NCBI GenBank assembly: GCA_030425825.1 | Contig: JAUHZY010000001.1 | Location: 1,606,834-1,662,365 of the forward strand | Direction: 5' to 3' | DNA: 55,532 nucleotides | DNA from: Alphaproteobacteria bacterium | GTDB lineage: Bacteria > Pseudomonadota > Alphaproteobacteria > JAUHZY01 | Part shown: piece by piece, positions 1-55,532 of the stretch | Numbering within the stretch: position 1 is the stretch's first letter | Layout of the letters: every line of letters starts with the position of its first letter | The notes under the pieces: model-generated | Databases searched by the model: none | Told to the model about the DNA's origin: nothing | What the model saw: the letters and a program-made list of their open reading frames with translations, nothing else | Translations under genes and position numbers: made by a program

Positions 1-507
1 GCTTTTGCTGCCGGTTTACCGCAATTAGATTTCGGTATTTATCCAACCCAGATTTTTTGGACCTTTGTCCTGTTCTTTGTGATGTATATTGTCGTGGGGC
101 GTTTTGCTCTACCACGTGTCTCAAATGTTGTTGAGGATCGTAAAGACAAAATCGAAGATGATGTTACCCAAGCCGCTTTGATGGAAAAAGAGGCGAATAA
201 CCTTAAGTTAGAATATGAAAACGCGATCGATCAGGTTCGCTCTCAGGCTTTTGCACTTATTAAAGAAGAGTCTCACAAATTGGATAATGAGATTATCAAG
301 TGGACGAAAGACCTTGAAACAAAGATTAATGAGCGTTTAAAGCAGGCTGATAAACGTATTACAAAAATGAAAAACGATGTTTTGGATGATCTGCAGAATC
401 TTTCTCAAGACATTACAAAAGATGTTGTTTCAAAGCTAACAGGTAAAACTGTTGCAAATGATGTTGTTGACGATGTTGTCAAAGAAGTTATTGATGGTAT
501 TCAATAA
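1..507 (+). CDS. atpF2: ATP synthase F0 subunit b' (5' partial)
   Basis: Peripheral-stalk subunit of the F1F0 ATP synthase; with subunit b it forms the b/b' heterodimer that holds F1 against rotation. The reading frame is open to the first base. The visible N-terminus (PQLDFGIYPTQIFW) is the usual b' start, so only a few codons are missing to the left; the GTG/ATG at 79-84 lies inside the membrane helix and is not the start. One N-terminal membrane helix (about residues 17-37) is followed by a long charged coiled coil to the stop. The gene for subunit b follows 16 bp later. Separate b and b' genes are typical of alphaproteobacteria and phototrophs. Confidence 0.93.
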   Translation, partial: AFAAGLPQLDFGIYPTQIFWTFVLFFVMYIVVGRFALPRVSNVVEDRKDKIEDDVTQAALMEKEANNLKLEYENAIDQVRSQAFALIKEESHKLDNEIIKWTKDLETKINERLKQADKRITKMKNDVLDDLQNLSQDITKDVVSKLTGKTVANDVVDDVVKEVIDGIQ

Positions 508-523
508 AGTTTAAGGTGTGAAA

Positions 524-1012
524 ATGGAATTATTACATACAAAAGACTTTTGGTTTATTCTTGGTTTTGTAATTTTCGTAACTATTTTTGCGAAAAAAGC
601 AGGTCCGTCAATTTTAGCAGGGCTTGATCAATATATTGCAAGAATTCGTGAAGAAATTCAGAAGGCTAGTCTTTCTCGTGAGAATTCGCTTGAAGCGTTG
701 AATATGTACAAAAGAAAGCGTCAAGAGCTTACACAAGAAACAGAATCAATTCTTAATAAGGCTAAAGAGGATCTTTCACGTCAAAGAGAAGACGCGCTTC
801 GTGCCCATCAAGAGCTTATTAAAAAGCGTGAGCATCAGGTGTTAGATAAAATCTCTTTGTTAGAAGAGCAAGCTGTTCTTGATATTCGCGAGCTTGTTTC
901 AGAGGTAGTTCTGCGTTCATGCGCAAAAATCTTCTCTGAAGGACTAACAGAAGGTGAACGTACGCGCCTTATCGAAGATGCAGTTGAAGAAATTCAGCGT
1001 AAATTAAACTAG
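524..1012 (+). CDS. atpF: ATP synthase F0 subunit b
   Basis: Second peripheral-stalk subunit of F1F0 ATP synthase, partner of the upstream b'. It has an N-terminal membrane helix (FWFILGFVIFVTIFAKK) and then a charged coiled coil rich in E, K, R and Q. About 162 residues is normal for the family. A GTG at 518 is in frame, but the AAGG at 513-516 is spaced correctly for the ATG at 524, which I prefer. The 3' end overlaps the convergent ftsY gene by 9 bp (1004-1012), so no terminator fits between them. Confidence 0.93.
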   Translation: MELLHTKDFWFILGFVIFVTIFAKKAGPSILAGLDQYIARIREEIQKASLSRENSLEALNMYKRKRQELTQETESILNKAKEDLSRQREDALRAHQELIKKREHQVLDKISLLEEQAVLDIRELVSEVVLRSCAKIFSEGLTEGERTRLIEDAVEEIQRKLN

Positions 1013-1915
1013 GCTTAGTAGCGCCTTTGAAAAGGCTTCGGCATTAAACTCTTGAAGGTCATCAAATCCTTCTCCTACGCCTAGAAAATAAATAGGCACC
1101 TCGAATTCATTTGCTAGACCTACGATCGATCCACCTTTTGCGCTGCCATCAAGTTTTGTAATGATCAGCCCATTCACATCAACCATTTCTTGGAATGCTT
1201 TTAATTGTGCATGTGTATTTTGTCCTGTTGTGGCATCCAAAACAAGAAGACAGTGGTGTGGTGCGCTTTCGTCATGTTTTTTCAGAACACGTATGATTTT
1301 CTTCAATTCATCCATAAGGCCTGCTTTGTTGTGAAGTCGACCAGCTGTATCAACAAGGATAATATCAGTGCCATCTTCCTTCGCTTTGGCATATGCTTCA
1401 AATGCAAGTGCGGCAGCGTCACTTCCGGCTTCTTTTTTATAAACGTCTAGCCCTAGGCGCTGCGCCCAAACCTCTAGTTGTTCACCAGCAGCAGCTCTGA
1501 AAGTATCTCCTGCTGCTAGCATGACAGATTTTCCTTCATCTTTAAATTTCTTAGCAAGTTTTGCAATTGTTGTTGTTTTTCCTACGCCGTTTACACCTGT
1601 CATCACAATTACATGTGGATTTGCTGTGATATTGAGGGGCTTCTCACATTTTACCAATATCTCGTTAACGCCTTCAGATAAAACTTCTTTGACTTCAGCG
1701 TCTGACACTTCTTTGTTAAAGCGTTTTTTAGAAAGTTGTTCTACGAGGTGAGAAGATGTTTCCAGGCCTAAGTCACTTGTGATAAGAAGCTCTTCTAACG
1801 CTTCAAGTGCGTCATGGTCTAGTTTACGTTTTGTGACAATATCTGTGATGCCACTGGAAAGTTTTGTTGAGCTTTTTGTTAAAGCACTTCCTAGTTTTTT
1901 GAAAAAACCTTTCAT
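1004..1915 (-). CDS. ftsY: Signal recognition particle receptor FtsY
   Basis: SRP-family GTPase that docks ribosome-SRP complexes at the inner membrane for cotranslational insertion. An N domain (about residues 1-90) precedes the G domain: P-loop GVNGVGKT (107-114), DTFRAAA (137-143), DTAGR (189-193) and TKLDG (253-257). At 303 residues it is a short form without the acidic A domain of E. coli FtsY, which is common outside the gammaproteobacteria. The start is coupled to mtaB by a TGATG junction sharing one base at 1915. It is the last gene of a minus-strand run that begins at maeB or cheA. Confidence 0.96.
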   Translation of the reverse strand: MKGFFKKLGSALTKSSTKLSSGITDIVTKRKLDHDALEALEELLITSDLGLETSSHLVEQLSKKRFNKEVSDAEVKEVLSEGVNEILVKCEKPLNITANPHVIVMTGVNGVGKTTTIAKLAKKFKDEGKSVMLAAGDTFRAAAGEQLEVWAQRLGLDVYKKEAGSDAAALAFEAYAKAKEDGTDIILVDTAGRLHNKAGLMDELKKIIRVLKKHDESAPHHCLLVLDATTGQNTHAQLKAFQEMVDVNGLIITKLDGSAKGGSIVGLANEFEVPIYFLGVGEGFDDLQEFNAEAFSKALLSLV

Positions 1916-3168
1916 CAGATAATTTCTCCTATCAAAGCGTTTTCAGATGCTTTTTCTATCCTAACATTAACAATGTTACCAATCTCTTCATGACCATTTT
2001 CTGATAGAATTTCTATAGGAATAAAGTGATCTGTATGTCCTTTGTTATGGCTTTCTACAAGGACGCTTTCGATGGTCCCAATTTTTGATGCAAAAAGTGC
2101 ATGCATTCTTTCTTTTCCTTTTTCGCGCAGCTTTGTTGCGCGTGCTTTGCGTATTTTTTTATCAACGGTAGGCATTTTTGCTGCGGGTGTGCCATCTCTT
2201 TCAGAATAAGGAAATACATGCAAAAATGTTAGATCTGTTTCATCAATAAGGTTGTATGTGTTCTCAAACATTTCATCTGTCTCAGTTGGGAACCCTGCAA
2301 TAATATCTGCGCCAAATACCATGTCGGGACGTAAGTCGCGTATTTTTTTGCAAAATGAAACGACATCTTCCCTTAGGTGGCGTCTTTTCATTCTTTTTAA
2401 AACCATATCATCACCAGCTTGCAAGCTGATATGTAAGTGGGGCAAGAGGCGTTCATCCTCAGCAATAAGTTTGTATAAGTCATCATCCACTTCAACAGGA
2501 TCCAGAGAAGATAACCTCAGTCTTTTAAGTTCAGGCACTTGGGCTAGAAGGCGACGAATCATTTGCCCCAAAGAGGGCTTTCCAGGCAAGTCATGTCCAT
2601 AAGATGTTATATCCACACCTGTGAGAACAATTTCTTTATAATCATTTTCAAGTAGACTGCGAACTTGGTTCACAATTTCGCCAATTGGTGCAGATCTTGA
2701 ATTACCACGACCAAAAGGAATAATGCAAAATGTGCATCTGTGGTCGCATCCATTTTGTACTTGTACAAATGCGCGTGTTTTTCCATCAAAGCCAGAAATA
2801 AGATGAGAGGCTGTTTCTGTCGCCTCCATAATATTTGTAATTTGCAGCCTATCTTTTGATGTATAACTCTCTACTTGCATTTTAGTTTCATTGCCCATGA
2901 CCTGAGAAACACCTTCTATTTCTAGGTATGTTTCAGGGTGGATTTGTGCAGAACATCCTGTGACGATAATATTGGCGTCTGGGCGCTCGCGGTGCATACG
3001 ACGAATAGATTGTCTGGCTTGTCTTTCTGCCTCTTTTGTTACAGCGCATGTATTGAAAATGACTGTATTTTCAAGGTCAATATTCTCTGTCAGCGATCGA
3101 ATAACTTCTGACTCATAAATATTAAGGCGACAGCCAAAGGTTATAATTTCAGGGTTTTTCTTTGTCAT
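1915..3168 (-). CDS. mtaB: tRNA (t6A37) methylthiotransferase MtaB
   Basis: Radical-SAM enzyme that converts t6A to ms2t6A at position 37 of ANN-decoding tRNAs. The N-terminal UPF0004 domain carries the three cluster cysteines in TFGCRLN, NTCAVT and TGCSAQ. The radical SAM CxxxCxxC is CDHRCTFC, and a short TRAM-like C-terminus follows. CRLN after the first cysteine and the overall length (417 aa) fit MtaB rather than MiaB; a separate MiaB is at 14865-16286. It lies 2 bp after dapF and is coupled to ftsY. TsaB and TsaC, which help make its t6A substrate, are also encoded in this window. Confidence 0.93.
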   Translation of the reverse strand: MTKKNPEIITFGCRLNIYESEVIRSLTENIDLENTVIFNTCAVTKEAERQARQSIRRMHRERPDANIIVTGCSAQIHPETYLEIEGVSQVMGNETKMQVESYTSKDRLQITNIMEATETASHLISGFDGKTRAFVQVQNGCDHRCTFCIIPFGRGNSRSAPIGEIVNQVRSLLENDYKEIVLTGVDITSYGHDLPGKPSLGQMIRRLLAQVPELKRLRLSSLDPVEVDDDLYKLIAEDERLLPHLHISLQAGDDMVLKRMKRRHLREDVVSFCKKIRDLRPDMVFGADIIAGFPTETDEMFENTYNLIDETDLTFLHVFPYSERDGTPAAKMPTVDKKIRKARATKLREKGKERMHALFASKIGTIESVLVESHNKGHTDHFIPIEILSENGHEEIGNIVNVRIEKASENALIGEII

Positions 3169-3170
3169 TT

Positions 3171-4004
3171 TTATATATCTAACTCAATTTCACCTTGGAA
3201 ATTCAGGTTGGCATCACCAGTCATCAAGACATGGTTATCAGATGCTTTCCATTCAATTGTCAACAAACCACCATCTAGCTCTATTTTCACAGTACGCTGC
3301 GAAAAGCCACGAATATTTGCGCTAATGGCTGTTGCGCAAGCTGCTGTTCCACATGCGCCTGTGATGCCTGCACCTCTTTCCCAAACACGCAAGCGAATAT
3401 AACCTGGGTCTTTGATTTGTGCAAAGCTGACATTAGCTCTTTCAGGGTAAAGAGGATGATTCTCTAGAATAGGCCCTATTTTAGGGATATCCACTTCATC
3501 TACATTATCGACAAAGAAAACCATATGTGGGTTTCCCATATTAACAGCCGTAGGGTTTTTGACTGTCCCTAATTCAATCGGCAGAATGGTTGTATCAATA
3601 TTTTCACTTAACGGGATTTTATGAGCTTCCAAAACAGGCTCTCCCATATCTATTTGGATCAACTCTGCTGAAGATGATGTGCCAACCAAAACGCCTGCAT
3701 TTGTTTTTATGTGAGCCTCATTTTTTGTTGTGTTTTCTTGTAAAATAAGCTGTGCAACACATCTTGTCGCATTCCCACACGCATCAACTTCTGACCCGTC
3801 AGCATTATATATTTGCATGAAAGTGTCTTCTTCACCTTCTGTGCTAGAAAGAACAATCATTTGGTCACAGCCAATACCATTTCTTCTATCGCAAATATTT
3901 TGAACTGTTTCGACAGAGAAATATGGTAGGTCAGCTTGTTGACGTAAGTCAAAAATGACAAAATCATTTCCCAGCCCGTTCATTTTCAAAAACTTTAAAC
4001 GCAT
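3171..4004 (-). CDS. dapF: Diaminopimelate epimerase
   Basis: Interconverts LL- and meso-diaminopimelate for lysine and peptidoglycan synthesis through a two-cysteine, cofactor-free racemisation. The two catalytic cysteines are visible in EVDACGNATR and GITGACGTAA (C76 and C218 from the chosen start), with WERG before the second. The frame extends to an ATG at 4016, adding MESI. The conserved family start is M-x-L-x-F-x-K-M-x-GLGNDF, so I chose the ATG at 4004; neither has a strong ribosome-binding site. The gene lies about 40 bp after cheR and 2 bp before mtaB, so it probably shares a transcript with the chemotaxis genes. Confidence 0.94.
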   Translation of the reverse strand: MRLKFLKMNGLGNDFVIFDLRQQADLPYFSVETVQNICDRRNGIGCDQMIVLSSTEGEEDTFMQIYNADGSEVDACGNATRCVAQLILQENTTKNEAHIKTNAGVLVGTSSSAELIQIDMGEPVLEAHKIPLSENIDTTILPIELGTVKNPTAVNMGNPHMVFFVDNVDEVDIPKIGPILENHPLYPERANVSFAQIKDPGYIRLRVWERGAGITGACGTAACATAISANIRGFSQRTVKIELDGGLLTIEWKASDNHVLMTGDANLNFQGEIELDI

Positions 4005-4046
4005 TATGCTTTCCATATTATAAAAGGGTTAGGAGTGTAACAGGTT

Positions 4047-4865
4047 TTAAGGGGTAAGTCGATAGACACCTTTGATGCCTGCAGAGTCTTTAAATGCGTC
4101 GCAAATGCCATAAGGTGTCTCTGCGCCACCAAGGTATAAATACCCATCTTTGGAAAGAATTTTAGCGAGTTGATCAAGGACCTTTTTTTTCAAGGGAACA
4201 TCAAAATAAATAAGCACGTTGCGGCACAATATAATATCGAATGAACCAAGGTCTTCCAGACCATTCATCAAGTTGTGCTGTTGGAAGTCAACAGATGAAA
4301 TAATGTCGTTCGAAATACGCCATGTGCGCGTATCAATTCTGTGGAAGTATTTTTCTCTATAAAGAGGGTCAAGGCCTCGTTGCACTTCAAAGTCTGAGTA
4401 AATACCATTTTTTGCTTTGACAAGGACATGTTCTGATATGTCTGTTGCAAGAATCTGAATATCAAAATCTTTATATTCTTTTGGAAAGTGATGATCTAAT
4501 ATCATTGATATGGAGTATGGTTCTTGACCATTTGAACACGCAGCGCACCATATTCTTATTTTTTTTGTTTTTGCGCGTTGTTTGAAAAGAAGAGGTAGTG
4601 CTTTCTCTTTGAGATGAATAAAGGGTTTTCCATCACGAAAGAAGAAAGACTCATGTGTTGTCATGGCGTGAATGGTGTCTACTAAAAGACCTTCAGAGTC
4701 TCCTTGTTTTAATCTATTCACAAGATCTTTTAAGGACGGTATTTGTCTTTTTTCCATGACAGGTTGAAGTCTTGTTTCAAATAAGTAGTTTTTTTCATCA
4801 TTTAGAATGACGCCTGTTTCATTTTTTATGAGGTTTTGGAGATATTTAAAATCAGATATATTCAT
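4047..4865 (-). CDS. cheR: Chemotaxis protein methyltransferase CheR
   Basis: Methylates glutamates of chemoreceptors with S-adenosylmethionine for adaptation. A CheR N-terminal helical domain (about residues 1-75) is followed by a Rossmann-type methyltransferase domain with WCAACSNGQEPYS as the SAM-binding motif and an FDIILCRNVLIYF segment. Length 272 aa is normal. There is no C-terminal TPR or pentapeptide-docking extension. It is the last gene of the cheA-cheW-cheB-cheR run and starts 1 bp after the cheB stop codon. Confidence 0.95.
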   Translation of the reverse strand: MNISDFKYLQNLIKNETGVILNDEKNYLFETRLQPVMEKRQIPSLKDLVNRLKQGDSEGLLVDTIHAMTTHESFFFRDGKPFIHLKEKALPLLFKQRAKTKKIRIWCAACSNGQEPYSISMILDHHFPKEYKDFDIQILATDISEHVLVKAKNGIYSDFEVQRGLDPLYREKYFHRIDTRTWRISNDIISSVDFQQHNLMNGLEDLGSFDIILCRNVLIYFDVPLKKKVLDQLAKILSKDGYLYLGGAETPYGICDAFKDSAGIKGVYRLTP

Positions 4866-4866
4866 C

Positions 4867-5991
4867 TTATCGATCCAATATAATATCAGAGGCTTTTAGG
4901 CCTATCTCGGAAATGGGAAGAATATGCGCGCATAGATTGGCTGTTGCAACAGCCCCAGGCATTCCCCAAACTACGCTTGTTTCTTTATCTTGGGCGATAA
5001 CATTCCCCCCTTGGTCAACAAGCGCTTGGCAGCCTGCTAAACCATCTTTGCCCATCCCTGTTAGTACAACGGCTAAGACCCGGTCTTTAAAGATGTTTAC
5101 GATGCTTTTCAGCATGGGGTCTGCCGCAGGGCGACAGAAATTTTCAGGTGGGTTTTGGTTTAATGAGATTGTAGGTTCTTCTATTGTTCCTGCAATTGTC
5201 ATATGATAGTCGCCTGGCGCAACATAGATTGTGTTCTTTTCAAGATGTTCGCCATCTTCTCCTTCTTTTGCTTTCCAGCCAGACTGCCTTTCAATATGTT
5301 GGCATAAAATGGGCGTGAAGGCTGCAGGCATATGTTGTGTTAAGAGAACTGGAATGCCAATAGCTTTATCAAGATCTTTGAAAAATTGGAAAAGTGCTTG
5401 TGGGCCGCCAGTTGAGCTTGCAACAGCAAGAATTCTAGGTGTGTCACCTTTTACTTCTCGTGTACTGAAGCTTTTATTTTTTAATGGTTTGAAGGTTGAT
5501 TCATATTGAACAGTTGTTTCTTCTTTTGTTTCAAGAGTTGGCATGGCGAGCTTATTTTTTCTACGCCTTCTGACGCCCCAAATACGTATTTTATCGATTA
5601 ACTCTTTTTGAAAGTTTTCAGCAGAAATCATACTGCCTATTTCAGAGCTTGGTTTAGAGATATAATCTCTTGCCCCTAATGCGAGAGATTTAAGACTTAT
5701 TTCTGCATTTTTACCTGTTAGGGTTGATGCCATAATAACGCGCGTGTCTTTTGTATGTTTTATGATTTCTGGTAATGCTGTCATGCCATCCATTTGAGGC
5801 ATTTCGACATCAAGCGTAATAACATCTGTATCTGGATTATTTTTTGCAATTTCGATGGCTTCTATACCATTTTCGGCCTGTCCAATAACAACCATGTCTT
5901 CTTGTTTGTTAATAGATTTTTCGAAAATACCTCTGACGACAGAAGAGTCGTCAACAATAATAATTTTGAGAGGATCTTTATATTTATTCAT
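4867..5991 (-). CDS. cheB: Chemotaxis response regulator / methylesterase CheB
   Basis: Removes methyl groups from, and deamidates, chemoreceptors when phosphorylated by CheA. The N-terminal receiver domain (about 1-125) has DD at 14-15 and phospho-acceptor D61 (ITLDVEMPQMDG). A basic linker leads to the methylesterase domain with catalytic S193 (ASSTGG), H220 (TQHMPA) and D316 (GMGKDG). All catalytic residues are present. The start overlaps the cheW stop by 4 bp (ATGA at 5991-5988), which suggests translational coupling. Confidence 0.96.
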   Translation of the reverse strand: MNKYKDPLKIIIVDDSSVVRGIFEKSINKQEDMVVIGQAENGIEAIEIAKNNPDTDVITLDVEMPQMDGMTALPEIIKHTKDTRVIMASTLTGKNAEISLKSLALGARDYISKPSSEIGSMISAENFQKELIDKIRIWGVRRRRKNKLAMPTLETKEETTVQYESTFKPLKNKSFSTREVKGDTPRILAVASSTGGPQALFQFFKDLDKAIGIPVLLTQHMPAAFTPILCQHIERQSGWKAKEGEDGEHLEKNTIYVAPGDYHMTIAGTIEEPTISLNQNPPENFCRPAADPMLKSIVNIFKDRVLAVVLTGMGKDGLAGCQALVDQGGNVIAQDKETSVVWGMPGAVATANLCAHILPISEIGLKASDIILDR

Positions 5992-6467
5992 GAAATCAAT
6001 GTGTTTAGAAGCGCTTCAATATTAAGGACAACGAGTAACTCGCCTTCCATTCTGTAGACGCCAGATGATGCTTTTTTCCATTTATCATCCATTGTTCCAG
6101 GATTGTTTTCAAAGTTTTCGTCTGGTAGAGAAATAACATCGCCAACCTCGTCAACGATAAACCCAAACCATTGCCCTGCTTCTTCGATGACAATGATCAT
6201 TTCTTCGTCAAGCGTTTCGTCTTTCTCAACCCCCAGAACACACCTTAAATCAATTGCCGTCACAATGTGGCCTCTGAGGTTGAGAATGCCACGAATTTCA
6301 GGTGATGCAAGGTATACCTTTGTTATAGGTTGAAAGTTTAAAACATCATTAATCATTAGGACAGGGATGCCAAATAGCTGGTTTTCTATTTTTATGGTTA
6401 CAAACTCTTGATTCCCTTCGCTAGGGGAGATTACAGAAAAATCTTCTCTTTTTACAATGTTACTCAT
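5988..6467 (-). CDS. cheW: Chemotaxis adaptor CheW
   Basis: Scaffold that joins CheA to chemoreceptor signalling tips. A single CheW domain fills the 159 residues, with the typical FGIPVLMINDVL and GILNLRGHIVTAIDLR segments. It overlaps cheA upstream and cheB downstream by 4 bp each, so cheA, cheW and cheB are probably co-translated. No chemoreceptor gene lies in the window, so the receptors it couples to are encoded elsewhere. Confidence 0.94.
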   Translation of the reverse strand: MSNIVKREDFSVISPSEGNQEFVTIKIENQLFGIPVLMINDVLNFQPITKVYLASPEIRGILNLRGHIVTAIDLRCVLGVEKDETLDEEMIIVIEEAGQWFGFIVDEVGDVISLPDENFENNPGTMDDKWKKASSGVYRMEGELLVVLNIEALLNTLIS

Positions 6468-9109
6468 GCAGCACCTTGTTCTTCTAGCTCTTCTTCTAGC
6501 TCTTCAGCCTTAAAAGAAGCATTAAAAATATCCCTTAAAGATTCTATCAGCGCATCACGATTTGTTTTTGAAACATAGTCAGAGAATCCCGCTTGATGAC
6601 CTTTTTCAAGATCTTCAGGCGTCGTGTGTGCAGAAAGCGCAATCAATGGCGTATCTTCCCATATAGAGCCTGCCTTGATGGTTTCTGCAAATTCGAATCC
6701 ACTGATGCCAGGCATCTCAATATCGCTGACAATAGCGTCAAAGATCAGGCCTTTCTCACAAAGGACAAGCGCTTCTTCAGCACTTTTCACAGCTCTTACC
6801 TGATAACCGGCAACTGACAAAACAGGAGAGAGAAGATTCCTGAAGAAAGAGCTATCATCTACAAGTAAGATCTTCTTCGACCCTCCTTCAGCAGCGTCAC
6901 CTTTTGCAGATCTTTGCGAAGCAAACCAGTCACCAAAAGCCTTTTCAATATAATAACTCACGTCAATAATATCCGTTGCTTTACCATTAATAATGGCGCT
7001 CCCTATGCTGCCTTCTTGATCTGAAAGAAGTTCAATACTTAGTTCTTGTTCAATGATATCAACGATATCATCCACAACAAGCCCCATCATTTTTTCATTT
7101 TCTGAGAAAACAAGAATAGGCATTTCAATATTTTCTTCAGGGATTTCTTCTTGTCCATTTGCCCAAATAAGCGGCATTAGATGATTTCTGTACTGTACGA
7201 CAAATCTATTATTACTACGTTCAATATTTCCTGACCAAACCTTCTCAAGGCGTGACACAAGCGAAAGTGAAACAGCTTTCGGATTCCCTTGACCTGCGGA
7301 AAAAAGAAGGAAGTCAGTATTTTCGTTAAATCCTTCGGCGTCGTTATCGCTATCTGCCAGACTTTCGCTGGCAGCTGAATCTTGATCGACAGTTGTTGCA
7401 ATGCTGTTGGGATCAAGAATCATGATAACATTTCCATCTCCAAGTATTGTATTGCCTGCATATAAGGGGATGTTTTGTAAAACTGTCGATACGGGTTTTA
7501 CAACAATTTCTTCAACATCAAAAACCTTATCAACCATAATACCAAAGTTCCTAGACCCGACTTGAGAAACAACGATATAGCGATCTTTATTTTCTTCTTC
7601 GGTGTCGATATGCAGCAGGTCACGTAGCGATGTTAGAGCTAATAAATGATTGCGTAAGCGTAGTAAAGGCGCGCCATTTATATACTCGATATTATCTTTA
7701 ACACGGACAAGCTCAATGACGCTTAATTGAGGAATTGCAAACCTTTCACCCGCAGATTCAACGATAAGAGCAGGCATGATGGCAAGCGTCAGAGGAATTT
7801 TAATGTAGAAAGTTGAACCTTGCCCAGTGACAGAATTCAGTTCAATTGATCCACCAATTTTTTCAATATTTGTTCTCACCACATCCATTCCAACACCCCG
7901 GCCTGAAACAGATGTCACTTCGGTGGCTGTTGAAAACCCAGGTTTGAAAATAAAAAGATGAATTTGCTGATCAGAAAGTTTTCTCATTTCTTCTTCAGTC
8001 GCTAGGCCATTTGCAACAGCCTTTTCTATAATTTTTTCAGTGTTCAGGCCTTGGCCATCATCTGCGATTTCAATAATAATATAGCCCCCTTCGTGGTAGG
8101 CGCTAAGTGTTACTTTCCCTGCTTCTGGCTTGCCAGCAGCGAGGCGTCCTTCGGTGGATTCTAGTCCATGATCTGCTGAATTTCTGACCATATGCATCAG
8201 TGGATCGCGAATCATTTCGATCACCTGGCGATCCAGCTCGGTGTCTTCGCCAATCATTGTGAAGTCAATTTTCTTATTGAGGTCATTTCCTAGATCACGA
8301 ATAATTCTGGGAAGCTTACTCCATGCACTGCCAATAGGCTGCATGCGTGTTTTCATCACAGTTTCTTGTAGATCTGTTGTGATATGACTGAGGCGTTGCA
8401 GCGGCGTTGTAAAAAGGCTGTCTTGCTCATTGCGTGCAACTTGGATAAGTTGATTTCTTGTTAACACAAGCTCGCTTACAAAATTCATTAAATCTTCGAG
8501 AACATCGACATTCACACGAATACTTTGTGTTGCGATGGATCCTCCTTCTTTAGCAGGTTGTTTTGCTACAGCTGTTTCTTTTTTCTCTTCAACAGGCGGT
8601 TTGGGTGGAGGTGTCTCAGCTTGTTCTTCTTCTGGTGTTTCGGCTTCAGCTGTAAGGCCTTCTTCTTCTACAGTGCTTTCTGATGTGTTTTCTTCCGCGG
8701 GCGCTTCTTCCCCTGATGGTGCATCGCCAGCATCACCGTTATAAATGGCATCTAGGCGGTCGGTGATATCATCATCATCACCCTCGGGTTCTGCTTCTGT
8801 TTGTTCTAAAGAAACAAGAATACCTTTGATGCGGTCGAGTGTTTCTAGGATAAGGGAAACGATTTCTGGGGTTGCTTGGATTTCATTCTCACGTACGCGA
8901 CCGAGAACGTTTTCGGCGCGATGTGCAACTTTCTCAAGGCGTGGAAGACCTAAAAAACCACAGGTGCCTTTAATGGTGTGCATGACACGAAAAATATTTC
9001 CTATAATTTCAGCATCATCAGGATTCTGTTCAAGGCGAATGACTTCTATGTCGAGAACATCCATGCTCTCGTTGGCTTCTGTCAGAAACTCTTCGAGTAG
9101 TTCGTCCAC
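6464..9109 (-). CDS. cheA: Hybrid chemotaxis histidine kinase CheA with two CheW-like domains and a receiver
   Basis: Chemotaxis sensor kinase that phosphorylates CheB and, elsewhere, CheY. An N-terminal HPt domain has phospho-accepting H44 (VMHTIKGTCGF). An acidic and proline-rich linker (about 125-190) replaces the CheY-binding P2 domain. Dimerisation helices, a HATPase domain with N and G boxes (MVRNSADHGLE, DDGQGL, GRGVGMD), a CheW domain, a second degenerate CheW-like domain (about 595-730) and a receiver domain from about 745 with phospho-acceptor D796 follow. At 881 aa it is much longer than the E. coli type. The start is a GTG at 9109 preceded by a G-rich GGGGG; the 3' end overlaps cheW by 4 bp. 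Confidence 0.94.
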   Translation of the reverse strand: MDELLEEFLTEANESMDVLDIEVIRLEQNPDDAEIIGNIFRVMHTIKGTCGFLGLPRLEKVAHRAENVLGRVRENEIQATPEIVSLILETLDRIKGILVSLEQTEAEPEGDDDDITDRLDAIYNGDAGDAPSGEEAPAEENTSESTVEEEGLTAEAETPEEEQAETPPPKPPVEEKKETAVAKQPAKEGGSIATQSIRVNVDVLEDLMNFVSELVLTRNQLIQVARNEQDSLFTTPLQRLSHITTDLQETVMKTRMQPIGSAWSKLPRIIRDLGNDLNKKIDFTMIGEDTELDRQVIEMIRDPLMHMVRNSADHGLESTEGRLAAGKPEAGKVTLSAYHEGGYIIIEIADDGQGLNTEKIIEKAVANGLATEEEMRKLSDQQIHLFIFKPGFSTATEVTSVSGRGVGMDVVRTNIEKIGGSIELNSVTGQGSTFYIKIPLTLAIMPALIVESAGERFAIPQLSVIELVRVKDNIEYINGAPLLRLRNHLLALTSLRDLLHIDTEEENKDRYIVVSQVGSRNFGIMVDKVFDVEEIVVKPVSTVLQNIPLYAGNTILGDGNVIMILDPNSIATTVDQDSAASESLADSDNDAEGFNENTDFLLFSAGQGNPKAVSLSLVSRLEKVWSGNIERSNNRFVVQYRNHLMPLIWANGQEEIPEENIEMPILVFSENEKMMGLVVDDIVDIIEQELSIELLSDQEGSIGSAIINGKATDIIDVSYYIEKAFGDWFASQRSAKGDAAEGGSKKILLVDDSSFFRNLLSPVLSVAGYQVRAVKSAEEALVLCEKGLIFDAIVSDIEMPGISGFEFAETIKAGSIWEDTPLIALSAHTTPEDLEKGHQAGFSDYVSKTNRDALIESLRDIFNASFKAEELEEELEEQGAA

Positions 9110-9174
9110 GAAAACCCCCGTTTAAATATACACGTGAGCCTTCATGATAAGAAACTAAAAGCAATATTGCACGA

Positions 9175-11478
9175 TTATTTTAGATATTTTGTAAAGAAAT
9201 CATTAGATAGTGCATCATGTGCCGCAAATGCAGCAGCGTTAACGATATCATTGATTGTTGATCCCATTTGGACAATCTGCACAGGTTTCTCGAGCCCCAT
9301 AAGCAGCGGCCCAATAACAGTTCCGCCTGCAAGTTTTGCTAGCAAATGCTGTGAAATGTTTGCTGAATGCAAGCCCGGCATAATTAGAACATTTGCAGGC
9401 CTTGAAAGGCGACAGAACGGATACATTTTCATTAAATTAGGGTCTAAAGCAACATCTGCTGACATTTCGCCTTCGTACTCGAAATCAACTTTTTTATTAT
9501 CCAAAATATTAACAGCTTCGCGAATTGTTTGTGTTTTTGAGCTGTCTGGATTTCCAAAATTTGAAAATGAAAGAAATGCGACACGTGGGTCATGACCAAA
9601 TTGTTTGGCATAATCAGCTGTCATAATAGCGATATCAGCCAACTCTTCTGCTGTTGGTAGTTCATGAACACTTGTATCAGAAATAAAATACGTTTTGTTT
9701 TTCTCTATTGCCAATGACAAGCCGAATAGGCGTTTGTTTTCTGCGGCATCAAGCATGTTGTGTACATCATTGAGAGATGTTGTGAAGTTGCGTGTTAACC
9801 CTGTTACCATACCGTCTGCATCACCAATTGCTACCATAGATGCTGCGTAAATATTACGTTCTGTATTGATGATGCGCTCACAATCACGATATAAAACTCC
9901 TTTTCTTTGAAGGCGCTTATAAAGTAAGTCGGCGTATCTTTGACAGTTGCTATTTCCAAAAATATCATGGATTTCAAGGTCTCTATGCCCTGTTATGCCT
10001 GCTTTGTCTGCCGTGGCTTCAATATCGTCGCGGCGTCCAATGAGAATAGGGGTGCCATATCCAGAGTTTTTGAAAGAAATTGCTGCACGTAGCATTCTTT
10101 CTTCTTCTGCTTCTGCAAAAACAATCCTTTTTTTTGAGTTTGTCAGTTTTTGGAAAATCATTTGTAGGGTTGATGCAGATGGATTGCGTCTGGCGTAAAG
10201 CTCACGACGATAATTAATCCAGTCTTTTCTAGGGCGCAAAGAAACGCCGGAATCAACGGCTGCTTTTGCAACAGCAGGTGGAATTGTCGTAATCAAGCGA
10301 GGATCAAAAGGCACAGGAATAATATAGTTGGGCCCGTAACGTAATTTAATACCAGGATACGCTTCATCCACTTCTTCTGGTACGGGTAGCTTTGCAAGAT
10401 CAGCAATTGCTTTTGCCGCAGCGATTTTCATTTCTTCATTTATGGACTTTGCACGAACATCTAAGGCCCCACGGAAAATATAAGGAAAGCCTAGAACATT
10501 GTTGACCTGGTTAGGGTAGTCTGATCGTCCTGTTGCAATGATAGCATCTTCACGAACACTTAGAACATCTTCGGGTGTTATTTCAGGGTCTGGATTTGCC
10601 ATTGCAAAAATAATAGGCTTTGCGGCCATGTTTCTGACCATAGATTGTGTAACAGCCCCCTTAACAGATAGGCCAAAGAAAACATCAGCGCCTGCCATGG
10701 CTTCTTCCAATGTTCTTGCTTTTGTTTCAACAGCGTGTGCAGATTTCCACTGATTCATACGCTCTTCACGGCCTTTATAAATAACGCCTTTTGAATCACA
10801 AAGAATTGCATTCTCATGTGGCAATCCCATCGCCTTAATTAACTCGATGCAAGCAATGGCTGCAGCGCCTGCACCATTGACCACAATCTTACATTTCTTA
10901 ATATCCCGACCTGTTATCTCAAGTGCGTTCAGCATACCTGCAACAGCAACAATCGCTGTCCCATGCTGGTCATCGTGAAAGATAGGAATGTCCATTAACT
11001 CTTTCAGCTTACTTTCGATGATGAAGCACTCAGGTGCCTTGATATCCTCAAGATTGATGCCTCCAAAGCTTGGGCCTAAATATCGGACAGCACTGACAAA
11101 TTCATCAACATTCTCGGTATCTACTTCTAGGTCTAAGCCGTCAATATCTGCAAACCTTTTAAATAGGACAGCTTTTCCTTCCATGACAGGCTTTGAAGCT
11201 TGCGCGCCTAAGTTGCCAAGTCCTAAGACCGCAGTTCCATTTGAAATGACTGCGACAAGGTTACCTTTTGCTGTGTAATCATATGCCGCATTTGGGTTTT
11301 CTGCGATTGCCAAACAAGGGGCGCCAACGCCTGGAGAGTAGGCAAGTGCGAGGTCGCGCTGTGTTGTAAGTGGTTTTGTTGGTGTTATTTCTATTTTACC
11401 TGGTCTGCCGGAGGCATGCATCTCGAGTGATTCTTGGTCTAGAGACTTATTTGTTATGTTGCTTGTTGCTTCGCTCAT
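9175..11478 (-). CDS. maeB: NADP-dependent malic enzyme with phosphotransacetylase domain (MaeB type)
   Basis: Oxidatively decarboxylates malate to pyruvate, supplying pyruvate and NADPH during growth on C4 acids. The N-terminal malic enzyme domain (about 1-165, with AYSPGVGAPCLAI) and NAD(P)-binding domain (about 165-420, GAGAAAIACIEL) precede a phosphotransacetylase-related domain (about 430-765). That domain is thought to be regulatory and catalytically inactive in MaeB proteins. The 767-residue length is usual for this two-part family. The gene is divergent from tsaB and ends 65 bp before cheA. Confidence 0.94.
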   Translation of the reverse strand: MSEATSNITNKSLDQESLEMHASGRPGKIEITPTKPLTTQRDLALAYSPGVGAPCLAIAENPNAAYDYTAKGNLVAVISNGTAVLGLGNLGAQASKPVMEGKAVLFKRFADIDGLDLEVDTENVDEFVSAVRYLGPSFGGINLEDIKAPECFIIESKLKELMDIPIFHDDQHGTAIVAVAGMLNALEITGRDIKKCKIVVNGAGAAAIACIELIKAMGLPHENAILCDSKGVIYKGREERMNQWKSAHAVETKARTLEEAMAGADVFFGLSVKGAVTQSMVRNMAAKPIIFAMANPDPEITPEDVLSVREDAIIATGRSDYPNQVNNVLGFPYIFRGALDVRAKSINEEMKIAAAKAIADLAKLPVPEEVDEAYPGIKLRYGPNYIIPVPFDPRLITTIPPAVAKAAVDSGVSLRPRKDWINYRRELYARRNPSASTLQMIFQKLTNSKKRIVFAEAEEERMLRAAISFKNSGYGTPILIGRRDDIEATADKAGITGHRDLEIHDIFGNSNCQRYADLLYKRLQRKGVLYRDCERIINTERNIYAASMVAIGDADGMVTGLTRNFTTSLNDVHNMLDAAENKRLFGLSLAIEKNKTYFISDTSVHELPTAEELADIAIMTADYAKQFGHDPRVAFLSFSNFGNPDSSKTQTIREAVNILDNKKVDFEYEGEMSADVALDPNLMKMYPFCRLSRPANVLIMPGLHSANISQHLLAKLAGGTVIGPLLMGLEKPVQIVQMGSTINDIVNAAAFAAHDALSNDFFTKYLK

Positions 11479-11514
11479 TGTTTAATCACTCGCCTAATTT
11501 CATTAAAAAAGAAG

Positions 11515-11538
11515 GCCTAGACTACGGTGTTTCTAGGC
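11515..11538. promoter_or_regulatory. Inverted repeat between divergent maeB and tsaB
   Basis: A perfect 7-bp dyad, GCCTAGA at 11515-11521 and TCTAGGC at 11532-11538, is separated by 10 nt in the 114-bp gap between the two divergent genes. Such a position suggests an operator, or a hairpin in the maeB leader. No regulator can be assigned from the motif. Confidence 0.35.
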
Positions 11539-11592
11539 AAAACGTCAATAAAATGTTTGAAAAACTTTCCGCAAAAGAGGAGTATAGTTCTT

Positions 11593-12219
11593 ATGAAAAT
11601 TTTAAGTTTTGATACATCTGGTGACTTTTGTTCTGTTGTGATTTCGCAAGATCAGAAAATTCTTTCGATGCAATCTGATAAAATAAAATGGGGGCATGCG
11701 GCTGCTTTGCACCCTCTTATGATGTCTTGCCTGCATGCGTGTGATCTTCAGTTAAGTGATATGGACTGTTTTGCAGTGAACACAGGGCCAGGAGGGTTTA
11801 CAGGCATTCGCGTAGGCGTTGCGGCAGCCAAGGGGCTAGGTATTGCTTCACAAAAGCCTGTGGTTGGCCTTGATGGTTTTAGTGTTTTATATGAAGGTGT
11901 TATTAATCAGGTTAAAACGTCGAAAATAATGCTTGTTCTTGAAAGTCGTCGACCAGAAAAGTTTGTCAAAATAATATCTCGGCAAGGTGATGTGGTGAAA
12001 GAGCCATTTTCTGCATTACCCACACAAATGGCGTCATATATAGATGCAGAAACAAGCGTTTTTGGTAATTGTACACTGGAAAACATCAAAAGTGATTATG
12101 TAGAAATTGACATTGCACTTTTCCCACAACTGGCACATCAAAGGATCAGTAAAGATAAACTAGACCCTATAACCCCTTTGTATATAAGAGACCCAGATGT
12201 CAGCCTTCCCAAGCGTTAG
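11593..12219 (+). CDS. tsaB: tRNA threonylcarbamoyladenosine biosynthesis protein TsaB
   Basis: Non-catalytic partner of TsaD and TsaE in t6A37 tRNA modification; an ASKHA-fold protein. The N-terminus ILSFDTSGDFCSVV and the NTGPGGFTGIRVG motif are diagnostic. The open frame begins at 11527, but the family start is at the ATG at 11593, with AGGAG about 10 nt upstream. That gives 208 residues, the usual length. The 3' end overlaps rimI by 23 bp, the common alphaproteobacterial arrangement tsaB-rimI-fur. Confidence 0.92.
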   Translation: MKILSFDTSGDFCSVVISQDQKILSMQSDKIKWGHAAALHPLMMSCLHACDLQLSDMDCFAVNTGPGGFTGIRVGVAAAKGLGIASQKPVVGLDGFSVLYEGVINQVKTSKIMLVLESRRPEKFVKIISRQGDVVKEPFSALPTQMASYIDAETSVFGNCTLENIKSDYVEIDIALFPQLAHQRISKDKLDPITPLYIRDPDVSLPKR

Positions 12220-12691
12220 ACGCATAAAAAAAGAAGACTTCGCAGAAGCTTCAAAACTTCATGCGAGATGTTTTTCTGAAAAGCAATACTGGTCGCAAGC
12301 GTGTTTTGATAAATATTTTTCAAAAGAGACTGTTTTTGGGTTTGTCAGTATATGTGATGCACAGATTGCTGCGGTTGTGGTTTTGCAAAAAACAGATGAA
12401 GTCGCTGAGATTCTCACACTTTCGGTTGACCCTGATAAAAGAAGAAAAAATATTGGTTATCAGCTTATGTTGTGTGCGCTTGAGTGGGTTGAAGAAAGTG
12501 GTATTAAAGAAATATTTCTGGATGTTGCGGTCGATAATGAGGCTGCCATTTTATTGTACAAAAAACTGGGATTTCGTGAAATTGCATTGCGCGAGAATTA
12601 CTATGTGCGGGCGACAAATAAGGTGAATGCATATGTTTTAAAAAAACACATTATTGCCACCGCTGCTAAAGATCATTATAGTGTCGACTGA
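12197..12691 (+). CDS. rimI: GNAT acetyltransferase, RimI-like
   Basis: Probable N-alpha-acetyltransferase of the RimI type, which acetylates the N-terminus of ribosomal protein S18 in E. coli. The GNAT fold is visible from EILTLSVDPDKRRK through NEAAILLYKKLGF. In the acetyl-CoA loop the usual R-x-x-G-x-G reads RRKNIG, so the first glycine is an asparagine; this may alter but need not abolish cofactor binding. At 164 aa it is slightly longer than E. coli RimI. Position between tsaB and fur supports the name. Confidence 0.82.
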   Translation: MSAFPSVRRIKKEDFAEASKLHARCFSEKQYWSQACFDKYFSKETVFGFVSICDAQIAAVVVLQKTDEVAEILTLSVDPDKRRKNIGYQLMLCALEWVEESGIKEIFLDVAVDNEAAILLYKKLGFREIALRENYYVRATNKVNAYVLKKHIIATAAKDHYSVD

Positions 12692-12717
12692 ATGAGGTTT
12701 AAGTGAGGGATATACAG

Positions 12718-13128
12718 ATGCCGTCTAGGCTTGAAAAGTTATGTGTTGATAAGGGTTTGAAGATGACAGAGCAGCGTCGCGTCATCGCACGTGTTTTGTC
12801 CGAATCGGATGATCATCCTGATGTTGAAACCGTTTATGAGCGTTCAAATAAAATTGATTCACGTATCAGCATCGCAACTGTTTATAGAACAATGCGTCTT
12901 TTTGAAGAGGTTGATATTGTCGAAAAGCATGACTTCGGTGATGGGCGTGCAAGATATGAAGAGAGCTCAGATGATCATCATGATCATTTAATTAATGTTG
13001 AAAATGGTGAAGTGATTGAGTTTTATGACGAGGCCCTGGAAAAATTAAAAACAAAAATAGCAAAAGATCTAGGATATAAAATGGTTGATCATCGCTTGGA
13101 ACTCTATGCGGTTCCGTTGAAAGGCTAG
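12718..13128 (+). CDS. fur: Fur-family transcriptional regulator (alphaproteobacterial Fur/Mur type)
   Basis: Metal-responsive repressor controlling iron or manganese homeostasis. The winged-helix DNA-binding domain (about 1-80) includes ISIATVYRTMRLFEE, and the dimerisation domain holds the DDHHDHLI metal site. The C-x-x-C structural zinc cysteines of E. coli Fur are missing (LINVENGEVIEF in that place), as in the alphaproteobacterial Fur/Mur group. The frame opens at a GTG at 12703, but AGGG at 12706-12709 is correctly spaced for the ATG at 12718. The start of olsB lies 8 bp after the stop. Confidence 0.9.
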   Translation: MPSRLEKLCVDKGLKMTEQRRVIARVLSESDDHPDVETVYERSNKIDSRISIATVYRTMRLFEEVDIVEKHDFGDGRARYEESSDDHHDHLINVENGEVIEFYDEALEKLKTKIAKDLGYKMVDHRLELYAVPLKG

Positions 13129-13135
13129 GATGTAA

Positions 13136-13951
13136 ATGTCGTCGGTATTTCCTTTATTTAAAGATGAGAGTTTTTCACTTGAAAGTTTAAGTGATGAAAC
13201 ATTAACAATGCGTCTTGCATCTTCAGAAGAAGACTTGCATGCAGTACAAGCTTTGAGGTACAGGGTTTTTTATGAAGAAATGACAGCAAAGCCGACTGAT
13301 GAAATGAAGGCGCTGAGAAGAGACTTTGATCATGTCGATCCTTATTGTGACCATATGATGGTCATTGATCATACAAAAGGAGACGGACCCAGTAGTGTTG
13401 TTGGTACTTATCGACTTCTTCGTCGTGATGGTGCGGCAAAAAATGGTCATTTTTATACACAAGAAGAGTTTAATTTGGATAAAGTGCTTTCTAAGCCTGG
13501 TGAGGTCCTTGAGCTCGGTCGCTCTTGTGTTGAGGCTGAATATCGTACGCAGTCAATTCTGAATCGTCTTTGGGGTGGTATTGCAGCTTATGTCATGCAC
13601 TACGATGTGAAAACAATGTTTGGATGTGCGTCGCTTCCAGGGGCCGACCCTGAGAAACATAAAATTGCTCTTGCATATCTTTATCAAAACCATCTGGCAG
13701 CTGAAGATATCCGTCCTTTTGCCATTGATGGCCGTTGTGAGACAGCTTCTATGAGTGGCGCAGATATCTCTGAACTTTCACCACGAGAAATTGTTAAAAA
13801 TCTTCCGCCGCTGGTTAAAGGTTATTTGCGTGTTGGTGGTGTGATTGGTGATGGTGCGGTTGTGGATCATCAGTTTGATTCTGTCGATGTGTGTATTATT
13901 GTTGAAACAGACAAAATCACCGATAAATATTCCAAGCATTTTATGAAATAA
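13136..13951 (+). CDS. olsB: L-ornithine N(alpha)-acyltransferase OlsB
   Basis: Transfers a 3-hydroxyacyl chain from acyl carrier protein to the alpha-amino group of ornithine, giving lyso-ornithine lipid. GNAT-related fold with ALRYRVFYEEM, DHMMVID, VGTYRLLRR and LELGRSCVEAEYR, all typical of OlsB and related hemolysin-like acyltransferases. Length 271 aa is normal. The ribosome-binding site AGGA overlaps the fur stop codon. The next gene encodes the matching O-acyltransferase, so the membrane should contain phosphorus-free ornithine lipids. Confidence 0.9.
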   Translation: MSSVFPLFKDESFSLESLSDETLTMRLASSEEDLHAVQALRYRVFYEEMTAKPTDEMKALRRDFDHVDPYCDHMMVIDHTKGDGPSSVVGTYRLLRRDGAAKNGHFYTQEEFNLDKVLSKPGEVLELGRSCVEAEYRTQSILNRLWGGIAAYVMHYDVKTMFGCASLPGADPEKHKIALAYLYQNHLAAEDIRPFAIDGRCETASMSGADISELSPREIVKNLPPLVKGYLRVGGVIGDGAVVDHQFDSVDVCIIVETDKITDKYSKHFMK

Positions 13952-13968
13952 TATCAGGACCTAGGACT

Positions 13969-14868
13969 ATGGGATCTTCAATTCTTGCGCTTTATAGGCT
14001 TATTGCCGCTGTGAGTGTTTTGTTAGTATTGGCCTTTATTCAGCTTTTGCTTTGTATTGTACATCCGTTTCTTGCAAAGTACTTTGTGATTTTTGTTCAC
14101 AGAAGTATGTGTCGTATTCTGGGCGTTAACATTTATATTAAGAATGTTCCTTCGAAAACAGGGCCAGTTTTCTTCGTTTCAAACCACACATCTTATATTG
14201 ATATTTTTGCACTCGGGTCGATGATTAAGGGCTCTTTTATTGCAAAAAGTGAGATCAGTGGATGGCCAATTATTGGTCACTTAGCCAAGTTACAAAAAAC
14301 AATTTTTATCAAACGTGATCGCAGCGCGCTGCAGGAACAAAAGGAAGTGATAAAAAAGCGTTTTGATGAAGGAGATGATTTGATTTTATTCCCTGAAGGG
14401 ACAACAAATGATGGTAATAGAATCTTACCGTTTAAAAGTTCACTTTTTAGTGTTGTTGAGGGGATGGATGCTTTTGTTCAGCCTGTTTCAATATCATATG
14501 TTAACCTTGATGGATGGCCTTTAGGGCGGCGCTTGCGTCCGTTCTTCGCATGGTATGCAGATATGGCATTGGGGCCACATCTTTGGCGTATGGCTGGCCT
14601 TGGCCGGGTTGATGTTTATGTAGAATTTCATGAGCCTGTAAAAGCCTCTGACTTTAAGTCAAGGAAAGAGCTTTCGAAATATTGTGAAGAGCATGTTGAA
14701 CAAGGTGTTATGAATGTCCTTTATGGTCCCAGATCTGGTTATGATGATAAAATGCCAGACGTGATCGAGGTAGACGTAAAAGAATATCAAAAAGAATTTA
14801 AGCATCTGGTCGGGAAAAGGGCGAAGGATATTATAAAAAGAAACTTTAGGAAAAAGAAGCTCGCATGA
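13969..14868 (+). CDS. olsA: Lyso-ornithine lipid O-acyltransferase OlsA (PlsC family)
   Basis: Adds the second fatty acyl chain to lyso-ornithine lipid; some members also acylate lysophosphatidic acid. An N-terminal membrane helix (about residues 8-36) precedes the acyltransferase domain with the HX4D motif (H73, D78 in SNHTSYID) and FPEG (141-144). Length 299 aa. It is 17 bp after olsB, and its stop overlaps the miaB start by 4 bp. A plain 1-acylglycerol-3-phosphate acyltransferase is the alternative; the adjacent olsB favours OlsA. Confidence 0.85.
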   Translation: MGSSILALYRLIAAVSVLLVLAFIQLLLCIVHPFLAKYFVIFVHRSMCRILGVNIYIKNVPSKTGPVFFVSNHTSYIDIFALGSMIKGSFIAKSEISGWPIIGHLAKLQKTIFIKRDRSALQEQKEVIKKRFDEGDDLILFPEGTTNDGNRILPFKSSLFSVVEGMDAFVQPVSISYVNLDGWPLGRRLRPFFAWYADMALGPHLWRMAGLGRVDVYVEFHEPVKASDFKSRKELSKYCEEHVEQGVMNVLYGPRSGYDDKMPDVIEVDVKEYQKEFKHLVGKRAKDIIKRNFRKKKLA

Positions 14869-16286
14869 CAAAAACAAAAAAACAGCTTTATATTAAGACA
14901 TTTGGTTGCCAAATGAATGTGTACGATTCTGTGCGTATGAAGGATGTGCTTTCTCCGCTTGGGTACGAAGCATCGGACAGTCCAGAAGGCGCAGATATGA
15001 TTGTTCTCAATACATGCCATATTCGTGAGAAAGCAACTGAGAAATTGTTTTCGGATCTAGGGCGCTTAAAAAAGCTGAAAGATAAAAAGGCGAAAGAAGA
15101 CGGAGAAATGATTTTGGCTGTTGCAGGATGTGTTGCGCAGGCTGAAGGAAAAGAAATCACGCGTCGAGCGCCTTATGTCGATATGGTTTTCGGGCCGCAA
15201 GTTTATCATCGTTTGCCAGAAATGGTTGCGCGCGCAACGCGTGCGCATGCGGAAAAGAATCCAAGCCAGGTTAAAGGGGCAGGGATTCTAGATATTGATT
15301 TCCCAGTTGAATCAAAATTTGATCAGCTGCCAGAAGAGTTCGAGACGCGTGGTGCGTCAGCTTTTCTGTCGATTCAAGAAGGGTGCGACAAGTTTTGTAC
15401 GTTTTGTGTTGTCCCTTATACACGCGGTGCTGAATATTCTAGGCCGTTGGAGGATATTCTTACTGAAGCAAAGCGTCTTATGGCCTCTGGTGTTAGAGAA
15501 TTAACGCTTCTTGGACAGAATGTGAACGCTTATCACGGACAAAATAAATCAGGCAAAGAAGTCACGTTTACAGATCTTCTTTATCATATCGCCGAGCTTG
15601 ATGGTTTAGAGCGCCTTCGCTATACAACGTCTCACCCACGTGAAATGACGCAGGACCTCATTCGCGCGCATGGCGAAATAGAAGCGATGATGCCGTATCT
15701 ACACCTGCCTGTTCAAGCGGGTTCCGATCGTGTGCTTGAAGCAATGAATCGTAAGTACACAGGCGATGAATACAGAAAAATTATTGATGACTTGCGTGCT
15801 GTTAGGCCTGATATTGCCTTGTCTTCAGACTTTATTGTCGGCTTTCCCGGGGAGTCTGAAAAAGACTTTCAAGAGACCTTAAAGCTTGTCAAAGATGTTG
15901 TTTTCTCTCAGTCATATTCTTTTAAGTACAGTCCACGCCCAGGAACGCCCGGTGCACTTATGGAGTTGCAAGTTGAAGATGCGGTTGCCTCTCGCCGCTT
16001 GGAAGAGTTGCAATCTGTTTTAGATGCGCAACAATTCGCATTTAATGAAGCTTATGTTGGTCAGACCCTGCCTGTTTTATTTGATCGTCGTGGAAAAGAA
16101 AAAGGACAGTTGCTTGGACGCAGCCCTTATATGCATTCTGTTTACGTTACTGCGCCAGAGAGATTGTTTGGTGAGACAATTAATGTTAAGATACAGTCAG
16201 CAGGTCCTAAAAGTTTAACGGGCAAAATTGTAACGGGTGAGTATGACAAAAAAGATCACTTGGAAATTGAAAGGGTGAATGCTTGA
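14865..16286 (+). CDS. miaB: tRNA-2-methylthio-N6-dimethylallyladenosine synthase MiaB
   Basis: Radical-SAM methylthiotransferase that converts i6A37 to ms2i6A37 in tRNAs reading UNN codons. Three N-terminal cluster cysteines (TFGCQMN, NTCHIRE, AGCVAQ), the radical SAM CDKFCTFC and a C-terminal TRAM domain are present in 473 residues. CQMN after the first cysteine separates it from MtaB. The start overlaps olsA by ATGA, and the stop overlaps the TTG start of phoH by TTGA. Confidence 0.96.
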   Translation: MTKTKKQLYIKTFGCQMNVYDSVRMKDVLSPLGYEASDSPEGADMIVLNTCHIREKATEKLFSDLGRLKKLKDKKAKEDGEMILAVAGCVAQAEGKEITRRAPYVDMVFGPQVYHRLPEMVARATRAHAEKNPSQVKGAGILDIDFPVESKFDQLPEEFETRGASAFLSIQEGCDKFCTFCVVPYTRGAEYSRPLEDILTEAKRLMASGVRELTLLGQNVNAYHGQNKSGKEVTFTDLLYHIAELDGLERLRYTTSHPREMTQDLIRAHGEIEAMMPYLHLPVQAGSDRVLEAMNRKYTGDEYRKIIDDLRAVRPDIALSSDFIVGFPGESEKDFQETLKLVKDVVFSQSYSFKYSPRPGTPGALMELQVEDAVASRRLEELQSVLDAQQFAFNEAYVGQTLPVLFDRRGKEKGQLLGRSPYMHSVYVTAPERLFGETINVKIQSAGPKSLTGKIVTGEYDKKDHLEIERVNA

Positions 16287-17248
16287 CGATAACCCCTCCT
16301 TCTTCTGTTGAGCTTGAGTTTCATGACAATCAGCTTTTGCCTATGTTGTATGGCGAGCAAAATGCTAACCTTAAAAGCGTCTCCAAAAAATTAAGTGTTG
16401 AGGTTGCTTGTCGCGGTAATTTACTGACGATTACAGGCGATGCGTCTTCTTCTGTTATTGCCGAGAAAGTTTTCCGTCGCCTTTATCACCAATTGCAACA
16501 TGGCCAAGAAGTGACTGCGCGTGAGGTTGATGACGCAATCCGTATTATTGGTGAAGAGTCTACAGGCGCAGATCTTTTCCCTGAGCATGATTTGGTTATT
16601 AAGACATGGAAAAAGAATATTCAACCACGCTCTTTAAACCAACGAAAATATATCCAACAACTACATACTCATGATTTGGTTTTTGGTATGGGGCCCGCTG
16701 GGACAGGTAAAACATATGTTGCAGCAGCAATGGGCGTATCTTTGTTGAAACAAGGTGTTGTTGATCGTCTTATTTTATCACGTCCCGCTGTTGAAGCAGG
16801 CGAACGCATCGGTTTTCTTCCGGGTGATCTAAAAGATAAAGTCGATCCTTATTTGCGCCCATTATACGACGCTCTATATGACACAATGCCAGGCGAACAA
16901 GTTGAAAAGTGCATTGAAAATGGGGACATCGAAATTGCACCACTGGCATTTATGCGCGGACGCACCTTGTCGAATGCTTATGTGATTTTGGATGAGGCTC
17001 AAAACACGACACCTATTCAGATGAAAATGTTTTTGACGCGTCTTGGTGAAAATTCGCGAATGGTTGTTACTGGTGATGCAAGCCAGGTTGACCTGCCAAG
17101 TGGCATGCCTTCAGGCTTAAAAGATGCTGCTGACAGACTGAAAGGCTTGGATCGGGTTGCTATTGTTAATTTGACAGAAAAAGACATTGTTCGTCATGGC
17201 CTTGTGACGCAAATTGTTAATGCTTACGAATCAAAAGAATCAAAGTAA
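16283..17248 (+). CDS. phoH: PhoH-like ATPase (YbeZ type), TTG start
   Basis: P-loop ATPase that partners YbeY in rRNA maturation and RNA quality control. A KH-like N-terminal domain (about 1-105) precedes the PhoH domain with Walker A GPAGTGKT and Walker B YVILDEAQN, followed by VVTGDASQVDLP. Length 321 aa is typical. The start is a TTG at 16283, inside a TTGA overlap with the miaB stop and 8 nt after AAAGGG. No in-frame ATG precedes the conserved N-terminus. A TAATG junction couples it to ybeY. Confidence 0.94.
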   Translation: MTITPPSSVELEFHDNQLLPMLYGEQNANLKSVSKKLSVEVACRGNLLTITGDASSSVIAEKVFRRLYHQLQHGQEVTAREVDDAIRIIGEESTGADLFPEHDLVIKTWKKNIQPRSLNQRKYIQQLHTHDLVFGMGPAGTGKTYVAAAMGVSLLKQGVVDRLILSRPAVEAGERIGFLPGDLKDKVDPYLRPLYDALYDTMPGEQVEKCIENGDIEIAPLAFMRGRTLSNAYVILDEAQNTTPIQMKMFLTRLGENSRMVVTGDASQVDLPSGMPSGLKDAADRLKGLDRVAIVNLTEKDIVRHGLVTQIVNAYESKESK

Positions 17249-17850
17249 TGATTAATTCTTTTTCCCAAGATGACCTGAATGGTCCTGTTGATGCTGACCC
17301 GAACGATTTGAACACAATTGATCATGTTGTGCCTCAAGACATTATTTCAATTGATGCGCAGGTTGCCTCGGATGAATGGGATAAGCTGCCGAATTGGACG
17401 ACACTTTGTCAGGCGCTTATTAATGAAACAGCCATCCGTGTGCTCGTTGACTATGAGGATGCTGAAGATATCCAGCTATCCCTTGTGTTGGCAGATGATG
17501 ACTTTGTCCAAAACCTCAATAAAAAATATCGTGGGAAGAATCAGCCAACAAATGTTCTTTCTTTCCCGCAAGAGCCTGATGTAGAAGAAGATGGTATTGT
17601 TTTGCTGGGCGATATTGTGATGAGTTGGCAAACCTTACGCAAAGAAGCAACAAAACAGTCTAAGAATATGGAAGATCATTTTGCACATTTACTGGTGCAT
17701 GGTTTTCTGCATCTTTTAGGCTTTGATCATCAAGATGAAAAATCAGCGCTTCAGATGGAATCTTTGGAGATTGAGATTTTGCATCATTTCAATATTGCAA
17801 ATCCTTATGAAATCAAGGACAATGATAAAGTAAAAACAAGTAAAGGTTGA
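17248..17850 (+). CDS. ybeY: Endoribonuclease / rRNA maturation factor YbeY
   Basis: Zinc-dependent RNase involved in 16S rRNA 3' end processing and 70S quality control. The metal motif is HGFLHLLGFDH near the C-terminus, and NVLSFP is the conserved upstream segment. At 200 residues it is longer than usual because of an acidic, Asn/Asp-rich N-terminal extension of about 35 residues before EWDKLPNW. No internal methionine offers a later start before the conserved core, and the TAATG coupling to phoH supports the long form. Confidence 0.93.
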   Translation: MINSFSQDDLNGPVDADPNDLNTIDHVVPQDIISIDAQVASDEWDKLPNWTTLCQALINETAIRVLVDYEDAEDIQLSLVLADDDFVQNLNKKYRGKNQPTNVLSFPQEPDVEEDGIVLLGDIVMSWQTLRKEATKQSKNMEDHFAHLLVHGFLHLLGFDHQDEKSALQMESLEIEILHHFNIANPYEIKDNDKVKTSKG

Positions 17851-17851
17851 A

Positions 17852-18727
17852 ATGAAAGACGCATCTGAAAGCCCGAGTACGGGGCTGACACTTCTTGACA
17901 GCATTAAGCAGAAAGTGTCAGCGTACCTTAAATCTTCTTCTGACTCTTCACAAAATCCTTCTTCTGGCGATGTCATCTATAGTGACGCTTCTGAAAGTGA
18001 AGCGACACTTCTTTTGAATTTGAATAAACTTAGATCGCTTACGGCGGATGAGTTAATGGTTCCACGCGCAGATATTGCAGCTTTTAAGTCAGACGTGAAG
18101 GTTGACAGTGTTTTAAATAAAGTCGTGAAAACACGTCATACACGATACCCTGTCTATAAAGACACGTTGGATGAGGTGATTGGTCTTGTTCATGTCAAAG
18201 ACCTGTTGGGATTTGTGCAGTCAAATCCAACCAAAGCAAAAAAAGAAACAACAATTGCTAAGGTGCCTGGCTTGATGCGTGATATTCCTCATATTTCTCC
18301 TTCGATGCGTGCCTTAGATTTATTGGAAGAAATGCGCCTTAAGAAAGCACATATGGCGTTGGTTGTTGATGAATATGGCGGTGTTGACGGTCTTATTACC
18401 ATCGGTGATTTGTTGGAAGAAGTCGTCGGGGAGTTAGAAAGCTCTTCTCCCAATAGTCTGGAGCCTGTTGCTGTGAAAAATGACGATGGCACCATTACTG
18501 CCGATGCACGCGTTTTACTGGCAGATATTTGTCAAATGATCCAAGTTGACTTGTGTAGCGAAGAAGAACATGACGACATTGACACAATCGGTGGTTTTGT
18601 TTTCAGCTTGGCAGGACATATGCCTTCTCGTGGAGAAATCGTCAAGCATGAAGAAACAGGCATTGAATTCGAGGTCACTGAGGTTGCACCACGTCGCATT
18701 AAAACAATTACTATTTTAGCAAGCTAG
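17852..18727 (+). CDS. corC: CorC/HlyC-type CBS-domain protein
   Basis: Cytosolic CBS-pair protein of the CorC/TlyC group, linked to magnesium/cobalt efflux. A disordered N-terminal region (about 1-50) leads to TADELMVPRADI, two CBS repeats (about 65-195, MALVVDEYGGVDGLIT in the second) and a CorC_HlyC C-terminal domain (about 205-290). No transmembrane segment is present. In many alphaproteobacteria lnt (apolipoprotein N-acyltransferase) follows; here the gene instead ends in a 4-bp CTAG overlap with a convergent glycosylase gene. Confidence 0.92.
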   Translation: MKDASESPSTGLTLLDSIKQKVSAYLKSSSDSSQNPSSGDVIYSDASESEATLLLNLNKLRSLTADELMVPRADIAAFKSDVKVDSVLNKVVKTRHTRYPVYKDTLDEVIGLVHVKDLLGFVQSNPTKAKKETTIAKVPGLMRDIPHISPSMRALDLLEEMRLKKAHMALVVDEYGGVDGLITIGDLLEEVVGELESSSPNSLEPVAVKNDDGTITADARVLLADICQMIQVDLCSEEEHDDIDTIGGFVFSLAGHMPSRGEIVKHEETGIEFEVTEVAPRRIKTITILAS

Positions 18728-19350
18728 ATATTTTTTCGAATTGCGCTGAAAACATCTTCGAACATTTCGGTGGTGAGGCGCCCTGTGTTGGTATTATAGC
18801 GCGAGCAATGATAGCTGTCGATCAGGGTTATTTTTTCATTTAACTGGTGTTGCGCACCATGGCCGAATTTAAAGTCTTTTTGTTTCAGGCCAAATGTTTT
18901 GACCACAGACTGGTGTGATACCAAACCTAAAGATAAAATCATTTTGATGTTTTTCATCGCTTCAATCTCTTTGATCAAGAAGGGGCGACAAGCATTAATT
19001 TCTTGGGCTTCTGGTTTGTTTTGTGGTGGTACACAACGAACAGCATTGGTAATGCGACAGTTCACCATCTTCAGGCCATCTTCAGGGTCTGCTTTATAGG
19101 CGCCTTTTGCAAAGCCGAATTTGATAAGTGTTGGGTATAAAAGATCGCCTGCGTAATCGCCTGTGAAAGGGCGGCCTGAGAAATTGGCTCCTTTCAGCCC
19201 TGGTGCAAGACCAACGACAAGAAGTGATGCTGATAAATCCCCGAAGGAGGGGACGGGAGCATTATGTTTTTCTGGGAACTTTTCTTGATTCTGAATGCGG
19301 AAATCCACAAGGCGCGGACAAAGTGGACAATTTAGAGCAGGATCATGCAT
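18724..19350 (-). CDS. Uracil-DNA glycosylase, family 5 (UDGb)
   Basis: Base-excision repair enzyme removing uracil and possibly hypoxanthine from DNA. The active-site motif GLAPGLKGANFSGRPFTG and the C-terminal SYHCSRYNTNTGRLT match family 5, not family 4 (GEAPG). Four cysteines (C8, C11, C106, C121) are placed to hold an iron-sulfur cluster. Length 208 aa is normal. It is divergent from recA across 83 bp and convergent with corC, sharing the palindrome CTAG that supplies both stop codons. Confidence 0.9.
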   Translation of the reverse strand: MHDPALNCPLCPRLVDFRIQNQEKFPEKHNAPVPSFGDLSASLLVVGLAPGLKGANFSGRPFTGDYAGDLLYPTLIKFGFAKGAYKADPEDGLKMVNCRITNAVRCVPPQNKPEAQEINACRPFLIKEIEAMKNIKMILSLGLVSHQSVVKTFGLKQKDFKFGHGAQHQLNEKITLIDSYHCSRYNTNTGRLTTEMFEDVFSAIRKNI

Positions 19351-19374
19351 GATTTTTCATTCTATACTGGTTTT

Positions 19375-19403
19375 TTAGTTAAAAGTTTCATAAATTATAT
19401 AAC
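19375..19403 (+). promoter_or_regulatory. Possible recA promoter
   Basis: A good -10 hexamer TATAAC at 19398-19403 lies 17 bp after a weak -35 TTAGTT (19375-19380), about 30 bp before the recA start. No GTTC-N7-GTTC or GAAC-N7-GAAC LexA box and no CTGT-N8-ACAG box can be seen between 19351 and 19433. Confidence 0.3.
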
Positions 19404-19433
19404 CTATTTAATCGAAATGAAACGAGGAAAAAA

Positions 19434-20504
19434 ATGGATAAGCAAAAAGCACTTGATGCAGCCCTTAGTCAAATTGAACGCGCCTTCGGTAAAGGCTCTG
19501 TGATGCGCCTTGGTCAAGGTGAAACAGCTGTTGAAGTAGAATCAATTTCAACAGGGTCGCTTGGTTTAGATATCGCTTTGGGTATAGGCGGTCTTCCAAA
19601 AGGCAGAATTGTTGAAGTTTACGGCCCAGAAAGCTCAGGGAAAACAACATTGGCACTGCATGTTGTTGCGGAAGCTCAGAAAGCGGGTGGTACATGTGCT
19701 TTTGTTGATGCTGAGCATGCACTTGACCCTGCTTATGCTCGTAAGCTTGGTGTGAATTTGGAAGAGCTTCTTATTTCTCAACCTGATACGGGTGAGCAGT
19801 CGCTTGAAATTACAGATACATTAGTGCGTTCGGGTGCGGTAGATGTGTTGGTTGTTGATTCTGTCGCTGCACTTGTGCCGAAGGCTGAACTTGAAGGTGA
19901 CATGGGAGATTCTCATATGGGTCTTCAAGCACGCTTGATGTCACAAGCTTTGAGAAAATTAACAGGGTCGATTTCGCGTTCAAACTGTTTGGTTATTTTC
20001 ATTAACCAAATCAGATCGAAAATTGGCGTTATGTTTGGTAGTCCAGAAACAACAACAGGTGGAAATGCATTGAAATTCTATGCATCTGTTCGTTTGGATA
20101 TTCGTCGTATTGGGGCGATTAAAAACAAAACAGATATTGTTGGGAATGAAACGAAAGTTAAGGTTGTTAAAAATAAAATGGCCCCTCCTTTCAAGATTGT
20201 CACTTTTGATATTATGTATGGTGAAGGCATCTCAAAAGAAGGTGAAATCATCGACCTTGGTATTGAAGCAGGCCTTGTTGAAAAGTCTGGTGCTTGGTTC
20301 TCTTATGGGACAGAGCGTATTGGGCAAGGGCGTGAAAAAGTGAAACAATACCTGAAAGACAACCCCAAAGTTTCTCAAGAAATCGAAGATGCGATTCGCT
20401 CTCAATCAGGGCTGCTTGCTGAGGCAATGTTGAATGACACAACGTCTAAGAAAGAAGCCGAAGAAGTTGAAGAAGGGGGCGTCGAGGAAGAGGCTTCGGC
20501 ATAA
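19434..20504 (+). CDS. recA: Recombinase RecA
   Basis: DNA strand-exchange ATPase for homologous recombination and SOS coprotease activity. Walker [12 protein letters not shown], the [10 protein letters not shown] segment, Walker [11 protein letters not shown] and [13 protein letters not shown]-like L2 region ([12 protein letters not shown]) are all present. The 356 residues end in an acidic tail. The ribosome-binding site is GAGG about 8 nt before the ATG. ubiG begins 2 bp after its stop, so the two are probably cotranscribed. Confidence 0.98.
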
Positions 20505-20506
20505 AA

Positions 20507-21229
20507 ATGCACTCAATTGATCGCGGTGAAGTTGAACATTTCTCAACACTTTCAGACAAGTGGTGGGATGAGAGTGGCCCCTTGTGGACATTACATCGAC
20601 TTAACCCTTTGCGCCTGACTTATATTCGTGATCATTTGGTGCGTCATTTTGGTGAGCGTGCTTTAAAGAAACTAAAAGTTTTGGATGTTGGGTGCGGTGC
20701 TGGTATTTTATGCGAGCCACTAGCACGTATGGGCATGGATGTGACAGGTCTTGATGTTGTTGAAGAAAACATTAAAGCTGCAAAAACACATGCGCAAGCG
20801 CAAGGCTTAGATATCACATATTATTGTCAGCCTGTTGAAGAGCACTTGGAAGAAAATGCAGAAAAATATGATGTCGTTCTGGCTATGGAAGTTATTGAGC
20901 ATGTTAGAAGCCCCGATGTGTTTGTCCAAAACCTTGCAAAAACGGCAAAGCCAAACGGGATTGTTTTGGGATCAACAATTAATCGCACGATTCCTTCTTT
21001 TTTGAAGGCAATTCTTATGGGGGAATATATTTTAAAATTAATCCCCAAGGGGACGCATGAATGGTATAAATTTATAACACCTGATGAATTTTCAGCCTTT
21101 TTGTTACAGGCAAAACTAAAGACCATTGAAACGCTTGGGTTTGATTTTTCACCTTTTTCAAAAGAATTTCGTTTTTCTGCAAATAAGAAGACAAACTACT
21201 TTATCGCAGCAACAAAGGATAAAAAATGA
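20507..21229 (+). CDS. ubiG: Ubiquinone biosynthesis O-methyltransferase UbiG
   Basis: SAM-dependent enzyme performing both O-methylations in ubiquinone synthesis. EVEHFSTLSDKWWDESG and PLWTLHRLNPLRL are the family N-terminal signature; LDVGCGAGILCEPLARMG is the SAM-binding motif; LAMEVIEHV follows. Length 240 aa. It lies between recA (2 bp) and gpmI (4-bp ATGA overlap). A ubiquinone pathway agrees with an aerobic respiratory cell, as do the ccm genes. Confidence 0.94.
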   Translation: MHSIDRGEVEHFSTLSDKWWDESGPLWTLHRLNPLRLTYIRDHLVRHFGERALKKLKVLDVGCGAGILCEPLARMGMDVTGLDVVEENIKAAKTHAQAQGLDITYYCQPVEEHLEENAEKYDVVLAMEVIEHVRSPDVFVQNLAKTAKPNGIVLGSTINRTIPSFLKAILMGEYILKLIPKGTHEWYKFITPDEFSAFLLQAKLKTIETLGFDFSPFSKEFRFSANKKTNYFIAATKDKK

Positions 21230-22743
21230 CAACAGTCTTGTGTATTCTGGATGGGTGGGGGCATCGTGAAGAGACCCATGGAAATGCTATCCATGCTGCT
21301 CGCACACCAAATTGGGACCGTTTTTTGTCTCATTATCCTCATGCTACACTTGAAACATCAGGTGAATATGTTGGGCTGCCTGATGGGCAGATGGGGAACT
21401 CTGAAGTGGGGCATATGAATCTAGGTGCAGGGCGTGTTGTTATGCAAGACCTTCCGCGTATTGATGCTGCTTTTCAGGGCGAGGATGTAGAAAACATACC
21501 GTCTTTAAAGCGTTTTATAGAAAGCCTTAAAAAGACAGGCGGTGTTGCGCACCTTATGGGGTTACTTTCCCCTGGCGGCGTGCATTCGCATCAAAACCAC
21601 ATTATTGGCATGGCAAATATTATTTCTGCACAGGGTATTGAGGTGAAAATACATGGTTTTCTTGATGGGCGTGATGTGCCACCGAAAAGTGCGAAGCCTT
21701 ATTTAGAAGAGTTTATATCTGCTTTGCCAGAAACTGCTGAATTGGTTTCAATTGCGGGGCGTTTTTATGCGATGGATCGCGATAAAAGATGGGATCGTGT
21801 TCAGGCTGCTTATCAAACAATGGTGAACGCTTATGGCGAGGTTGTCATCGATTTTTTTCCTGCCATAGATCTTTCTTATGAAGAAGGTATTACAGATGAA
21901 TTTGTCGTACCAAAATTTGTGAATGGTTATCAAGGCATGCAAGATGGTGATGGTTTGATGATGTGTAATTTCCGTGCAGATCGCGCGCGCCAAATTCTAA
22001 GCGCCTTTGTTGATGAAGATTTTGAGGGTTTCAAACGTTCTAAAAAAGTGAATTTTTCGGCTGTGTTAGGGATGGTTGAGTATTCACAAGATTTAGCAAA
22101 TAAAATGGATGTTTTGTTTCCGCCTCTTTCAATTGAAATGACATTAGGTGAAGTTATCTCTCAGCAAAACAAGAAGCAATTGCGTATTGCGGAGACTGAG
22201 AAATACGCACATGTCACTTTCTTTTTTAATGGTGGTGCAGAAATAGAATTCACAGGTGAAGAACGTATTCTAGTGCCATCACCTAATGTAAAAACATACG
22301 ATCTGAAGCCTGAAATGTCTGCATCTGAACTAACAGAGAAGCTTGTTGAGGCGATTTCAAGTAAGAAATTTGACCTGATTGTTGTCAATTATGCAAATGG
22401 TGACATGGTTGGACATACAGGTGACTTTGATGCTGCAATCAAAGCTGTTGAAACATTAGATGGCTGTTTAGGCCGTTTGGAAGAAGCTGTGTTGGGTGTG
22501 GATGGAGAAATGCTTGTCACAGCTGATCATGGAAATGTGGAAGAGATGATCGCACATGATGGTGGGGTTCAAACCTCTCATAGCTGTGGCCCTGTTCCGA
22601 TTGTTAGTATAGGAAAGAATGTTGCTGCCAGAAAACTTCTTAAAGGAAGCTTATCAGATGTCGCGCCAACAATTCTGGAAATAATGGGTATAGCTCAGCC
22701 AAAACAAATGACTGGGAAATCACTCTTGAAGGTAAATATGTGA
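21226..22743 (+). CDS. gpmI: 2,3-bisphosphoglycerate-independent phosphoglycerate mutase
   Basis: Manganese-dependent glycolytic/gluconeogenic enzyme interconverting 3- and 2-phosphoglycerate. The N-terminal metal site CILDGWG, phospho-serine motif GNSEVGHMNLGAGR, FLDGRDVPP, the NYANGDMVGHTG metal motif and VTADHGNVEEM are all present. Length 505 aa is standard for the iPGM family. It opens the common alphaproteobacterial block gpmI-envC-ctpA-polysaccharide deacetylase-rppH, all tightly packed here. Confidence 0.96.
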   Translation: MTTVLCILDGWGHREETHGNAIHAARTPNWDRFLSHYPHATLETSGEYVGLPDGQMGNSEVGHMNLGAGRVVMQDLPRIDAAFQGEDVENIPSLKRFIESLKKTGGVAHLMGLLSPGGVHSHQNHIIGMANIISAQGIEVKIHGFLDGRDVPPKSAKPYLEEFISALPETAELVSIAGRFYAMDRDKRWDRVQAAYQTMVNAYGEVVIDFFPAIDLSYEEGITDEFVVPKFVNGYQGMQDGDGLMMCNFRADRARQILSAFVDEDFEGFKRSKKVNFSAVLGMVEYSQDLANKMDVLFPPLSIEMTLGEVISQQNKKQLRIAETEKYAHVTFFFNGGAEIEFTGEERILVPSPNVKTYDLKPEMSASELTEKLVEAISSKKFDLIVVNYANGDMVGHTGDFDAAIKAVETLDGCLGRLEEAVLGVDGEMLVTADHGNVEEMIAHDGGVQTSHSCGPVPIVSIGKNVAARKLLKGSLSDVAPTILEIMGIAQPKQMTGKSLLKVNM

Positions 22744-23870
22744 TGCGGTTTCTTTCTTTTTTTCTTGTTTTATTGGTGTTGTCTTCCCCTTTATCTGCTG
22801 CGAAGAAGAAGCCATCAGAAGAGTTAAAAAAAGTTGAGACGACACTTAAAAAAAGACAAGCCCTACAGAAGGATCTTAGGCAAAAGAGTCAAAGTTTAGA
22901 AAAAGAAATTGAAACACTTCAAAAACGTATGGCTTCTTTAGCCGGCACGATTCAGCGTCAAGAAGAGCTGTTAAACCGCCTTGATGACGTTATGGGGCCT
23001 TTGAATGAAAAGCTACAATCAGAAGAAAAAAGACTCAACGAAAAGCGCAGTGAAATGATAGTTTTAGTTGCAGCCTTGCAAAGGCTAGCCCTGCAGCCTC
23101 CTGAGACAATTCTTATTTCACCACAACCGCTTAATGAGGCAACAAAAGTAGGCGTTCTGTTAAAAACAGCAGTGCAGCAAGTTGAAGAAACTACATCAAA
23201 AATTGCAAATCGTATTGAGAAAATAGCTTATCTTCGTGAAGAAGTGGAAAAGAAGAAAAAGTACCAAGAAGAACTTTTTAGTAATATCCAATCTGAGAAA
23301 AGTAAGCTCCAAGAACTTTCTAAGAAAAAAGGATCTTTGCGGCAGAACACGCTTAATGAAGTAAAAGGCCTGGCGCGTGAAATTAGTAAGTTGGCAAATG
23401 AAGCCTCTTCTTTGAAAGAGTTGATGGCGAAACTAGAAAGAAAAAAGCGTCGTGCAAAAACGAAAGCGCAGATAAAAGAATCTGCAAAGTCGTTTAAAAA
23501 AAGGAGAGGTAAATTAAAACTTCCTGCTAAAGGAAGCGTCATTGCTAAGTTTAAGTCAGAAGATAAATATGGGCATCATATCAAGGGTATTAAGTTAAAA
23601 ACACGTGCCAAGTCACAAGTTGTCATTCCTTATAGCGGAGATGTTATGTATGAAGGTAACTTTCGTGGGTATGGTAAAATGATGATCGTTGATCATGGCG
23701 GTGGATATATCACACTTTTAGCTGGACTTGATCGCCTAGATCGTGAGATAGGAGAAAGTCTTGTTTCTGGCGAGCCGATTGGTATTATGGGAGCAGGTAA
23801 TCCTATTCTCTACATCGAACTTCGCCATAATGGGCGACCTATCGATCCGTTGAAATGGTATCGGAAATAA
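22743..23870 (+). CDS. envC: EnvC-like murein hydrolase activator
   Basis: Periplasmic activator of septal amidases needed for daughter-cell separation. A signal peptide (RFLSFFLVLLVLSSPLSAA) is followed by a long coiled coil (about residues 25-250) and a LytM/M23 domain (about 265-375). The catalytic histidine position reads LYIELRH instead of the LHFEVR-type H-x-H, so the peptidase is degenerate, as in EnvC. A GTG at 22740 adds one residue; ATG at 22743, overlapping the gpmI stop in TGATG, is more likely. Confidence 0.88.
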   Translation: MRFLSFFLVLLVLSSPLSAAKKKPSEELKKVETTLKKRQALQKDLRQKSQSLEKEIETLQKRMASLAGTIQRQEELLNRLDDVMGPLNEKLQSEEKRLNEKRSEMIVLVAALQRLALQPPETILISPQPLNEATKVGVLLKTAVQQVEETTSKIANRIEKIAYLREEVEKKKKYQEELFSNIQSEKSKLQELSKKKGSLRQNTLNEVKGLAREISKLANEASSLKELMAKLERKKRRAKTKAQIKESAKSFKKRRGKLKLPAKGSVIAKFKSEDKYGHHIKGIKLKTRAKSQVVIPYSGDVMYEGNFRGYGKMMIVDHGGGYITLLAGLDRLDREIGESLVSGEPIGIMGAGNPILYIELRHNGRPIDPLKWYRK

Positions 23871-23882
23871 GGAATTGATAAA

Positions 23883-25220
23883 ATGATAACAAAGATTTTT
23901 CAAAAAGCGACACTCGTCATTGTCTTGCTTTTGGGTGTTATAATTGGCGGCGTTATAACGATTGCAACGCAAGAAGTTGAGGCCCAAGTTAATACAGAAA
24001 AGACATATCAGCAGCTAAACTTGTTTGGAGAAGTTTTTGATCGTGTCCGTAAGTATTATGTTGAAAAAGAAGAAGATGAGAAGCTGATAGAAAATGCATT
24101 AAATGGCATGTTGTCTGCCTTGGATCCTCATTCTGGTTATTTAAACAAAAAGTCTTTTGAAGACATGCGCCTACAAACACGTGGTAAGTTTGGAGGTCTT
24201 GGTATTGAAGTAACAATGGAAAATGGCTTGGTAAAAGTTGTTTCTCCAATTGATGATACACCTGCCGCGCGTGCTGGTCTTAAGACGGGCGACCTTATTT
24301 CTCATATTGATGACAAGCCTATCATTGGAATGACGTTAAGCGATGCTGTTGATAAAATGCGCGGTAAACCAAAAACAAAAATTAAACTGACAATTCGTCG
24401 TAAGGATGTTGATCCTTTTGACGTGACGATTGTCAGAGATGTCATCACGATCAAGGCAGTAAAATGGAACCTTGAGGACGATAATATTGGCTATATTCGT
24501 ATAACAACATTTAACGAGCAAACAGAGAAAAGTTTGAAAGAAGCCATAAAAGAGTTCCAGGAAAAAACGAAAGGTAAAATGATTGGTATCGTTATTGACC
24601 TTAGAAATAACCCTGGTGGTCTTTTGGACCAAGCTGTTGCAGTGTCTGATGCTTTTTTGAATAAAGGCGAAATTGTTTCAACACGTGGGCGCCAAAAAGA
24701 TGATGGACAACGCTTTAATGCAAGATCAGGTGACTTGTTGGATGGCTTGCCAATCATTGTATTGATTAATGAAGGATCTGCCTCGGCTTCCGAGATTGTT
24801 GCAGGTGCATTGCAAGATCACCATCGTGCCATTCTTGTTGGTACAAAGAGCTTTGGGAAAGGTTCTGTTCAAACAATTATTCCTTTGCCTGGTCATGGGG
24901 CGATGCGTCTCACAACAGCGCGTTATTACACGCCGTCTGGAAGGTCAATTCAAGCAGAGGGTATTGTTCCTGACATTAAAGTGCAGCAAGCAGATCTAAA
25001 AATTGTTGAGCGTGCACATATTGTTCGTGAAAAAGATCTAAATGGTGCGCTGAAAAACACAGATAAATCACTTAGTGGCAGTGGTGATGAAAAACATAAA
25101 GGTGGTGATAAAGAAGCAGATAAAAAACAAGATTACCAGAAGGATCGTGCGCTTGATTTGCTGAGAGGTATTGTCCTTTATAAATCCTTTGGCCACTTAT
25201 CAGCTGGAGAGCAGAAATAG
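23883..25220 (+). CDS. ctpA: Carboxy-terminal processing peptidase CtpA (S41)
   Basis: Periplasmic serine protease that trims or degrades envelope proteins such as cell-wall hydrolases. A signal anchor (about 8-28), a PDZ domain (about 100-185) and the S41 protease domain are visible. The catalytic pair is S301 in EGSASASEI and K326 in SFGKGSVQ. A low-complexity charged segment (about 388-420) precedes the C-terminus. The gene sits between envC and the polysaccharide deacetylase, a conserved envelope-remodelling neighbourhood. Confidence 0.94.
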   Translation: MITKIFQKATLVIVLLLGVIIGGVITIATQEVEAQVNTEKTYQQLNLFGEVFDRVRKYYVEKEEDEKLIENALNGMLSALDPHSGYLNKKSFEDMRLQTRGKFGGLGIEVTMENGLVKVVSPIDDTPAARAGLKTGDLISHIDDKPIIGMTLSDAVDKMRGKPKTKIKLTIRRKDVDPFDVTIVRDVITIKAVKWNLEDDNIGYIRITTFNEQTEKSLKEAIKEFQEKTKGKMIGIVIDLRNNPGGLLDQAVAVSDAFLNKGEIVSTRGRQKDDGQRFNARSGDLLDGLPIIVLINEGSASASEIVAGALQDHHRAILVGTKSFGKGSVQTIIPLPGHGAMRLTTARYYTPSGRSIQAEGIVPDIKVQQADLKIVERAHIVREKDLNGALKNTDKSLSGSGDEKHKGGDKEADKKQDYQKDRALDLLRGIVLYKSFGHLSAGEQK

Positions 25221-26095
25221 TGAAGTTCTTAATACGTATCCTGACAATTCTTTTTGCATTTTTGTCCTTGGTCGTTTTGGGGCTAATCGTACGTGTTGAC
25301 CTTGTTGGATCAGATAGCCCTATTTTGATGACAACTGTTTCAGAAGTTCCAATGCTAGCGGAGGATGGAGACGAGACAAGCTCTGAAGAAGAAAAGGCAG
25401 AAAAAGATGATCAAGACACTAGTCCTGAGGAGGTTGAAAAAGAGGTGGAAGTAGAGCTTCCTATCGTTCCTGAGGAAGTGAAAGAAAAGAATCTATCAGT
25501 TATTCTTGTTGGTGGTGGTACAGATTATTATCTGACTTTGCAGGCGATTCGTGATATGCCTGCAGCTGTCGCTATTTCTTTAACGCCTTATGGTAAAAGG
25601 CTTGCTGTTTATTCGAAAGCGGCCCTTTTGAAAAAGCATACTGTTTTGTTAGAAATTCCTATCGAACAGCATGATGCGACATCAGTTAAGAACGATATGC
25701 CAGAATCTATAGCGCTCCAGAAGCTAAGGGAGGTTCTTTCAAAGTTTGAGGGTTATTCAGGTGTGACAAGCCTTTCACTACACAAACTTACAAATAAGAA
25801 GCTTGTGGATGCAGTGCTGCGCGAGTTCGAAGAAAGGCAGCTAATTGTCTTTGATAATACAAATATTCAGGAAAAATCTTCACTAGAAAAATTGCCTCGC
25901 ATTACTTTTGTAGATAAGACTTTGAATGAAAAAACTGCAGAAACAGTCGAAGGCCTCGTCGCAATTGAGGATCTTTTTAAGGATAAAGAGCATGTCGTTG
26001 TGATGTTGCCTATGAGTAAAGTTATTTTAGAAAACCTTAAAAACTGGTTTGATAGTTTTAAGGTGAAAAACATCAACCTTGTGCCAGCTTCATGA
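25220..26095 (+). CDS. Divergent polysaccharide deacetylase family protein, GTG start
   Basis: Membrane-anchored periplasmic protein of the divergent polysaccharide deacetylase (DUF610) family; its substrate is not established. An N-terminal membrane helix (about 5-26) leads to an acidic linker (about 48-85) and a domain with LSVILVGGGTD, AISLTPYGKR and VLLEIPIEQHD. The usual G-V-x-N-Y-M-G motif is replaced by GVTSLSLHK, so it is unusually divergent even for this family. The GTG start at 25220 overlaps the ctpA stop by one base; the 3' end overlaps rppH by ATGA. Confidence 0.8.
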   Translation: MKFLIRILTILFAFLSLVVLGLIVRVDLVGSDSPILMTTVSEVPMLAEDGDETSSEEEKAEKDDQDTSPEEVEKEVEVELPIVPEEVKEKNLSVILVGGGTDYYLTLQAIRDMPAAVAISLTPYGKRLAVYSKAALLKKHTVLLEIPIEQHDATSVKNDMPESIALQKLREVLSKFEGYSGVTSLSLHKLTNKKLVDAVLREFEERQLIVFDNTNIQEKSSLEKLPRITFVDKTLNEKTAETVEGLVAIEDLFKDKEHVVVMLPMSKVILENLKNWFDSFKVKNINLVPAS

Positions 26096-26574
26096 CTTTA
26101 TCATCAGATCTTCCTTATCGTAAAGGTGTGGGTATTATTTTAGTTAATCCCGCTAATCTTGTTTTTGTAGGGCGTCGCCTTGACCAGATTGGACGTGATG
26201 GCGAACATGCTTGGCAAATGCCACAAGGTGGAATTGACGAGGGCGAAGACCCACGACAAACAGCATTTCGTGAGTTAGAAGAAGAAACAGGTGTGAAGAA
26301 TGCTGAATTTGTCGCAGAGACAGATGGTTGGTTAGCCTATGATTTACCAGATAACTTAGTAGGCCATGTTTGGCGCGGTAAATATCGCGGTCAAAAACAA
26401 AAATGGTTTTTGATGAAGCACCTTGGATCTGATGAAGAGATTAATATTGATACTGAAATTCCAGAATTCCGAGAGTGGAAGTGGGAAAGTTTTCATGCGA
26501 TGCCAGACCTTGTTGTTCCTTTCAAGCGTGACCTGTATCTTCAAATTATTGATGCGTTCGAAGCTTATTTCTAG
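26092..26574 (+). CDS. rppH: RNA pyrophosphohydrolase RppH
   Basis: Nudix hydrolase that removes pyrophosphate from mRNA 5' ends to trigger decay. The Nudix box is complete (GGIDEGEDPRQTAFRELEEE, then TG). YRKGVGIILVN at the N-terminus and WQMPQGGID are typical of RppH. Length 160 aa. The start is coupled to the deacetylase gene by ATGA, and the stop interlocks with the convergent DUF192 gene in a CTAG palindrome at 26571-26574. Confidence 0.95.
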   Translation: MTLSSDLPYRKGVGIILVNPANLVFVGRRLDQIGRDGEHAWQMPQGGIDEGEDPRQTAFRELEEETGVKNAEFVAETDGWLAYDLPDNLVGHVWRGKYRGQKQKWFLMKHLGSDEEINIDTEIPEFREWKWESFHAMPDLVVPFKRDLYLQIIDAFEAYF

Positions 26575-27002
26575 TTTCTGAATATATTGTGTTCTATATG
26601 GTCGCCAACTTTAATCCCTAAAGCGTCACTCGTTCCTGCGTTCACTTCTAGAACAGCAAGCACAGCCTGACCTGATGAAATTGTTTTTTCAGAGAAGGGA
26701 GTGGTGTTCTTCTCAATGCGTGTTATGACGCCATCTTCACGGATAAAGATCATATCTAGGGAAAGATATGTATTTTTCATCCACATGGTAACGTGGCGTG
26801 GCTTGCGATAGTCAAAAAGCATACCTGCATTTGGCGCAAGTGTTTTGCGAAACATAAGGCCTTTGCGCATGTCATCATGCTTACGTACAATTTCAACACT
26901 AATTTTTTGAGGTGCTTTTTCTGTGTGAATGATAACATAATTTCTTTCACCACCGCATGCAATAAGTAGAAAGAGAAGAGAAATGCTTAGAAAGCGTGTC
27001 AT
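26571..27002 (-). CDS. DUF192 lipoprotein
   Basis: Small exported protein of the DUF192 family, whose function is unknown. A lipoprotein signal peptide ends in LLFLLIACGG. The DUF192 core includes RKGLMFRKTLAPNAGMLF, MWMKNTYLSLDMIFI and VLEVNAGT. The frame extends to 27044, but the ATG at 27002, overlapping the fliP stop by ATGA, starts the signal peptide correctly. It is the last gene of the tsaC-fliO-fliP run, in the place where fliQ might be expected. Confidence 0.86.
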   Translation of the reverse strand: MTRFLSISLLFLLIACGGERNYVIIHTEKAPQKISVEIVRKHDDMRKGLMFRKTLAPNAGMLFDYRKPRHVTMWMKNTYLSLDMIFIREDGVITRIEKNTTPFSEKTISSGQAVLAVLEVNAGTSDALGIKVGDHIEHNIFRN

Positions 27003-27736
27003 CCACCATAACTCCTGACAAGTGATCCTGCAACCAGGTACCATCCGTCTATCAGGACAAAGAAAATAATTTTAAAAGGTAAGGAAACAATAACAGGCGG
27101 CAGCATCATCATTCCCATTGCCATAAGGATAGAAGCAACAACCATATCAACAACAAGAAAAGGAATGAAAAGTAAAAAGCCAATCTCAAAAGCTCTTTTA
27201 AGCTCACTAATCATAAAAGCTGGAATCAAAACCCGCAAAGAAAGATCATCTTCGGACTCGGGCTGTTCAGAGTTGCTTAAGTCAAGAAAAAGTAGGATGT
27301 CTTTTTTTCGTACGTTCTCTAACATAAACTTTTTGAAAGGCGCAGTTGTTCTTTCGAAAGCGGTTGTTTCATCAATTTGTTCATTAATAAGGGGTTTAAT
27401 ACCTGTTTGATACGCTGCTTCGAATGTAGGCGCCATCACAAACATTGTGAGGAATAAAGCAAGTGAAACAATCACATTCGCAGGAGGTGTTTGTTGTGTG
27501 CCCATCGCATTTTTAAGAAAGGATAAAACAACAATCATCCTGGTAAAGCATGTCACCATAATCAAAATCGAAGGTGCAAGGGACAAAATTGTGAGTAAAG
27601 CAATAAGGCGTAGAACCATGCCTGATGTTGAGCCACCACCATCTGCACCAAGGTCAATGTTAACAGCTTGGGAGAATGCGGGTGTTGCAAGGATCAGAGG
27701 CAGTAAGAAAAGGCCCCATTTATAAAACTTCTTCAT
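26999..27736 (-). CDS. fliP: Flagellar biosynthesis protein FliP
   Basis: Core subunit of the flagellar type III export gate (FliP5-FliQ4-FliR1). A cleavable signal peptide (LLPLILATPAFSQA) is followed by four membrane helices. Conserved segments are SLAPSILIMVTCFTRMIVVLSF, split here as SLAPSILIM and CFTRMIVVLSFL, then LIPAFMISELKRAFEIGF and the C-terminal VSLPFKIIFFVLIDGW. Length 245 aa is normal. The start overlaps fliO by ATGA. fliQ, fliR and flhB do not follow. Confidence 0.96.
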   Translation of the reverse strand: MKKFYKWGLFLLPLILATPAFSQAVNIDLGADGGGSTSGMVLRLIALLTILSLAPSILIMVTCFTRMIVVLSFLKNAMGTQQTPPANVIVSLALFLTMFVMAPTFEAAYQTGIKPLINEQIDETTAFERTTAPFKKFMLENVRKKDILLFLDLSNSEQPESEDDLSLRVLIPAFMISELKRAFEIGFLLFIPFLVVDMVVASILMAMGMMMLPPVIVSLPFKIIFFVLIDGWYLVAGSLVRSYGG

Positions 27737-28029
27737 TTCTTGGGCCCTTTTTTTGATTTCTTAGGGGTGCTAGAAATCACTTTTTCATCATTCATGCCCA
27801 GCAATATAAGATGCTCTTGATTGTCATGCTCCATAAGAACAAGGCGTCTTTTGGGGTCTAATTGAATCGACTCAGTTAAATAAAGGCGACGATCATTTTT
27901 GCCAGTTTTTTTCATAGGCAAACCATAAAGGCGTGGCGCCAACATTGGCAGCACCTTCCCTAAAAGAAGAATTAGGCCAATAATAAAGATCAAAGCAAAA
28001 AGAGATTCTATATAGGCACTTGCTGGCAT
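27733..28029 (-). CDS. fliO: Flagellar biosynthesis protein FliO-like
   Basis: Small membrane protein that assists FliP assembly in the flagellar export apparatus. One membrane helix (about residues 8-27) is followed by a cytosolic domain with LYLTESIQLDPKRRLVLMEH and HLILLGMN, the FliO pattern, and a lysine-rich tail. Length 98 aa is short but normal for FliO. It precedes fliP with a 4-bp overlap, which strongly supports the call, and lies 6 bp after tsaC. Confidence 0.85.
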   Translation of the reverse strand: MPASAYIESLFALIFIIGLILLLGKVLPMLAPRLYGLPMKKTGKNDRRLYLTESIQLDPKRRLVLMEHDNQEHLILLGMNDEKVISSTPKKSKKGPKK

Positions 28030-28035
28030 ATTTTG

Positions 28036-29004
28036 TTATTCCTTTATATTTTCCGCGCGACGCAGTCGATCATTGATAGATTTCCCCAATCCTATGTCGG
28101 GAATGGGTGTGATCGCAATGCCTTTTAAGTTTTTTTTCTCCACGAAATCTTCTAAAACATGCAGGGCATCAAAAAGATTATGCATTGCCTCTTTTAGATC
28201 GCCTCTTTTGCTAAGGTTGAGAGTTTTATGTTTGCTTGTTAAAGATGTTTTGCCAAAACACAGTAGGACTTCATCTGCATCAATAGAGGTTGCATTTGTC
28301 CTTAACGAGCATTGAGGACTGTAATGTCGTTTCATTTGTCCAGGTGCTTTGATGGCGGTATCATCGCTACAGTGATGGATGGTAGGAAGAATGTTTTTGA
28401 TTTCTTCTTGGGTAATGCCACCAGGTCTTAAAATGGCAGGTGGTGAAACGGTTGTGTCAATAATTGTAGACTCAATACCGACCAGACAAGCATCATCATC
28501 TTCTAAAATGCCATCTATTTTACCATTCAGGGTTTTTAAGACATGTGTGCTGCATGTGGGACTTAAGTGTTCTGAAAGGTTTGCGCTGGGGGCAGCCAGT
28601 GGTTTGTCGAGCGTTTTTGAAACTGCCAAAAAAGTCTCATGATTGGGCATGCGTACAGCAATCGTTTTAAGTCCTGCTGTGACAGAGGGTGCAATACTAT
28701 GTGAGTTTTTTAGATCAAGAATAATTGTCAGTGCACCAGGCCAAAAGGCATCCATAAGCTTTTGAGCTGTCTCGTTTATGACTGCAAATCTCTCTATTTG
28801 TTTTGTAGAGGACACATGTACAATGAGTGGATTAACTGCTGGTCTTTGTTTTGCAGCATAAATTTTATGAACAGCACTTTCATTCGTGGCATCACCAGCA
28901 AGCCCATAAACTGTTTCGGTTGCTATCGCAATGATATCACCTTCTTTTAAGGCATTTGCGACTTCTGCGATTTCGTTCTTTGTTTTTTTGTATAGTTTTG
29001 TCAT
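28036..29004 (-). CDS. tsaC: L-threonylcarbamoyladenylate synthase (Sua5/YwlC type)
   Basis: Makes threonylcarbamoyl-AMP from threonine, bicarbonate and ATP, the first step of t6A37 tRNA modification. The YrdC domain (about 1-200) shows TETVYGLAGDA, KQRPAVNPLIVHV and APSANLSEHLSPT. A C-terminal Sua5 domain (about 215-320) makes this the long form (322 aa). It is divergent from the parA gene across about 41 bp and heads the fliO-fliP-DUF192 run. tsaB is encoded at 11593-12219. Confidence 0.94.
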   Translation of the reverse strand: MTKLYKKTKNEIAEVANALKEGDIIAIATETVYGLAGDATNESAVHKIYAAKQRPAVNPLIVHVSSTKQIERFAVINETAQKLMDAFWPGALTIILDLKNSHSIAPSVTAGLKTIAVRMPNHETFLAVSKTLDKPLAAPSANLSEHLSPTCSTHVLKTLNGKIDGILEDDDACLVGIESTIIDTTVSPPAILRPGGITQEEIKNILPTIHHCSDDTAIKAPGQMKRHYSPQCSLRTNATSIDADEVLLCFGKTSLTSKHKTLNLSKRGDLKEAMHNLFDALHVLEDFVEKKNLKGIAITPIPDIGLGKSINDRLRRAENIKE

Positions 29005-29045
29005 AATCTTGGAGATATTAGATTAATTCATTGATGGAGGGAAGC

Positions 29046-29681
29046 GTGACGGCAAAAATATTTACCATTGCACAGCAAAAAGGTGGTGCGGGGAAAACGA
29101 CTCTTGTCGTTCATCTCGGGACATACTGGGCTTCGAAGAAGAAAAAAGTCTGCCTCATTGATATTGACCCACAAGGTTCTCTCTCTTTTTGGTATGAAAT
29201 GCGCCTAGAAAGTGTTGGTGAAAGTCCCTCTTTCCAAGTGCGGACTGTTTCGGGCTGGCGTATTGAAAGTGAAATCCGTCGTCTTGCAGACGAGTTTGAT
29301 GTTATTTTGATTGATTCGCCGCCGCATGCCGAAACAGAGTCACGTATTGCCGTGCGTGCCGCCGATCTTGTTCTTATTCCTGCACAGCCAAGTGCTGTTG
29401 ATGTATGGGCAACAACACCAACATTGAAGTTGGCCTCAGATGAGGGGACAGATGCGTTGGTTGTTTTAAACCGTATTTCGCAACGCTCTATTTCATTGAA
29501 TGAGGATGTTATTGCGCGTGTTAAGGAAATGGGTGCAGATGTCGCGAAGAGCGCATTACGCAATTATACAGCATTTTCGCGCAGTATTTCAGAAGGTAAG
29601 GGCGTTGCAGAAAAGCACAAAACACATAATGCAACGAAAGATATCGAAGCTTTGGCTACTGAAGTCTGGAAAAGAGCTTAG
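29046..29681 (+). CDS. ParA family ATPase (orphan)
   Basis: Deviant-Walker ATPase of the ParA/MinD class, used to position plasmids, chromosomes or large complexes. The Walker A motif is QKGGAGKTT, followed by CLIDIDPQGSLS and ILIDSPPH. It lacks an N-terminal DNA-binding extension and no parB follows, so its cargo is unknown. The frame opens at a TTG at 29031, but GGAGGG at 29036-29041 points to the GTG at 29046 as the start, giving 211 residues. The stop interlocks with the convergent DUF177 gene (TTAG, 29678-29681). Confidence 0.88.
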   Translation: MTAKIFTIAQQKGGAGKTTLVVHLGTYWASKKKKVCLIDIDPQGSLSFWYEMRLESVGESPSFQVRTVSGWRIESEIRRLADEFDVILIDSPPHAETESRIAVRAADLVLIPAQPSAVDVWATTPTLKLASDEGTDALVVLNRISQRSISLNEDVIARVKEMGADVAKSALRNYTAFSRSISEGKGVAEKHKTHNATKDIEALATEVWKRA

Positions 29682-30268
29682 GCACTTTCTCCCAGTTCTT
29701 TCAAGACGGCAAAGGGGCTGTTTGCCTGCGTTGCTTCCGTGATAACTTTTACGTTCGAAACATTAATACCTTTTATGGCTTCAGCCAAGTTTGCGCCTGG
29801 AGAGCGCGGGTATGGATTGATGCCAAGTGAAAGTTGTTGTGCTAAAAGCTCACCAATATCTAACTGGTTATTGATGATAGGCTCAGGGCCGTCACTGAAA
29901 AATGTTTCATCAAGGCAGAAATCATCCCATGTTGTGCTTGGGTCAAACACTAGATTAAAGTCATCAACGATCGCTACCTTAAAACTGTTTAGTGTGACCA
30001 CACATGTTTGGTCTAACTGAGCTTCGAGTGAGCCTTTTACTTTGATTAACCCATTTTTGCGATAAATTTTAAAAGACCCTTTCAAAGAGTGAATTGCAGA
30101 GACATGAAAGCGTGTTGCCAAGGCGGCGCGCTCTATATCTGTTGCTTCTATGTGAAACTCTGCGGGGTGTTCTTTAAGTGTTTTAACTGAAAATACACGG
30201 CTCATCTCTGGCGCGTAGAGACAGTTATCATGCTTGGATTGTAAGGGGTTTTCGAGAGTATAAGTCAT
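29678..30268 (-). CDS. DUF177 / YceD family protein
   Basis: Member of the YceD (DUF177) family, found with ribosomal protein L32 genes in many bacteria and linked to 23S rRNA accumulation in some organisms; its role here is not established. The family pattern is visible from GSFKIYRKNGLIKVKGSL and QTCVVTL through LDIGELLAQQLSLGINPYPR to the C-terminal NSPFAVLKEL. The start at 30268 follows a strong GGGAGG. It is the third gene of a carA-lipB-DUF177 run; rpmF is not adjacent. Confidence 0.84.
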   Translation of the reverse strand: MTYTLENPLQSKHDNCLYAPEMSRVFSVKTLKEHPAEFHIEATDIERAALATRFHVSAIHSLKGSFKIYRKNGLIKVKGSLEAQLDQTCVVTLNSFKVAIVDDFNLVFDPSTTWDDFCLDETFFSDGPEPIINNQLDIGELLAQQLSLGINPYPRSPGANLAEAIKGINVSNVKVITEATQANSPFAVLKELGESA

Positions 30269-30308
30269 TACGTCCTCCCATATCTAGGGGTGAAGGAATA
30301 TCTCTATA

Positions 30309-30953
30309 CTAAATGTACGATATATTGAATGTTTTTGCAAAAGAATCTTGTAAAACTGAGACAATTTTCTCTTTTTTAGCATCAACATTTAAGTCTGCCA
30401 AAGAGGTCACACCGTAGGTGGAAAGACCACAAGGAACGATCCCATCAAAGTGAGAAAGGTCAGGGTCAATATTAAGAGAAATGCCGTGGAACGTCACCCA
30501 TTTCCTAACGCGCACGCCAATCGCTGCTATTTTTTTTTCACTGCCGTCAGGCATTTTTACCCAGATGCCAACACGATTTTCACGGCGTTCTCCGGTGATG
30601 CCAAGTTGCGACAGTGAGTTGATCAGGCATTCCTCCAAGGAACAGATGAACTTTTTTAAATCTTTCTCGCCTTTACTGAGATCTAGCATAACATAAATAA
30701 CAAGCTGTCCTGGGCCGTGATAAGTGAATTGACCGCCTCGCCCTGTTTTATAAACAGGAAATCGTTCAGGTGTTAAGAGGTCTTCTTTTTGTGCGCTAAC
30801 GCCTTCAGTATAAAGAGGTGGGTGTTCCAGTGCCCAAAAACATGAAGGGGATTTTCCATCAATGATATCTTGAACACGGTTTTCCATGAATGTTAATGCA
30901 TCGGGATATGAAATTAAATCGGAAGCATTCTTCCATTCAACCTGTAAAGTCAT
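30309..30953 (-). CDS. lipB: Octanoyltransferase LipB
   Basis: Moves octanoyl groups from acyl carrier protein to lipoyl domains of 2-oxoacid dehydrogenases and the glycine cleavage system. RGGQFTYHGPGQLVIY is the family signature. The catalytic lysine lies in RVRKWVTFHG and the catalytic cysteine in GIVPCG. Length 214 aa is normal. The start overlaps the carA stop by 4 bp. lipA is not in the window. Confidence 0.95.
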   Translation of the reverse strand: MTLQVEWKNASDLISYPDALTFMENRVQDIIDGKSPSCFWALEHPPLYTEGVSAQKEDLLTPERFPVYKTGRGGQFTYHGPGQLVIYVMLDLSKGEKDLKKFICSLEECLINSLSQLGITGERRENRVGIWVKMPDGSEKKIAAIGVRVRKWVTFHGISLNIDPDLSHFDGIVPCGLSTYGVTSLADLNVDAKKEKIVSVLQDSFAKTFNISYI

Positions 30954-32116
30954 GCCGCCGTTTTTGATTTTTTATGTGCATCAATCATGCTTGTAAAGCG
31001 CTCGAAAAGATAAAAGCTGTCTTGTGGACCAGGCGAGGCTTCAGGGTGATATTGAACCGCAAAAATAGGTTTGTCTTTGACAGCAATCCCTTCCAGGGTG
31101 CCATCAAACAATGAGACATGAGAGCGCATTACATTATCAGGAAGTGAATCTTCTAAAACACAAAAGCCGTGATTTTGTGATGTAATTTCTACTTTATTTG
31201 TTGTGAAGTCCTTGACGGGTTGATTGGCGCCGCGATGACCAATTGCCATTTTTGCTGTTTTCCCACCAAGCGCAATACCAAGCAGCTGATGACCTAGGCA
31301 AATTCCAAAAATAGGGAGATTTTTTTCAATCAAGGCTTGGATTGTTGGCACAGCATATTGTCCAGTTGCATGTGGATCGCCAGGACCATTTGAAAGAAAA
31401 ACACCATCAGGGTTGTAGGCTAAAATCTCTTCAGCTGATGTTCGTGCTGGGACAACTGTGACGTCGCATCCCGCATCAGCCAGGCATCTTAAAATGTTTC
31501 TTTTAATACCAAAATCGATCGCAACAATCTTGTGTTTAAAGTCATTACGTTTGACATAACCTTTGCCGATTTCCCATCCACCTTCTTGCCAGTGATACGG
31601 TTGAGAGCAAGTAACGTCTTGCGCTAAGTCTAGGCCTTCCATTAATGTGTGGCCCGCTGCAACAGACTTTAAGTAATCAATATCAATTTCACCATCAGTT
31701 ACATAGGCAATCGCAGCGTTACAAAAACCTGCTTTCCGAATGTGGCGTGTTAGGCGCCTGGTATCAACATTTGAAATACCGACGAGGCCATTCTTTTCTA
31801 GCCATGTTTGCAGATGGTCTTTTTTGCGCCAGTTTGCAGGCTGTGTGATATCTTCACGAACGATAAGGCCGTTACAAAACGCTTTATCTGCTTCCGTATC
31901 TTCATCATTGGTACCAACATTGCCAATATGTGGGAATGTAAAGGTGATGATTTGTCCAGCGTAAGAAGGGTCTGTTAGGATCTCTTGATAGCCTGTCATT
32001 GAGGTGTTAAAGCAAAGCTCGCCAACAGTAACACCTGTCGCGCCAATGCCCTTACCCCAAAAATGTGTGCCATCGGCTAAAACAATAACTGCGTCTTTTT
32101 TATTTATGTGCTTCAT
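30950..32116 (-). CDS. carA: Carbamoyl-phosphate synthase small subunit
   Basis: Glutaminase subunit supplying ammonia to CarB for arginine and pyrimidine synthesis. The N-terminal CPSase domain (LADGTHFWGKGIGA, FNTSMTGYQEILTDPSY) is followed by a class I glutaminase domain with catalytic cysteine in FGICLGHQ and the H/E pair in QYHPEASPG. The frame runs upstream to 32257, adding an aromatic stretch not found in the family; the ATG at 32116 gives 388 aa, the usual length. carB is not adjacent. Divergence from yqeY is a common alphaproteobacterial layout. Confidence 0.95.
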   Translation of the reverse strand: MKHINKKDAVIVLADGTHFWGKGIGATGVTVGELCFNTSMTGYQEILTDPSYAGQIITFTFPHIGNVGTNDEDTEADKAFCNGLIVREDITQPANWRKKDHLQTWLEKNGLVGISNVDTRRLTRHIRKAGFCNAAIAYVTDGEIDIDYLKSVAAGHTLMEGLDLAQDVTCSQPYHWQEGGWEIGKGYVKRNDFKHKIVAIDFGIKRNILRCLADAGCDVTVVPARTSAEEILAYNPDGVFLSNGPGDPHATGQYAVPTIQALIEKNLPIFGICLGHQLLGIALGGKTAKMAIGHRGANQPVKDFTTNKVEITSQNHGFCVLEDSLPDNVMRSHVSLFDGTLEGIAVKDKPIFAVQYHPEASPGPQDSFYLFERFTSMIDAHKKSKTAA

Positions 32117-32163
32117 GTTATTCAAGTGATATACAACTTTCAAATTCAAACAAATTGTCTTAT

Positions 32164-32191
32164 GTTTTATCAAACTGCTGTCGAAGGTCAA
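32164..32191 (-). promoter_or_regulatory. Possible carA promoter
   Basis: On the minus strand, TTGACC (32191-32186) and TAAAAC (32169-32164) are separated by 16 bp, with a leader of about 40 nt to the carA ATG at 32116. The -35 is good and the -10 is mediocre. No pyrimidine or arginine attenuator can be seen. Confidence 0.33.
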
Positions 32192-32229
32192 TGACTTTCT
32201 TTTAAAGAAGTATAATAACGAGGTGTAAA

Positions 32230-32700
32230 ATGACAAATAACTCTTTGCGTGAAACAATCAAAGAAGCGATGAAAACCGCTATGAAGGCAAAAAACTCGGA
32301 AGAGTTGGCAGCCATTCGAATGATTTTATCGAAAATCAAAGATGCTGATATTAATGCCAGGACAAGTGGAAATAACGATGGTATCTCAGATGCTGAGATT
32401 CTTTCTGTCTTACAAAGCATGACAAAACAGCGTCGTGAATCTATCAAAATGTATGAAGATGGTGGTCGTGATGAGTTGGCGCAAAAAGAAAAAGATGAAA
32501 TTGCAGTCATCGAGAAGTTTTTGCCACAACAAATGAATGAAGTTGAAATGAAAGAGGCAATCCAAAAGCTTGTTGGTGAGGTTGGCGCACAATCTGTTAA
32601 AGACATGGGTAAAGTGATGGGTGCCTTGAAGACACAATATGCTGGCCAGCTTGATATGTCGAAGGCGGGTCCTCTTGTGAAAGAAGTATTAAACGGATGA
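32230..32700 (+). CDS. yqeY: GatB/YqeY domain protein
   Basis: Small helical protein related to the C-terminal tRNA-binding region of GatB; its cellular role is not settled. MKTAMKAKNSEELAAIRMIL, YEDGGRDELAQKEKDEI and the C-terminal KDMGKVMGALK are the family features. Length 156 aa is normal. The ribosome-binding site GAGG is at 32220-32223. It opens a plus-strand run to 42295 and overlaps the next gene by ATGA. In many alphaproteobacteria dnaG and rpoD follow yqeY; here they do not. Confidence 0.92.
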   Translation: MTNNSLRETIKEAMKTAMKAKNSEELAAIRMILSKIKDADINARTSGNNDGISDAEILSVLQSMTKQRRESIKMYEDGGRDELAQKEKDEIAVIEKFLPQQMNEVEMKEAIQKLVGEVGAQSVKDMGKVMGALKTQYAGQLDMSKAGPLVKEVLNG

Positions 32701-33503
32701 GTGAAACACTTTTTCCTATGGATGACACGGCTCATCACGGGCAGATTGTTGCGGTTGCTTCTGGTAAGGGTGGTGTTGGTAAAACCTGGTTTTCAATCAC
32801 GTTGTCACATGCGCTTGCCAAGTTGGGAAAGCGTGTCCTGCTGTTTGATGGTGACCTTGGTATGGCAAATGTTGATATCCAGTTGGGGCTGATGCCAGAA
32901 GTTGACCTTGCCGATGTTATCTCAGGGCAAAAAAACCTTAAAGATGTCATCTATCATTATACAGATAAAAGTGAAAAGGTTTCTTTCGATATTATCCCTG
33001 GTCGCTCTGGATCAACGAGCTTGACGCAGATGCCGATGTCAAAAGTGATGGCTTTGCGTGCAGATCTGGCTGTTTTGTCAAAAGATTATGATTATGTTCT
33101 CATTGATTTAGGTGCGGGTGTTGATCCCTCTATTAGACATTTTGTCGCAGAAGCTGATCATGGTTTCATTGTTTCTACGCAAGAGCCTACATCTATGACA
33201 GATGCATATGCTTTTATTAAGCTTCTCAAAAAAGAGGCGCCAGAGAAAGATATTCACCTTGTTGTAAATCAAGCTTTAACACTTAAAGATGGAAATGATG
33301 TATATGCCTCTTTGAGGAAAGTAAGTGAAAAATTCTTACAAACAACTTTTGATTTAATGGGTATTATCCGCTTTGATAAGAAAGTGCCAGAATCTATTCG
33401 TTATCAATCTCCAATTTTAACACGCCATCCAAATGTGAGGCCAGCAAACGATGTTGAGTCGGTTGCAAAAAAACTAATAAAATTAAACAAAAAAACATCT
33501 TAA
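32697..33503 (+). CDS. MinD/ParA-type ATPase, FlhG-like
   Basis: Deviant-Walker ATPase most like FlhG/YlxH, which sets flagellar number and place. Walker A is GKGGVGKTW, with tryptophan in place of the usual N or T after [20 protein letters not shown] is the FlhG-type switch region and [10 protein letters not shown] is Walker B-like. The C-terminal half includes [19 protein letters not shown], also typical. It lacks a clear amphipathic membrane-targeting helix at the end. No flhF is next to it. A MinD-like or septum role is the alternative. Confidence 0.78.
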
Positions 33504-33514
33504 GAAAGAGGATT

Positions 33515-35260
33515 ATGATGCGTTGTGCATTTTCATTTATAAAAGACCAGTTAGTTAGTATTCTCAAAGGCTATGATCTAAGTGAAGGGTTTGAAGGCCG
33601 TATTACGGTTGAGCCACCTAAAGACTTATCTCACGGAGATATGGCTACAAATGCTGCAATGGTTTTGTGTAAACAAGTTGGGCAAAATCCAAGGCAATTT
33701 GCCGAAGACCTAAAGCAAAAACTTGAAAAGATTTCTGGCATTGAGTCAATTGATATTGCAGGTCCTGGCTTTATCAATATGCGTCTGACTAAATCTTTCT
33801 GGCTGGACCGTTTGCGTGATATTTTGCAAGCAGGTACATCATATGGCGACAGCGATCAGGGTGCATCCCATAAAGTGAATGTTGAATATGTTTCTGCAAA
33901 CCCTACAGGTCCAATGCATGTTGGTCATACGAGAGGTGCTGTTTTAGGAGATGTGTTGTGTAATTTATTAGCTAAAGTTGGCTATGATGTCACCCGAGAA
34001 TACTACATCAATGATGCAGGTTCACAGATAGATGTGTTAGCAGAGTCTGCTTACCTTCGGTATCTAGAAGCTTTAGGAGAAGATATAGGTGAGATTCCTT
34101 CTGGGCTTTATCCAGGGGATTACTTGGTACCTGTAGGTCAAAAGCTAAAAGATGAATTTAATATATCTTTGAAGAGCCTAGACAAAGCATCTCGTGCAGA
34201 AAAAATTAAACCGGTTGTTTTATCTATGATGATGGAAATGATCCGTTGTGATCTGGATTTGTTGGGTGTTGTACATGATGTGTTTACTTCAGAGCAAGAA
34301 TTGCGGGATAGTGGCGCAGTTGATCGCGCACTGAAGGTGTTAGAGGATAAGGATCTTTTATACATAGGTGTTTTGGAGCCACCAAAAGGGAAGAAGCCTG
34401 ATGATTGGGAAGAGCGTCCACAAACATTATTCAAGTCGACAGAGTTTGGTGACGATGTTGATCGTCCGATTAAAAAGTCTGATGGGTCATGGACCTATTT
34501 TGCGCCAGATATTGCTTACCATTATGATAAATTCGCACGTGGTTTTACATCTATGATTGATATTTTAGGTGCTGATCATGGTGGTTATGTGAAGCGTATT
34601 CAGTCAGCAACGCGTGCTGTGAGTGATGATAAAGCTTCTTTGGACGTACAAATTTGTCAGCTAGTCAACCTGATGGAGGGTGGTGTCCCCGTTAAGATGT
34701 CAAAGCGGGCAGGCAATATCGTAACATTAAAAGACATTGTTGAAAAAGTTGGTAAAGATGTTGTGCGCTTTATGATGGTGACCCGCAAGAATGACACAAC
34801 TTTAGATTTTGATTTGAAAAAAGCGCTTGAGCAATCAAAAGATAACCCTATTTTTTACGTACAATATGCACATGCAAGATGTTGTTCTGTCTTCCAGCAC
34901 GCTTTAGAAATGTTTGATTCTGAGGGTTTAGAAGATTTAGCGTTATCAGAGAGTGATTTTGAAGGTTTAGAAAATGATGCTGAATTAAACTTACTTAAAA
35001 TGTTGAGTCATTGGCCGCGTGTTGTTGATAGCGCTGCTTCACATCACGAGCCGCATCGCTTGGCTTATTACCTTTTTGACGTTGCCGGAGCCTTGCACGG
35101 CCTTTGGAGTATGGGGCGAGATGATGCAAATTTACGATTCTTACTTGAAGATGACCTTGTCAAAACAAAGGCGAGACTTGCGTTGCTGCGCGCATGTAGT
35201 ATTATCATAGCATCGGGTCTGCATGTTTTTGGTATTAAACCAGTTGAAGAAATGCGCTAA
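33515..35260 (+). CDS. argS: Arginyl-tRNA synthetase
   Basis: Class I aminoacyl-tRNA synthetase charging tRNA-Arg. An N-terminal Add1-like domain (about 1-110) precedes the catalytic core with the HIGH-type motif HVGHTRG and a KMSK motif in VKMSKRAGN; a DALR anticodon-binding domain closes the protein. Length 581 aa is normal. It starts 11 bp after the FlhG-like gene. It heads the conserved block argS-SPOR-nagZ-tat. Confidence 0.96.
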
Positions 35261-35289
35261 TACCCTTCCTCTTTAAGGGATATGTGAAA

Positions 35290-36243
35290 ATGAACAATGA
35301 TTTTGAACAAAATTTATCTGACCAGGTTCTAGGGTCGCTAAATGATGACTCTGAACAAAAAACGATAAAATGGCTTTCTTATTTTTTAGCATTTCTATGT
35401 ATAGCAGCTTTTATTGCTGTGATTTGGTACCTTTATTCAATGAGCCAGTCTATTGGCAACAAAGGCGATAACAAAGATGTTGCCGTTATTACAGCGCCTG
35501 AAGGGCCTGTTAAAGTAAAGCCAGATAATCCTGGTGGTATGAAAATACCACATCAAGATAAACTTGTTTTCCAAACACTTCTTCCTGAAGAGAAGGCGCA
35601 AAAAGAAACGGTTCTTCCCAAGCCTGAAAAACCAATTGAAAAAAGCGAAGAAGACGAAGCAAAATCTTTAGAAGATAAAATCAAGATGATTGATCAGATT
35701 ACAGAAGAGCCTGTTACGATCTTGCTTGCTGCTTCAGACGAGAAAAAAGATGAAGTTAAGTCGGGTCATGATAAGGCGGTTCCAGATATTGCTGTTAAAG
35801 AAGTGAAGAAGCCGGCTGCCAAACCAAGCCCTGTTATGTTGAATGATAAAAAAGAAGAGAAGAAAGTAAAGCCTGTTGCAAAAGAGGCGCCGAAGTTGGC
35901 TGAAGAAAAAGTTGTGAAAGTGCAGCCACAACCAAAGCCTGTTCCTAAGGCAAATCCCAAGCCACAAGTTGTTACATCAATTCCAGATGGTACAGCAGGT
36001 AGTTATCGTGTGCAATTAGGCGCGTATCGAGATATGCGTGTCTCGGTTGCAGAAGGGAATCGTCTAAAAAGTAAGTTTGATGTTTTGTCTAACTTGATGG
36101 TTTATACTCCCAAGGCCGATTTAGGTCCCAAAGGCGCGATGTATCGTGTGCAATTAGGGCCTTTGAAAAATAGATCAGAAGCCGAGCGTGTCTGTTCCAA
36201 CCTTAAGAAGTCGGGTCAAGGGTGCTTCATTGCCAGAAAATAG
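35290..36243 (+). CDS. SPOR-domain membrane protein
   Basis: Bitopic inner-membrane protein with a C-terminal SPOR domain, which binds denuded septal peptidoglycan and targets proteins to the division site. A short cytoplasmic N-terminus is followed by a membrane helix (WLSYFLAFLCIAAFIAVIWYL, about residues 29-49), a long Pro/Lys/Glu-rich periplasmic linker and the SPOR domain (last 80 residues, from SYRVQLGAYRD to CFIARK). A GTG at 35284 is in frame; AAGGGA at 35275-35280 is better spaced for the ATG at 35290. It overlaps nagZ by 14 bp if nagZ starts at TTG. Confidence 0.88.
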   Translation: MNNDFEQNLSDQVLGSLNDDSEQKTIKWLSYFLAFLCIAAFIAVIWYLYSMSQSIGNKGDNKDVAVITAPEGPVKVKPDNPGGMKIPHQDKLVFQTLLPEEKAQKETVLPKPEKPIEKSEEDEAKSLEDKIKMIDQITEEPVTILLAASDEKKDEVKSGHDKAVPDIAVKEVKKPAAKPSPVMLNDKKEEKKVKPVAKEAPKLAEEKVVKVQPQPKPVPKANPKPQVVTSIPDGTAGSYRVQLGAYRDMRVSVAEGNRLKSKFDVLSNLMVYTPKADLGPKGAMYRVQLGPLKNRSEAERVCSNLKKSGQGCFIARK

Positions 36244-37258
36244 CCAAACAAAAGCGGCAATACTTGGTTGCCAAGGATTAGAGCTTACGCCTGAAGAAGT
36301 AACCTTCTTCCAGGAAGCACAGCCTTTAGGTTTGATTCTTTTCGCGCGCAATATTGAAAGTACAGCACAGGTTAGTAAGTTAATTGAACAGTTTAAAGAT
36401 GCTGTTACACATCCAGCACCGCTTATTTTAATTGATCAGGAAGGCGGCCGTGTCGCACGCCTTCAGCCACCAAATTGGCGCGCATACCCACCCCTTCAAG
36501 AAGTTGGCAAGCTTTACGAAAAGTCTCCCAAAGACGGTTTAACAGCGGCCTATCTTCATGCTAGGCTTATTGCACAAGAGCTTTATGAGTTGGGCTTCAC
36601 TGTTGATTGTGCCCCTGTATGTGATTTGTTTTTTGAAGATGCGCATGACGTTATCGGTGATCGGTCATATCATAGCAATCCAGAGATTGTCGCGACCCTT
36701 GCAGAGTCTGCTTCTGTTGGTTTTATGGACGGCGGTATATTGCCTGTTATTAAACATATTCCAGGCCATGGGCGTGCGGTGATGGATTCTCATGAAGAGT
36801 TGCCAACGATTGAGACATCGTTGGAAGATTTGCGAGAAACAGATTTCAAACCTTTTAAAGCGCTTGCTGATCTACCTTTTGCAATGACGGCGCATATTAA
36901 ATATTCTGCGATTGATGATAAATGCGCTGCAACGCTTTCTAAGAAAGTCATTGATGAAGTGATTCGTGGAGAAATAGGATTTCATGGTGTTTTAATGACA
37001 GACGCTTTGGATATGAAAGCCTTGGGCGGAACATTTGAAGAAAAAACAAAAGCTGCCGTGGAAGCTGGATGTGATTTGATGCTGCATTGCACGGGTGAAA
37101 TGGATGAAATGATAGAAGTGATGGCGCATGCACCTGACCTGTCAGCAGAATTGTCGGAAAAGATTGCACTATACGAGGATTTGCGTGTATCTTCTTATAA
37201 GCCATGCCAAGTTGATGTGGCGCTTAACTTGCTGAACGAATTATTAGGTGGAGCTTAA
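36230..37258 (+). CDS. nagZ: Beta-N-acetylhexosaminidase NagZ, TTG start
   Basis: Cytosolic glycoside hydrolase family 3 enzyme that removes GlcNAc from anhydro-muropeptides in cell-wall recycling. LGLILFARNIES, LIDQEGGRVARL and KHIPGHG with the following SHEELP are the family signatures; D in LMTDALDMKAL is the predicted nucleophile. The frame opens at a GTG at 36188 without a ribosome-binding site. A TTG at 36230 has AAGGG 7 nt upstream and puts the conserved AAILGCQG at residue 8, so I chose it. About 342 aa. Confidence 0.92.
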   Translation: MPENSQTKAAILGCQGLELTPEEVTFFQEAQPLGLILFARNIESTAQVSKLIEQFKDAVTHPAPLILIDQEGGRVARLQPPNWRAYPPLQEVGKLYEKSPKDGLTAAYLHARLIAQELYELGFTVDCAPVCDLFFEDAHDVIGDRSYHSNPEIVATLAESASVGFMDGGILPVIKHIPGHGRAVMDSHEELPTIETSLEDLRETDFKPFKALADLPFAMTAHIKYSAIDDKCAATLSKKVIDEVIRGEIGFHGVLMTDALDMKALGGTFEEKTKAAVEAGCDLMLHCTGEMDEMIEVMAHAPDLSAELSEKIALYEDLRVSSYKPCQVDVALNLLNELLGGA

Positions 37259-37260
37259 CA

Positions 37261-37419
37261 ATGTCAATAGGAATTTGGCAAATTGTCGTTATCTTGTTTA
37301 TCGTTTTGATGGTCTTTGGTGCGGGAAAGTTACCTCATGTCATGAAGGATTTGGCAAAAGGGATTAAGTCTTTCAAAAAAGGCCTCGCAGAAGACGAAGA
37401 CAATAACGAAAAGTCTTGA
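37261..37419 (+). CDS. tatA: Sec-independent protein translocase TatA (52 aa)
   Basis: Pore-forming subunit of the twin-arginine translocase, which exports folded proteins. The 52-residue product has a short membrane helix (IWQIVVILFIVLMVFG), the FG hinge followed by AGKLPHV, an amphipathic helix (MKDLAKGIKSFKKGLA) and an acidic tail. Its short length makes it easy to miss. It starts 2 bp after the nagZ stop, and tatB follows after 9 bp. In many alphaproteobacteria scpA and scpB separate nagZ from tatA; they are absent here. Confidence 0.94.
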   Translation: MSIGIWQIVVILFIVLMVFGAGKLPHVMKDLAKGIKSFKKGLAEDEDNNEKS

Positions 37420-37428
37420 TAAAGTATC

Positions 37429-37653
37429 ATGTTTGGAATTGGCTGGCTTGAACTTCTTCTTATAACAATCGTTACACTTATTTTTGTTGGACCGAAAGAG
37501 CTACCTTTTGTACTGGGGAAGCTGGGACGGACGCTTCGTCATATCAAAGCCTTTATTTATCGTATGAACCAAAGCCTTGATGAGTTTCTGAGTGACGCAG
37601 AGGCGGCAGAGTTGAAAAAGAAAAGCATAGAAAACCATGACAAAGAACAGTGA
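37429..37653 (+). CDS. tatB: Sec-independent protein translocase TatB
   Basis: Receptor-complex subunit of the twin-arginine translocase, partner of TatC. N-terminal membrane helix IGWLELLLITIVTLIFVGP with the conserved glutamate (E8), then PKELPFVLGKLGR and an amphipathic helix. At 74 residues it is short for TatB (often 120-170 aa), because the C-terminal tail is nearly missing. It overlaps tatC by 17 bp. Confidence 0.92.
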   Translation: MFGIGWLELLLITIVTLIFVGPKELPFVLGKLGRTLRHIKAFIYRMNQSLDEFLSDAEAAELKKKSIENHDKEQ

Positions 37654-38398
37654 AGAAACAACTGAAGATATGACACTGGTCTCGCATTTCGCCGAGCTGC
37701 GTAAGCGCCTTATTTGGTGTAGTGTTTTTTTTATTATTGCGTTTGGTGTTAGTTATTCTTTTTCAGAGTTGGTGATTGATATTTTATCAAAACCATTGGC
37801 AGACCAATATCAAAATGGTGAACATAAACGTCTTATTTTTACCAGTCTAACAGAGCCTTTTCTGACATATCTTAAGTTAAGTCTTTATGCAGGGTTTTTT
37901 CTGACCTTTCCCTTTATCTTATTGCAAATTTGGTTTTTTATAGCGCCAGGACTTTTTGTTGAGGAAAGACAAAAAATAAAGCCTCTTTTATATATGATTC
38001 CTCTTTTGTTTTATATTGGTGGGGCTTTTGCATATTTTTATATTTTCCCATTTGCATGGGAATTTTTTGTCAGCTTTGAAACGGAAGCGGGCGCATTGCC
38101 GATTGAGTTAGAGGCAAAAATAAGCGATTATTTCTCATTGGCGATCAGCTTTATTTTCGCCTTTGGCCTTAGTTTTGAATTACCAGTGGTTATGGTGATT
38201 CTTGGACGGTTCGGGCTTGTTACAAAAGAATTACTAAGAAATAACCGGAAGTATGCATTGATTGTGTCTTTTGTGATGGCAGCTGTGCTTACACCGCCAG
38301 ATGTTTTTAGTCAGATAGGTCTGGCATTGTGTTTGTTAATTTTGTATGAAATATCAATTCACTTTTTGCCAGAGCCGTCAGAAGAAGAGAAAGAGTAA
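37637..38398 (+). CDS. tatC: Sec-independent protein translocase TatC
   Basis: Six-helix membrane protein that recognises twin-arginine signal peptides. The N-terminal [14 protein letters not shown] motif, [31 protein letters not shown] and the C-terminal [19 protein letters not shown] are all characteristic. Length 253 aa is normal. It forms a complete tat operon with tatA and tatB; serS begins 2 bp after the stop. Confidence 0.96.
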
Positions 38399-38400
38399 AA

Positions 38401-39675
38401 ATGTTTGATATAAAATGGATTCGCGATCATCCAGAAGACTTTGACAATGCCTTGAAAGAAAGAGGCGTAGAGCCTATTTCCACGTCTGTCTTAGAACTTG
38501 ATGAAAAGAAAAGAAAAAATCAGACAGAATTGCAAACATTACAAAATGACCGCAACACAAAATCAAAAGATATTGGTCGTCTGAAATCACAGGGCGAGAG
38601 CGCAGATGACTTAATGCGTGAAGTCGCGGATATAAAAAATAAAATGACATCACTTGAAGGTGAGGTTGAATCTTTGGGTGTGCAGCTGAAAAGCATGCTC
38701 GCGTCTCTTCCAAATATTTTGAGTGATGATGTACCTTCTGGGAAGAGCGAAGAGGACAATGTAGAGATAAGGTCTTGGGGTGAAGCTTCATCTTTATCTT
38801 TTGATGCAAAAGAGCATTACGAGTTGGGCGAAGCTCTAGGGCTTATGGACTTTGAACGTGCTGCAAAGCTTTCGGGGTCACGCTTCGTTGTTCTTCAAGG
38901 GGGGCTTGCACGGCTGGATCGTGCGCTCACACAATTTATGTTGGATACTCATACATCTGAGTTTGGTTATCTTGAAACACAACCGCCATTTCTGGTTCGT
39001 GATCATGTTTTATTTGGGACGGGTCAGCTTCCCAAGTTTTCGGAGGACCTTTATAAAACAGCCGAAGATCAATGGTTGATTCCAACTGCAGAGGTTCCTT
39101 TAACGAATTTGCATTCAGATGAAATTATTGATGCCGATAATTTGCCATTACGTTTTACGGCCTACACACCGTGTTTTCGATCAGAAGCAGGTGCTGCAGG
39201 GCGAGATACAAAAGGGATGTTGCGTCAGCACCAGTTCATGAAAGTTGAACTTGTCAGTATCGTCAAACAAGAAGACGGTGAGGCCGAGCACGAGCGCATG
39301 ACAAAAGCTGCGGAGACAATCCTGCAGCGACTAGAAATTCCTTATCGCGTGATGCTTCTTTGTTCAGGTGATACAGGATTTTCAGCTAAAAAAACATATG
39401 ATATTGAAGCTTGGTTGCCAGGACAAGGTGAGTATCGTGAAATTTCAAGCTGTTCTTATTGTGGTGATTTTCAGGCGCGTCGTATGAAAATGCGTTATCG
39501 CGAGAAAGACCAAAAACAAACAATATATGCCCATACATTAAACGGTTCTGGGCTTGCGCTTGGGCGTACATTAATTGCGGTGATGGAAAACTATCAACAA
39601 GAAGATGGCAGCATCTTAGTTCCAGAAGTTTTAAAACCTTATATGGGTGGATTGGATAAAATATGCGCATCTTAG
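38401..39675 (+). CDS. serS: Seryl-tRNA synthetase
   Basis: Class II aminoacyl-tRNA synthetase for serine and selenocysteine tRNAs. The N-terminal coiled-coil tRNA-binding arm (about 28-105) precedes the class II core: motif 2 [21 protein letters not shown] and motif 3 [17 protein letters not shown], each given in part. [15 protein letters not shown] is a typical serS segment. Length 424 aa. It overlaps surE by 13 bp. Confidence 0.96.
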
Positions 39676-40424
39676 TGACAAATGATGATGGTATTCATGC
39701 AGTAGGCATAAGTGTTCTTGAGGAAATTGCAAAAGACATTAGCGATGATGTTTGGGTCTCGTCTCCTGATCGTCAAAATAGCGCGATGAGTCGTGCCATT
39801 AGCATCAAGCGTCCTTTAAGTGTTGATCACTATGGACAAAACAGATATGCGATTGATGGTACACCTGCTGATTCTGTTTTTTGTGCACTTCAGGGTTTTT
39901 TGAAAGATAATCGTCCTGATCTTGTGTTGTCAGGCGTGAACGAAGGAAGTAATTTAGCAGGAGATGTTTCTTGTTCTGGAACAGTTGGTGCGGCACTTGA
40001 ATCTTTTGGTTATGGCGTTCCTGCAATGGCCTTAAGTCTGCGCTATGAGCATGGTATGGAAATGCAGTGGGAGACTGCCCGCCATTTTGGTGCAAAGGTT
40101 GTGAAAGAGCTTTTGAAGACAGATCTTTACAAGCAGTCTGTCATGAACATTAACTTTCCGAATTTACCTGTTGATGAGGTGAAGGGTGTTCGTTTAGCAC
40201 ACCAAAGTTCGCGCGAATGTTATGATGATATCAAAGAGATTGTGGCACCTTATCAAAAAACATATTACTGGCGACGTGGTGTGAGTGTTTTAGATGGTGA
40301 TAATCATAATAATTCTGATGAATATTGGTTGCATGAAGGATATGTTGTCGTCACACCTTTAAAGCCAGATTTAACAGACTATACGGTATTAGAAAAAATG
40401 AAAAAGGAGATGATACTGTCATGA
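39663..40424 (+). CDS. surE: 5'-nucleotidase SurE
   Basis: Metal-dependent nucleoside 5'-monophosphate phosphatase, a survival protein in stationary phase. The N-terminal metal motif is [17 protein letters not shown] appears as [24 protein letters not shown] and YSGTVGAA-like [10 protein letters not shown] follow. Length 253 aa is normal. The start overlaps serS by 13 bp, and the stop overlaps ppiD by ATGA. pcm, a frequent downstream neighbour, is absent. Confidence 0.95.
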
Positions 40425-42295
40425 TGCAGTTTATCAACGATAGAGCAGCCTCGGTTTTTGTGAAAATCCTTTTTGTTCTTTTGATTCTTAGCTTTGGTGT
40501 TTGGGGTGTCGCAGATATGGTGCTTGACCGTGGTGGCAGTTCTAGTGTTGCGAAGGTTGGTGACATTGAAATTTCCCAGTATGACTTTAGACAGCGCTTG
40601 TCAAAATCTTTCCAAGGGTTTCGCAGTTTGGAAGAAATGTTTGGCAAACAAATGGCTTTCCCGCGTCAGGCTTTGACTGACAATGTTCTTCAAGCCATGA
40701 TTGATGAAGCGGCGCTGAAGCTTTTCGTAAAAGACCTTAATCTCCAAGTGCATCAAGATGTTATCAAAGATGAGTTGAAGAAACTGTCTATTTTCCAAGG
40801 TGAGAATGGGAAATTTAGTTTAGAAAAATATAAAAAATATGTAGAGCGCTCGCCTTATATCGAAAAGCAAGTCATAAGCTCGTTAACAGCTGAGCTTTTA
40901 GAGCGCCAGGTACAATCTATTTTTGATGTTGTGATTACACCACCAATGAAGGTTGTTGAGTTGCTCAGTCAAAAATCCCTTGAGAAACGTTCCGTGCAAT
41001 ATGCTCATATTGTGCATAAAGCGAAAGACATAAAAACACCAAACGATGATGTTTTAGAGGCTTTTTATCATAATAATTCTTTTGATTTTCTTTCCCCAGA
41101 AAAAAGGATTATGACATACATAACAATTTCAAAAGAAAAGATGGCGAAAGACTTCTCATTATCTGATAGCGAGATGAAAGAGATATACCTGGCGCGTGAT
41201 GACCTTTTTGGCACGCCAGAAAAAAGAGAACTGACACAGTTTGTTGCAAAAAATAAAGCGCAAGGGCTAAAGCTTTATGAGTATTTATCATCAGGGAAAT
41301 CCATTGCAGATGCTGAGAATGAGTTTGGTATACGCTCTTCCAATCTTGGTTTTATGGAAGCAGGGAAACTTAATGATGATGTTGCTCAAGCTGTTTTTCT
41401 TCTTGAAAAAGGTGAGGTCACTTTGCCGATTAAAACACCATTTGGTTTTCATGTGTTGAAAGTAGGGAAAATCAAAAAGAAGGTTAAGAAACCGTTTGCA
41501 AAAGTCAAAAAAGAACTGAGATCAATTTTGGAAAAAGAACTTTTGATCGAATCTGTGATAGAGCTTACAAATACAGTTGATGAAGCAATTAATCTAGGGG
41601 ATGATTTAGAAACGGTTGCTACACAATATGGGTTGGATATTAAACAAGCTGTTACAATCAAGAAAGACCAGAAGAAGCTACCTCAAGGTCTTAACGATAA
41701 GCTTGTTGAAACGATTTTTCTATCAGAAGAAGGTGAGTTGGTACCTTTAACAGAAATGAAGAATGGAGACTATGTTGCTGTGCGCCTTGATCAAGTTATA
41801 ACGCCGCAACCATATCCATTTAACACAGTTAAAAAGAAAGTTTTAAAACGTTGGAAAGAACAAGAAGCAATGGAAAAAAGCCGTGTGCTTGCTTCTTCTT
41901 TGTTAAGTCGCTTGCGCAAAGATTCTCTGGATTTTGTAGAAGCAGCGAAGAAAGAAAGCTTGAAAGTGCATAAAACACGGCCCTTTTTTGTTGATTCAAA
42001 ACAAAAGAACTTTACAGAAGAGCAAGTGCGTGTAATTTTCTCTCTGACGTCAGAATCACCTTATGTTTTGCTTGATGACGCTGAGACAGGAAAGGGTTAT
42101 TTTCTTGTTAAACTAGATAAGGTTATTGCCAGAGATAAGCCTGCTGTTCAGGCGCAAACAGATAAAATGACAGCAGCTTTAAGTAAAGAGTTTAAAGAGC
42201 AAGCGAGGCAGTCATTATTAGCCGAGCTACGCAACACATATGGCGTGAAGGTATATCCAAAAATGGTTGATCAAATTGCAGAAACGATGAACTAA
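40421..42295 (+). CDS. ppiD: Periplasmic peptidyl-prolyl isomerase / chaperone, PpiD/SurA-like
   Basis: Membrane-anchored folding factor acting on exported proteins near the Sec translocon. A short cytoplasmic start is followed by a membrane anchor (VFVKILFVLLILSFGVWGVADMVL), a SurA/PpiD N-terminal chaperone domain, and a parvulin-type domain (about 210-360, with GELTLPIKTPFGFHVL-like GEVTLPIKTPFGFHVLKV). A second degenerate rotamase-like part and a helical tail follow. The 624-residue length fits PpiD. The stop interlocks with the convergent YciI gene (CTAA, 42292-42295). Confidence 0.88.
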   Translation: MMQFINDRAASVFVKILFVLLILSFGVWGVADMVLDRGGSSSVAKVGDIEISQYDFRQRLSKSFQGFRSLEEMFGKQMAFPRQALTDNVLQAMIDEAALKLFVKDLNLQVHQDVIKDELKKLSIFQGENGKFSLEKYKKYVERSPYIEKQVISSLTAELLERQVQSIFDVVITPPMKVVELLSQKSLEKRSVQYAHIVHKAKDIKTPNDDVLEAFYHNNSFDFLSPEKRIMTYITISKEKMAKDFSLSDSEMKEIYLARDDLFGTPEKRELTQFVAKNKAQGLKLYEYLSSGKSIADAENEFGIRSSNLGFMEAGKLNDDVAQAVFLLEKGEVTLPIKTPFGFHVLKVGKIKKKVKKPFAKVKKELRSILEKELLIESVIELTNTVDEAINLGDDLETVATQYGLDIKQAVTIKKDQKKLPQGLNDKLVETIFLSEEGELVPLTEMKNGDYVAVRLDQVITPQPYPFNTVKKKVLKRWKEQEAMEKSRVLASSLLSRLRKDSLDFVEAAKKESLKVHKTRPFFVDSKQKNFTEEQVRVIFSLTSESPYVLLDDAETGKGYFLVKLDKVIARDKPAVQAQTDKMTAALSKEFKEQARQSLLAELRNTYGVKVYPKMVDQIAETMN

Positions 42296-42576
42296 CGCCT
42301 TCTGATGAACCCTGTAATGACGCATTCACCCCAGATGCCATTGACCGTGTAGGGATCTTTTTTGTTAAAGCTCTCGACAGTTTGACGGTCTTTAGCTTCC
42401 ACAATGATCAGGCTGCCTTTTAACGTTTCGCCATCATCTTCTGTATACGGCCCTGCGACTTCGATATTGATATCTTTACCGTTCTCTTCGGCCAGATAAG
42501 CTTTGTGGTCCTCAAAGAATTGCTCACGTTTCACAGTGCCGTCAGGCGCGTCAAAACAACTAATGACAAATAACAT
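42292..42576 (-). CDS. YciI family protein
   Basis: Small ferredoxin-like protein of the YciI family. Members have a conserved His-Asp pair and are suspected enzymes or chlorobenzene-degradation relatives, but their role in most bacteria is unknown. MLFVISCFDAPD, the H in FFEDHKAYL and the GECVITGF ending match the family. Length 94 aa. It is the last gene of the ccmF-ccmG-parE-pfkB run and starts 1 bp after the kinase gene ends. Confidence 0.85.
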   Translation of the reverse strand: MLFVISCFDAPDGTVKREQFFEDHKAYLAEENGKDINIEVAGPYTEDDGETLKGSLIIVEAKDRQTVESFNKKDPYTVNGIWGECVITGFIRRR

Positions 42577-42577
42577 T

Positions 42578-43579
42578 TTAAACTTTTCCTGATATAATAA
42601 GGTCTGAGAGTTTTACCTCGGGACGCGCACCAATATGCCCAATAACTTCTGCTGCGGCAATGCTGCCAATACGTGCCGATTGTTTTGTTGTATAGCCATG
42701 TGAAAGGCCGTAAAGAAACCCTGAAGCATATAAATCGCCCGCACCGGTTTTATCAACAACATTCGAAACTTTTTCAGGTGAAACTTCATAAAGATTTGTT
42801 TCATCAATGATGATAGATCCTTTGTCTCCTTTTGTAATAGCAAATATTTGTGCTTTTCTACTGTTTTCACGGCGAATTTCTTCAACCGCGGCATCTAGTG
42901 TTTTTACTTGGAAAAGCGCTTGAGCCTCAAGCTCATTTGCTAGAACAATATCCGCGAAGTCCATAGCCATATCCATAAAATCGTCACGGTGTCGGTCAAC
43001 ACAAAGAGGGTCAGAAAGTGTGATAGCTATTTTTGTGTTACTTTCTTGAGCGATCTTCATGATTTCAAAGCATGCTTCTCGTGCAGAGGGCGAGTCGAAA
43101 AGATAACCTTCTAAGAAAACAATTTTAGCCTGTTGGACCATCTTAAAGTCAATGTCATCTTTAGATAACTCAACTGCGACACCGAGAAATGTTGCCATTG
43201 TTCTTTCTGCATCAGGTGTGATGAAAACAAAGCTTCTTGCCGTTCCATTTTCTCCTGTGCTAAGGGGTGTGTTGTAAATTGCACCTGTCGATTTGAGAGA
43301 AGAAGAAAAGGTTTTTCCGTGTTCATCTTCTTTACATTTCCCAATAAAAGAAGTGCTGCCGCCTAGTGAGGCAATTCCCGCAGTCGTGTTTGCAACGGAC
43401 CCACCTGACTTTTCTTGTTTATCTTTTAACATATCATAGAAAATATTTGCTTCTGCCTCAGGAATTAAGGTCATCGTTCCTTTTTGTAAGCCAAGCTCTT
43501 TTAACAACTCATCATCGGCATGACCAAGAATATCAACGATTGCGCTTCCTATTCCAACAACATCAAATTTCTTATCCAT
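42578..43579 (-). CDS. PfkB-family carbohydrate/nucleoside kinase, adenosine kinase-like
   Basis: Ribokinase-family ATP-dependent kinase; most alphaproteobacterial proteins with this N-terminus (DVVGIGSAIVDILGHADD) are annotated as adenosine kinase. The signature motif with catalytic aspartate is VVDKTGAGDLYASGFLYG near the C-terminus; SGGSVANTTAGIASLGG is the substrate-binding N-terminal motif. Length 333 aa is normal. A sugar substrate cannot be excluded. One base is shared with the parE stop (TAATG). Confidence 0.85.
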   Translation of the reverse strand: MDKKFDVVGIGSAIVDILGHADDELLKELGLQKGTMTLIPEAEANIFYDMLKDKQEKSGGSVANTTAGIASLGGSTSFIGKCKEDEHGKTFSSSLKSTGAIYNTPLSTGENGTARSFVFITPDAERTMATFLGVAVELSKDDIDFKMVQQAKIVFLEGYLFDSPSAREACFEIMKIAQESNTKIAITLSDPLCVDRHRDDFMDMAMDFADIVLANELEAQALFQVKTLDAAVEEIRRENSRKAQIFAITKGDKGSIIIDETNLYEVSPEKVSNVVDKTGAGDLYASGFLYGLSHGYTTKQSARIGSIAAAEVIGHIGARPEVKLSDLIISGKV

Positions 43580-45561
43580 TAGACATCTATCTCCTTCACA
43601 AATTTAGCGTTTTCTTGGATATAGGCCATGCGCGTCTCTGCCTTCTTACCCATAAGATTATCAACAAAAGTAATCAGATGCGCAGCTTCTTCTGGTTCAT
43701 TTTTCATAGACGGGATTTTAACTTGTATTAACCGCCTTGTTTTTGGGTTCATTGTTGTTTCTTTGAGTTGTGCTGGGCGCATTTCTCCCAGACCTTTGAA
43801 ACGCGATATGTCAACTTTCTTAGCGCTTTTGAATTCTGTTTTTAAAAGTTTTTCACGCGCATCATCATCATTAGCATAAAAGACCTTGTCCCCGTGTGAC
43901 AGGCGGTATAGAGGTGGAACCGCTAGATATAAATGCCCTTCACGAATGAGACTTGGCATTTTTTGGTAGAAAAACGTCATTAAAAGAGCCGCAATATGAG
44001 CGCCATCAACATCAGCATCTGTCATAATAATAACTTTTTCATAGCGCAGCTTTGTAACATCAAACTCTTTTCCAAAGCCACAACCAAGAGCTTGTCCAAG
44101 ATCTTTGATTTCTTGATTGGCTTTCATCTTATCATCTGTTGCGCTGGCAACATTTAAGATTTTACCACGTAGTGGAAGGATCGCTTGTGTTTCACGGTTT
44201 CTAGCTTGTTTTGCAGACCCACCAGCCGAGTCTCCCTCAACGATGAATATCTCGGTTCCTTCAGCATTTTCGCGCGAACAATCAGAAAGCTTACCGGGAA
44301 GCTGTAAACGCCTTGTTGCTGTCTGACGTTTCATGTCTTTTTTTGCTCGGCGCCTTTTTCGTTCTTCCGCGCGCTCAATTAATGTATCAAGCAGCAAGGC
44401 AGATGAGTTTGGGTGGTCACTTAAAAACAAATCAAACCTGTCTTTAATGGTTGATTCGACAATTTTGGCAGCTGATGCAGATGTTAGTTTTTCTTTTGTT
44501 TGTCCCTGGAACTCAGGATTGGGGACAAAAACAGATAAAACGATGCAAATACCAGAGGCAATGTCTTCAGAGGTAATTTGTGCCGCTTTCTTATTGCTAG
44601 AGAGCTCACCATATTCTCGGATACTTTTTAGTAAAGCACGTCTTAGGCCGACTTCATGTGTTCCACCAAGAGGTGTTGGAATTGTATTACAGTAATATTC
44701 TGTTAAACCATCCCCATGTTCCAACCATGCAAGCGCCCACTCAACTTTGTGCGCATCCTCTGCTTCCGCTAGACCTGCAAAGCTTTGGCCAATCAACATA
44801 TCTTTATTTTCAAGATAAGATGTTAAATAATCAGCCAGTCCGTTGGGAAAATGAAAAGCCTCCTTTTGAGGGATATTGTTTTTCTTTGCAAGCGCCTCAG
44901 AACATTGCCAACGAATTTCAACGCCACGAAACAAATAGGCTTTTGACTTTGCCATTTGTAAGAGTTTTTTAGGATCAAATACGGGGCTTGGGAAAATTGT
45001 TTCATCAGGCTTAAAGGTTACAGATGTGCCGCGGCGATTTGTGATGGCACCTTTATTTTCAATTTTTGATGTTGGAATACCACGACTATATGTTTGTGTC
45101 CAAAGTGTTTTGTCACGAACGATTTCAACTTTTAACTCTTCTGAAAGTGCATTGACAACAGAGATGCCAACGCCGTGAAGGCCACCAGAAGTTTGGTATG
45201 CTTTGTTGCTAAACTTTCCCCCTGCGTGCAGTGTTGTTAAGATCACTTCTAAAGCAGATTTGTCTTTAAATTTTGGGTGAGGGCCAACCGGAATGCCTCG
45301 TCCATTATCACTGATGGTGATGGCGTTATTATCATCCAGTTTTATTTCGATACGGGTCGCATGCCCTGCAACAGCTTCATCCATTGAGTTGTCAAGAACC
45401 TCGGCAACAAGATGGTGAAGGCCTGACTCGCCCGTATTCCCAATGTACATTCCTGGTCTTTTGCGGACAGGTTCTAGGCCTTCCAAGACTTCAATATCAT
45501 TTGCCGAGTAGGAATCCTCAGCTTTTTGTTGCGTGGGAGAGCTTTCAAAAAGATCAGACAT
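43579..45561 (-). CDS. parE: DNA topoisomerase IV subunit B
   Basis: ATPase subunit of topoisomerase IV, which separates linked daughter chromosomes. GHKL ATPase motifs are EVLDNSMDEAVAGHA, DNGRGIPV and SGGLHGVGISVVNALS. The TOPRIM domain has EGDSAGGSAKQARNR and MTDADVDGAHIAAL. At 660 residues, with no long C-terminal insertion, and HAGGKFSNKAYQTSGG in the ATPase domain, it fits ParE better than GyrB. parC is not adjacent. It follows ccmG by 3 bp, an unusual partner. Confidence 0.9.
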   Translation of the reverse strand: MSDLFESSPTQQKAEDSYSANDIEVLEGLEPVRKRPGMYIGNTGESGLHHLVAEVLDNSMDEAVAGHATRIEIKLDDNNAITISDNGRGIPVGPHPKFKDKSALEVILTTLHAGGKFSNKAYQTSGGLHGVGISVVNALSEELKVEIVRDKTLWTQTYSRGIPTSKIENKGAITNRRGTSVTFKPDETIFPSPVFDPKKLLQMAKSKAYLFRGVEIRWQCSEALAKKNNIPQKEAFHFPNGLADYLTSYLENKDMLIGQSFAGLAEAEDAHKVEWALAWLEHGDGLTEYYCNTIPTPLGGTHEVGLRRALLKSIREYGELSSNKKAAQITSEDIASGICIVLSVFVPNPEFQGQTKEKLTSASAAKIVESTIKDRFDLFLSDHPNSSALLLDTLIERAEERKRRRAKKDMKRQTATRRLQLPGKLSDCSRENAEGTEIFIVEGDSAGGSAKQARNRETQAILPLRGKILNVASATDDKMKANQEIKDLGQALGCGFGKEFDVTKLRYEKVIIMTDADVDGAHIAALLMTFFYQKMPSLIREGHLYLAVPPLYRLSHGDKVFYANDDDAREKLLKTEFKSAKKVDISRFKGLGEMRPAQLKETTMNPKTRRLIQVKIPSMKNEPEEAAHLITFVDNLMGKKAETRMAYIQENAKFVKEIDV

Positions 45562-45564
45562 ATT

Positions 45565-46110
45565 TTATTTGTTACCTTTTTCTAAACGTTTTATCAGAGG
45601 GAGAATATTTTGATTAACAATATCTGCCGTTAATGGACCCGCCCAACGAAATCTGATCACACCATTTCGGTCAATGACAAATGTTTCGGGAAGGCCGTAA
45701 AGCCCCCAAGCAACCATCGAGCGACCAGTATCATCTTTGAGAGTGATTTTATACGGATTTCCATCTTTTGCAAACCAAGATACAACATCTGCGTATTTAT
45801 CTTTCATATTGATGCCGTATATAGGCACACCACGCTGTGCAAGCGAAAGAAGTATAGGGTGCTCAGCCTTGCAGGGCGTACACCATGATGCAAAGAAGTT
45901 CACAAGAGCGATTTCGCCAGAAAAATCATGATTTGAATATGTTTTTTTGCCATCAAGAGTTTGTAATTTAAAGGTGGGTATTTTTTTGTTTTCCAGCGAC
46001 GGGATTGTGCGTGCAGCTGTTGAGTCATTTGTTAATTGATAAAGCAACACGGTACAAAGAACCGCTATTATTGCGGTAGGAATGAACAGAACATATAATT
46101 TTTTCATCAT
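45565..46110 (-). CDS. ccmG: Thiol:disulfide interchange protein CcmG/DsbE
   Basis: Membrane-anchored periplasmic thioredoxin that reduces apocytochrome c for heme attachment. An N-terminal signal anchor (about 3-25) precedes a thioredoxin fold with active site WCTPC and the cis-proline segment YGLPETFVID. The glutamate in CKAEHP is typical of CcmG. Length 181 aa is normal. The start overlaps the ccmF stop by ATGA. A second ATG one codon later is equally possible. ccmH does not follow. Confidence 0.92.
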   Translation of the reverse strand: MMKKLYVLFIPTAIIAVLCTVLLYQLTNDSTAARTIPSLENKKIPTFKLQTLDGKKTYSNHDFSGEIALVNFFASWCTPCKAEHPILLSLAQRGVPIYGINMKDKYADVVSWFAKDGNPYKITLKDDTGRSMVAWGLYGLPETFVIDRNGVIRFRWAGPLTADIVNQNILPLIKRLEKGNK

Positions 46111-47993
46111 CTTTTTCTAAACCCAGAAATAACAGATATGCTCCCACCCAAAATGACAAAGCCTGCGCCCAGCCATAAAAATAGAATGAGAGGTTCAATA
46201 ACGATATAAACAGACCATGTGTGTGAATCTATTTGATCTCCTAAAGTAATGTAAATGTCTTTTGTTAAAAAACTTTTGAAATCTGCTTCGATGGTTGTTG
46301 TGTCAGCATAAACATAATTTCTTTTTTCAGGCACAACCTCTCCAAGAAATACATTCTTTTTTGACAGATGAATGACAGCCTTTTCAGTGATGTAATTAGC
46401 TTCTTTTTTCTTGTAAACATTTGTCAGAGTGAACGTTGTTTCATTGAAAATGATAGGTTTATTTAAACTTAAAGAAAGATACTTTTCTGATTTAAGCGCC
46501 GAAGATCCAACCGCGCCAATGATAAAAAGCGCGATACCAGTATGTGCGACCCACATTGCAATCATGCTTAATGTTGTTTTTTTCTTACTTTTTAAATCTT
46601 TTTTTGCGCCCTGGAGCGTTGTGGTAAAAAGCCATACTGACATAGCAAATCCGATTGCAACAAAGAAAGATTTTGTCAGCAAGGTTGTTATGATGCCGAT
46701 CGCAATGCTGATTAAGAGGGCGCCTGAGCAGGCATCTCTGAGTTTTTTAAAAGATATTTTTTGCCACGCTGTGAGGCTTGAAAAGCCCATCAAGAGAGGA
46801 AGTGTAATACCAATCCACCCCATTGTTTTTAGGTAAAAGGGTGGTCCAACAGAAATTTGCCTTCCTTGTATGGCATCCAAGATAAGAGGGTATGTTGTGC
46901 CTAGAAAAACGATCGCAGAGGCGATAACTAAAATGATATTGCCAGATAAAATAAGGCCTTCTCGTGAGAGTAAAGGAGACTTCTTAGATGTGCTATGCGC
47001 AGCCCTGTACACAAATAAGCTAAATGAAAGAGTTGTAAATAAAAAGAAAAGGAAAAGGATATACATACCCCTCATCGGATCTGATGCAAAACTGTGAACT
47101 GATGTGATCAATCCTGATCTGACGAGAAATGTGCCGATTAAGCTGAGGCTAAATGTCAGCAAGCATAAAAAAGCACACCAGTAGGGATGAGCGTTCCTTT
47201 TCTCGAGGACGTTTAGTGAATGAATCAGGGCTGTGGCAATCAGCCAAGGCATTAAGCTGGCATTTTCAACGGGATCCCAGAACCACCAGCCGCCCCATCC
47301 TAACTCGTAATAGGCCCATCTGCTTCCTAAAATGATTCCTATTGTGAGAAATAACCATGTTAAGCGTGCCCACGGCTTTAACCAGCTGGCCCACTTCCTA
47401 TCAATTTTGTTTTCTAAAAGACCCGCCACAGCAAAGATAAACAAAATAGAAGAGCCGACATATCCAAGATACAGACCAGGTGGATGAATGCCAAGTGCAG
47501 GGTCTTGTAAAAGAGGATTAAGATCGCTTCCTGTGAACGGTGGCGGGAAAATCCTGGCAAAAGGGTTAGATGTCAAAAGGCTAAAAGATGTGAATGCGGT
47601 TAGCAGGCATGCTTGTACTCCAATCAGATTATTCTTAAAATGACGAGGGTATTTGTTAGAGCAAGCAACAATCAGGCTGACGATGCTGAGAATCAAAACC
47701 CACAGCAGCATTGATCCTTCATGATTTCCCCACAATGCAATGACTTTATAAAGCAGGGGTTTTGAAACATGAGAGTGATTTGCGACGAGTGAGACTGAAA
47801 AATCAGATAATATAAACCGGCCCATCAAAATCAAAAAACAAGAGAACGTAAAAAAGAAAATAAGGATTGAGATGCGACTCAGGATAGCTTCCTTGGTATC
47901 AAAGGCAGGCTGTCGCCAAAGAATGATTTGCAGCACAGAAAGCGCAAGAGAGACAATGAATATGAAGTGACCTGTTTCTGTGATATAACTCAT
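46107..47993 (-). CDS. ccmF: Cytochrome c heme lyase subunit CcmF
   Basis: Large membrane protein of System I cytochrome c maturation that accepts heme from CcmE and attaches it to apocytochrome. Many membrane helices surround the tryptophan-rich WGGWWFWDPVENASLMPWL signature. ALWGNHEGSMLLWVLIL is another family block. About 628 residues is normal. The frame opens at a GTG at 47999; the ATG at 47993 begins MSYITETGHF and is preferred. It is divergent from the T4SS operon. Confidence 0.95.
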   Translation of the reverse strand: MSYITETGHFIFIVSLALSVLQIILWRQPAFDTKEAILSRISILIFFFTFSCFLILMGRFILSDFSVSLVANHSHVSKPLLYKVIALWGNHEGSMLLWVLILSIVSLIVACSNKYPRHFKNNLIGVQACLLTAFTSFSLLTSNPFARIFPPPFTGSDLNPLLQDPALGIHPPGLYLGYVGSSILFIFAVAGLLENKIDRKWASWLKPWARLTWLFLTIGIILGSRWAYYELGWGGWWFWDPVENASLMPWLIATALIHSLNVLEKRNAHPYWCAFLCLLTFSLSLIGTFLVRSGLITSVHSFASDPMRGMYILFLFFLFTTLSFSLFVYRAAHSTSKKSPLLSREGLILSGNIILVIASAIVFLGTTYPLILDAIQGRQISVGPPFYLKTMGWIGITLPLLMGFSSLTAWQKISFKKLRDACSGALLISIAIGIITTLLTKSFFVAIGFAMSVWLFTTTLQGAKKDLKSKKKTTLSMIAMWVAHTGIALFIIGAVGSSALKSEKYLSLSLNKPIIFNETTFTLTNVYKKKEANYITEKAVIHLSKKNVFLGEVVPEKRNYVYADTTTIEADFKSFLTKDIYITLGDQIDSHTWSVYIVIEPLILFLWLGAGFVILGGSISVISGFRKR

Positions 47994-48008
47994 AATCACA
48001 ATATATAA

Positions 48009-48029
48009 GGTGTTTTTTATTTGAACACC
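48009..48029. promoter_or_regulatory. Inverted repeat upstream of ccmF
   Basis: GGTGTT (48009-48014) and AACACC (48024-48029) form a perfect 6-bp dyad separated by 9 nt, about 15-35 bp upstream of the ccmF start in the 154-bp divergent gap. It could be an operator for either gene or a leader hairpin. The motif does not identify a regulator. Confidence 0.3.
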
Positions 48030-48057
48030 ACAAAATATGCTAGGAGAATGGCATCTT

Positions 48058-48086
48058 TTGACTTTTCCTTTTTGAGCCGTTATAAA
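48058..48086 (+). promoter_or_regulatory. Sigma70-type promoter of the T4SS operon
   Basis: TTGACT (48058-48063) and TATAAA (48081-48086) are separated by exactly 17 bp; each hexamer matches the consensus at 5 of 6 positions. Transcription would start near 48092, leaving a leader of about 60 nt before the ATG at 48153. It is the best promoter match I found in the window and suggests that the secretion genes have their own transcription start. Confidence 0.6.
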
Positions 48087-48152
48087 TCGCTTTCTAAAAT
48101 CTTACATTTAAGCTAAGCTGACGCCCTGTTTTGATGGGAAAAAACAAGATAA

Positions 48153-49892
48153 ATGCAAAAACTTTTCAAACTTTCTTTACTGTTCTTATTTGTGTTTGTT
48201 GCTGCTTGTGGTGAAGAACCACCACCCGCACCAACACCACCGCCTTTGGAAATACCAGAGAATGATGATACATTTTCCAATGTTCTCAAGTTGCCACCAA
48301 GGCGTCCCGCACGTGGTGAGTTGACGCCACCAGAAGTTAAGCTTCTTGAGCTAAAGCCAGATGAGGCTGCACAAAAGATCGTTATTTTTTCAAATACAGG
48401 GCAGTTACCTCTTAAGATAAAAGGGCTGAGAAGTACCGGAAACAATGCAAAAATCTCTGTTGAAGGAAGTTGTAAGCCAGATCTGGAAATTGACCCAGGC
48501 CAAGGATGTGACTTGTCAGTAAAGTTTGAGGGCGCAAAAGCCCAAGCGCCCCTTAAAAGTGAAGTGATCATTTTTCATGATGGTGATAATGCGCCATCAT
48601 TTTTGCCTATCACAGTTGAGGTTGTGAAGCCGCCGGAGCCACCTGCGCCTCCGCCAGAGCCAGAACCAGAGCCAGAACCGGCCCCTGCGCCTGCACCAAG
48701 ACCTGTTGTTCAGGCTCCTCGTCCTGCGCCTCCCCCAAGAGTTGAGGCACCTGCGCCTCCCCCTCCTGTCATTCGGCGTGTATCACCGGTTGCACCATAT
48801 GGAAAAACACTTAGCGCCATCGCTTTAAAAAGATCGGATAGCGGTATTAAAATTCATCTCGCTGAAGATGCCCTTGATGAAGGCGATCAAATAACACAAT
48901 ATCGTATGAAGGATTCAAATTGGGATCGTGAAGAGCTTTTGTCTGATGAAGGTCTTTTCCCTAAAACAACCTCTACGTTTCCTGTCGATCGTACAAGAAT
49001 TATTACAGCTGATCGGCATATTGCTGCAATTCTAGAGACGCCAATTAATGGATCTTTTGGTGGACGCGTTGTTGCCGTTGTTGAGAGAAATATTTATGGC
49101 AGTGATGGCCGTAAAGTGTTGATTCCTGCAGGCGCTCGCGTCGTAGGGGAGTCTCCTGCAACAGAGGGTAGTTCAGACCCAAGGATTGAAGTGACGTGGA
49201 GTCGCGTTTTACTGCCTAATGGCGCAACAATTGCGATTGACTTTACAAGCGCTGATTCGGTCGGACAGCATGGTGTCGTTGGTCATGTGCAAAAGCGATA
49301 TTTTGAACGTTATGGGGTTCCTTTGCTTGTTTCTGCCATTGCAGGTTTGACACGTATAGCAGTCAGTGATTCAACAAGTGGTGTGACGGTTATTGGTGAT
49401 ACTGTGACAGAAACATCAGAGTCACCGAAGCAAGAAGCTATTGACGATTTAACACAAGAGCTTTCGGATAAGCTGACGGAGGCACTGGAAGAAAATACAG
49501 AAGCAGAGCCTGTAGTTACAGTCCCCGCAGGAACGCGTATTTATGTTGTGCCAACGCGTGATATTTTCTTGCGAGATCCAGAGACATTTGTTGCAGCAGC
49601 AGATGAGAGAGAGCGATTAAGAGGAAAAATTTCTGATCTTTCGGTTGAGAGGTTCATCGCAGATCCAAAACAATATCCAGAAAGATATGGCATATCAGAG
49701 CTTCCACGTGTTGAACAAGCACCAGAAAGGCGTTTTCAGCCTTCAACATCCCCGAGCGGATACGATCGTGCTCAGCCAAACTGGGCGCCTGCATTAAGAC
49801 TGCCACCAAGCAGTCCTCTTGCGCCAAGCCCAGTTCCGCAAGGACAAGCTGGCAACAGGCCTTCAGAAAACAGCGGACCGCCTCTTAAATAG
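48153..49892 (+). CDS. virB10: VirB10/TrbI-family T4SS protein, predicted lipoprotein with ASH-like domain
   Basis: Probable envelope-spanning scaffold of a type IV secretion system. The N-terminus is a lipoprotein signal (lipobox VAAC, C19) in place of the usual VirB10 inner-membrane helix. A beta-rich domain (about 60-158) reads like an ASH/choice-of-anchor module (FSNTGQLPLKIKGL, a C107/C119 pair, DPGQGCDLSVKF). A proline-rich stretch (about 160-208) leads to the TrbI/VirB10 domain (about 275-475): ETPINGSFGGRVVAVVERN, IPAGARVVGES and VPAGTRIYVVPTRD. A Pro-rich tail follows. Position ahead of virB11 and virD4 supports the call. The N-terminal architecture is unusual. Confidence 0.85.
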   Translation: MQKLFKLSLLFLFVFVAACGEEPPPAPTPPPLEIPENDDTFSNVLKLPPRRPARGELTPPEVKLLELKPDEAAQKIVIFSNTGQLPLKIKGLRSTGNNAKISVEGSCKPDLEIDPGQGCDLSVKFEGAKAQAPLKSEVIIFHDGDNAPSFLPITVEVVKPPEPPAPPPEPEPEPEPAPAPAPRPVVQAPRPAPPPRVEAPAPPPPVIRRVSPVAPYGKTLSAIALKRSDSGIKIHLAEDALDEGDQITQYRMKDSNWDREELLSDEGLFPKTTSTFPVDRTRIITADRHIAAILETPINGSFGGRVVAVVERNIYGSDGRKVLIPAGARVVGESPATEGSSDPRIEVTWSRVLLPNGATIAIDFTSADSVGQHGVVGHVQKRYFERYGVPLLVSAIAGLTRIAVSDSTSGVTVIGDTVTETSESPKQEAIDDLTQELSDKLTEALEENTEAEPVVTVPAGTRIYVVPTRDIFLRDPETFVAAADERERLRGKISDLSVERFIADPKQYPERYGISELPRVEQAPERRFQPSTSPSGYDRAQPNWAPALRLPPSSPLAPSPVPQGQAGNRPSENSGPPLK

Positions 49893-49899
49893 GTTGTCA

Positions 49900-49918
49900 A
49901 AGATGGTGATATCATCTT
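49900..49918 (+). promoter_or_regulatory. Small dyad between virB10 and virB11
   Basis: AAGATG (49900-49905) and CATCTT (49913-49918) form a perfect 6-bp dyad around 7 nt in the 55-bp gap between virB10 and virB11. It is AT-rich, so any hairpin is weak. It might modulate read-through or protect an mRNA end. There is no T-run of terminator type directly after it. Confidence 0.25.
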
Positions 49919-49947
49919 AAAATCTTATTTAAAAAGGGACGCATATT

Positions 49948-51006
49948 ATGAAAACAATAAATCCATTACTGGCAGCTGCAATTCGTCCATTGGCTGCGTA
50001 TTATAGCAATCCTGGCCTAGAAGAAATAGCCATTAACCGTCCAGGAGAAGTTTGGTTAAAACACGCTGGTGGTGGTGATAAAAAGCTGAATAGTCATTCG
50101 GGGTGGGAGGCTGTTGATGCACCTGAAATTACTTACAACTACCTTGAAGACCTTTGTGTTCAGCTTTCAAACGTGACAAAGCAGAAATTTGATCCCGAAA
50201 TGTCGCCTGTTCTTTATGCTGACTTGCCAGAAGGACACAGATTTACGTCTATTTTAGGGCGAAATGTTCAGTATGATAACTTTGATGATAAAGGTGTTGC
50301 GATCGCGATTCGTCTTTATTCTCCTGATCGTGTGATTGGTCTAGAGAAGTTTGGTCTTACGGAAGAGTCCGCAGACCTAGAAGTAGCAGATGATCATTCG
50401 GGACAAAGAAAACGTTATTCAGAATCCCCTTTAGAAGATCTTGTTGGGGCTGTTCAGAATGGTGAAGCCGTTCTGATTTCTGGGGCGACAGCAACAGGGA
50501 AAACGACTTTTCTTAACAACTTAATAAGCCGTATTGAAGAAGATCGTCGTGTGGTCACGGTTGAAGACGTGCGCGAGCTGCGTGTGCCACATAAAAATCG
50601 TGTGCATTTGGTCGCCAGTCGAACGAATTCCTCGACGGATGTAGATGATCGTGCGCTTCTTGATATTGTTGTGCGGATGACACCAGACGTTTTGATTTGT
50701 GGTGAGATTGGTATGAAAAATGCTGCGGGTATTTACCGCCTGATGACGACCGGACATTCGAATTTTATGTGTACTATTCATGCGCATAGTCCAGAGCTGG
50801 CAATTCGTGCCTTTTGGCAAAACCTATCACAATCAATGCCTGGCTTGGACCCTAAATCAGTGATGGATGTTATCTCTGCAGGGTTTGGTCGTATTGTTCA
50901 AATTGAACGTCAGGGACGTAATCGTGTTGTAACGGCAATTGATATGCCAAAATTAAGTGCTGAAGAATTTACAGAAAAAGGGTATGGTGAAAATCCTCCT
51001 AAGTAG
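49948..51006 (+). CDS. virB11: VirB11-family T4SS ATPase
   Basis: Hexameric cytosolic traffic ATPase that powers pilus formation and substrate transfer in T4SS. The N-terminal domain has the VirB11 hallmark GLEEIAINRPGEVWLK. In the C-terminal domain, Walker A is GATATGKTT (179-187), VVTVEDVREL is the Asp box, PDVLICGEIG the Walker B and TGHSNFMCTIHAHSP the His box. Length 352 aa is normal. AAGGGA is 9 nt before the ATG. It lies between virB10 and virD4, the same order as in Rickettsiales vir clusters. Confidence 0.93.
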   Translation: MKTINPLLAAAIRPLAAYYSNPGLEEIAINRPGEVWLKHAGGGDKKLNSHSGWEAVDAPEITYNYLEDLCVQLSNVTKQKFDPEMSPVLYADLPEGHRFTSILGRNVQYDNFDDKGVAIAIRLYSPDRVIGLEKFGLTEESADLEVADDHSGQRKRYSESPLEDLVGAVQNGEAVLISGATATGKTTFLNNLISRIEEDRRVVTVEDVRELRVPHKNRVHLVASRTNSSTDVDDRALLDIVVRMTPDVLICGEIGMKNAAGIYRLMTTGHSNFMCTIHAHSPELAIRAFWQNLSQSMPGLDPKSVMDVISAGFGRIVQIERQGRNRVVTAIDMPKLSAEEFTEKGYGENPPK

Positions 51007-51019
51007 GTCAGGTTAAAGA

Positions 51020-53746
51020 ATGTTTTTTAATAACTACAGAATGTTGAATGCCGGTAAGGCCCATCTGCGCGCTAAGCTTGATTGGGTAAACTGGAACGTA
51101 AGGACGTCTGTTTTTGGCGTTATTGTTGGGTTTACATTATTATTTTTGGCCTATCCGTTTTCAATGGTTTTGGAAATGGGCTTTAACAAACAAAGCCTTT
51201 CATGGATGGGAGGGTTCTTTACAACATTTTTCCCTTACTTTTTTGATTATTGGATTCCGGCTATTTGGGATTGGATTAAGGAGTCTAATAGGAATGGTGC
51301 TTTTCTTTTACCATTATCGATGTGGATTGCGATTGTCACACCTATATTCGTCATCATTATTGGGACATCTATGAACCCTCACTGGGCTTTGCCATCACAT
51401 TTTGGTCGTGCGCGTGAGGCTGATTATAGAACAATTAAAAAGATGGGTGTGTTGAATGGCTGGCTTGTGATCTTGGGTAAATGGCAAAGAAAATATCTCA
51501 TGCTGAAAGAGACATTAACGGTCCTTTGTATGGCCCCCCCAGGAACAGGTAAAACGACAGGTGTGGTTGTGCCGACAATGTTGAGCTGTGATGCCCTGAC
51601 AATGATTGTAAACGACGTGAAGCCTGAGATCGCGAGAATGACAAGCGGATATCGTGAGACGGTGAGTTGTGTTTTTGTTCTTGAGTGGGCAGCCTCTGAT
51701 GATCCTGAGATTAATCTTTTTTACCCACGTTGGAATCCACTTTCTCCAGGCGTTATTCCACCAGCAGGTGCAAATAGAGATTTGTATATTGACCGATTAA
51801 CAAACGTTATTGTTGAGGAACCTAAGGGAAACCAAGATCCACACTGGACAATTAAGGGGCGTGCTGCGCTTGCTGGGATGATCCACTTCATCGCAGCGAA
51901 AGTTGAAAGCGGAAGTTATGAAGGGCTGCCTGCTAAGTGGCATGGCGAAGAGGCAAGCTTGCCTATGATGATCGATTGGCTGAACGAAGGTGTTTATAAC
52001 GCTAGTAAGGTGATCGAAGAGTTACGCCAGACAGATCCCAATGCTGCTTTGATGGCTGATCCCATGAGAGAGTTTTTAAGTGATGCAGCAAATGAGTCTA
52101 TGGAAAATAACTATAGTAGTCGTGCCTTTCTTGAACTAAACCAGCTTGCAAATACCCCTGATAAAGAACGTGGTTCTATCTTAAGTACGATGGATGGTGG
52201 TCTTATTGTTTTCAAAAACTCGGCTGTTGTTGCGCGCACGAGTGCTTCAGATTTCGAATTTATTGATACGCGTGGGATGATTGATCAAGATGATGGTCAA
52301 ATGAAGCCCATGACGGTTTATCTTTGTGTGAACCTGGAAGACGCGAAAGCCCTTGGGACGATTACGGGTATTTTTGTTGAAACCTTAACAGCTTGGCTTG
52401 TCGCGCATGCACCAGGGGCTAAAGATAAGGCTGGTCGTAAGGCTGGCCCATATCCTGTCTTGTTTGTTCTTGATGAGTTCCCGCAAATGCCTAAGCTTGA
52501 TGCCCTTATGAAGGGTCCCGAGGTTGGTCGTGGACAGAAGGTTTCATATCTGTTGATTGGACAAGACCTTGCACAGGTGGAAGAAACTTATGGGAAAACA
52601 GGTGTTGAAAGATTCTTCTCGAACTCTTTTGCCAAAATTATTTTGCCGATGAACAATGATGCTGCCGCAAAACGTATCGGTGATATGATCGGGAAAGTAA
52701 CAATTATTGAGAAAAGTAGAAGCCGTGAAGAAGGTATTGGTGCAAATGTGAACCCTTTTAAAGCTAATGTAACCAAGTCTTATAAAGAGCATATGATTTG
52801 GGCTGGTGGTGATATTTTGAATATGGAAAAAGGTATTCAGCTTGTCTTGATTCAAGGATTTACGAGACGACCAATTGTTTGCCAAACACCATTTTTCTTT
52901 AAAGATCCGAAATTTAGAAGAATGGTTTCTCCTGGGGATGGTGGGGTTTTTCCTGCTGCACCACCCATGCCAGACTGGAAGATTCGTGAACGAATAGAGA
53001 AATATCAAGAAGAAAAGAAAGAGCTTGAAAAGTTATCGGCAGAAGGCAAAGCACCCACTGCGCCAGGACAGTCCCAACAAGCACAAGCAGCACAGCAACA
53101 GGATGAATCCATTTATGCACGGATTATTATTATGTTTAGCGATGTTGTTGCAATTGACGAAGATACAGACACAGCAATTATGGAAATTGCTTGTGCGGAA
53201 CTTCAAGATGGTGAGGTTACAGGAAATAATTTCCATATTTTTTGTAAGCTATCAGCAAGTGACCTTGAAGAATATAAAGAGAATGTTGCGGAAAGGGTGC
53301 CTGAATGGCTAGATTCTTACGCTGTGAGTGTAGAAAGGCTGGGTGACGAAACAGATCCAGAGAGGCGCGCGGAAGCTTTAGCGTCTGAAGAAGCAAAAGA
53401 GGTGAGCGAAAAAGTGCCTTTATTCTCTGACATTGCCTCAGAATTTATTGAATGGATTAACCCATCTCCTGTTGTTTCCTATAACGCAGGGCTGGAGTTT
53501 GGTGTTTTAAACCCTGAGCTTATGAAGGCAGATTATGATCCTATTCCGGGCGAAAGAATTTTCTCGGTGATTGATTGGTCTAAAGAAAACCTACCTGACG
53601 CTAACAGCTCTATCATAGGCCTTGCGAATCATTTTGGTGTTGATGCTGTTGAGGAAGAACATGGCTTGAGATATTTACAATATCTTGCGGGCATCTACTT
53701 AAAAGTTGAAGAGATTGAAATCAATAATATGATGGCAACTTCATAA
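51020..53746 (+). CDS. virD4: VirD4/TraG-type T4SS coupling ATPase fused to a degenerate DnaQ-like exonuclease domain
   Basis: Inner-membrane ATPase that brings substrates to the T4SS channel. Two membrane regions (about 30-52 and 95-116) precede the ATPase domain with Walker A PPGTGKTT (173-180), Walker B VLFVLDEF (480-487) and a GQDLAQVEETYG segment. After a Gln/Ala-rich linker (about 655-697), a 200-residue C-terminal domain aligns by eye with DNA polymerase III epsilon: TGNNFHIFCKL, ASEFIEWINPSPVVSYNAGL and HGLRYLQYLAGIYLKV. The exonuclease acidic residues are lost (no D-x-E in the first motif, E826 for Asp, L886 for Asp); H881 remains. At 908 aa it is much longer than VirD4 (about 600-650). 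Confidence 0.88.
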   Translation: MFFNNYRMLNAGKAHLRAKLDWVNWNVRTSVFGVIVGFTLLFLAYPFSMVLEMGFNKQSLSWMGGFFTTFFPYFFDYWIPAIWDWIKESNRNGAFLLPLSMWIAIVTPIFVIIIGTSMNPHWALPSHFGRAREADYRTIKKMGVLNGWLVILGKWQRKYLMLKETLTVLCMAPPGTGKTTGVVVPTMLSCDALTMIVNDVKPEIARMTSGYRETVSCVFVLEWAASDDPEINLFYPRWNPLSPGVIPPAGANRDLYIDRLTNVIVEEPKGNQDPHWTIKGRAALAGMIHFIAAKVESGSYEGLPAKWHGEEASLPMMIDWLNEGVYNASKVIEELRQTDPNAALMADPMREFLSDAANESMENNYSSRAFLELNQLANTPDKERGSILSTMDGGLIVFKNSAVVARTSASDFEFIDTRGMIDQDDGQMKPMTVYLCVNLEDAKALGTITGIFVETLTAWLVAHAPGAKDKAGRKAGPYPVLFVLDEFPQMPKLDALMKGPEVGRGQKVSYLLIGQDLAQVEETYGKTGVERFFSNSFAKIILPMNNDAAAKRIGDMIGKVTIIEKSRSREEGIGANVNPFKANVTKSYKEHMIWAGGDILNMEKGIQLVLIQGFTRRPIVCQTPFFFKDPKFRRMVSPGDGGVFPAAPPMPDWKIRERIEKYQEEKKELEKLSAEGKAPTAPGQSQQAQAAQQQDESIYARIIIMFSDVVAIDEDTDTAIMEIACAELQDGEVTGNNFHIFCKLSASDLEEYKENVAERVPEWLDSYAVSVERLGDETDPERRAEALASEEAKEVSEKVPLFSDIASEFIEWINPSPVVSYNAGLEFGVLNPELMKADYDPIPGERIFSVIDWSKENLPDANSSIIGLANHFGVDAVEEEHGLRYLQYLAGIYLKVEEIEINNMMATS

Positions 53747-53751
53747 AAGTG

Positions 53752-54249
53752 CTAATGTGCTGAAGGCTTTTTTGTAGGCATTGGGGGGACAGGCTTCTTG
53801 GTAGGCGCCGGTTTTTCTTCAGGTTTTTTCTGAATATCTAGGGTGTTCGCAGTTAATGTTGCACTTAAAGGATGACCGTCACAATCCACGCCAACACACA
53901 TTTTTTCTATTTTCCATGTGCTAAGAGGGTTAAGATTCACAGCACTGTGAAGTGCAGCCCACCACTCATAATAAGATTCAATCTTAGGGAAGTTTATCAT
54001 AATGTTTTTTGAGCTGCTGAGAACCTTGCTCTCTGGGTAACTTTTTTTCAAATACTCTTCTACGGCTTTATATTCTTTCTTATTCATATCGCGCAGATGT
54101 GTTTCAGGCAGCTGAAGGGAAACCCCTTCTTTCGGCAAGTTATTGTGGTCAATTGTTTCAGGTTTTTGCTGAACAAAGCTGATGCCGATGGCCATCATAA
54201 GGATGGCGCACCCCCATATGCCAAGAATAATTATTTTTGACTTATCCAT
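53752..54249 (-). CDS. Bitopic membrane protein of unknown function, GspM/PilO-like
   Basis: Not recognised as a named family. One N-terminal membrane helix (about residues 5-26) is followed by a periplasmic domain with a predicted alpha-beta-alpha-beta-beta order: helix at KKEYKAVEEYLKKSYP, strand NIMINFP, helix YYEWWAALHSAV, strands WKIEKMCVG and LSATLTANTL. That order is the ferredoxin-like fold of GspM/PilO assembly-platform proteins. The C-terminal 25 residues are Pro/Lys-rich. It begins 1 bp after its upstream partner ends and is convergent with virD4 (5-bp gap). The GspM/PilO (or IncI PilP) resemblance is inference from pattern only. Confidence 0.55.
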   Translation of the reverse strand: MDKSKIIILGIWGCAILMMAIGISFVQQKPETIDHNNLPKEGVSLQLPETHLRDMNKKEYKAVEEYLKKSYPESKVLSSSKNIMINFPKIESYYEWWAALHSAVNLNPLSTWKIEKMCVGVDCDGHPLSATLTANTLDIQKKPEEKPAPTKKPVPPMPTKKPSAH

Positions 54250-54250
54250 T

Positions 54251-55532
54251 TTAATTCCTTACCTCTATCACGACCCAATCTGTTTCATCTTTTTTGACGT
54301 TTACTTTAGAGCCAAATTTTTCAAATATCTTTGTCGGCGTTGTTTCTGGCATTTTAAAATCCCAAGAGAACTTACCGTCATTCAAATGAACTTTTTGTAC
54401 GTATCCACCAAACTTATTTGCAAAAAGAGATATACGATGAATATCGTCTAGCGTTGATAAGGCAGGGCTTCTTGTTTGTGAAAACTCTGTTATCTGAGAG
54501 AAGTTCTCATTTATTTTCTTTGTATCAATTGACTGAATCTTAATTGTTTTAGGAGGTTGAACATCAGGAATCATTAAAGATGCTATGACCATGCTGATAC
54601 CCAACATCATAAAAAATACCCCTGTTATTGCAGCGATAGATAATGCTTTTGGAAGTTGGTCGAGTTTTGAAAAAATACCTCCATCTAGTTGGGTGGGTGA
54701 AGGATTAAAAGAAGGTTCTTCTGGGAAGGTTTCTTCCGTCATTTCGCTGTATGGTTCTTCAAAATGCTCTTCAACAGATTCCATCTCTGGTTCTGTTTCA
54801 AGGGCTGTGTTTTCATGATTCTCTTTCTCAATTTCTTCGAAGCTATTGGCATCATATTGTTGCCATAGTCCTCCTTCCATCTGGTCAACTTGAACAAAGT
54901 TCAAACCTTCATTTGATTCAACAAATTGATCCAATTTATCAAGAGGGATAATAGCATGTGCAAAGTCACCAACGGTTTTGATAATAATCAGATAAGATGA
55001 CTCGAAAGATAGGATATATGCGCCATTACCTTCATGATTTTGCATATTAGGTAGGGATGCTGTTAGTTGTGTTTTGCAATGTGCATGCTGGAAGAACTCT
55101 TCTTTTGCAGCAATGAGATACACATGTTCATCATCAAAACTGGTTATCATGCGTACATTTTCAGTACCTAGAGTTTCTTTTGCAAACATATATGCCAAAT
55201 GTTCTGGCGGAACATTATGGTCAAAGTCGATTGCTTTTACCAAAAGATCTGTTGGTGTAAATTCCTGAATATCATCTTGTGCAGCGGTCGTTTCAGTATT
55301 GCTATCAGCTTCTTCAGGTGTTTCTTCTGATACTTCGTTTGCCTCATCATCTGAAGACTCAATTTCGTCTTGACGCTCCTCTGAAAACTCTTCAGCATTT
55401 TCTGCTTCTGCTTCTGCTTCTGCTTCTGCTTCTGCTTCTGCTTCTGCTTCTGCTTCTGCTTCTGCTTCTGCTTCTGCTTCTGCTTCTGCTTCTGCTTCTG
55501 CTTCTGCTTCTGCTTCTGCTTCTGCTTCTGCT
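54251..55532 (-). CDS. Bitopic membrane protein with N-terminal Glu-Ala repeat, GspL/PilO-like (5' partial)
   Basis: Not recognised with confidence. The frame has no stop to the window edge, so the start lies outside; a TTG at 55243 is inside the frame and has no support as a start. In order: at least 44 residues of alternating Glu-Ala, an acidic stretch, a cytoplasmic domain of about 120 residues (from LLVKAIDFDHN to VQVDQ), a second acidic linker, one membrane helix (LSIAAITGVFFMMLGISMVIASLM), and a 100-residue periplasmic domain with helix-strand-strand repeats. The layout matches GspL, BfpC/TcpD or IncI PilO proteins. Its stop is 1 bp before the GspM/PilO-like gene. Confidence 0.55.
   Translation of the reverse strand, partial: AEAEAEAEAEAEAEAEAEAEAEAEAEAEAEAEAEAEAEAEAEAENAEEFSEERQDEIESSDDEANEVSEETPEEADSNTETTAAQDDIQEFTPTDLLVKAIDFDHNVPPEHLAYMFAKETLGTENVRMITSFDDEHVYLIAAKEEFFQHAHCKTQLTASLPNMQNHEGNGAYILSFESSYLIIIKTVGDFAHAIIPLDKLDQFVESNEGLNFVQVDQMEGGLWQQYDANSFEEIEKENHENTALETEPEMESVEEHFEEPYSEMTEETFPEEPSFNPSPTQLDGGIFSKLDQLPKALSIAAITGVFFMMLGISMVIASLMIPDVQPPKTIKIQSIDTKKINENFSQITEFSQTRSPALSTLDDIHRISLFANKFGGYVQKVHLNDGKFSWDFKMPETTPTKIFEKFGSKVNVKKDETDWVVIEVRN
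55401..55532. repeat. Perfect hexanucleotide tandem repeat, (TCTGCT)22, running off the window
   Basis: Twenty-two uninterrupted copies of TCTGCT fill the last 132 bases. On the minus strand they lie in frame and encode alternating Ala and Glu (GCA GAA) near the N-terminus of the GspL/PilO-like protein. Because the unit is 6 bp, gain or loss of copies changes linker length without a frameshift. The array continues past the edge, so the true copy number is unknown; short reads could not span it, and the window may end here for that reason. Confidence 0.95.

Follow-up and report, generated by a model that had tools for sequence, protein, structure and literature searches.

VirB10 is described in a 2025 review as the only known subunit that bridges both membrane complexes of the type IV secretion system (T4SS) (PMC12857230), and in R388 and other models it passes through the inner membrane next to VirB6, extends to cytoplasmic VirB3/VirB4 and contacts VirD4 (PMC12624023). 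A virB10 gene found in a 55,532-nucleotide stretch of an alphaproteobacterial genome (GCA_030425825.1), hereafter the window, raises the question of how such a subunit is anchored when its protein appears to begin with a lipoprotein signal. The original prediction, made from the sequence, was that a lipobox and a beta-rich domain had replaced the N-terminal membrane helix, thereby changing the link between the inner and outer membranes.

The VirB10 protein and its N-terminus

The gene lies at 48153..49892 on the forward strand and encodes a 579-aa lipoprotein-type VirB10, as judged from the ORF, its PF03743 match (E 4.4e-37) and a 13-row alignment of relatives (alignment A3). The ORF list places its ATG at 48153, and the N-terminal sequence of the ORF reads MQKLFKLSLLFLFVFVAACGEEPPP. 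The ATG comes right after a TAA in the same frame, which rules out a hidden upstream start that would add a membrane helix, an alternative that the original prediction had raised against its own reading of the gene. The protein consists, in order, of a lipobox, an ASH/PapD-like domain, a Pro-rich linker and a TrbI core. The linker (residues 158-276; 48624..48980, +) is rich in Pro, Glu and Ala, contains 28 Pro and was delimited by composition and by low pLDDT from about residue 202. The TrbI/VirB10 C-terminal core (residues 284-472; 49002..49568, +) was identified by Pfam, profile-matched structures and AF2. It covers positions 2-187 of the 188 in the PF03743 model, above the cut-off, is covered by the ComB10/VirB10 models of NCBIfam, and matches solved ComB10, TrwE, VirB10, TraF and CagY structures by profile; two antenna helices are modelled within it (378-404 and 425-448). 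The proline-rich spacer and normal TrbI core are thus as had been predicted. The full-length AF2 model has a mean pLDDT of 54 and is useful for the ASH domain and a rough core only. The core and a virB11/virD4 neighborhood that keeps the same order in relatives place the protein in the VirB10/TrbI family (PF03743), and the product of 48153-49892 is the VirB10 of a T4SS encoded on the chromosome. It shares its TrbI core, antenna helices, Pro-rich linker and virB11/virD4 adjacency with canonical VirB10/TrbI/TrwE/TraF proteins, but lacks their cytoplasmic tail and inner-membrane helix and has the lipobox and ASH domain instead.

A lipoprotein signal peptide is predicted at residues 1-18 (48153..48206, +), with Lys at positions 3 and 6, an h-region and the lipobox FVAAC, and residues 2-18 are modelled by AF2 as a helix. 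Residues 1-19, MQKLFKLSLLFLFVFVAAC, satisfy a PROSITE-type (PS51257-type) lipobox rule with a predicted cut FVAAC|G, and a pattern scan found all of the usual lipoprotein features, namely a K/R n-region, an h-region and a lipobox Cys within 15-35 residues. The predicted lipidation site is Cys19 (codon 48207..48209, +), with Gly at +2. Under the strict lipobox rule, 10/13 VirB10s of the same plan qualify; among 49 rows that are helix-anchored, split or lack a TM helix, a small number of them N-terminally cut, none does. The other three same-plan proteins miss the strict rule but retain a Cys preceded by Ala or Gly. The rule is also satisfied by two of three lipo-type VirB10s that lack the ASH domain, and by 2/55 of the ORFs in the window. 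A chance lipobox is ruled out by the invariance of this Cys in all 13 same-plan proteins (alignment A3), which are only about 30% identical to the window protein.

No TM helix was found in VirB10 after the signal; the most hydrophobic stretch is an antenna helix, with a KD of 1.47. The canonical VirB10 of the same genome, which belongs to a T4SS on contig C11, has a clear TM helix (KD 2.57). The canonical topology of a cytoplasmic tail followed by an inner-membrane helix is not found in the window protein, whose signal stops at C19. LolA and LspA are both encoded in its genome. With the lipobox in place, its Cys present in 13/13 and no other TM segment, the proposed substitution of a VAAC/C19 lipoprotein signal for the inner-membrane helix is supported, and VirB10 appears, from its sequence, to be lipid-anchored and to have no inner-membrane segment, with C19 the putative site of lipidation. 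An uncleaved signal anchor, which would make VirB10 a bitopic protein with a short helix and a Cys present by chance, is very improbable. The segment is indeed hydrophobic, with a KD of 1.82 for residues 1-19, and is preceded by Lys, but there are just ~12 hydrophobic residues ahead of C19 and no cytoplasmic tail. Moreover, a Cys after Ala, Gly or Ser is invariant across all 13 members, which share about 30% identity and differ in the flanking residues, and helix-anchored members all lack the lipobox.

The ASH domain and the diversity of VirB10 anchors

Following the lipobox is an ASH/PapD-like beta domain (residues ~50-157; 48300..48623, +), recognized by profile and Pfam hits, an AF2 model and structure matches. 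The window VirB10 searched alone matches DUF1573 (E 7e-5) and HYDIN/VesB Ig (E 3e-4) over residues 58-157 and the ASH family PF15780 at E 0.044, in each case below the curated cut-off, and NCBIfam gives a weak choice-of-anchor D match at residues 71-130. When relatives were searched singly, 24/31 matched PF15780, with a best E of 3e-10, and a profile of 31 ASH fragments (A2) matches PDB chains of FAP74, HYDIN, CFAP65 and VesB. AF2 modelled residues 20-166 as eight strands with a pLDDT of 89.5, and the nearest solved folds are ciliary FAP/HYDIN chains, P. gingivalis 2qsv, VesB and CEP192 (Z 10.9-12.8 over ~100 residues). Because the Ig-like fold is common, the fold match is silent on function, and it is the profile hits that assign the domain to the ASH family. 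On profiles and model together, the predicted ASH-like domain can be regarded as a solid assignment. Its likeness in fold and profile to the PapD-like domains of ASH, HYDIN, VesB and CEP192 (PF15780, PF22544, DUF1573) extends over the whole VirB10 domain; these known domains belong to cilia, centrosomes and secreted proteases, whereas that of VirB10 would be a periplasmic T4SS module, probably disulfide-bonded. The likely disulfide partners are Cys107 (codon 48471..48473, +) and Cys119 (codon 48507..48509, +), each invariant in 31/31 ASH fragments. Their equivalents are the only two invariant columns of profile A2, both are also invariant in alignment A3, and a C107-C119 disulfide is probable.

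In order to gather relatives, genomes of the same class were searched and full-length proteins with the same N-terminus were retained. Thirteen distinct VirB10s combine lipobox, ASH domain, linker and core, and they come from at least seven families. Nine carry seven family codes (f1, f11, f20, f33, f120, f139 and f164), and the other four are named records, from Rhodospirillaceae or Proteobacteria MAGs and one Telmatospirillum. A first scan of named genomes with the single VirB10 protein gave no match.

Other alphaproteobacterial VirB10s carry the ASH domain behind a true TM helix. They comprise proteins of 702-2831 aa (L034, L037, L084-L094, L121, L123) and plasmid-encoded VirB10s of Microvirga and Sphingosinicella and, more weakly, Erythrobacter. 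Like the window protein, they have an ASH domain with both Cys, a TrbI core and VirB8/9/11 neighbors, but their anchor is a TM helix, and many have hundreds to thousands of repeat residues between the ASH domain and the core. In a further form, the protein is split over two adjacent genes (L089, L096, L099, L103, L105-L112, L114, L116, L118, L119, L036). The N-terminal half (~1100-2250 aa) has a TM segment, an ASH domain and long runs of VIGxVxxDGxVVD-type repeats, and the C-terminal half, encoded by the next gene (~1400-1570 aa), combines a type I signal peptide with further repeats and the TrbI core. The split proteins form one well-supported clade, mostly of gut metagenome alphaproteobacteria. 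A plasmid-encoded VirB10 of Thalassospira lucentensis (L142 7692-9488) lacks a TM helix and is made up of a type I signal peptide, an additional N-terminal region, an ASH domain and a TrbI core, and Desertibaculum subflavum and two further genomes encode a lipobox VirB10 that lacks the ASH domain. Separately, VirB10s of ~365 aa in Thalassospira, Novispirillum and others (L081, L082, L083, L067) have no ordinary TM helix and carry a pair of Cys flanking a short hydrophobic segment whose last residue is Cys, an arrangement that differs from a canonical lipobox.

As helix, lipid, secreted and split forms all occur, this group of VirB10s has a labile inner-membrane anchor, and the anchor rather than the ASH domain is, by sequence comparison, the unusual part of the window protein. 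The notion that the ASH domain arrived together with the lipobox was rejected, given that helix-anchored VirB10s also carry the domain; only the anchor was exchanged. A split-off, TM-anchored ASH partner was sought in nine lipo-type genomes and none was found; each has one ASH-domain protein, VirB10 itself. On trees with long branches and no known root, the lipo-ASH rows fall into two or three adjacent lineages, and the 13 rows need 2-3 changes between helix and lipid, in either direction, although a single lipo-ASH clade is not rejected (p-AU 0.49). It is tentatively proposed, at somewhat less than even odds, that a broad group of alphaproteobacterial T4SSs has repeatedly lost the covalent bridge that VirB10 forms from inner to outer membrane, such that the outer-membrane core became detached and other proteins couple the ATPases. 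The proposed routes of loss are a lipobox (the window protein and the three ASH-less ones), a type I signal peptide (the T. lucentensis plasmid) and gene fission (one clade).

Membrane placement and the link to the ATPases

The best overall explanation, which we consider reasonably probable, is that the lipoprotein signal substitutes for the N-terminal tail and inner-membrane helix of VirB10. Under this hypothesis, Lgt would attach diacylglycerol to C19 and LspA would then cleave before the lipidated Cys, leaving a mature chain that lies entirely within the periplasm and the outer membrane. Its lipid would hold VirB10 in one membrane of the envelope, more likely the outer. The ASH domain, ~30 residues from the lipid and probably disulfide-bonded, would serve as a docking module, and the flexible Pro-rich linker would connect it to the TrbI core. 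Together with VirB9 and a distinct VirB7-like lipoprotein, this core would build the ring and channel of the outer membrane. If C19 is lipidated, VirB10 has no cytoplasmic or inner-membrane part, and contacts with VirB4, VirB6 and VirD4 at the inner membrane become impossible; the ATPases would instead be coupled to the core through VirB8 or other periplasmic contacts. The changed link between the membranes that had been predicted would follow from a lipid anchor in place of an inner-membrane helix.

An outer-membrane location of the lipid is somewhat favored, and a lipoprotein kept in the outer leaflet of the inner membrane is a less likely alternative. In the latter case, the lipid would replace the TM helix, VirB10 would still span the periplasm and the cytoplasmic tail alone would be lost. 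Helix-anchored relatives put the same ASH domain beside the inner membrane. Linker lengths also permit this placement but do not discriminate between the two membranes; the distance from anchor to core in lipo-type VirB10s is ~195-250 residues, and the ASH-core linkers of helix-anchored L038 and L056 (66-71 aa) are as short as those of the lipo types. The residue at +2 bears on both placements. By the rule known from E. coli, which is not established for alphaproteobacteria, Gly at +2 leads to the outer membrane and Asp to inner-membrane retention. The window VirB10 and most lipo-type members have Gly, which argues against retention, and four relatives (Telmatospirillum-type) have Asp, which argues for it. 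However, Asp at +2 may not mean retention in this class, because the VirB7-like protein of one related genome (G010) also has it and VirB7s elsewhere are outer-membrane proteins. LolB has been reported absent from alphaproteobacteria, and PMC4623201 regards the +2 rule as no more than a guide.

We found no description in the open-access literature searched of a lipoprotein VirB10 or of an ASH domain in VirB10, including the helix-anchored VirB10s of alphaproteobacteria. The lipid-anchored form recurs across families and contradicts the stated rule on VirB10; a machine of this design would have to join the two membrane layers differently. A conserved, natural VirB10 that lacks the tail and helix makes the bridge model testable, in that the bridge is either dispensable or supplied by another protein. 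The helix, lipid, secreted and split versions of this subunit are natural variants open to comparison, some of them in cultured organisms (Desertibaculum subflavum, Thalassospira).

The locus and the remaining secretion genes

Downstream of virB10 are virB11 (49948..51006, +; PF00437 E 3.4e-22), encoding an ATPase, and virD4 (51020..53746, +; PF02534 E 6.4e-55), encoding a 908-aa coupling protein. Residues ~793-897 of VirD4 form a DnaQ/DEDDh exonuclease-like C-terminal extension (dnaQ_proteo, TIGR01406; E 2.7e-12, below cut-off), which was not detected in the VirD4 of the other related loci compared. Two convergent genes complete the window, which ends contig C2. The first, x174 (53752..54249, -), encodes a small protein with a hydrophobic N-terminus and has homologues beside or near VirD4 in three genomes (G019, G032, G150). 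The second, an x286 homologue (54251..55531, -), is open at the contig end and begins with a long Ala-Glu repeat that probably broke the assembly there; its G019 homologue adjoins T2SSF- and T2SSE-type genes.

The start of contig C5 carries a second-set VirB9, VirB4 with VirB3, VirB8, a VirB7-like lipoprotein, a Secretin-domain lipoprotein (E 2.8e-16) and a PilP-like gene, so the set is divided between contigs, with VirB10/VirB11/VirD4 on C2 and VirB3/4/7/8/9 on C5. Gene order in G019 runs VirB8, VirB9, secretin, PilP-like, T2SSE ATPase, T2SSF protein, x286 and x174, then convergent VirD4, VirB11 and VirB10. Based on this synteny, C2 and C5 are probably neighbors, with the ATPase and T2SSF genes absent from the assembly, and their products would be expected to assemble together. 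A T2SSE-type ATPase of the G019 kind was not found elsewhere in the genome. The Secretin lipoprotein gene lies directly after VirB9 (L028 946-2346, contig C5; L032 2012-3781), followed in G019 by the T2SSE/T2SSF-type genes; a T4SS/type IVb pilus hybrid is possible.

The only VirB6 found in a search of the genome belongs to the other T4SS. This missing VirB6 and a locus broken over two contigs would fit a degenerating T4SS in which the N-terminus of VirB10 is a relic. Such decay is nevertheless highly unlikely, as the ORFs are intact, distant families preserve the virB10-virB11-virD4 order, and none of the three Cys (C19, C107 and C119) varies.

A part of the original prediction that finds no support is the merging of VirB7- and VirB10-like roles in a single chain. 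A separate small VirB7-like lipoprotein with the conserved motif PDPVGxGxD...SPCAC...W is encoded directly before VirB8, in a virB7-like position, on contig C5, in G010, in L071 and L113 and in helix-anchored relatives. VirB10, at 579 aa, is not a short VirB9-binding lipoprotein of the VirB7 kind. An N-terminal lipid on a subunit of the outer-membrane ring could act as VirB7 does and render a separate VirB7 unnecessary, but the recurrence of this small lipoprotein beside VirB8 makes that reading very improbable. A known likeness is the VirB7 of Xanthomonas with its N0 domain, which shows that core subunits gain modules (PMC3093366); it is likewise a lipid-anchored core subunit with a small added domain, but is VirB7 and not VirB10.

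The genome also encodes the canonical T4SS on contig C11, whose VirB9 (L029 11457-12434) begins with a lipobox-like LLGGC|A. Two further, near-equal TrbI-type genes of 460 aa lie on other contigs (G000 C6:939-1535 and C8:41580-42176; L003, L004), and the genome therefore carries several T4SS-like sets.

Follow-up and report, generated by a model that had tools for sequence, protein, structure and literature searches.

A type IV coupling protein encoded close to the end of the window analysed here, a stretch of 55,532 nucleotides of DNA from an alphaproteobacterium (GenBank assembly GCA_030425825.1), carries an unusual C-terminal tail. Profile comparisons indicate that the last ~200 residues of this VirD4 protein are homologous to the DnaQ exonuclease, that is, the epsilon subunit of DNA polymerase III. 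According to the alignments, the exonuclease active site of the tail looks dead. None of the other coupling proteins examined showed this fold, and the fusion is known from one genome.

The VirD4 coupling ATPase and its gene neighbourhood

The virD4 gene occupies positions 51020 to 53746 of the plus strand and consists of a single unbroken open reading frame (ORF) of 908 codons plus stop. Its 908-residue product matched the Pfam family T4SS-DNA_transf with 187.3 bits, compared to a curated cut-off of 20.1, which identifies it as a VirD4/TraG-type coupling protein. TraG-D_C and TrwB_AAD_bind were matched as well. Residues 1–660 (51020–52999, plus strand) form a conserved core, which shares 46–51% identity with eight alphaproteobacterial VirD4 relatives in an alignment. 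The core contains the Walker A motif GTGKT (residues 175–179) and the motif DEFPQMP (residues 485–491), and hydrophobic stretches were seen by eye in the N-terminal part, near residues 30–50 and 95–115. Judged by its sequence, this portion of the protein is an ordinary VirD4/TraG coupling ATPase.

The gene is encoded together with other genes of a type IV secretion system (T4SS). Directly upstream on the plus strand lie the genes for a VirB10/TrbI-type protein (48153–49892; Pfam TrbI, E 4.4e-37) and a VirB11-type ATPase (49948–51006; Pfam T2SSE, E 3.4e-22), and contig C5 of this genome carries genes for VirB8, CagX/VirB9, and VirB4. A search limited to the relaxase family PF03432 revealed no such relaxase in the genome, which makes us lean toward a protein-secreting system. 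Downstream, five bases separate the end of virD4 from a small convergent gene (53752–54249, minus strand), the product of which has a relative beside virD4 in locus L008 (32% identity over 111 residues, E 3e-15). A second convergent gene (54251–55531, minus strand), which is truncated by the contig end within an (AE)n repeat, has a weak relative in L008 (21% over 87 residues, E 1e-6). The VirD4 protein of L008 is tail-less. Because the relative of the neighbouring gene occupies the equivalent site in L008, the tailed and the tail-less state of one chromosomal site can be set side by side, this synteny comparison comprising a single relative.

Some further features of the secretion genes were recorded. 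The VirB10/TrbI-type protein has, by eye, an N-terminal lipoprotein-like signal (FVFVAAC), and its N-terminal part gave weak matches to DUF1573 and Ig-like domains, which were below the cut-off. On contig C5, a gene with a secretin domain (L154:946–7254; PF00263, E 2.8e-16) adjoins the CagX/VirB9-, VirB8-, and VirB4-type genes, so that this T4SS may include a secretin-like part. A second VirB4-type gene (PF03135) is located on the 48 kb contig C11 (L153), on which inspection by eye also showed ORFs resembling a T4SS cluster, a VirD4-like protein of 646 residues, and transposases. This contig may be a plasmid or a stray contig. At about positions 55400–55531, both the window and contig C2 stop within the in-frame repeat encoding (AE)n, and this repeat may have broken the assembly at the end of C2.

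The C-terminal tail is a remote relative of DnaQ

Beyond the core, a linker that is first charged and then rich in Gln and Ala (residues 661–698; 53000–53113, plus strand) leads to the DnaQ/epsilon-like domain (residues 699–897; 53114–53710, plus strand), which was recognised by profiles, by a phmmer search of the PDB, and by a structural model. A first-pass annotation of this DNA had aligned residues 698–897 (positions 53111–53712 of the window) with Pol III epsilon, and its ORF, coordinates, and motifs were as claimed. The NCBIfam profile TIGR01406 (dnaQ_proteo) matched the tail with an E value of 4.1e-14 and 52.8 bits. The phmmer search, at E values up to 10, returned only three distinct sequences, all of them E. 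coli Pol III epsilon (E 2.2e-6 to 2.6e-6). A profile of ten DnaQ proteins of the same class scored the tail at 74.2 bits, with a maximum of 8.6 bits among 2000 shuffled copies, 1315 of which returned any score. Chance similarity to DnaQ is ruled out by these values. The alignment had been said to include all three exonuclease blocks. The profile match indeed spans the domain, but block one is weak when taken alone (12.0 bits and i-E 0.023 with the DnaQ profile; i-E 3.8 with phmmer against the PDB).

The NCBIfam score of the tail is far below the curated TIGR01406 cut-off of 222.7 bits, and the tail is thus not classified as an epsilon equivalog. Pfam gave no match to the tail even at an E value of 10, and PHROGs gave none at 0.01. 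Taken together, the blank Pfam and PHROGs searches and the low NCBIfam score indicate that the tail is a remote, degenerate relative and not an epsilon subunit. We also considered a known VirD4 C-terminal domain as the identity of the tail; Pfam offers none for this region.

The fusion to the coupling ATPase looks like a true one. Between M650 and M705 there is no in-frame ATG, GTG, or TTG codon; the rare start codons ATT and ATA occur in frame at 655, 659, 698, and 702–704. Codon 705 lies within the first strand of the tail model. In-frame codon usage amounted to 0.378 bits per codon for the tail versus 0.265 for the core, and the five other frames of the tail scored below zero. Thus, the tail is in frame, has good codon usage, and is not preceded by a separate ATG, GTG, or TTG before its first strand. 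A frameshift or adjacent-gene artefact is not favoured in view of the single open frame, the lack of ATG, GTG, and TTG codons at 651–704, and the core-like codon usage, and the latter also disfavours pseudogene decay of the tail.

Active site and insert

We aligned the tail with active DnaQ proteins at the positions of D12, E14, D103, and D167, which we take to be the metal ligands of epsilon. These four residues correspond to F706, D708, E826, and Y885 of VirD4, respectively. At motif I (53135–53143, plus strand), F706-S707-D708 replaces D-T-E. Motif II (53483–53497, plus strand) reads N822-A-G-L-E826, the catalytic Asp being exchanged for Glu. At motif III (53660–53677, plus strand), H881 is retained, and the catalytic Asp is replaced by Y885, or by L886 in a gap-free alignment. 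The first-pass annotation had described the acidic catalytic positions as replaced, with no D-x-E in block one and E826 at motif II, and the histidine H881 as kept, all of which the alignments bear out. It had assigned L886 to the motif III Asp; there is no acid at this position, but the aligned residue is Y885, one position off. The set of F706, D708, E826, Y885 (or L886), and H881 therefore lacks the DEDDh residues of an active 3′–5′ exonuclease.

An acidic insert of 34 residues (residues 745–778; 53252–53353, plus strand) extends from the third strand to a DPER sequence, as seen in both alignment and model. In the alignment, DPER is opposite NPER of DnaQ, whose subsequent VHG is gapped in the tail. 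The DnaQ profile left the insert/DPER segment wholly unaligned.

We considered whether the tail could have retained nuclease activity, the catalytic residues having migrated. D708, E826, and H881 do persist at the site or close to it. However, Phe and Tyr (or Leu) stand where epsilon has D12 and D167, and the genome retains a separate, normal DnaQ (L001) with DTETTG intact. Residual nuclease activity of the tail is therefore highly improbable.

Predicted fold of the tail

The tail was modelled with AlphaFold2, for which an alignment with ten exonucleases from viral contigs served as input. The model reached a mean pLDDT of 79.5, with values of at least 90 for 110 of 226 residues. The sole stretch under 50 comprised residues 77–96 of the modelled segment, corresponding to residues 759–778 of the protein. 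In a Foldseek search with the model, four epsilon entries came out on top (E 1.3e-7 to 3.9e-6, TM-scores of 0.53–0.56 by query length). VIA-align gave epsilon 2gui as the best match (Z 15.9, rmsd 3.0 over 160 residues, 25% identity), followed by S. aureus DinG, a DNA polymerase entry, RNase T, and other exonucleases. The first-pass annotation had proposed superposing a predicted structure on epsilon as a check; the predicted fold matches epsilon, in a model made with the exonuclease alignment. When predicted from the single sequence, with no alignment, the tail failed to yield a confident structure (pLDDT 36.6). Since a confident model needs the exonuclease alignment, the model is homology-driven. 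Sequence and predicted structure are similar to DnaQ/epsilon over the exonuclease domain, and an RNase H-like DnaQ/epsilon fold is supported by the model, which depends on the exonuclease alignment.

Relative to Pol III epsilon (DnaQ), a member of the DEDDh superfamily, the tail is alike in predicted fold, sequence homology, and the motif III histidine. It differs from epsilon in the replaced acids, the missing VHG, the insert, the early end after the exonuclease domain, and the fusion to a secretion ATPase.

The fold matches also bear on the idea that the dead domain grips the 3′ end of DNA or RNA and passes it on to the ATPase to be transferred. Several of them, such as RNase T and ExoI, bind 3′ ends and have structures that include single-stranded DNA. 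DNA is also handled by the coupling proteins of conjugation. Moreover, a review links acidic C-terminal regions to DNA-binding proteins (PMC7434980). We nevertheless consider a nucleic acid grip unlikely. The tail has a net charge of −30 over 210 residues and a pI of 4.1, its catalytic acids are replaced, VHG is missing and preceded by the acidic 34-residue insert, and no PF03432 relaxase was found in the genome. These properties weaken the DNA-end receptor that the first-pass annotation had offered as one option. The acidity of the tail alone says little, because the ten active DnaQ proteins are acidic too, with pI values of 4.2–5.5.

Distribution among VirD4 relatives

To our set of related loci, 29 were contributed by a search of the genomes of the class and 80 by genome_contigs. 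The two sets partially overlap, and L009 and L049 have an identical C-terminus, so that the resulting 109 loci are not a count of independent species. At these 109 other VirD4 loci, the DnaQ profile (E 0.01) matched none of the ORFs of at least 60 residues in the fetched stretches. Two loci, L015 and L096, are cut off and thus uninformative on C-termini. The DnaQ tail was absent from all of the 107 complete C-termini, including that of L008, the best DnaQ score being 1.9 bits. The VirD4 C-termini of the 107 complete loci differ between lineages. Past residue 651, the protein described here extends for 257 residues, compared to a median of 36 in the 107 complete relatives; with its pI of 4.1, it possesses the acidic, variable extension beyond the core by which C-terminal domains of type IV coupling proteins (T4CPs) are recognised. 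One relative (L014:3349–3771) has a different type of C-terminal extension, 140 residues long, for which neither Pfam (E 0.1) nor the DnaQ comparison gave a match.

VirD4 was matched at an E value of 1e-20 or better in 41 of 385 genomes of the class, the window's genome among them, and in none of the other 40 did the match extend past residue 702. The order of the source organism is represented by this one genome in the set. Among the neighbouring orders, those of G119, G019, G032, and G010 (two, two, one, and four genomes, respectively), eight of nine genomes were matched, none past residue 683. The partial genome G222 gave no VirD4 match at the limits set. An alignment scan of genome_contigs yielded 185 relatives, the best 80 of which showed no match past residue 699. 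Scans for a tailed VirD4 with P0001 in genome_contigs and viral_contigs gave no relative, and the P0002 scan of viral_contigs gave none either. With the whole protein as the query, 4686 plasmid records were matched, 0 of them covering 80% of the query; among the 20 listed, the alignments end at residue 659 or earlier. The tail by itself matched six plasmid records, all annotated as dnaQ, and found matches in 313 of the 385 class genomes. Among the tail matches listed, the only frames longer than 452 residues were that of the window and a 739-residue DnaQ-ankyrin ORF of genome G189.

Fusion of VirD4 or another T4CP to DnaQ, an exonuclease, or RNase H was not described in the titles and abstract openings of the open-licence papers listed by literature searches for it. 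Together with the 107 tail-less relatives, this agrees with the first-pass annotation, which knew of no described coupling protein carrying this fusion. Its suggestion of a new substrate-recognition module would hold for the fold, which is new among the coupling proteins examined; partner-recruiting C-termini are already a known class (PMC7434980).

A second degenerate DnaQ homologue in the same genome

The genome encodes a free-standing DnaQ-like protein of 201 residues, P0003 (C2:303947–304549; L004:1258–1860). Its gene is an intact ORF on the same contig as virD4, about 1.35 Mb away, outside the window to which the first-pass annotation was limited. P0003 was matched by no NCBIfam profile at E 10 and by no Pfam profile at E 0.1; the DnaQ profile scored it at 16.0 bits, with up to 9.6 bits in 2000 shuffles. 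In an alignment-dependent assignment, P0003 lacks the acidic residues of motif I and the histidine of motif III; the Asp positions of motifs II and III are occupied by Glu and Tyr, respectively, both as in the tail. A search of its own genome with P0003, at E values up to 10, returned only P0003 itself and the VirD4 tail (2.3e-7). In local alignments, P0003 resembled the tail (score 116, Z 14.6) more closely than it did the DnaQ of this genome (score 61, Z 6.0). That DnaQ, in turn, was a better match to the tail (135, Z 19.2) than P0003 was, and the best class matches of P0003 were the DnaQ-ankyrin ORFs of G189 (1.7e-12 and 1.8e-11), ahead of the tail.

For phylogenetic trees, rows were chosen by motif I pattern and minimum length, leaving out L040, L044, and L135, and the long viral rows L136, L138, and L139 were dropped in a second round. 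Trees including both proteins grouped the tail with P0003 (support 100/97 and 100/98), both on long branches. In the tree without the tail, P0003 was nearest to the G189 DnaQ-ankyrin domains, and the tree without P0003 provided no supported place for the tail. Because the branches are long and neither protein has a stable place once the other is removed, the sisterhood of the tail and P0003 is not proven.

The G189 ORFs adjoin each other (L046:3352–4734 and 4824–7019). In each, apparent ankyrin repeats, seen by eye, follow a DnaQ domain that looks intact (DTETTG), and the G189 genome also has a VirD4 relative. The two ORFs possibly encode nuclease effectors.

The divergence of the tail, with an end branch of 1.87, 2.7, or 10 changes per column depending on the tree, and its occurrence in one genome only would fit a chance fusion of a duplicated dnaQ-like gene to virD4, tolerated as a drifting passenger without a role. 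We regard this as rather unlikely, since about 200 codons are still open with core-like codon usage in frame, the profile match spans the domain, the model is confident in its core, and the second dead homologue, P0003, is likewise an intact ORF.

Possible role of the tail

That the C-terminus of this chromosomal VirD4 has acquired, behind a flexible linker, a DnaQ/epsilon-type exonuclease domain devoid of its metal-binding acids is supported by homology, the predicted fold, the replaced catalytic residues, the in-frame fusion, the lack of the tail in the relatives compared (in L008 next to related genes), and the free-standing dead homologue P0003. We consider it somewhat probable that this domain acts as a non-catalytic protein-docking platform. 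We infer this role from the acidic tail, the lack of catalytic acids, the linker, and the search of the genome in which no PF03432 relaxase was found. The C-terminus of VirD4-type proteins faces the cytoplasm below the ATPase ring. The tail would thus hang in the cytoplasm beneath the ring, where the acidic, non-catalytic domain could dock a set of substrates at the pore, either directly or through an adaptor that binds them, as the C-terminal domains of other coupling proteins do. The tail is a putative substrate-recognition module. The flexible linker and the acidic domain adjoining a nucleotide-driven ring could, judging from sequence features, also serve an intramolecular regulator, with the tail folding back on the ATPase or the hexamer to gate it; we deem this improbable.

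If the tail is a docking platform, P0003 is the first candidate for a partner, because RNase T and TREX1, both exonucleases of this superfamily, form dimers. Its choice as a special partner is a guess, given that the tail is closer to its own DnaQ, that P0003 is closer to G189, and that the two group on long branches. It is distinctly unlikely that the tail and partners of the same fold (P0003, possibly other DnaQ-domain proteins) constitute a dead-nuclease lock-and-key for the loading of T4SS cargo.

To our knowledge, no DnaQ fold is present in DotL of the Legionella Dot/Icm system. DotL is likewise a coupling ATPase; its IcmS/IcmW-binding domain is required for one substrate class (PMC3441705) and is referred to as the acidic tail of DotL in a review (PMC7434980). 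More generally, the review describes the C-terminal domains of coupling proteins as heterogeneous, rich in Glu and Asp, and involved in the recognition of relaxosome parts or effectors (PMC7434980), with which the pI of 4.1 of the tail is in line. Like the VirD4-type T4CPs with a C-terminal domain covered there, the protein described here combines a full core with an acidic, variable extension (PMC7434980). Unlike other T4CP C-terminal domains, its extension is, by homology and model, a folded pseudo-exonuclease. Inactivated DnaQ-like exonuclease domains are also kept in PolA2 and group G2 B-family DNA polymerases, and there too the dead domain resides within a larger protein (PMC12926913). 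The host protein is a secretion ATPase in our case and a polymerase in theirs.

A central question in the field of type IV secretion, still open, concerns cargo choice by coupling proteins. A recognisable folded pseudo-enzyme at the partner-recognition end of a coupling protein offers a module for a direct partner search. If the docking role is true, a replication proofreading fold would have been recruited to protein traffic.
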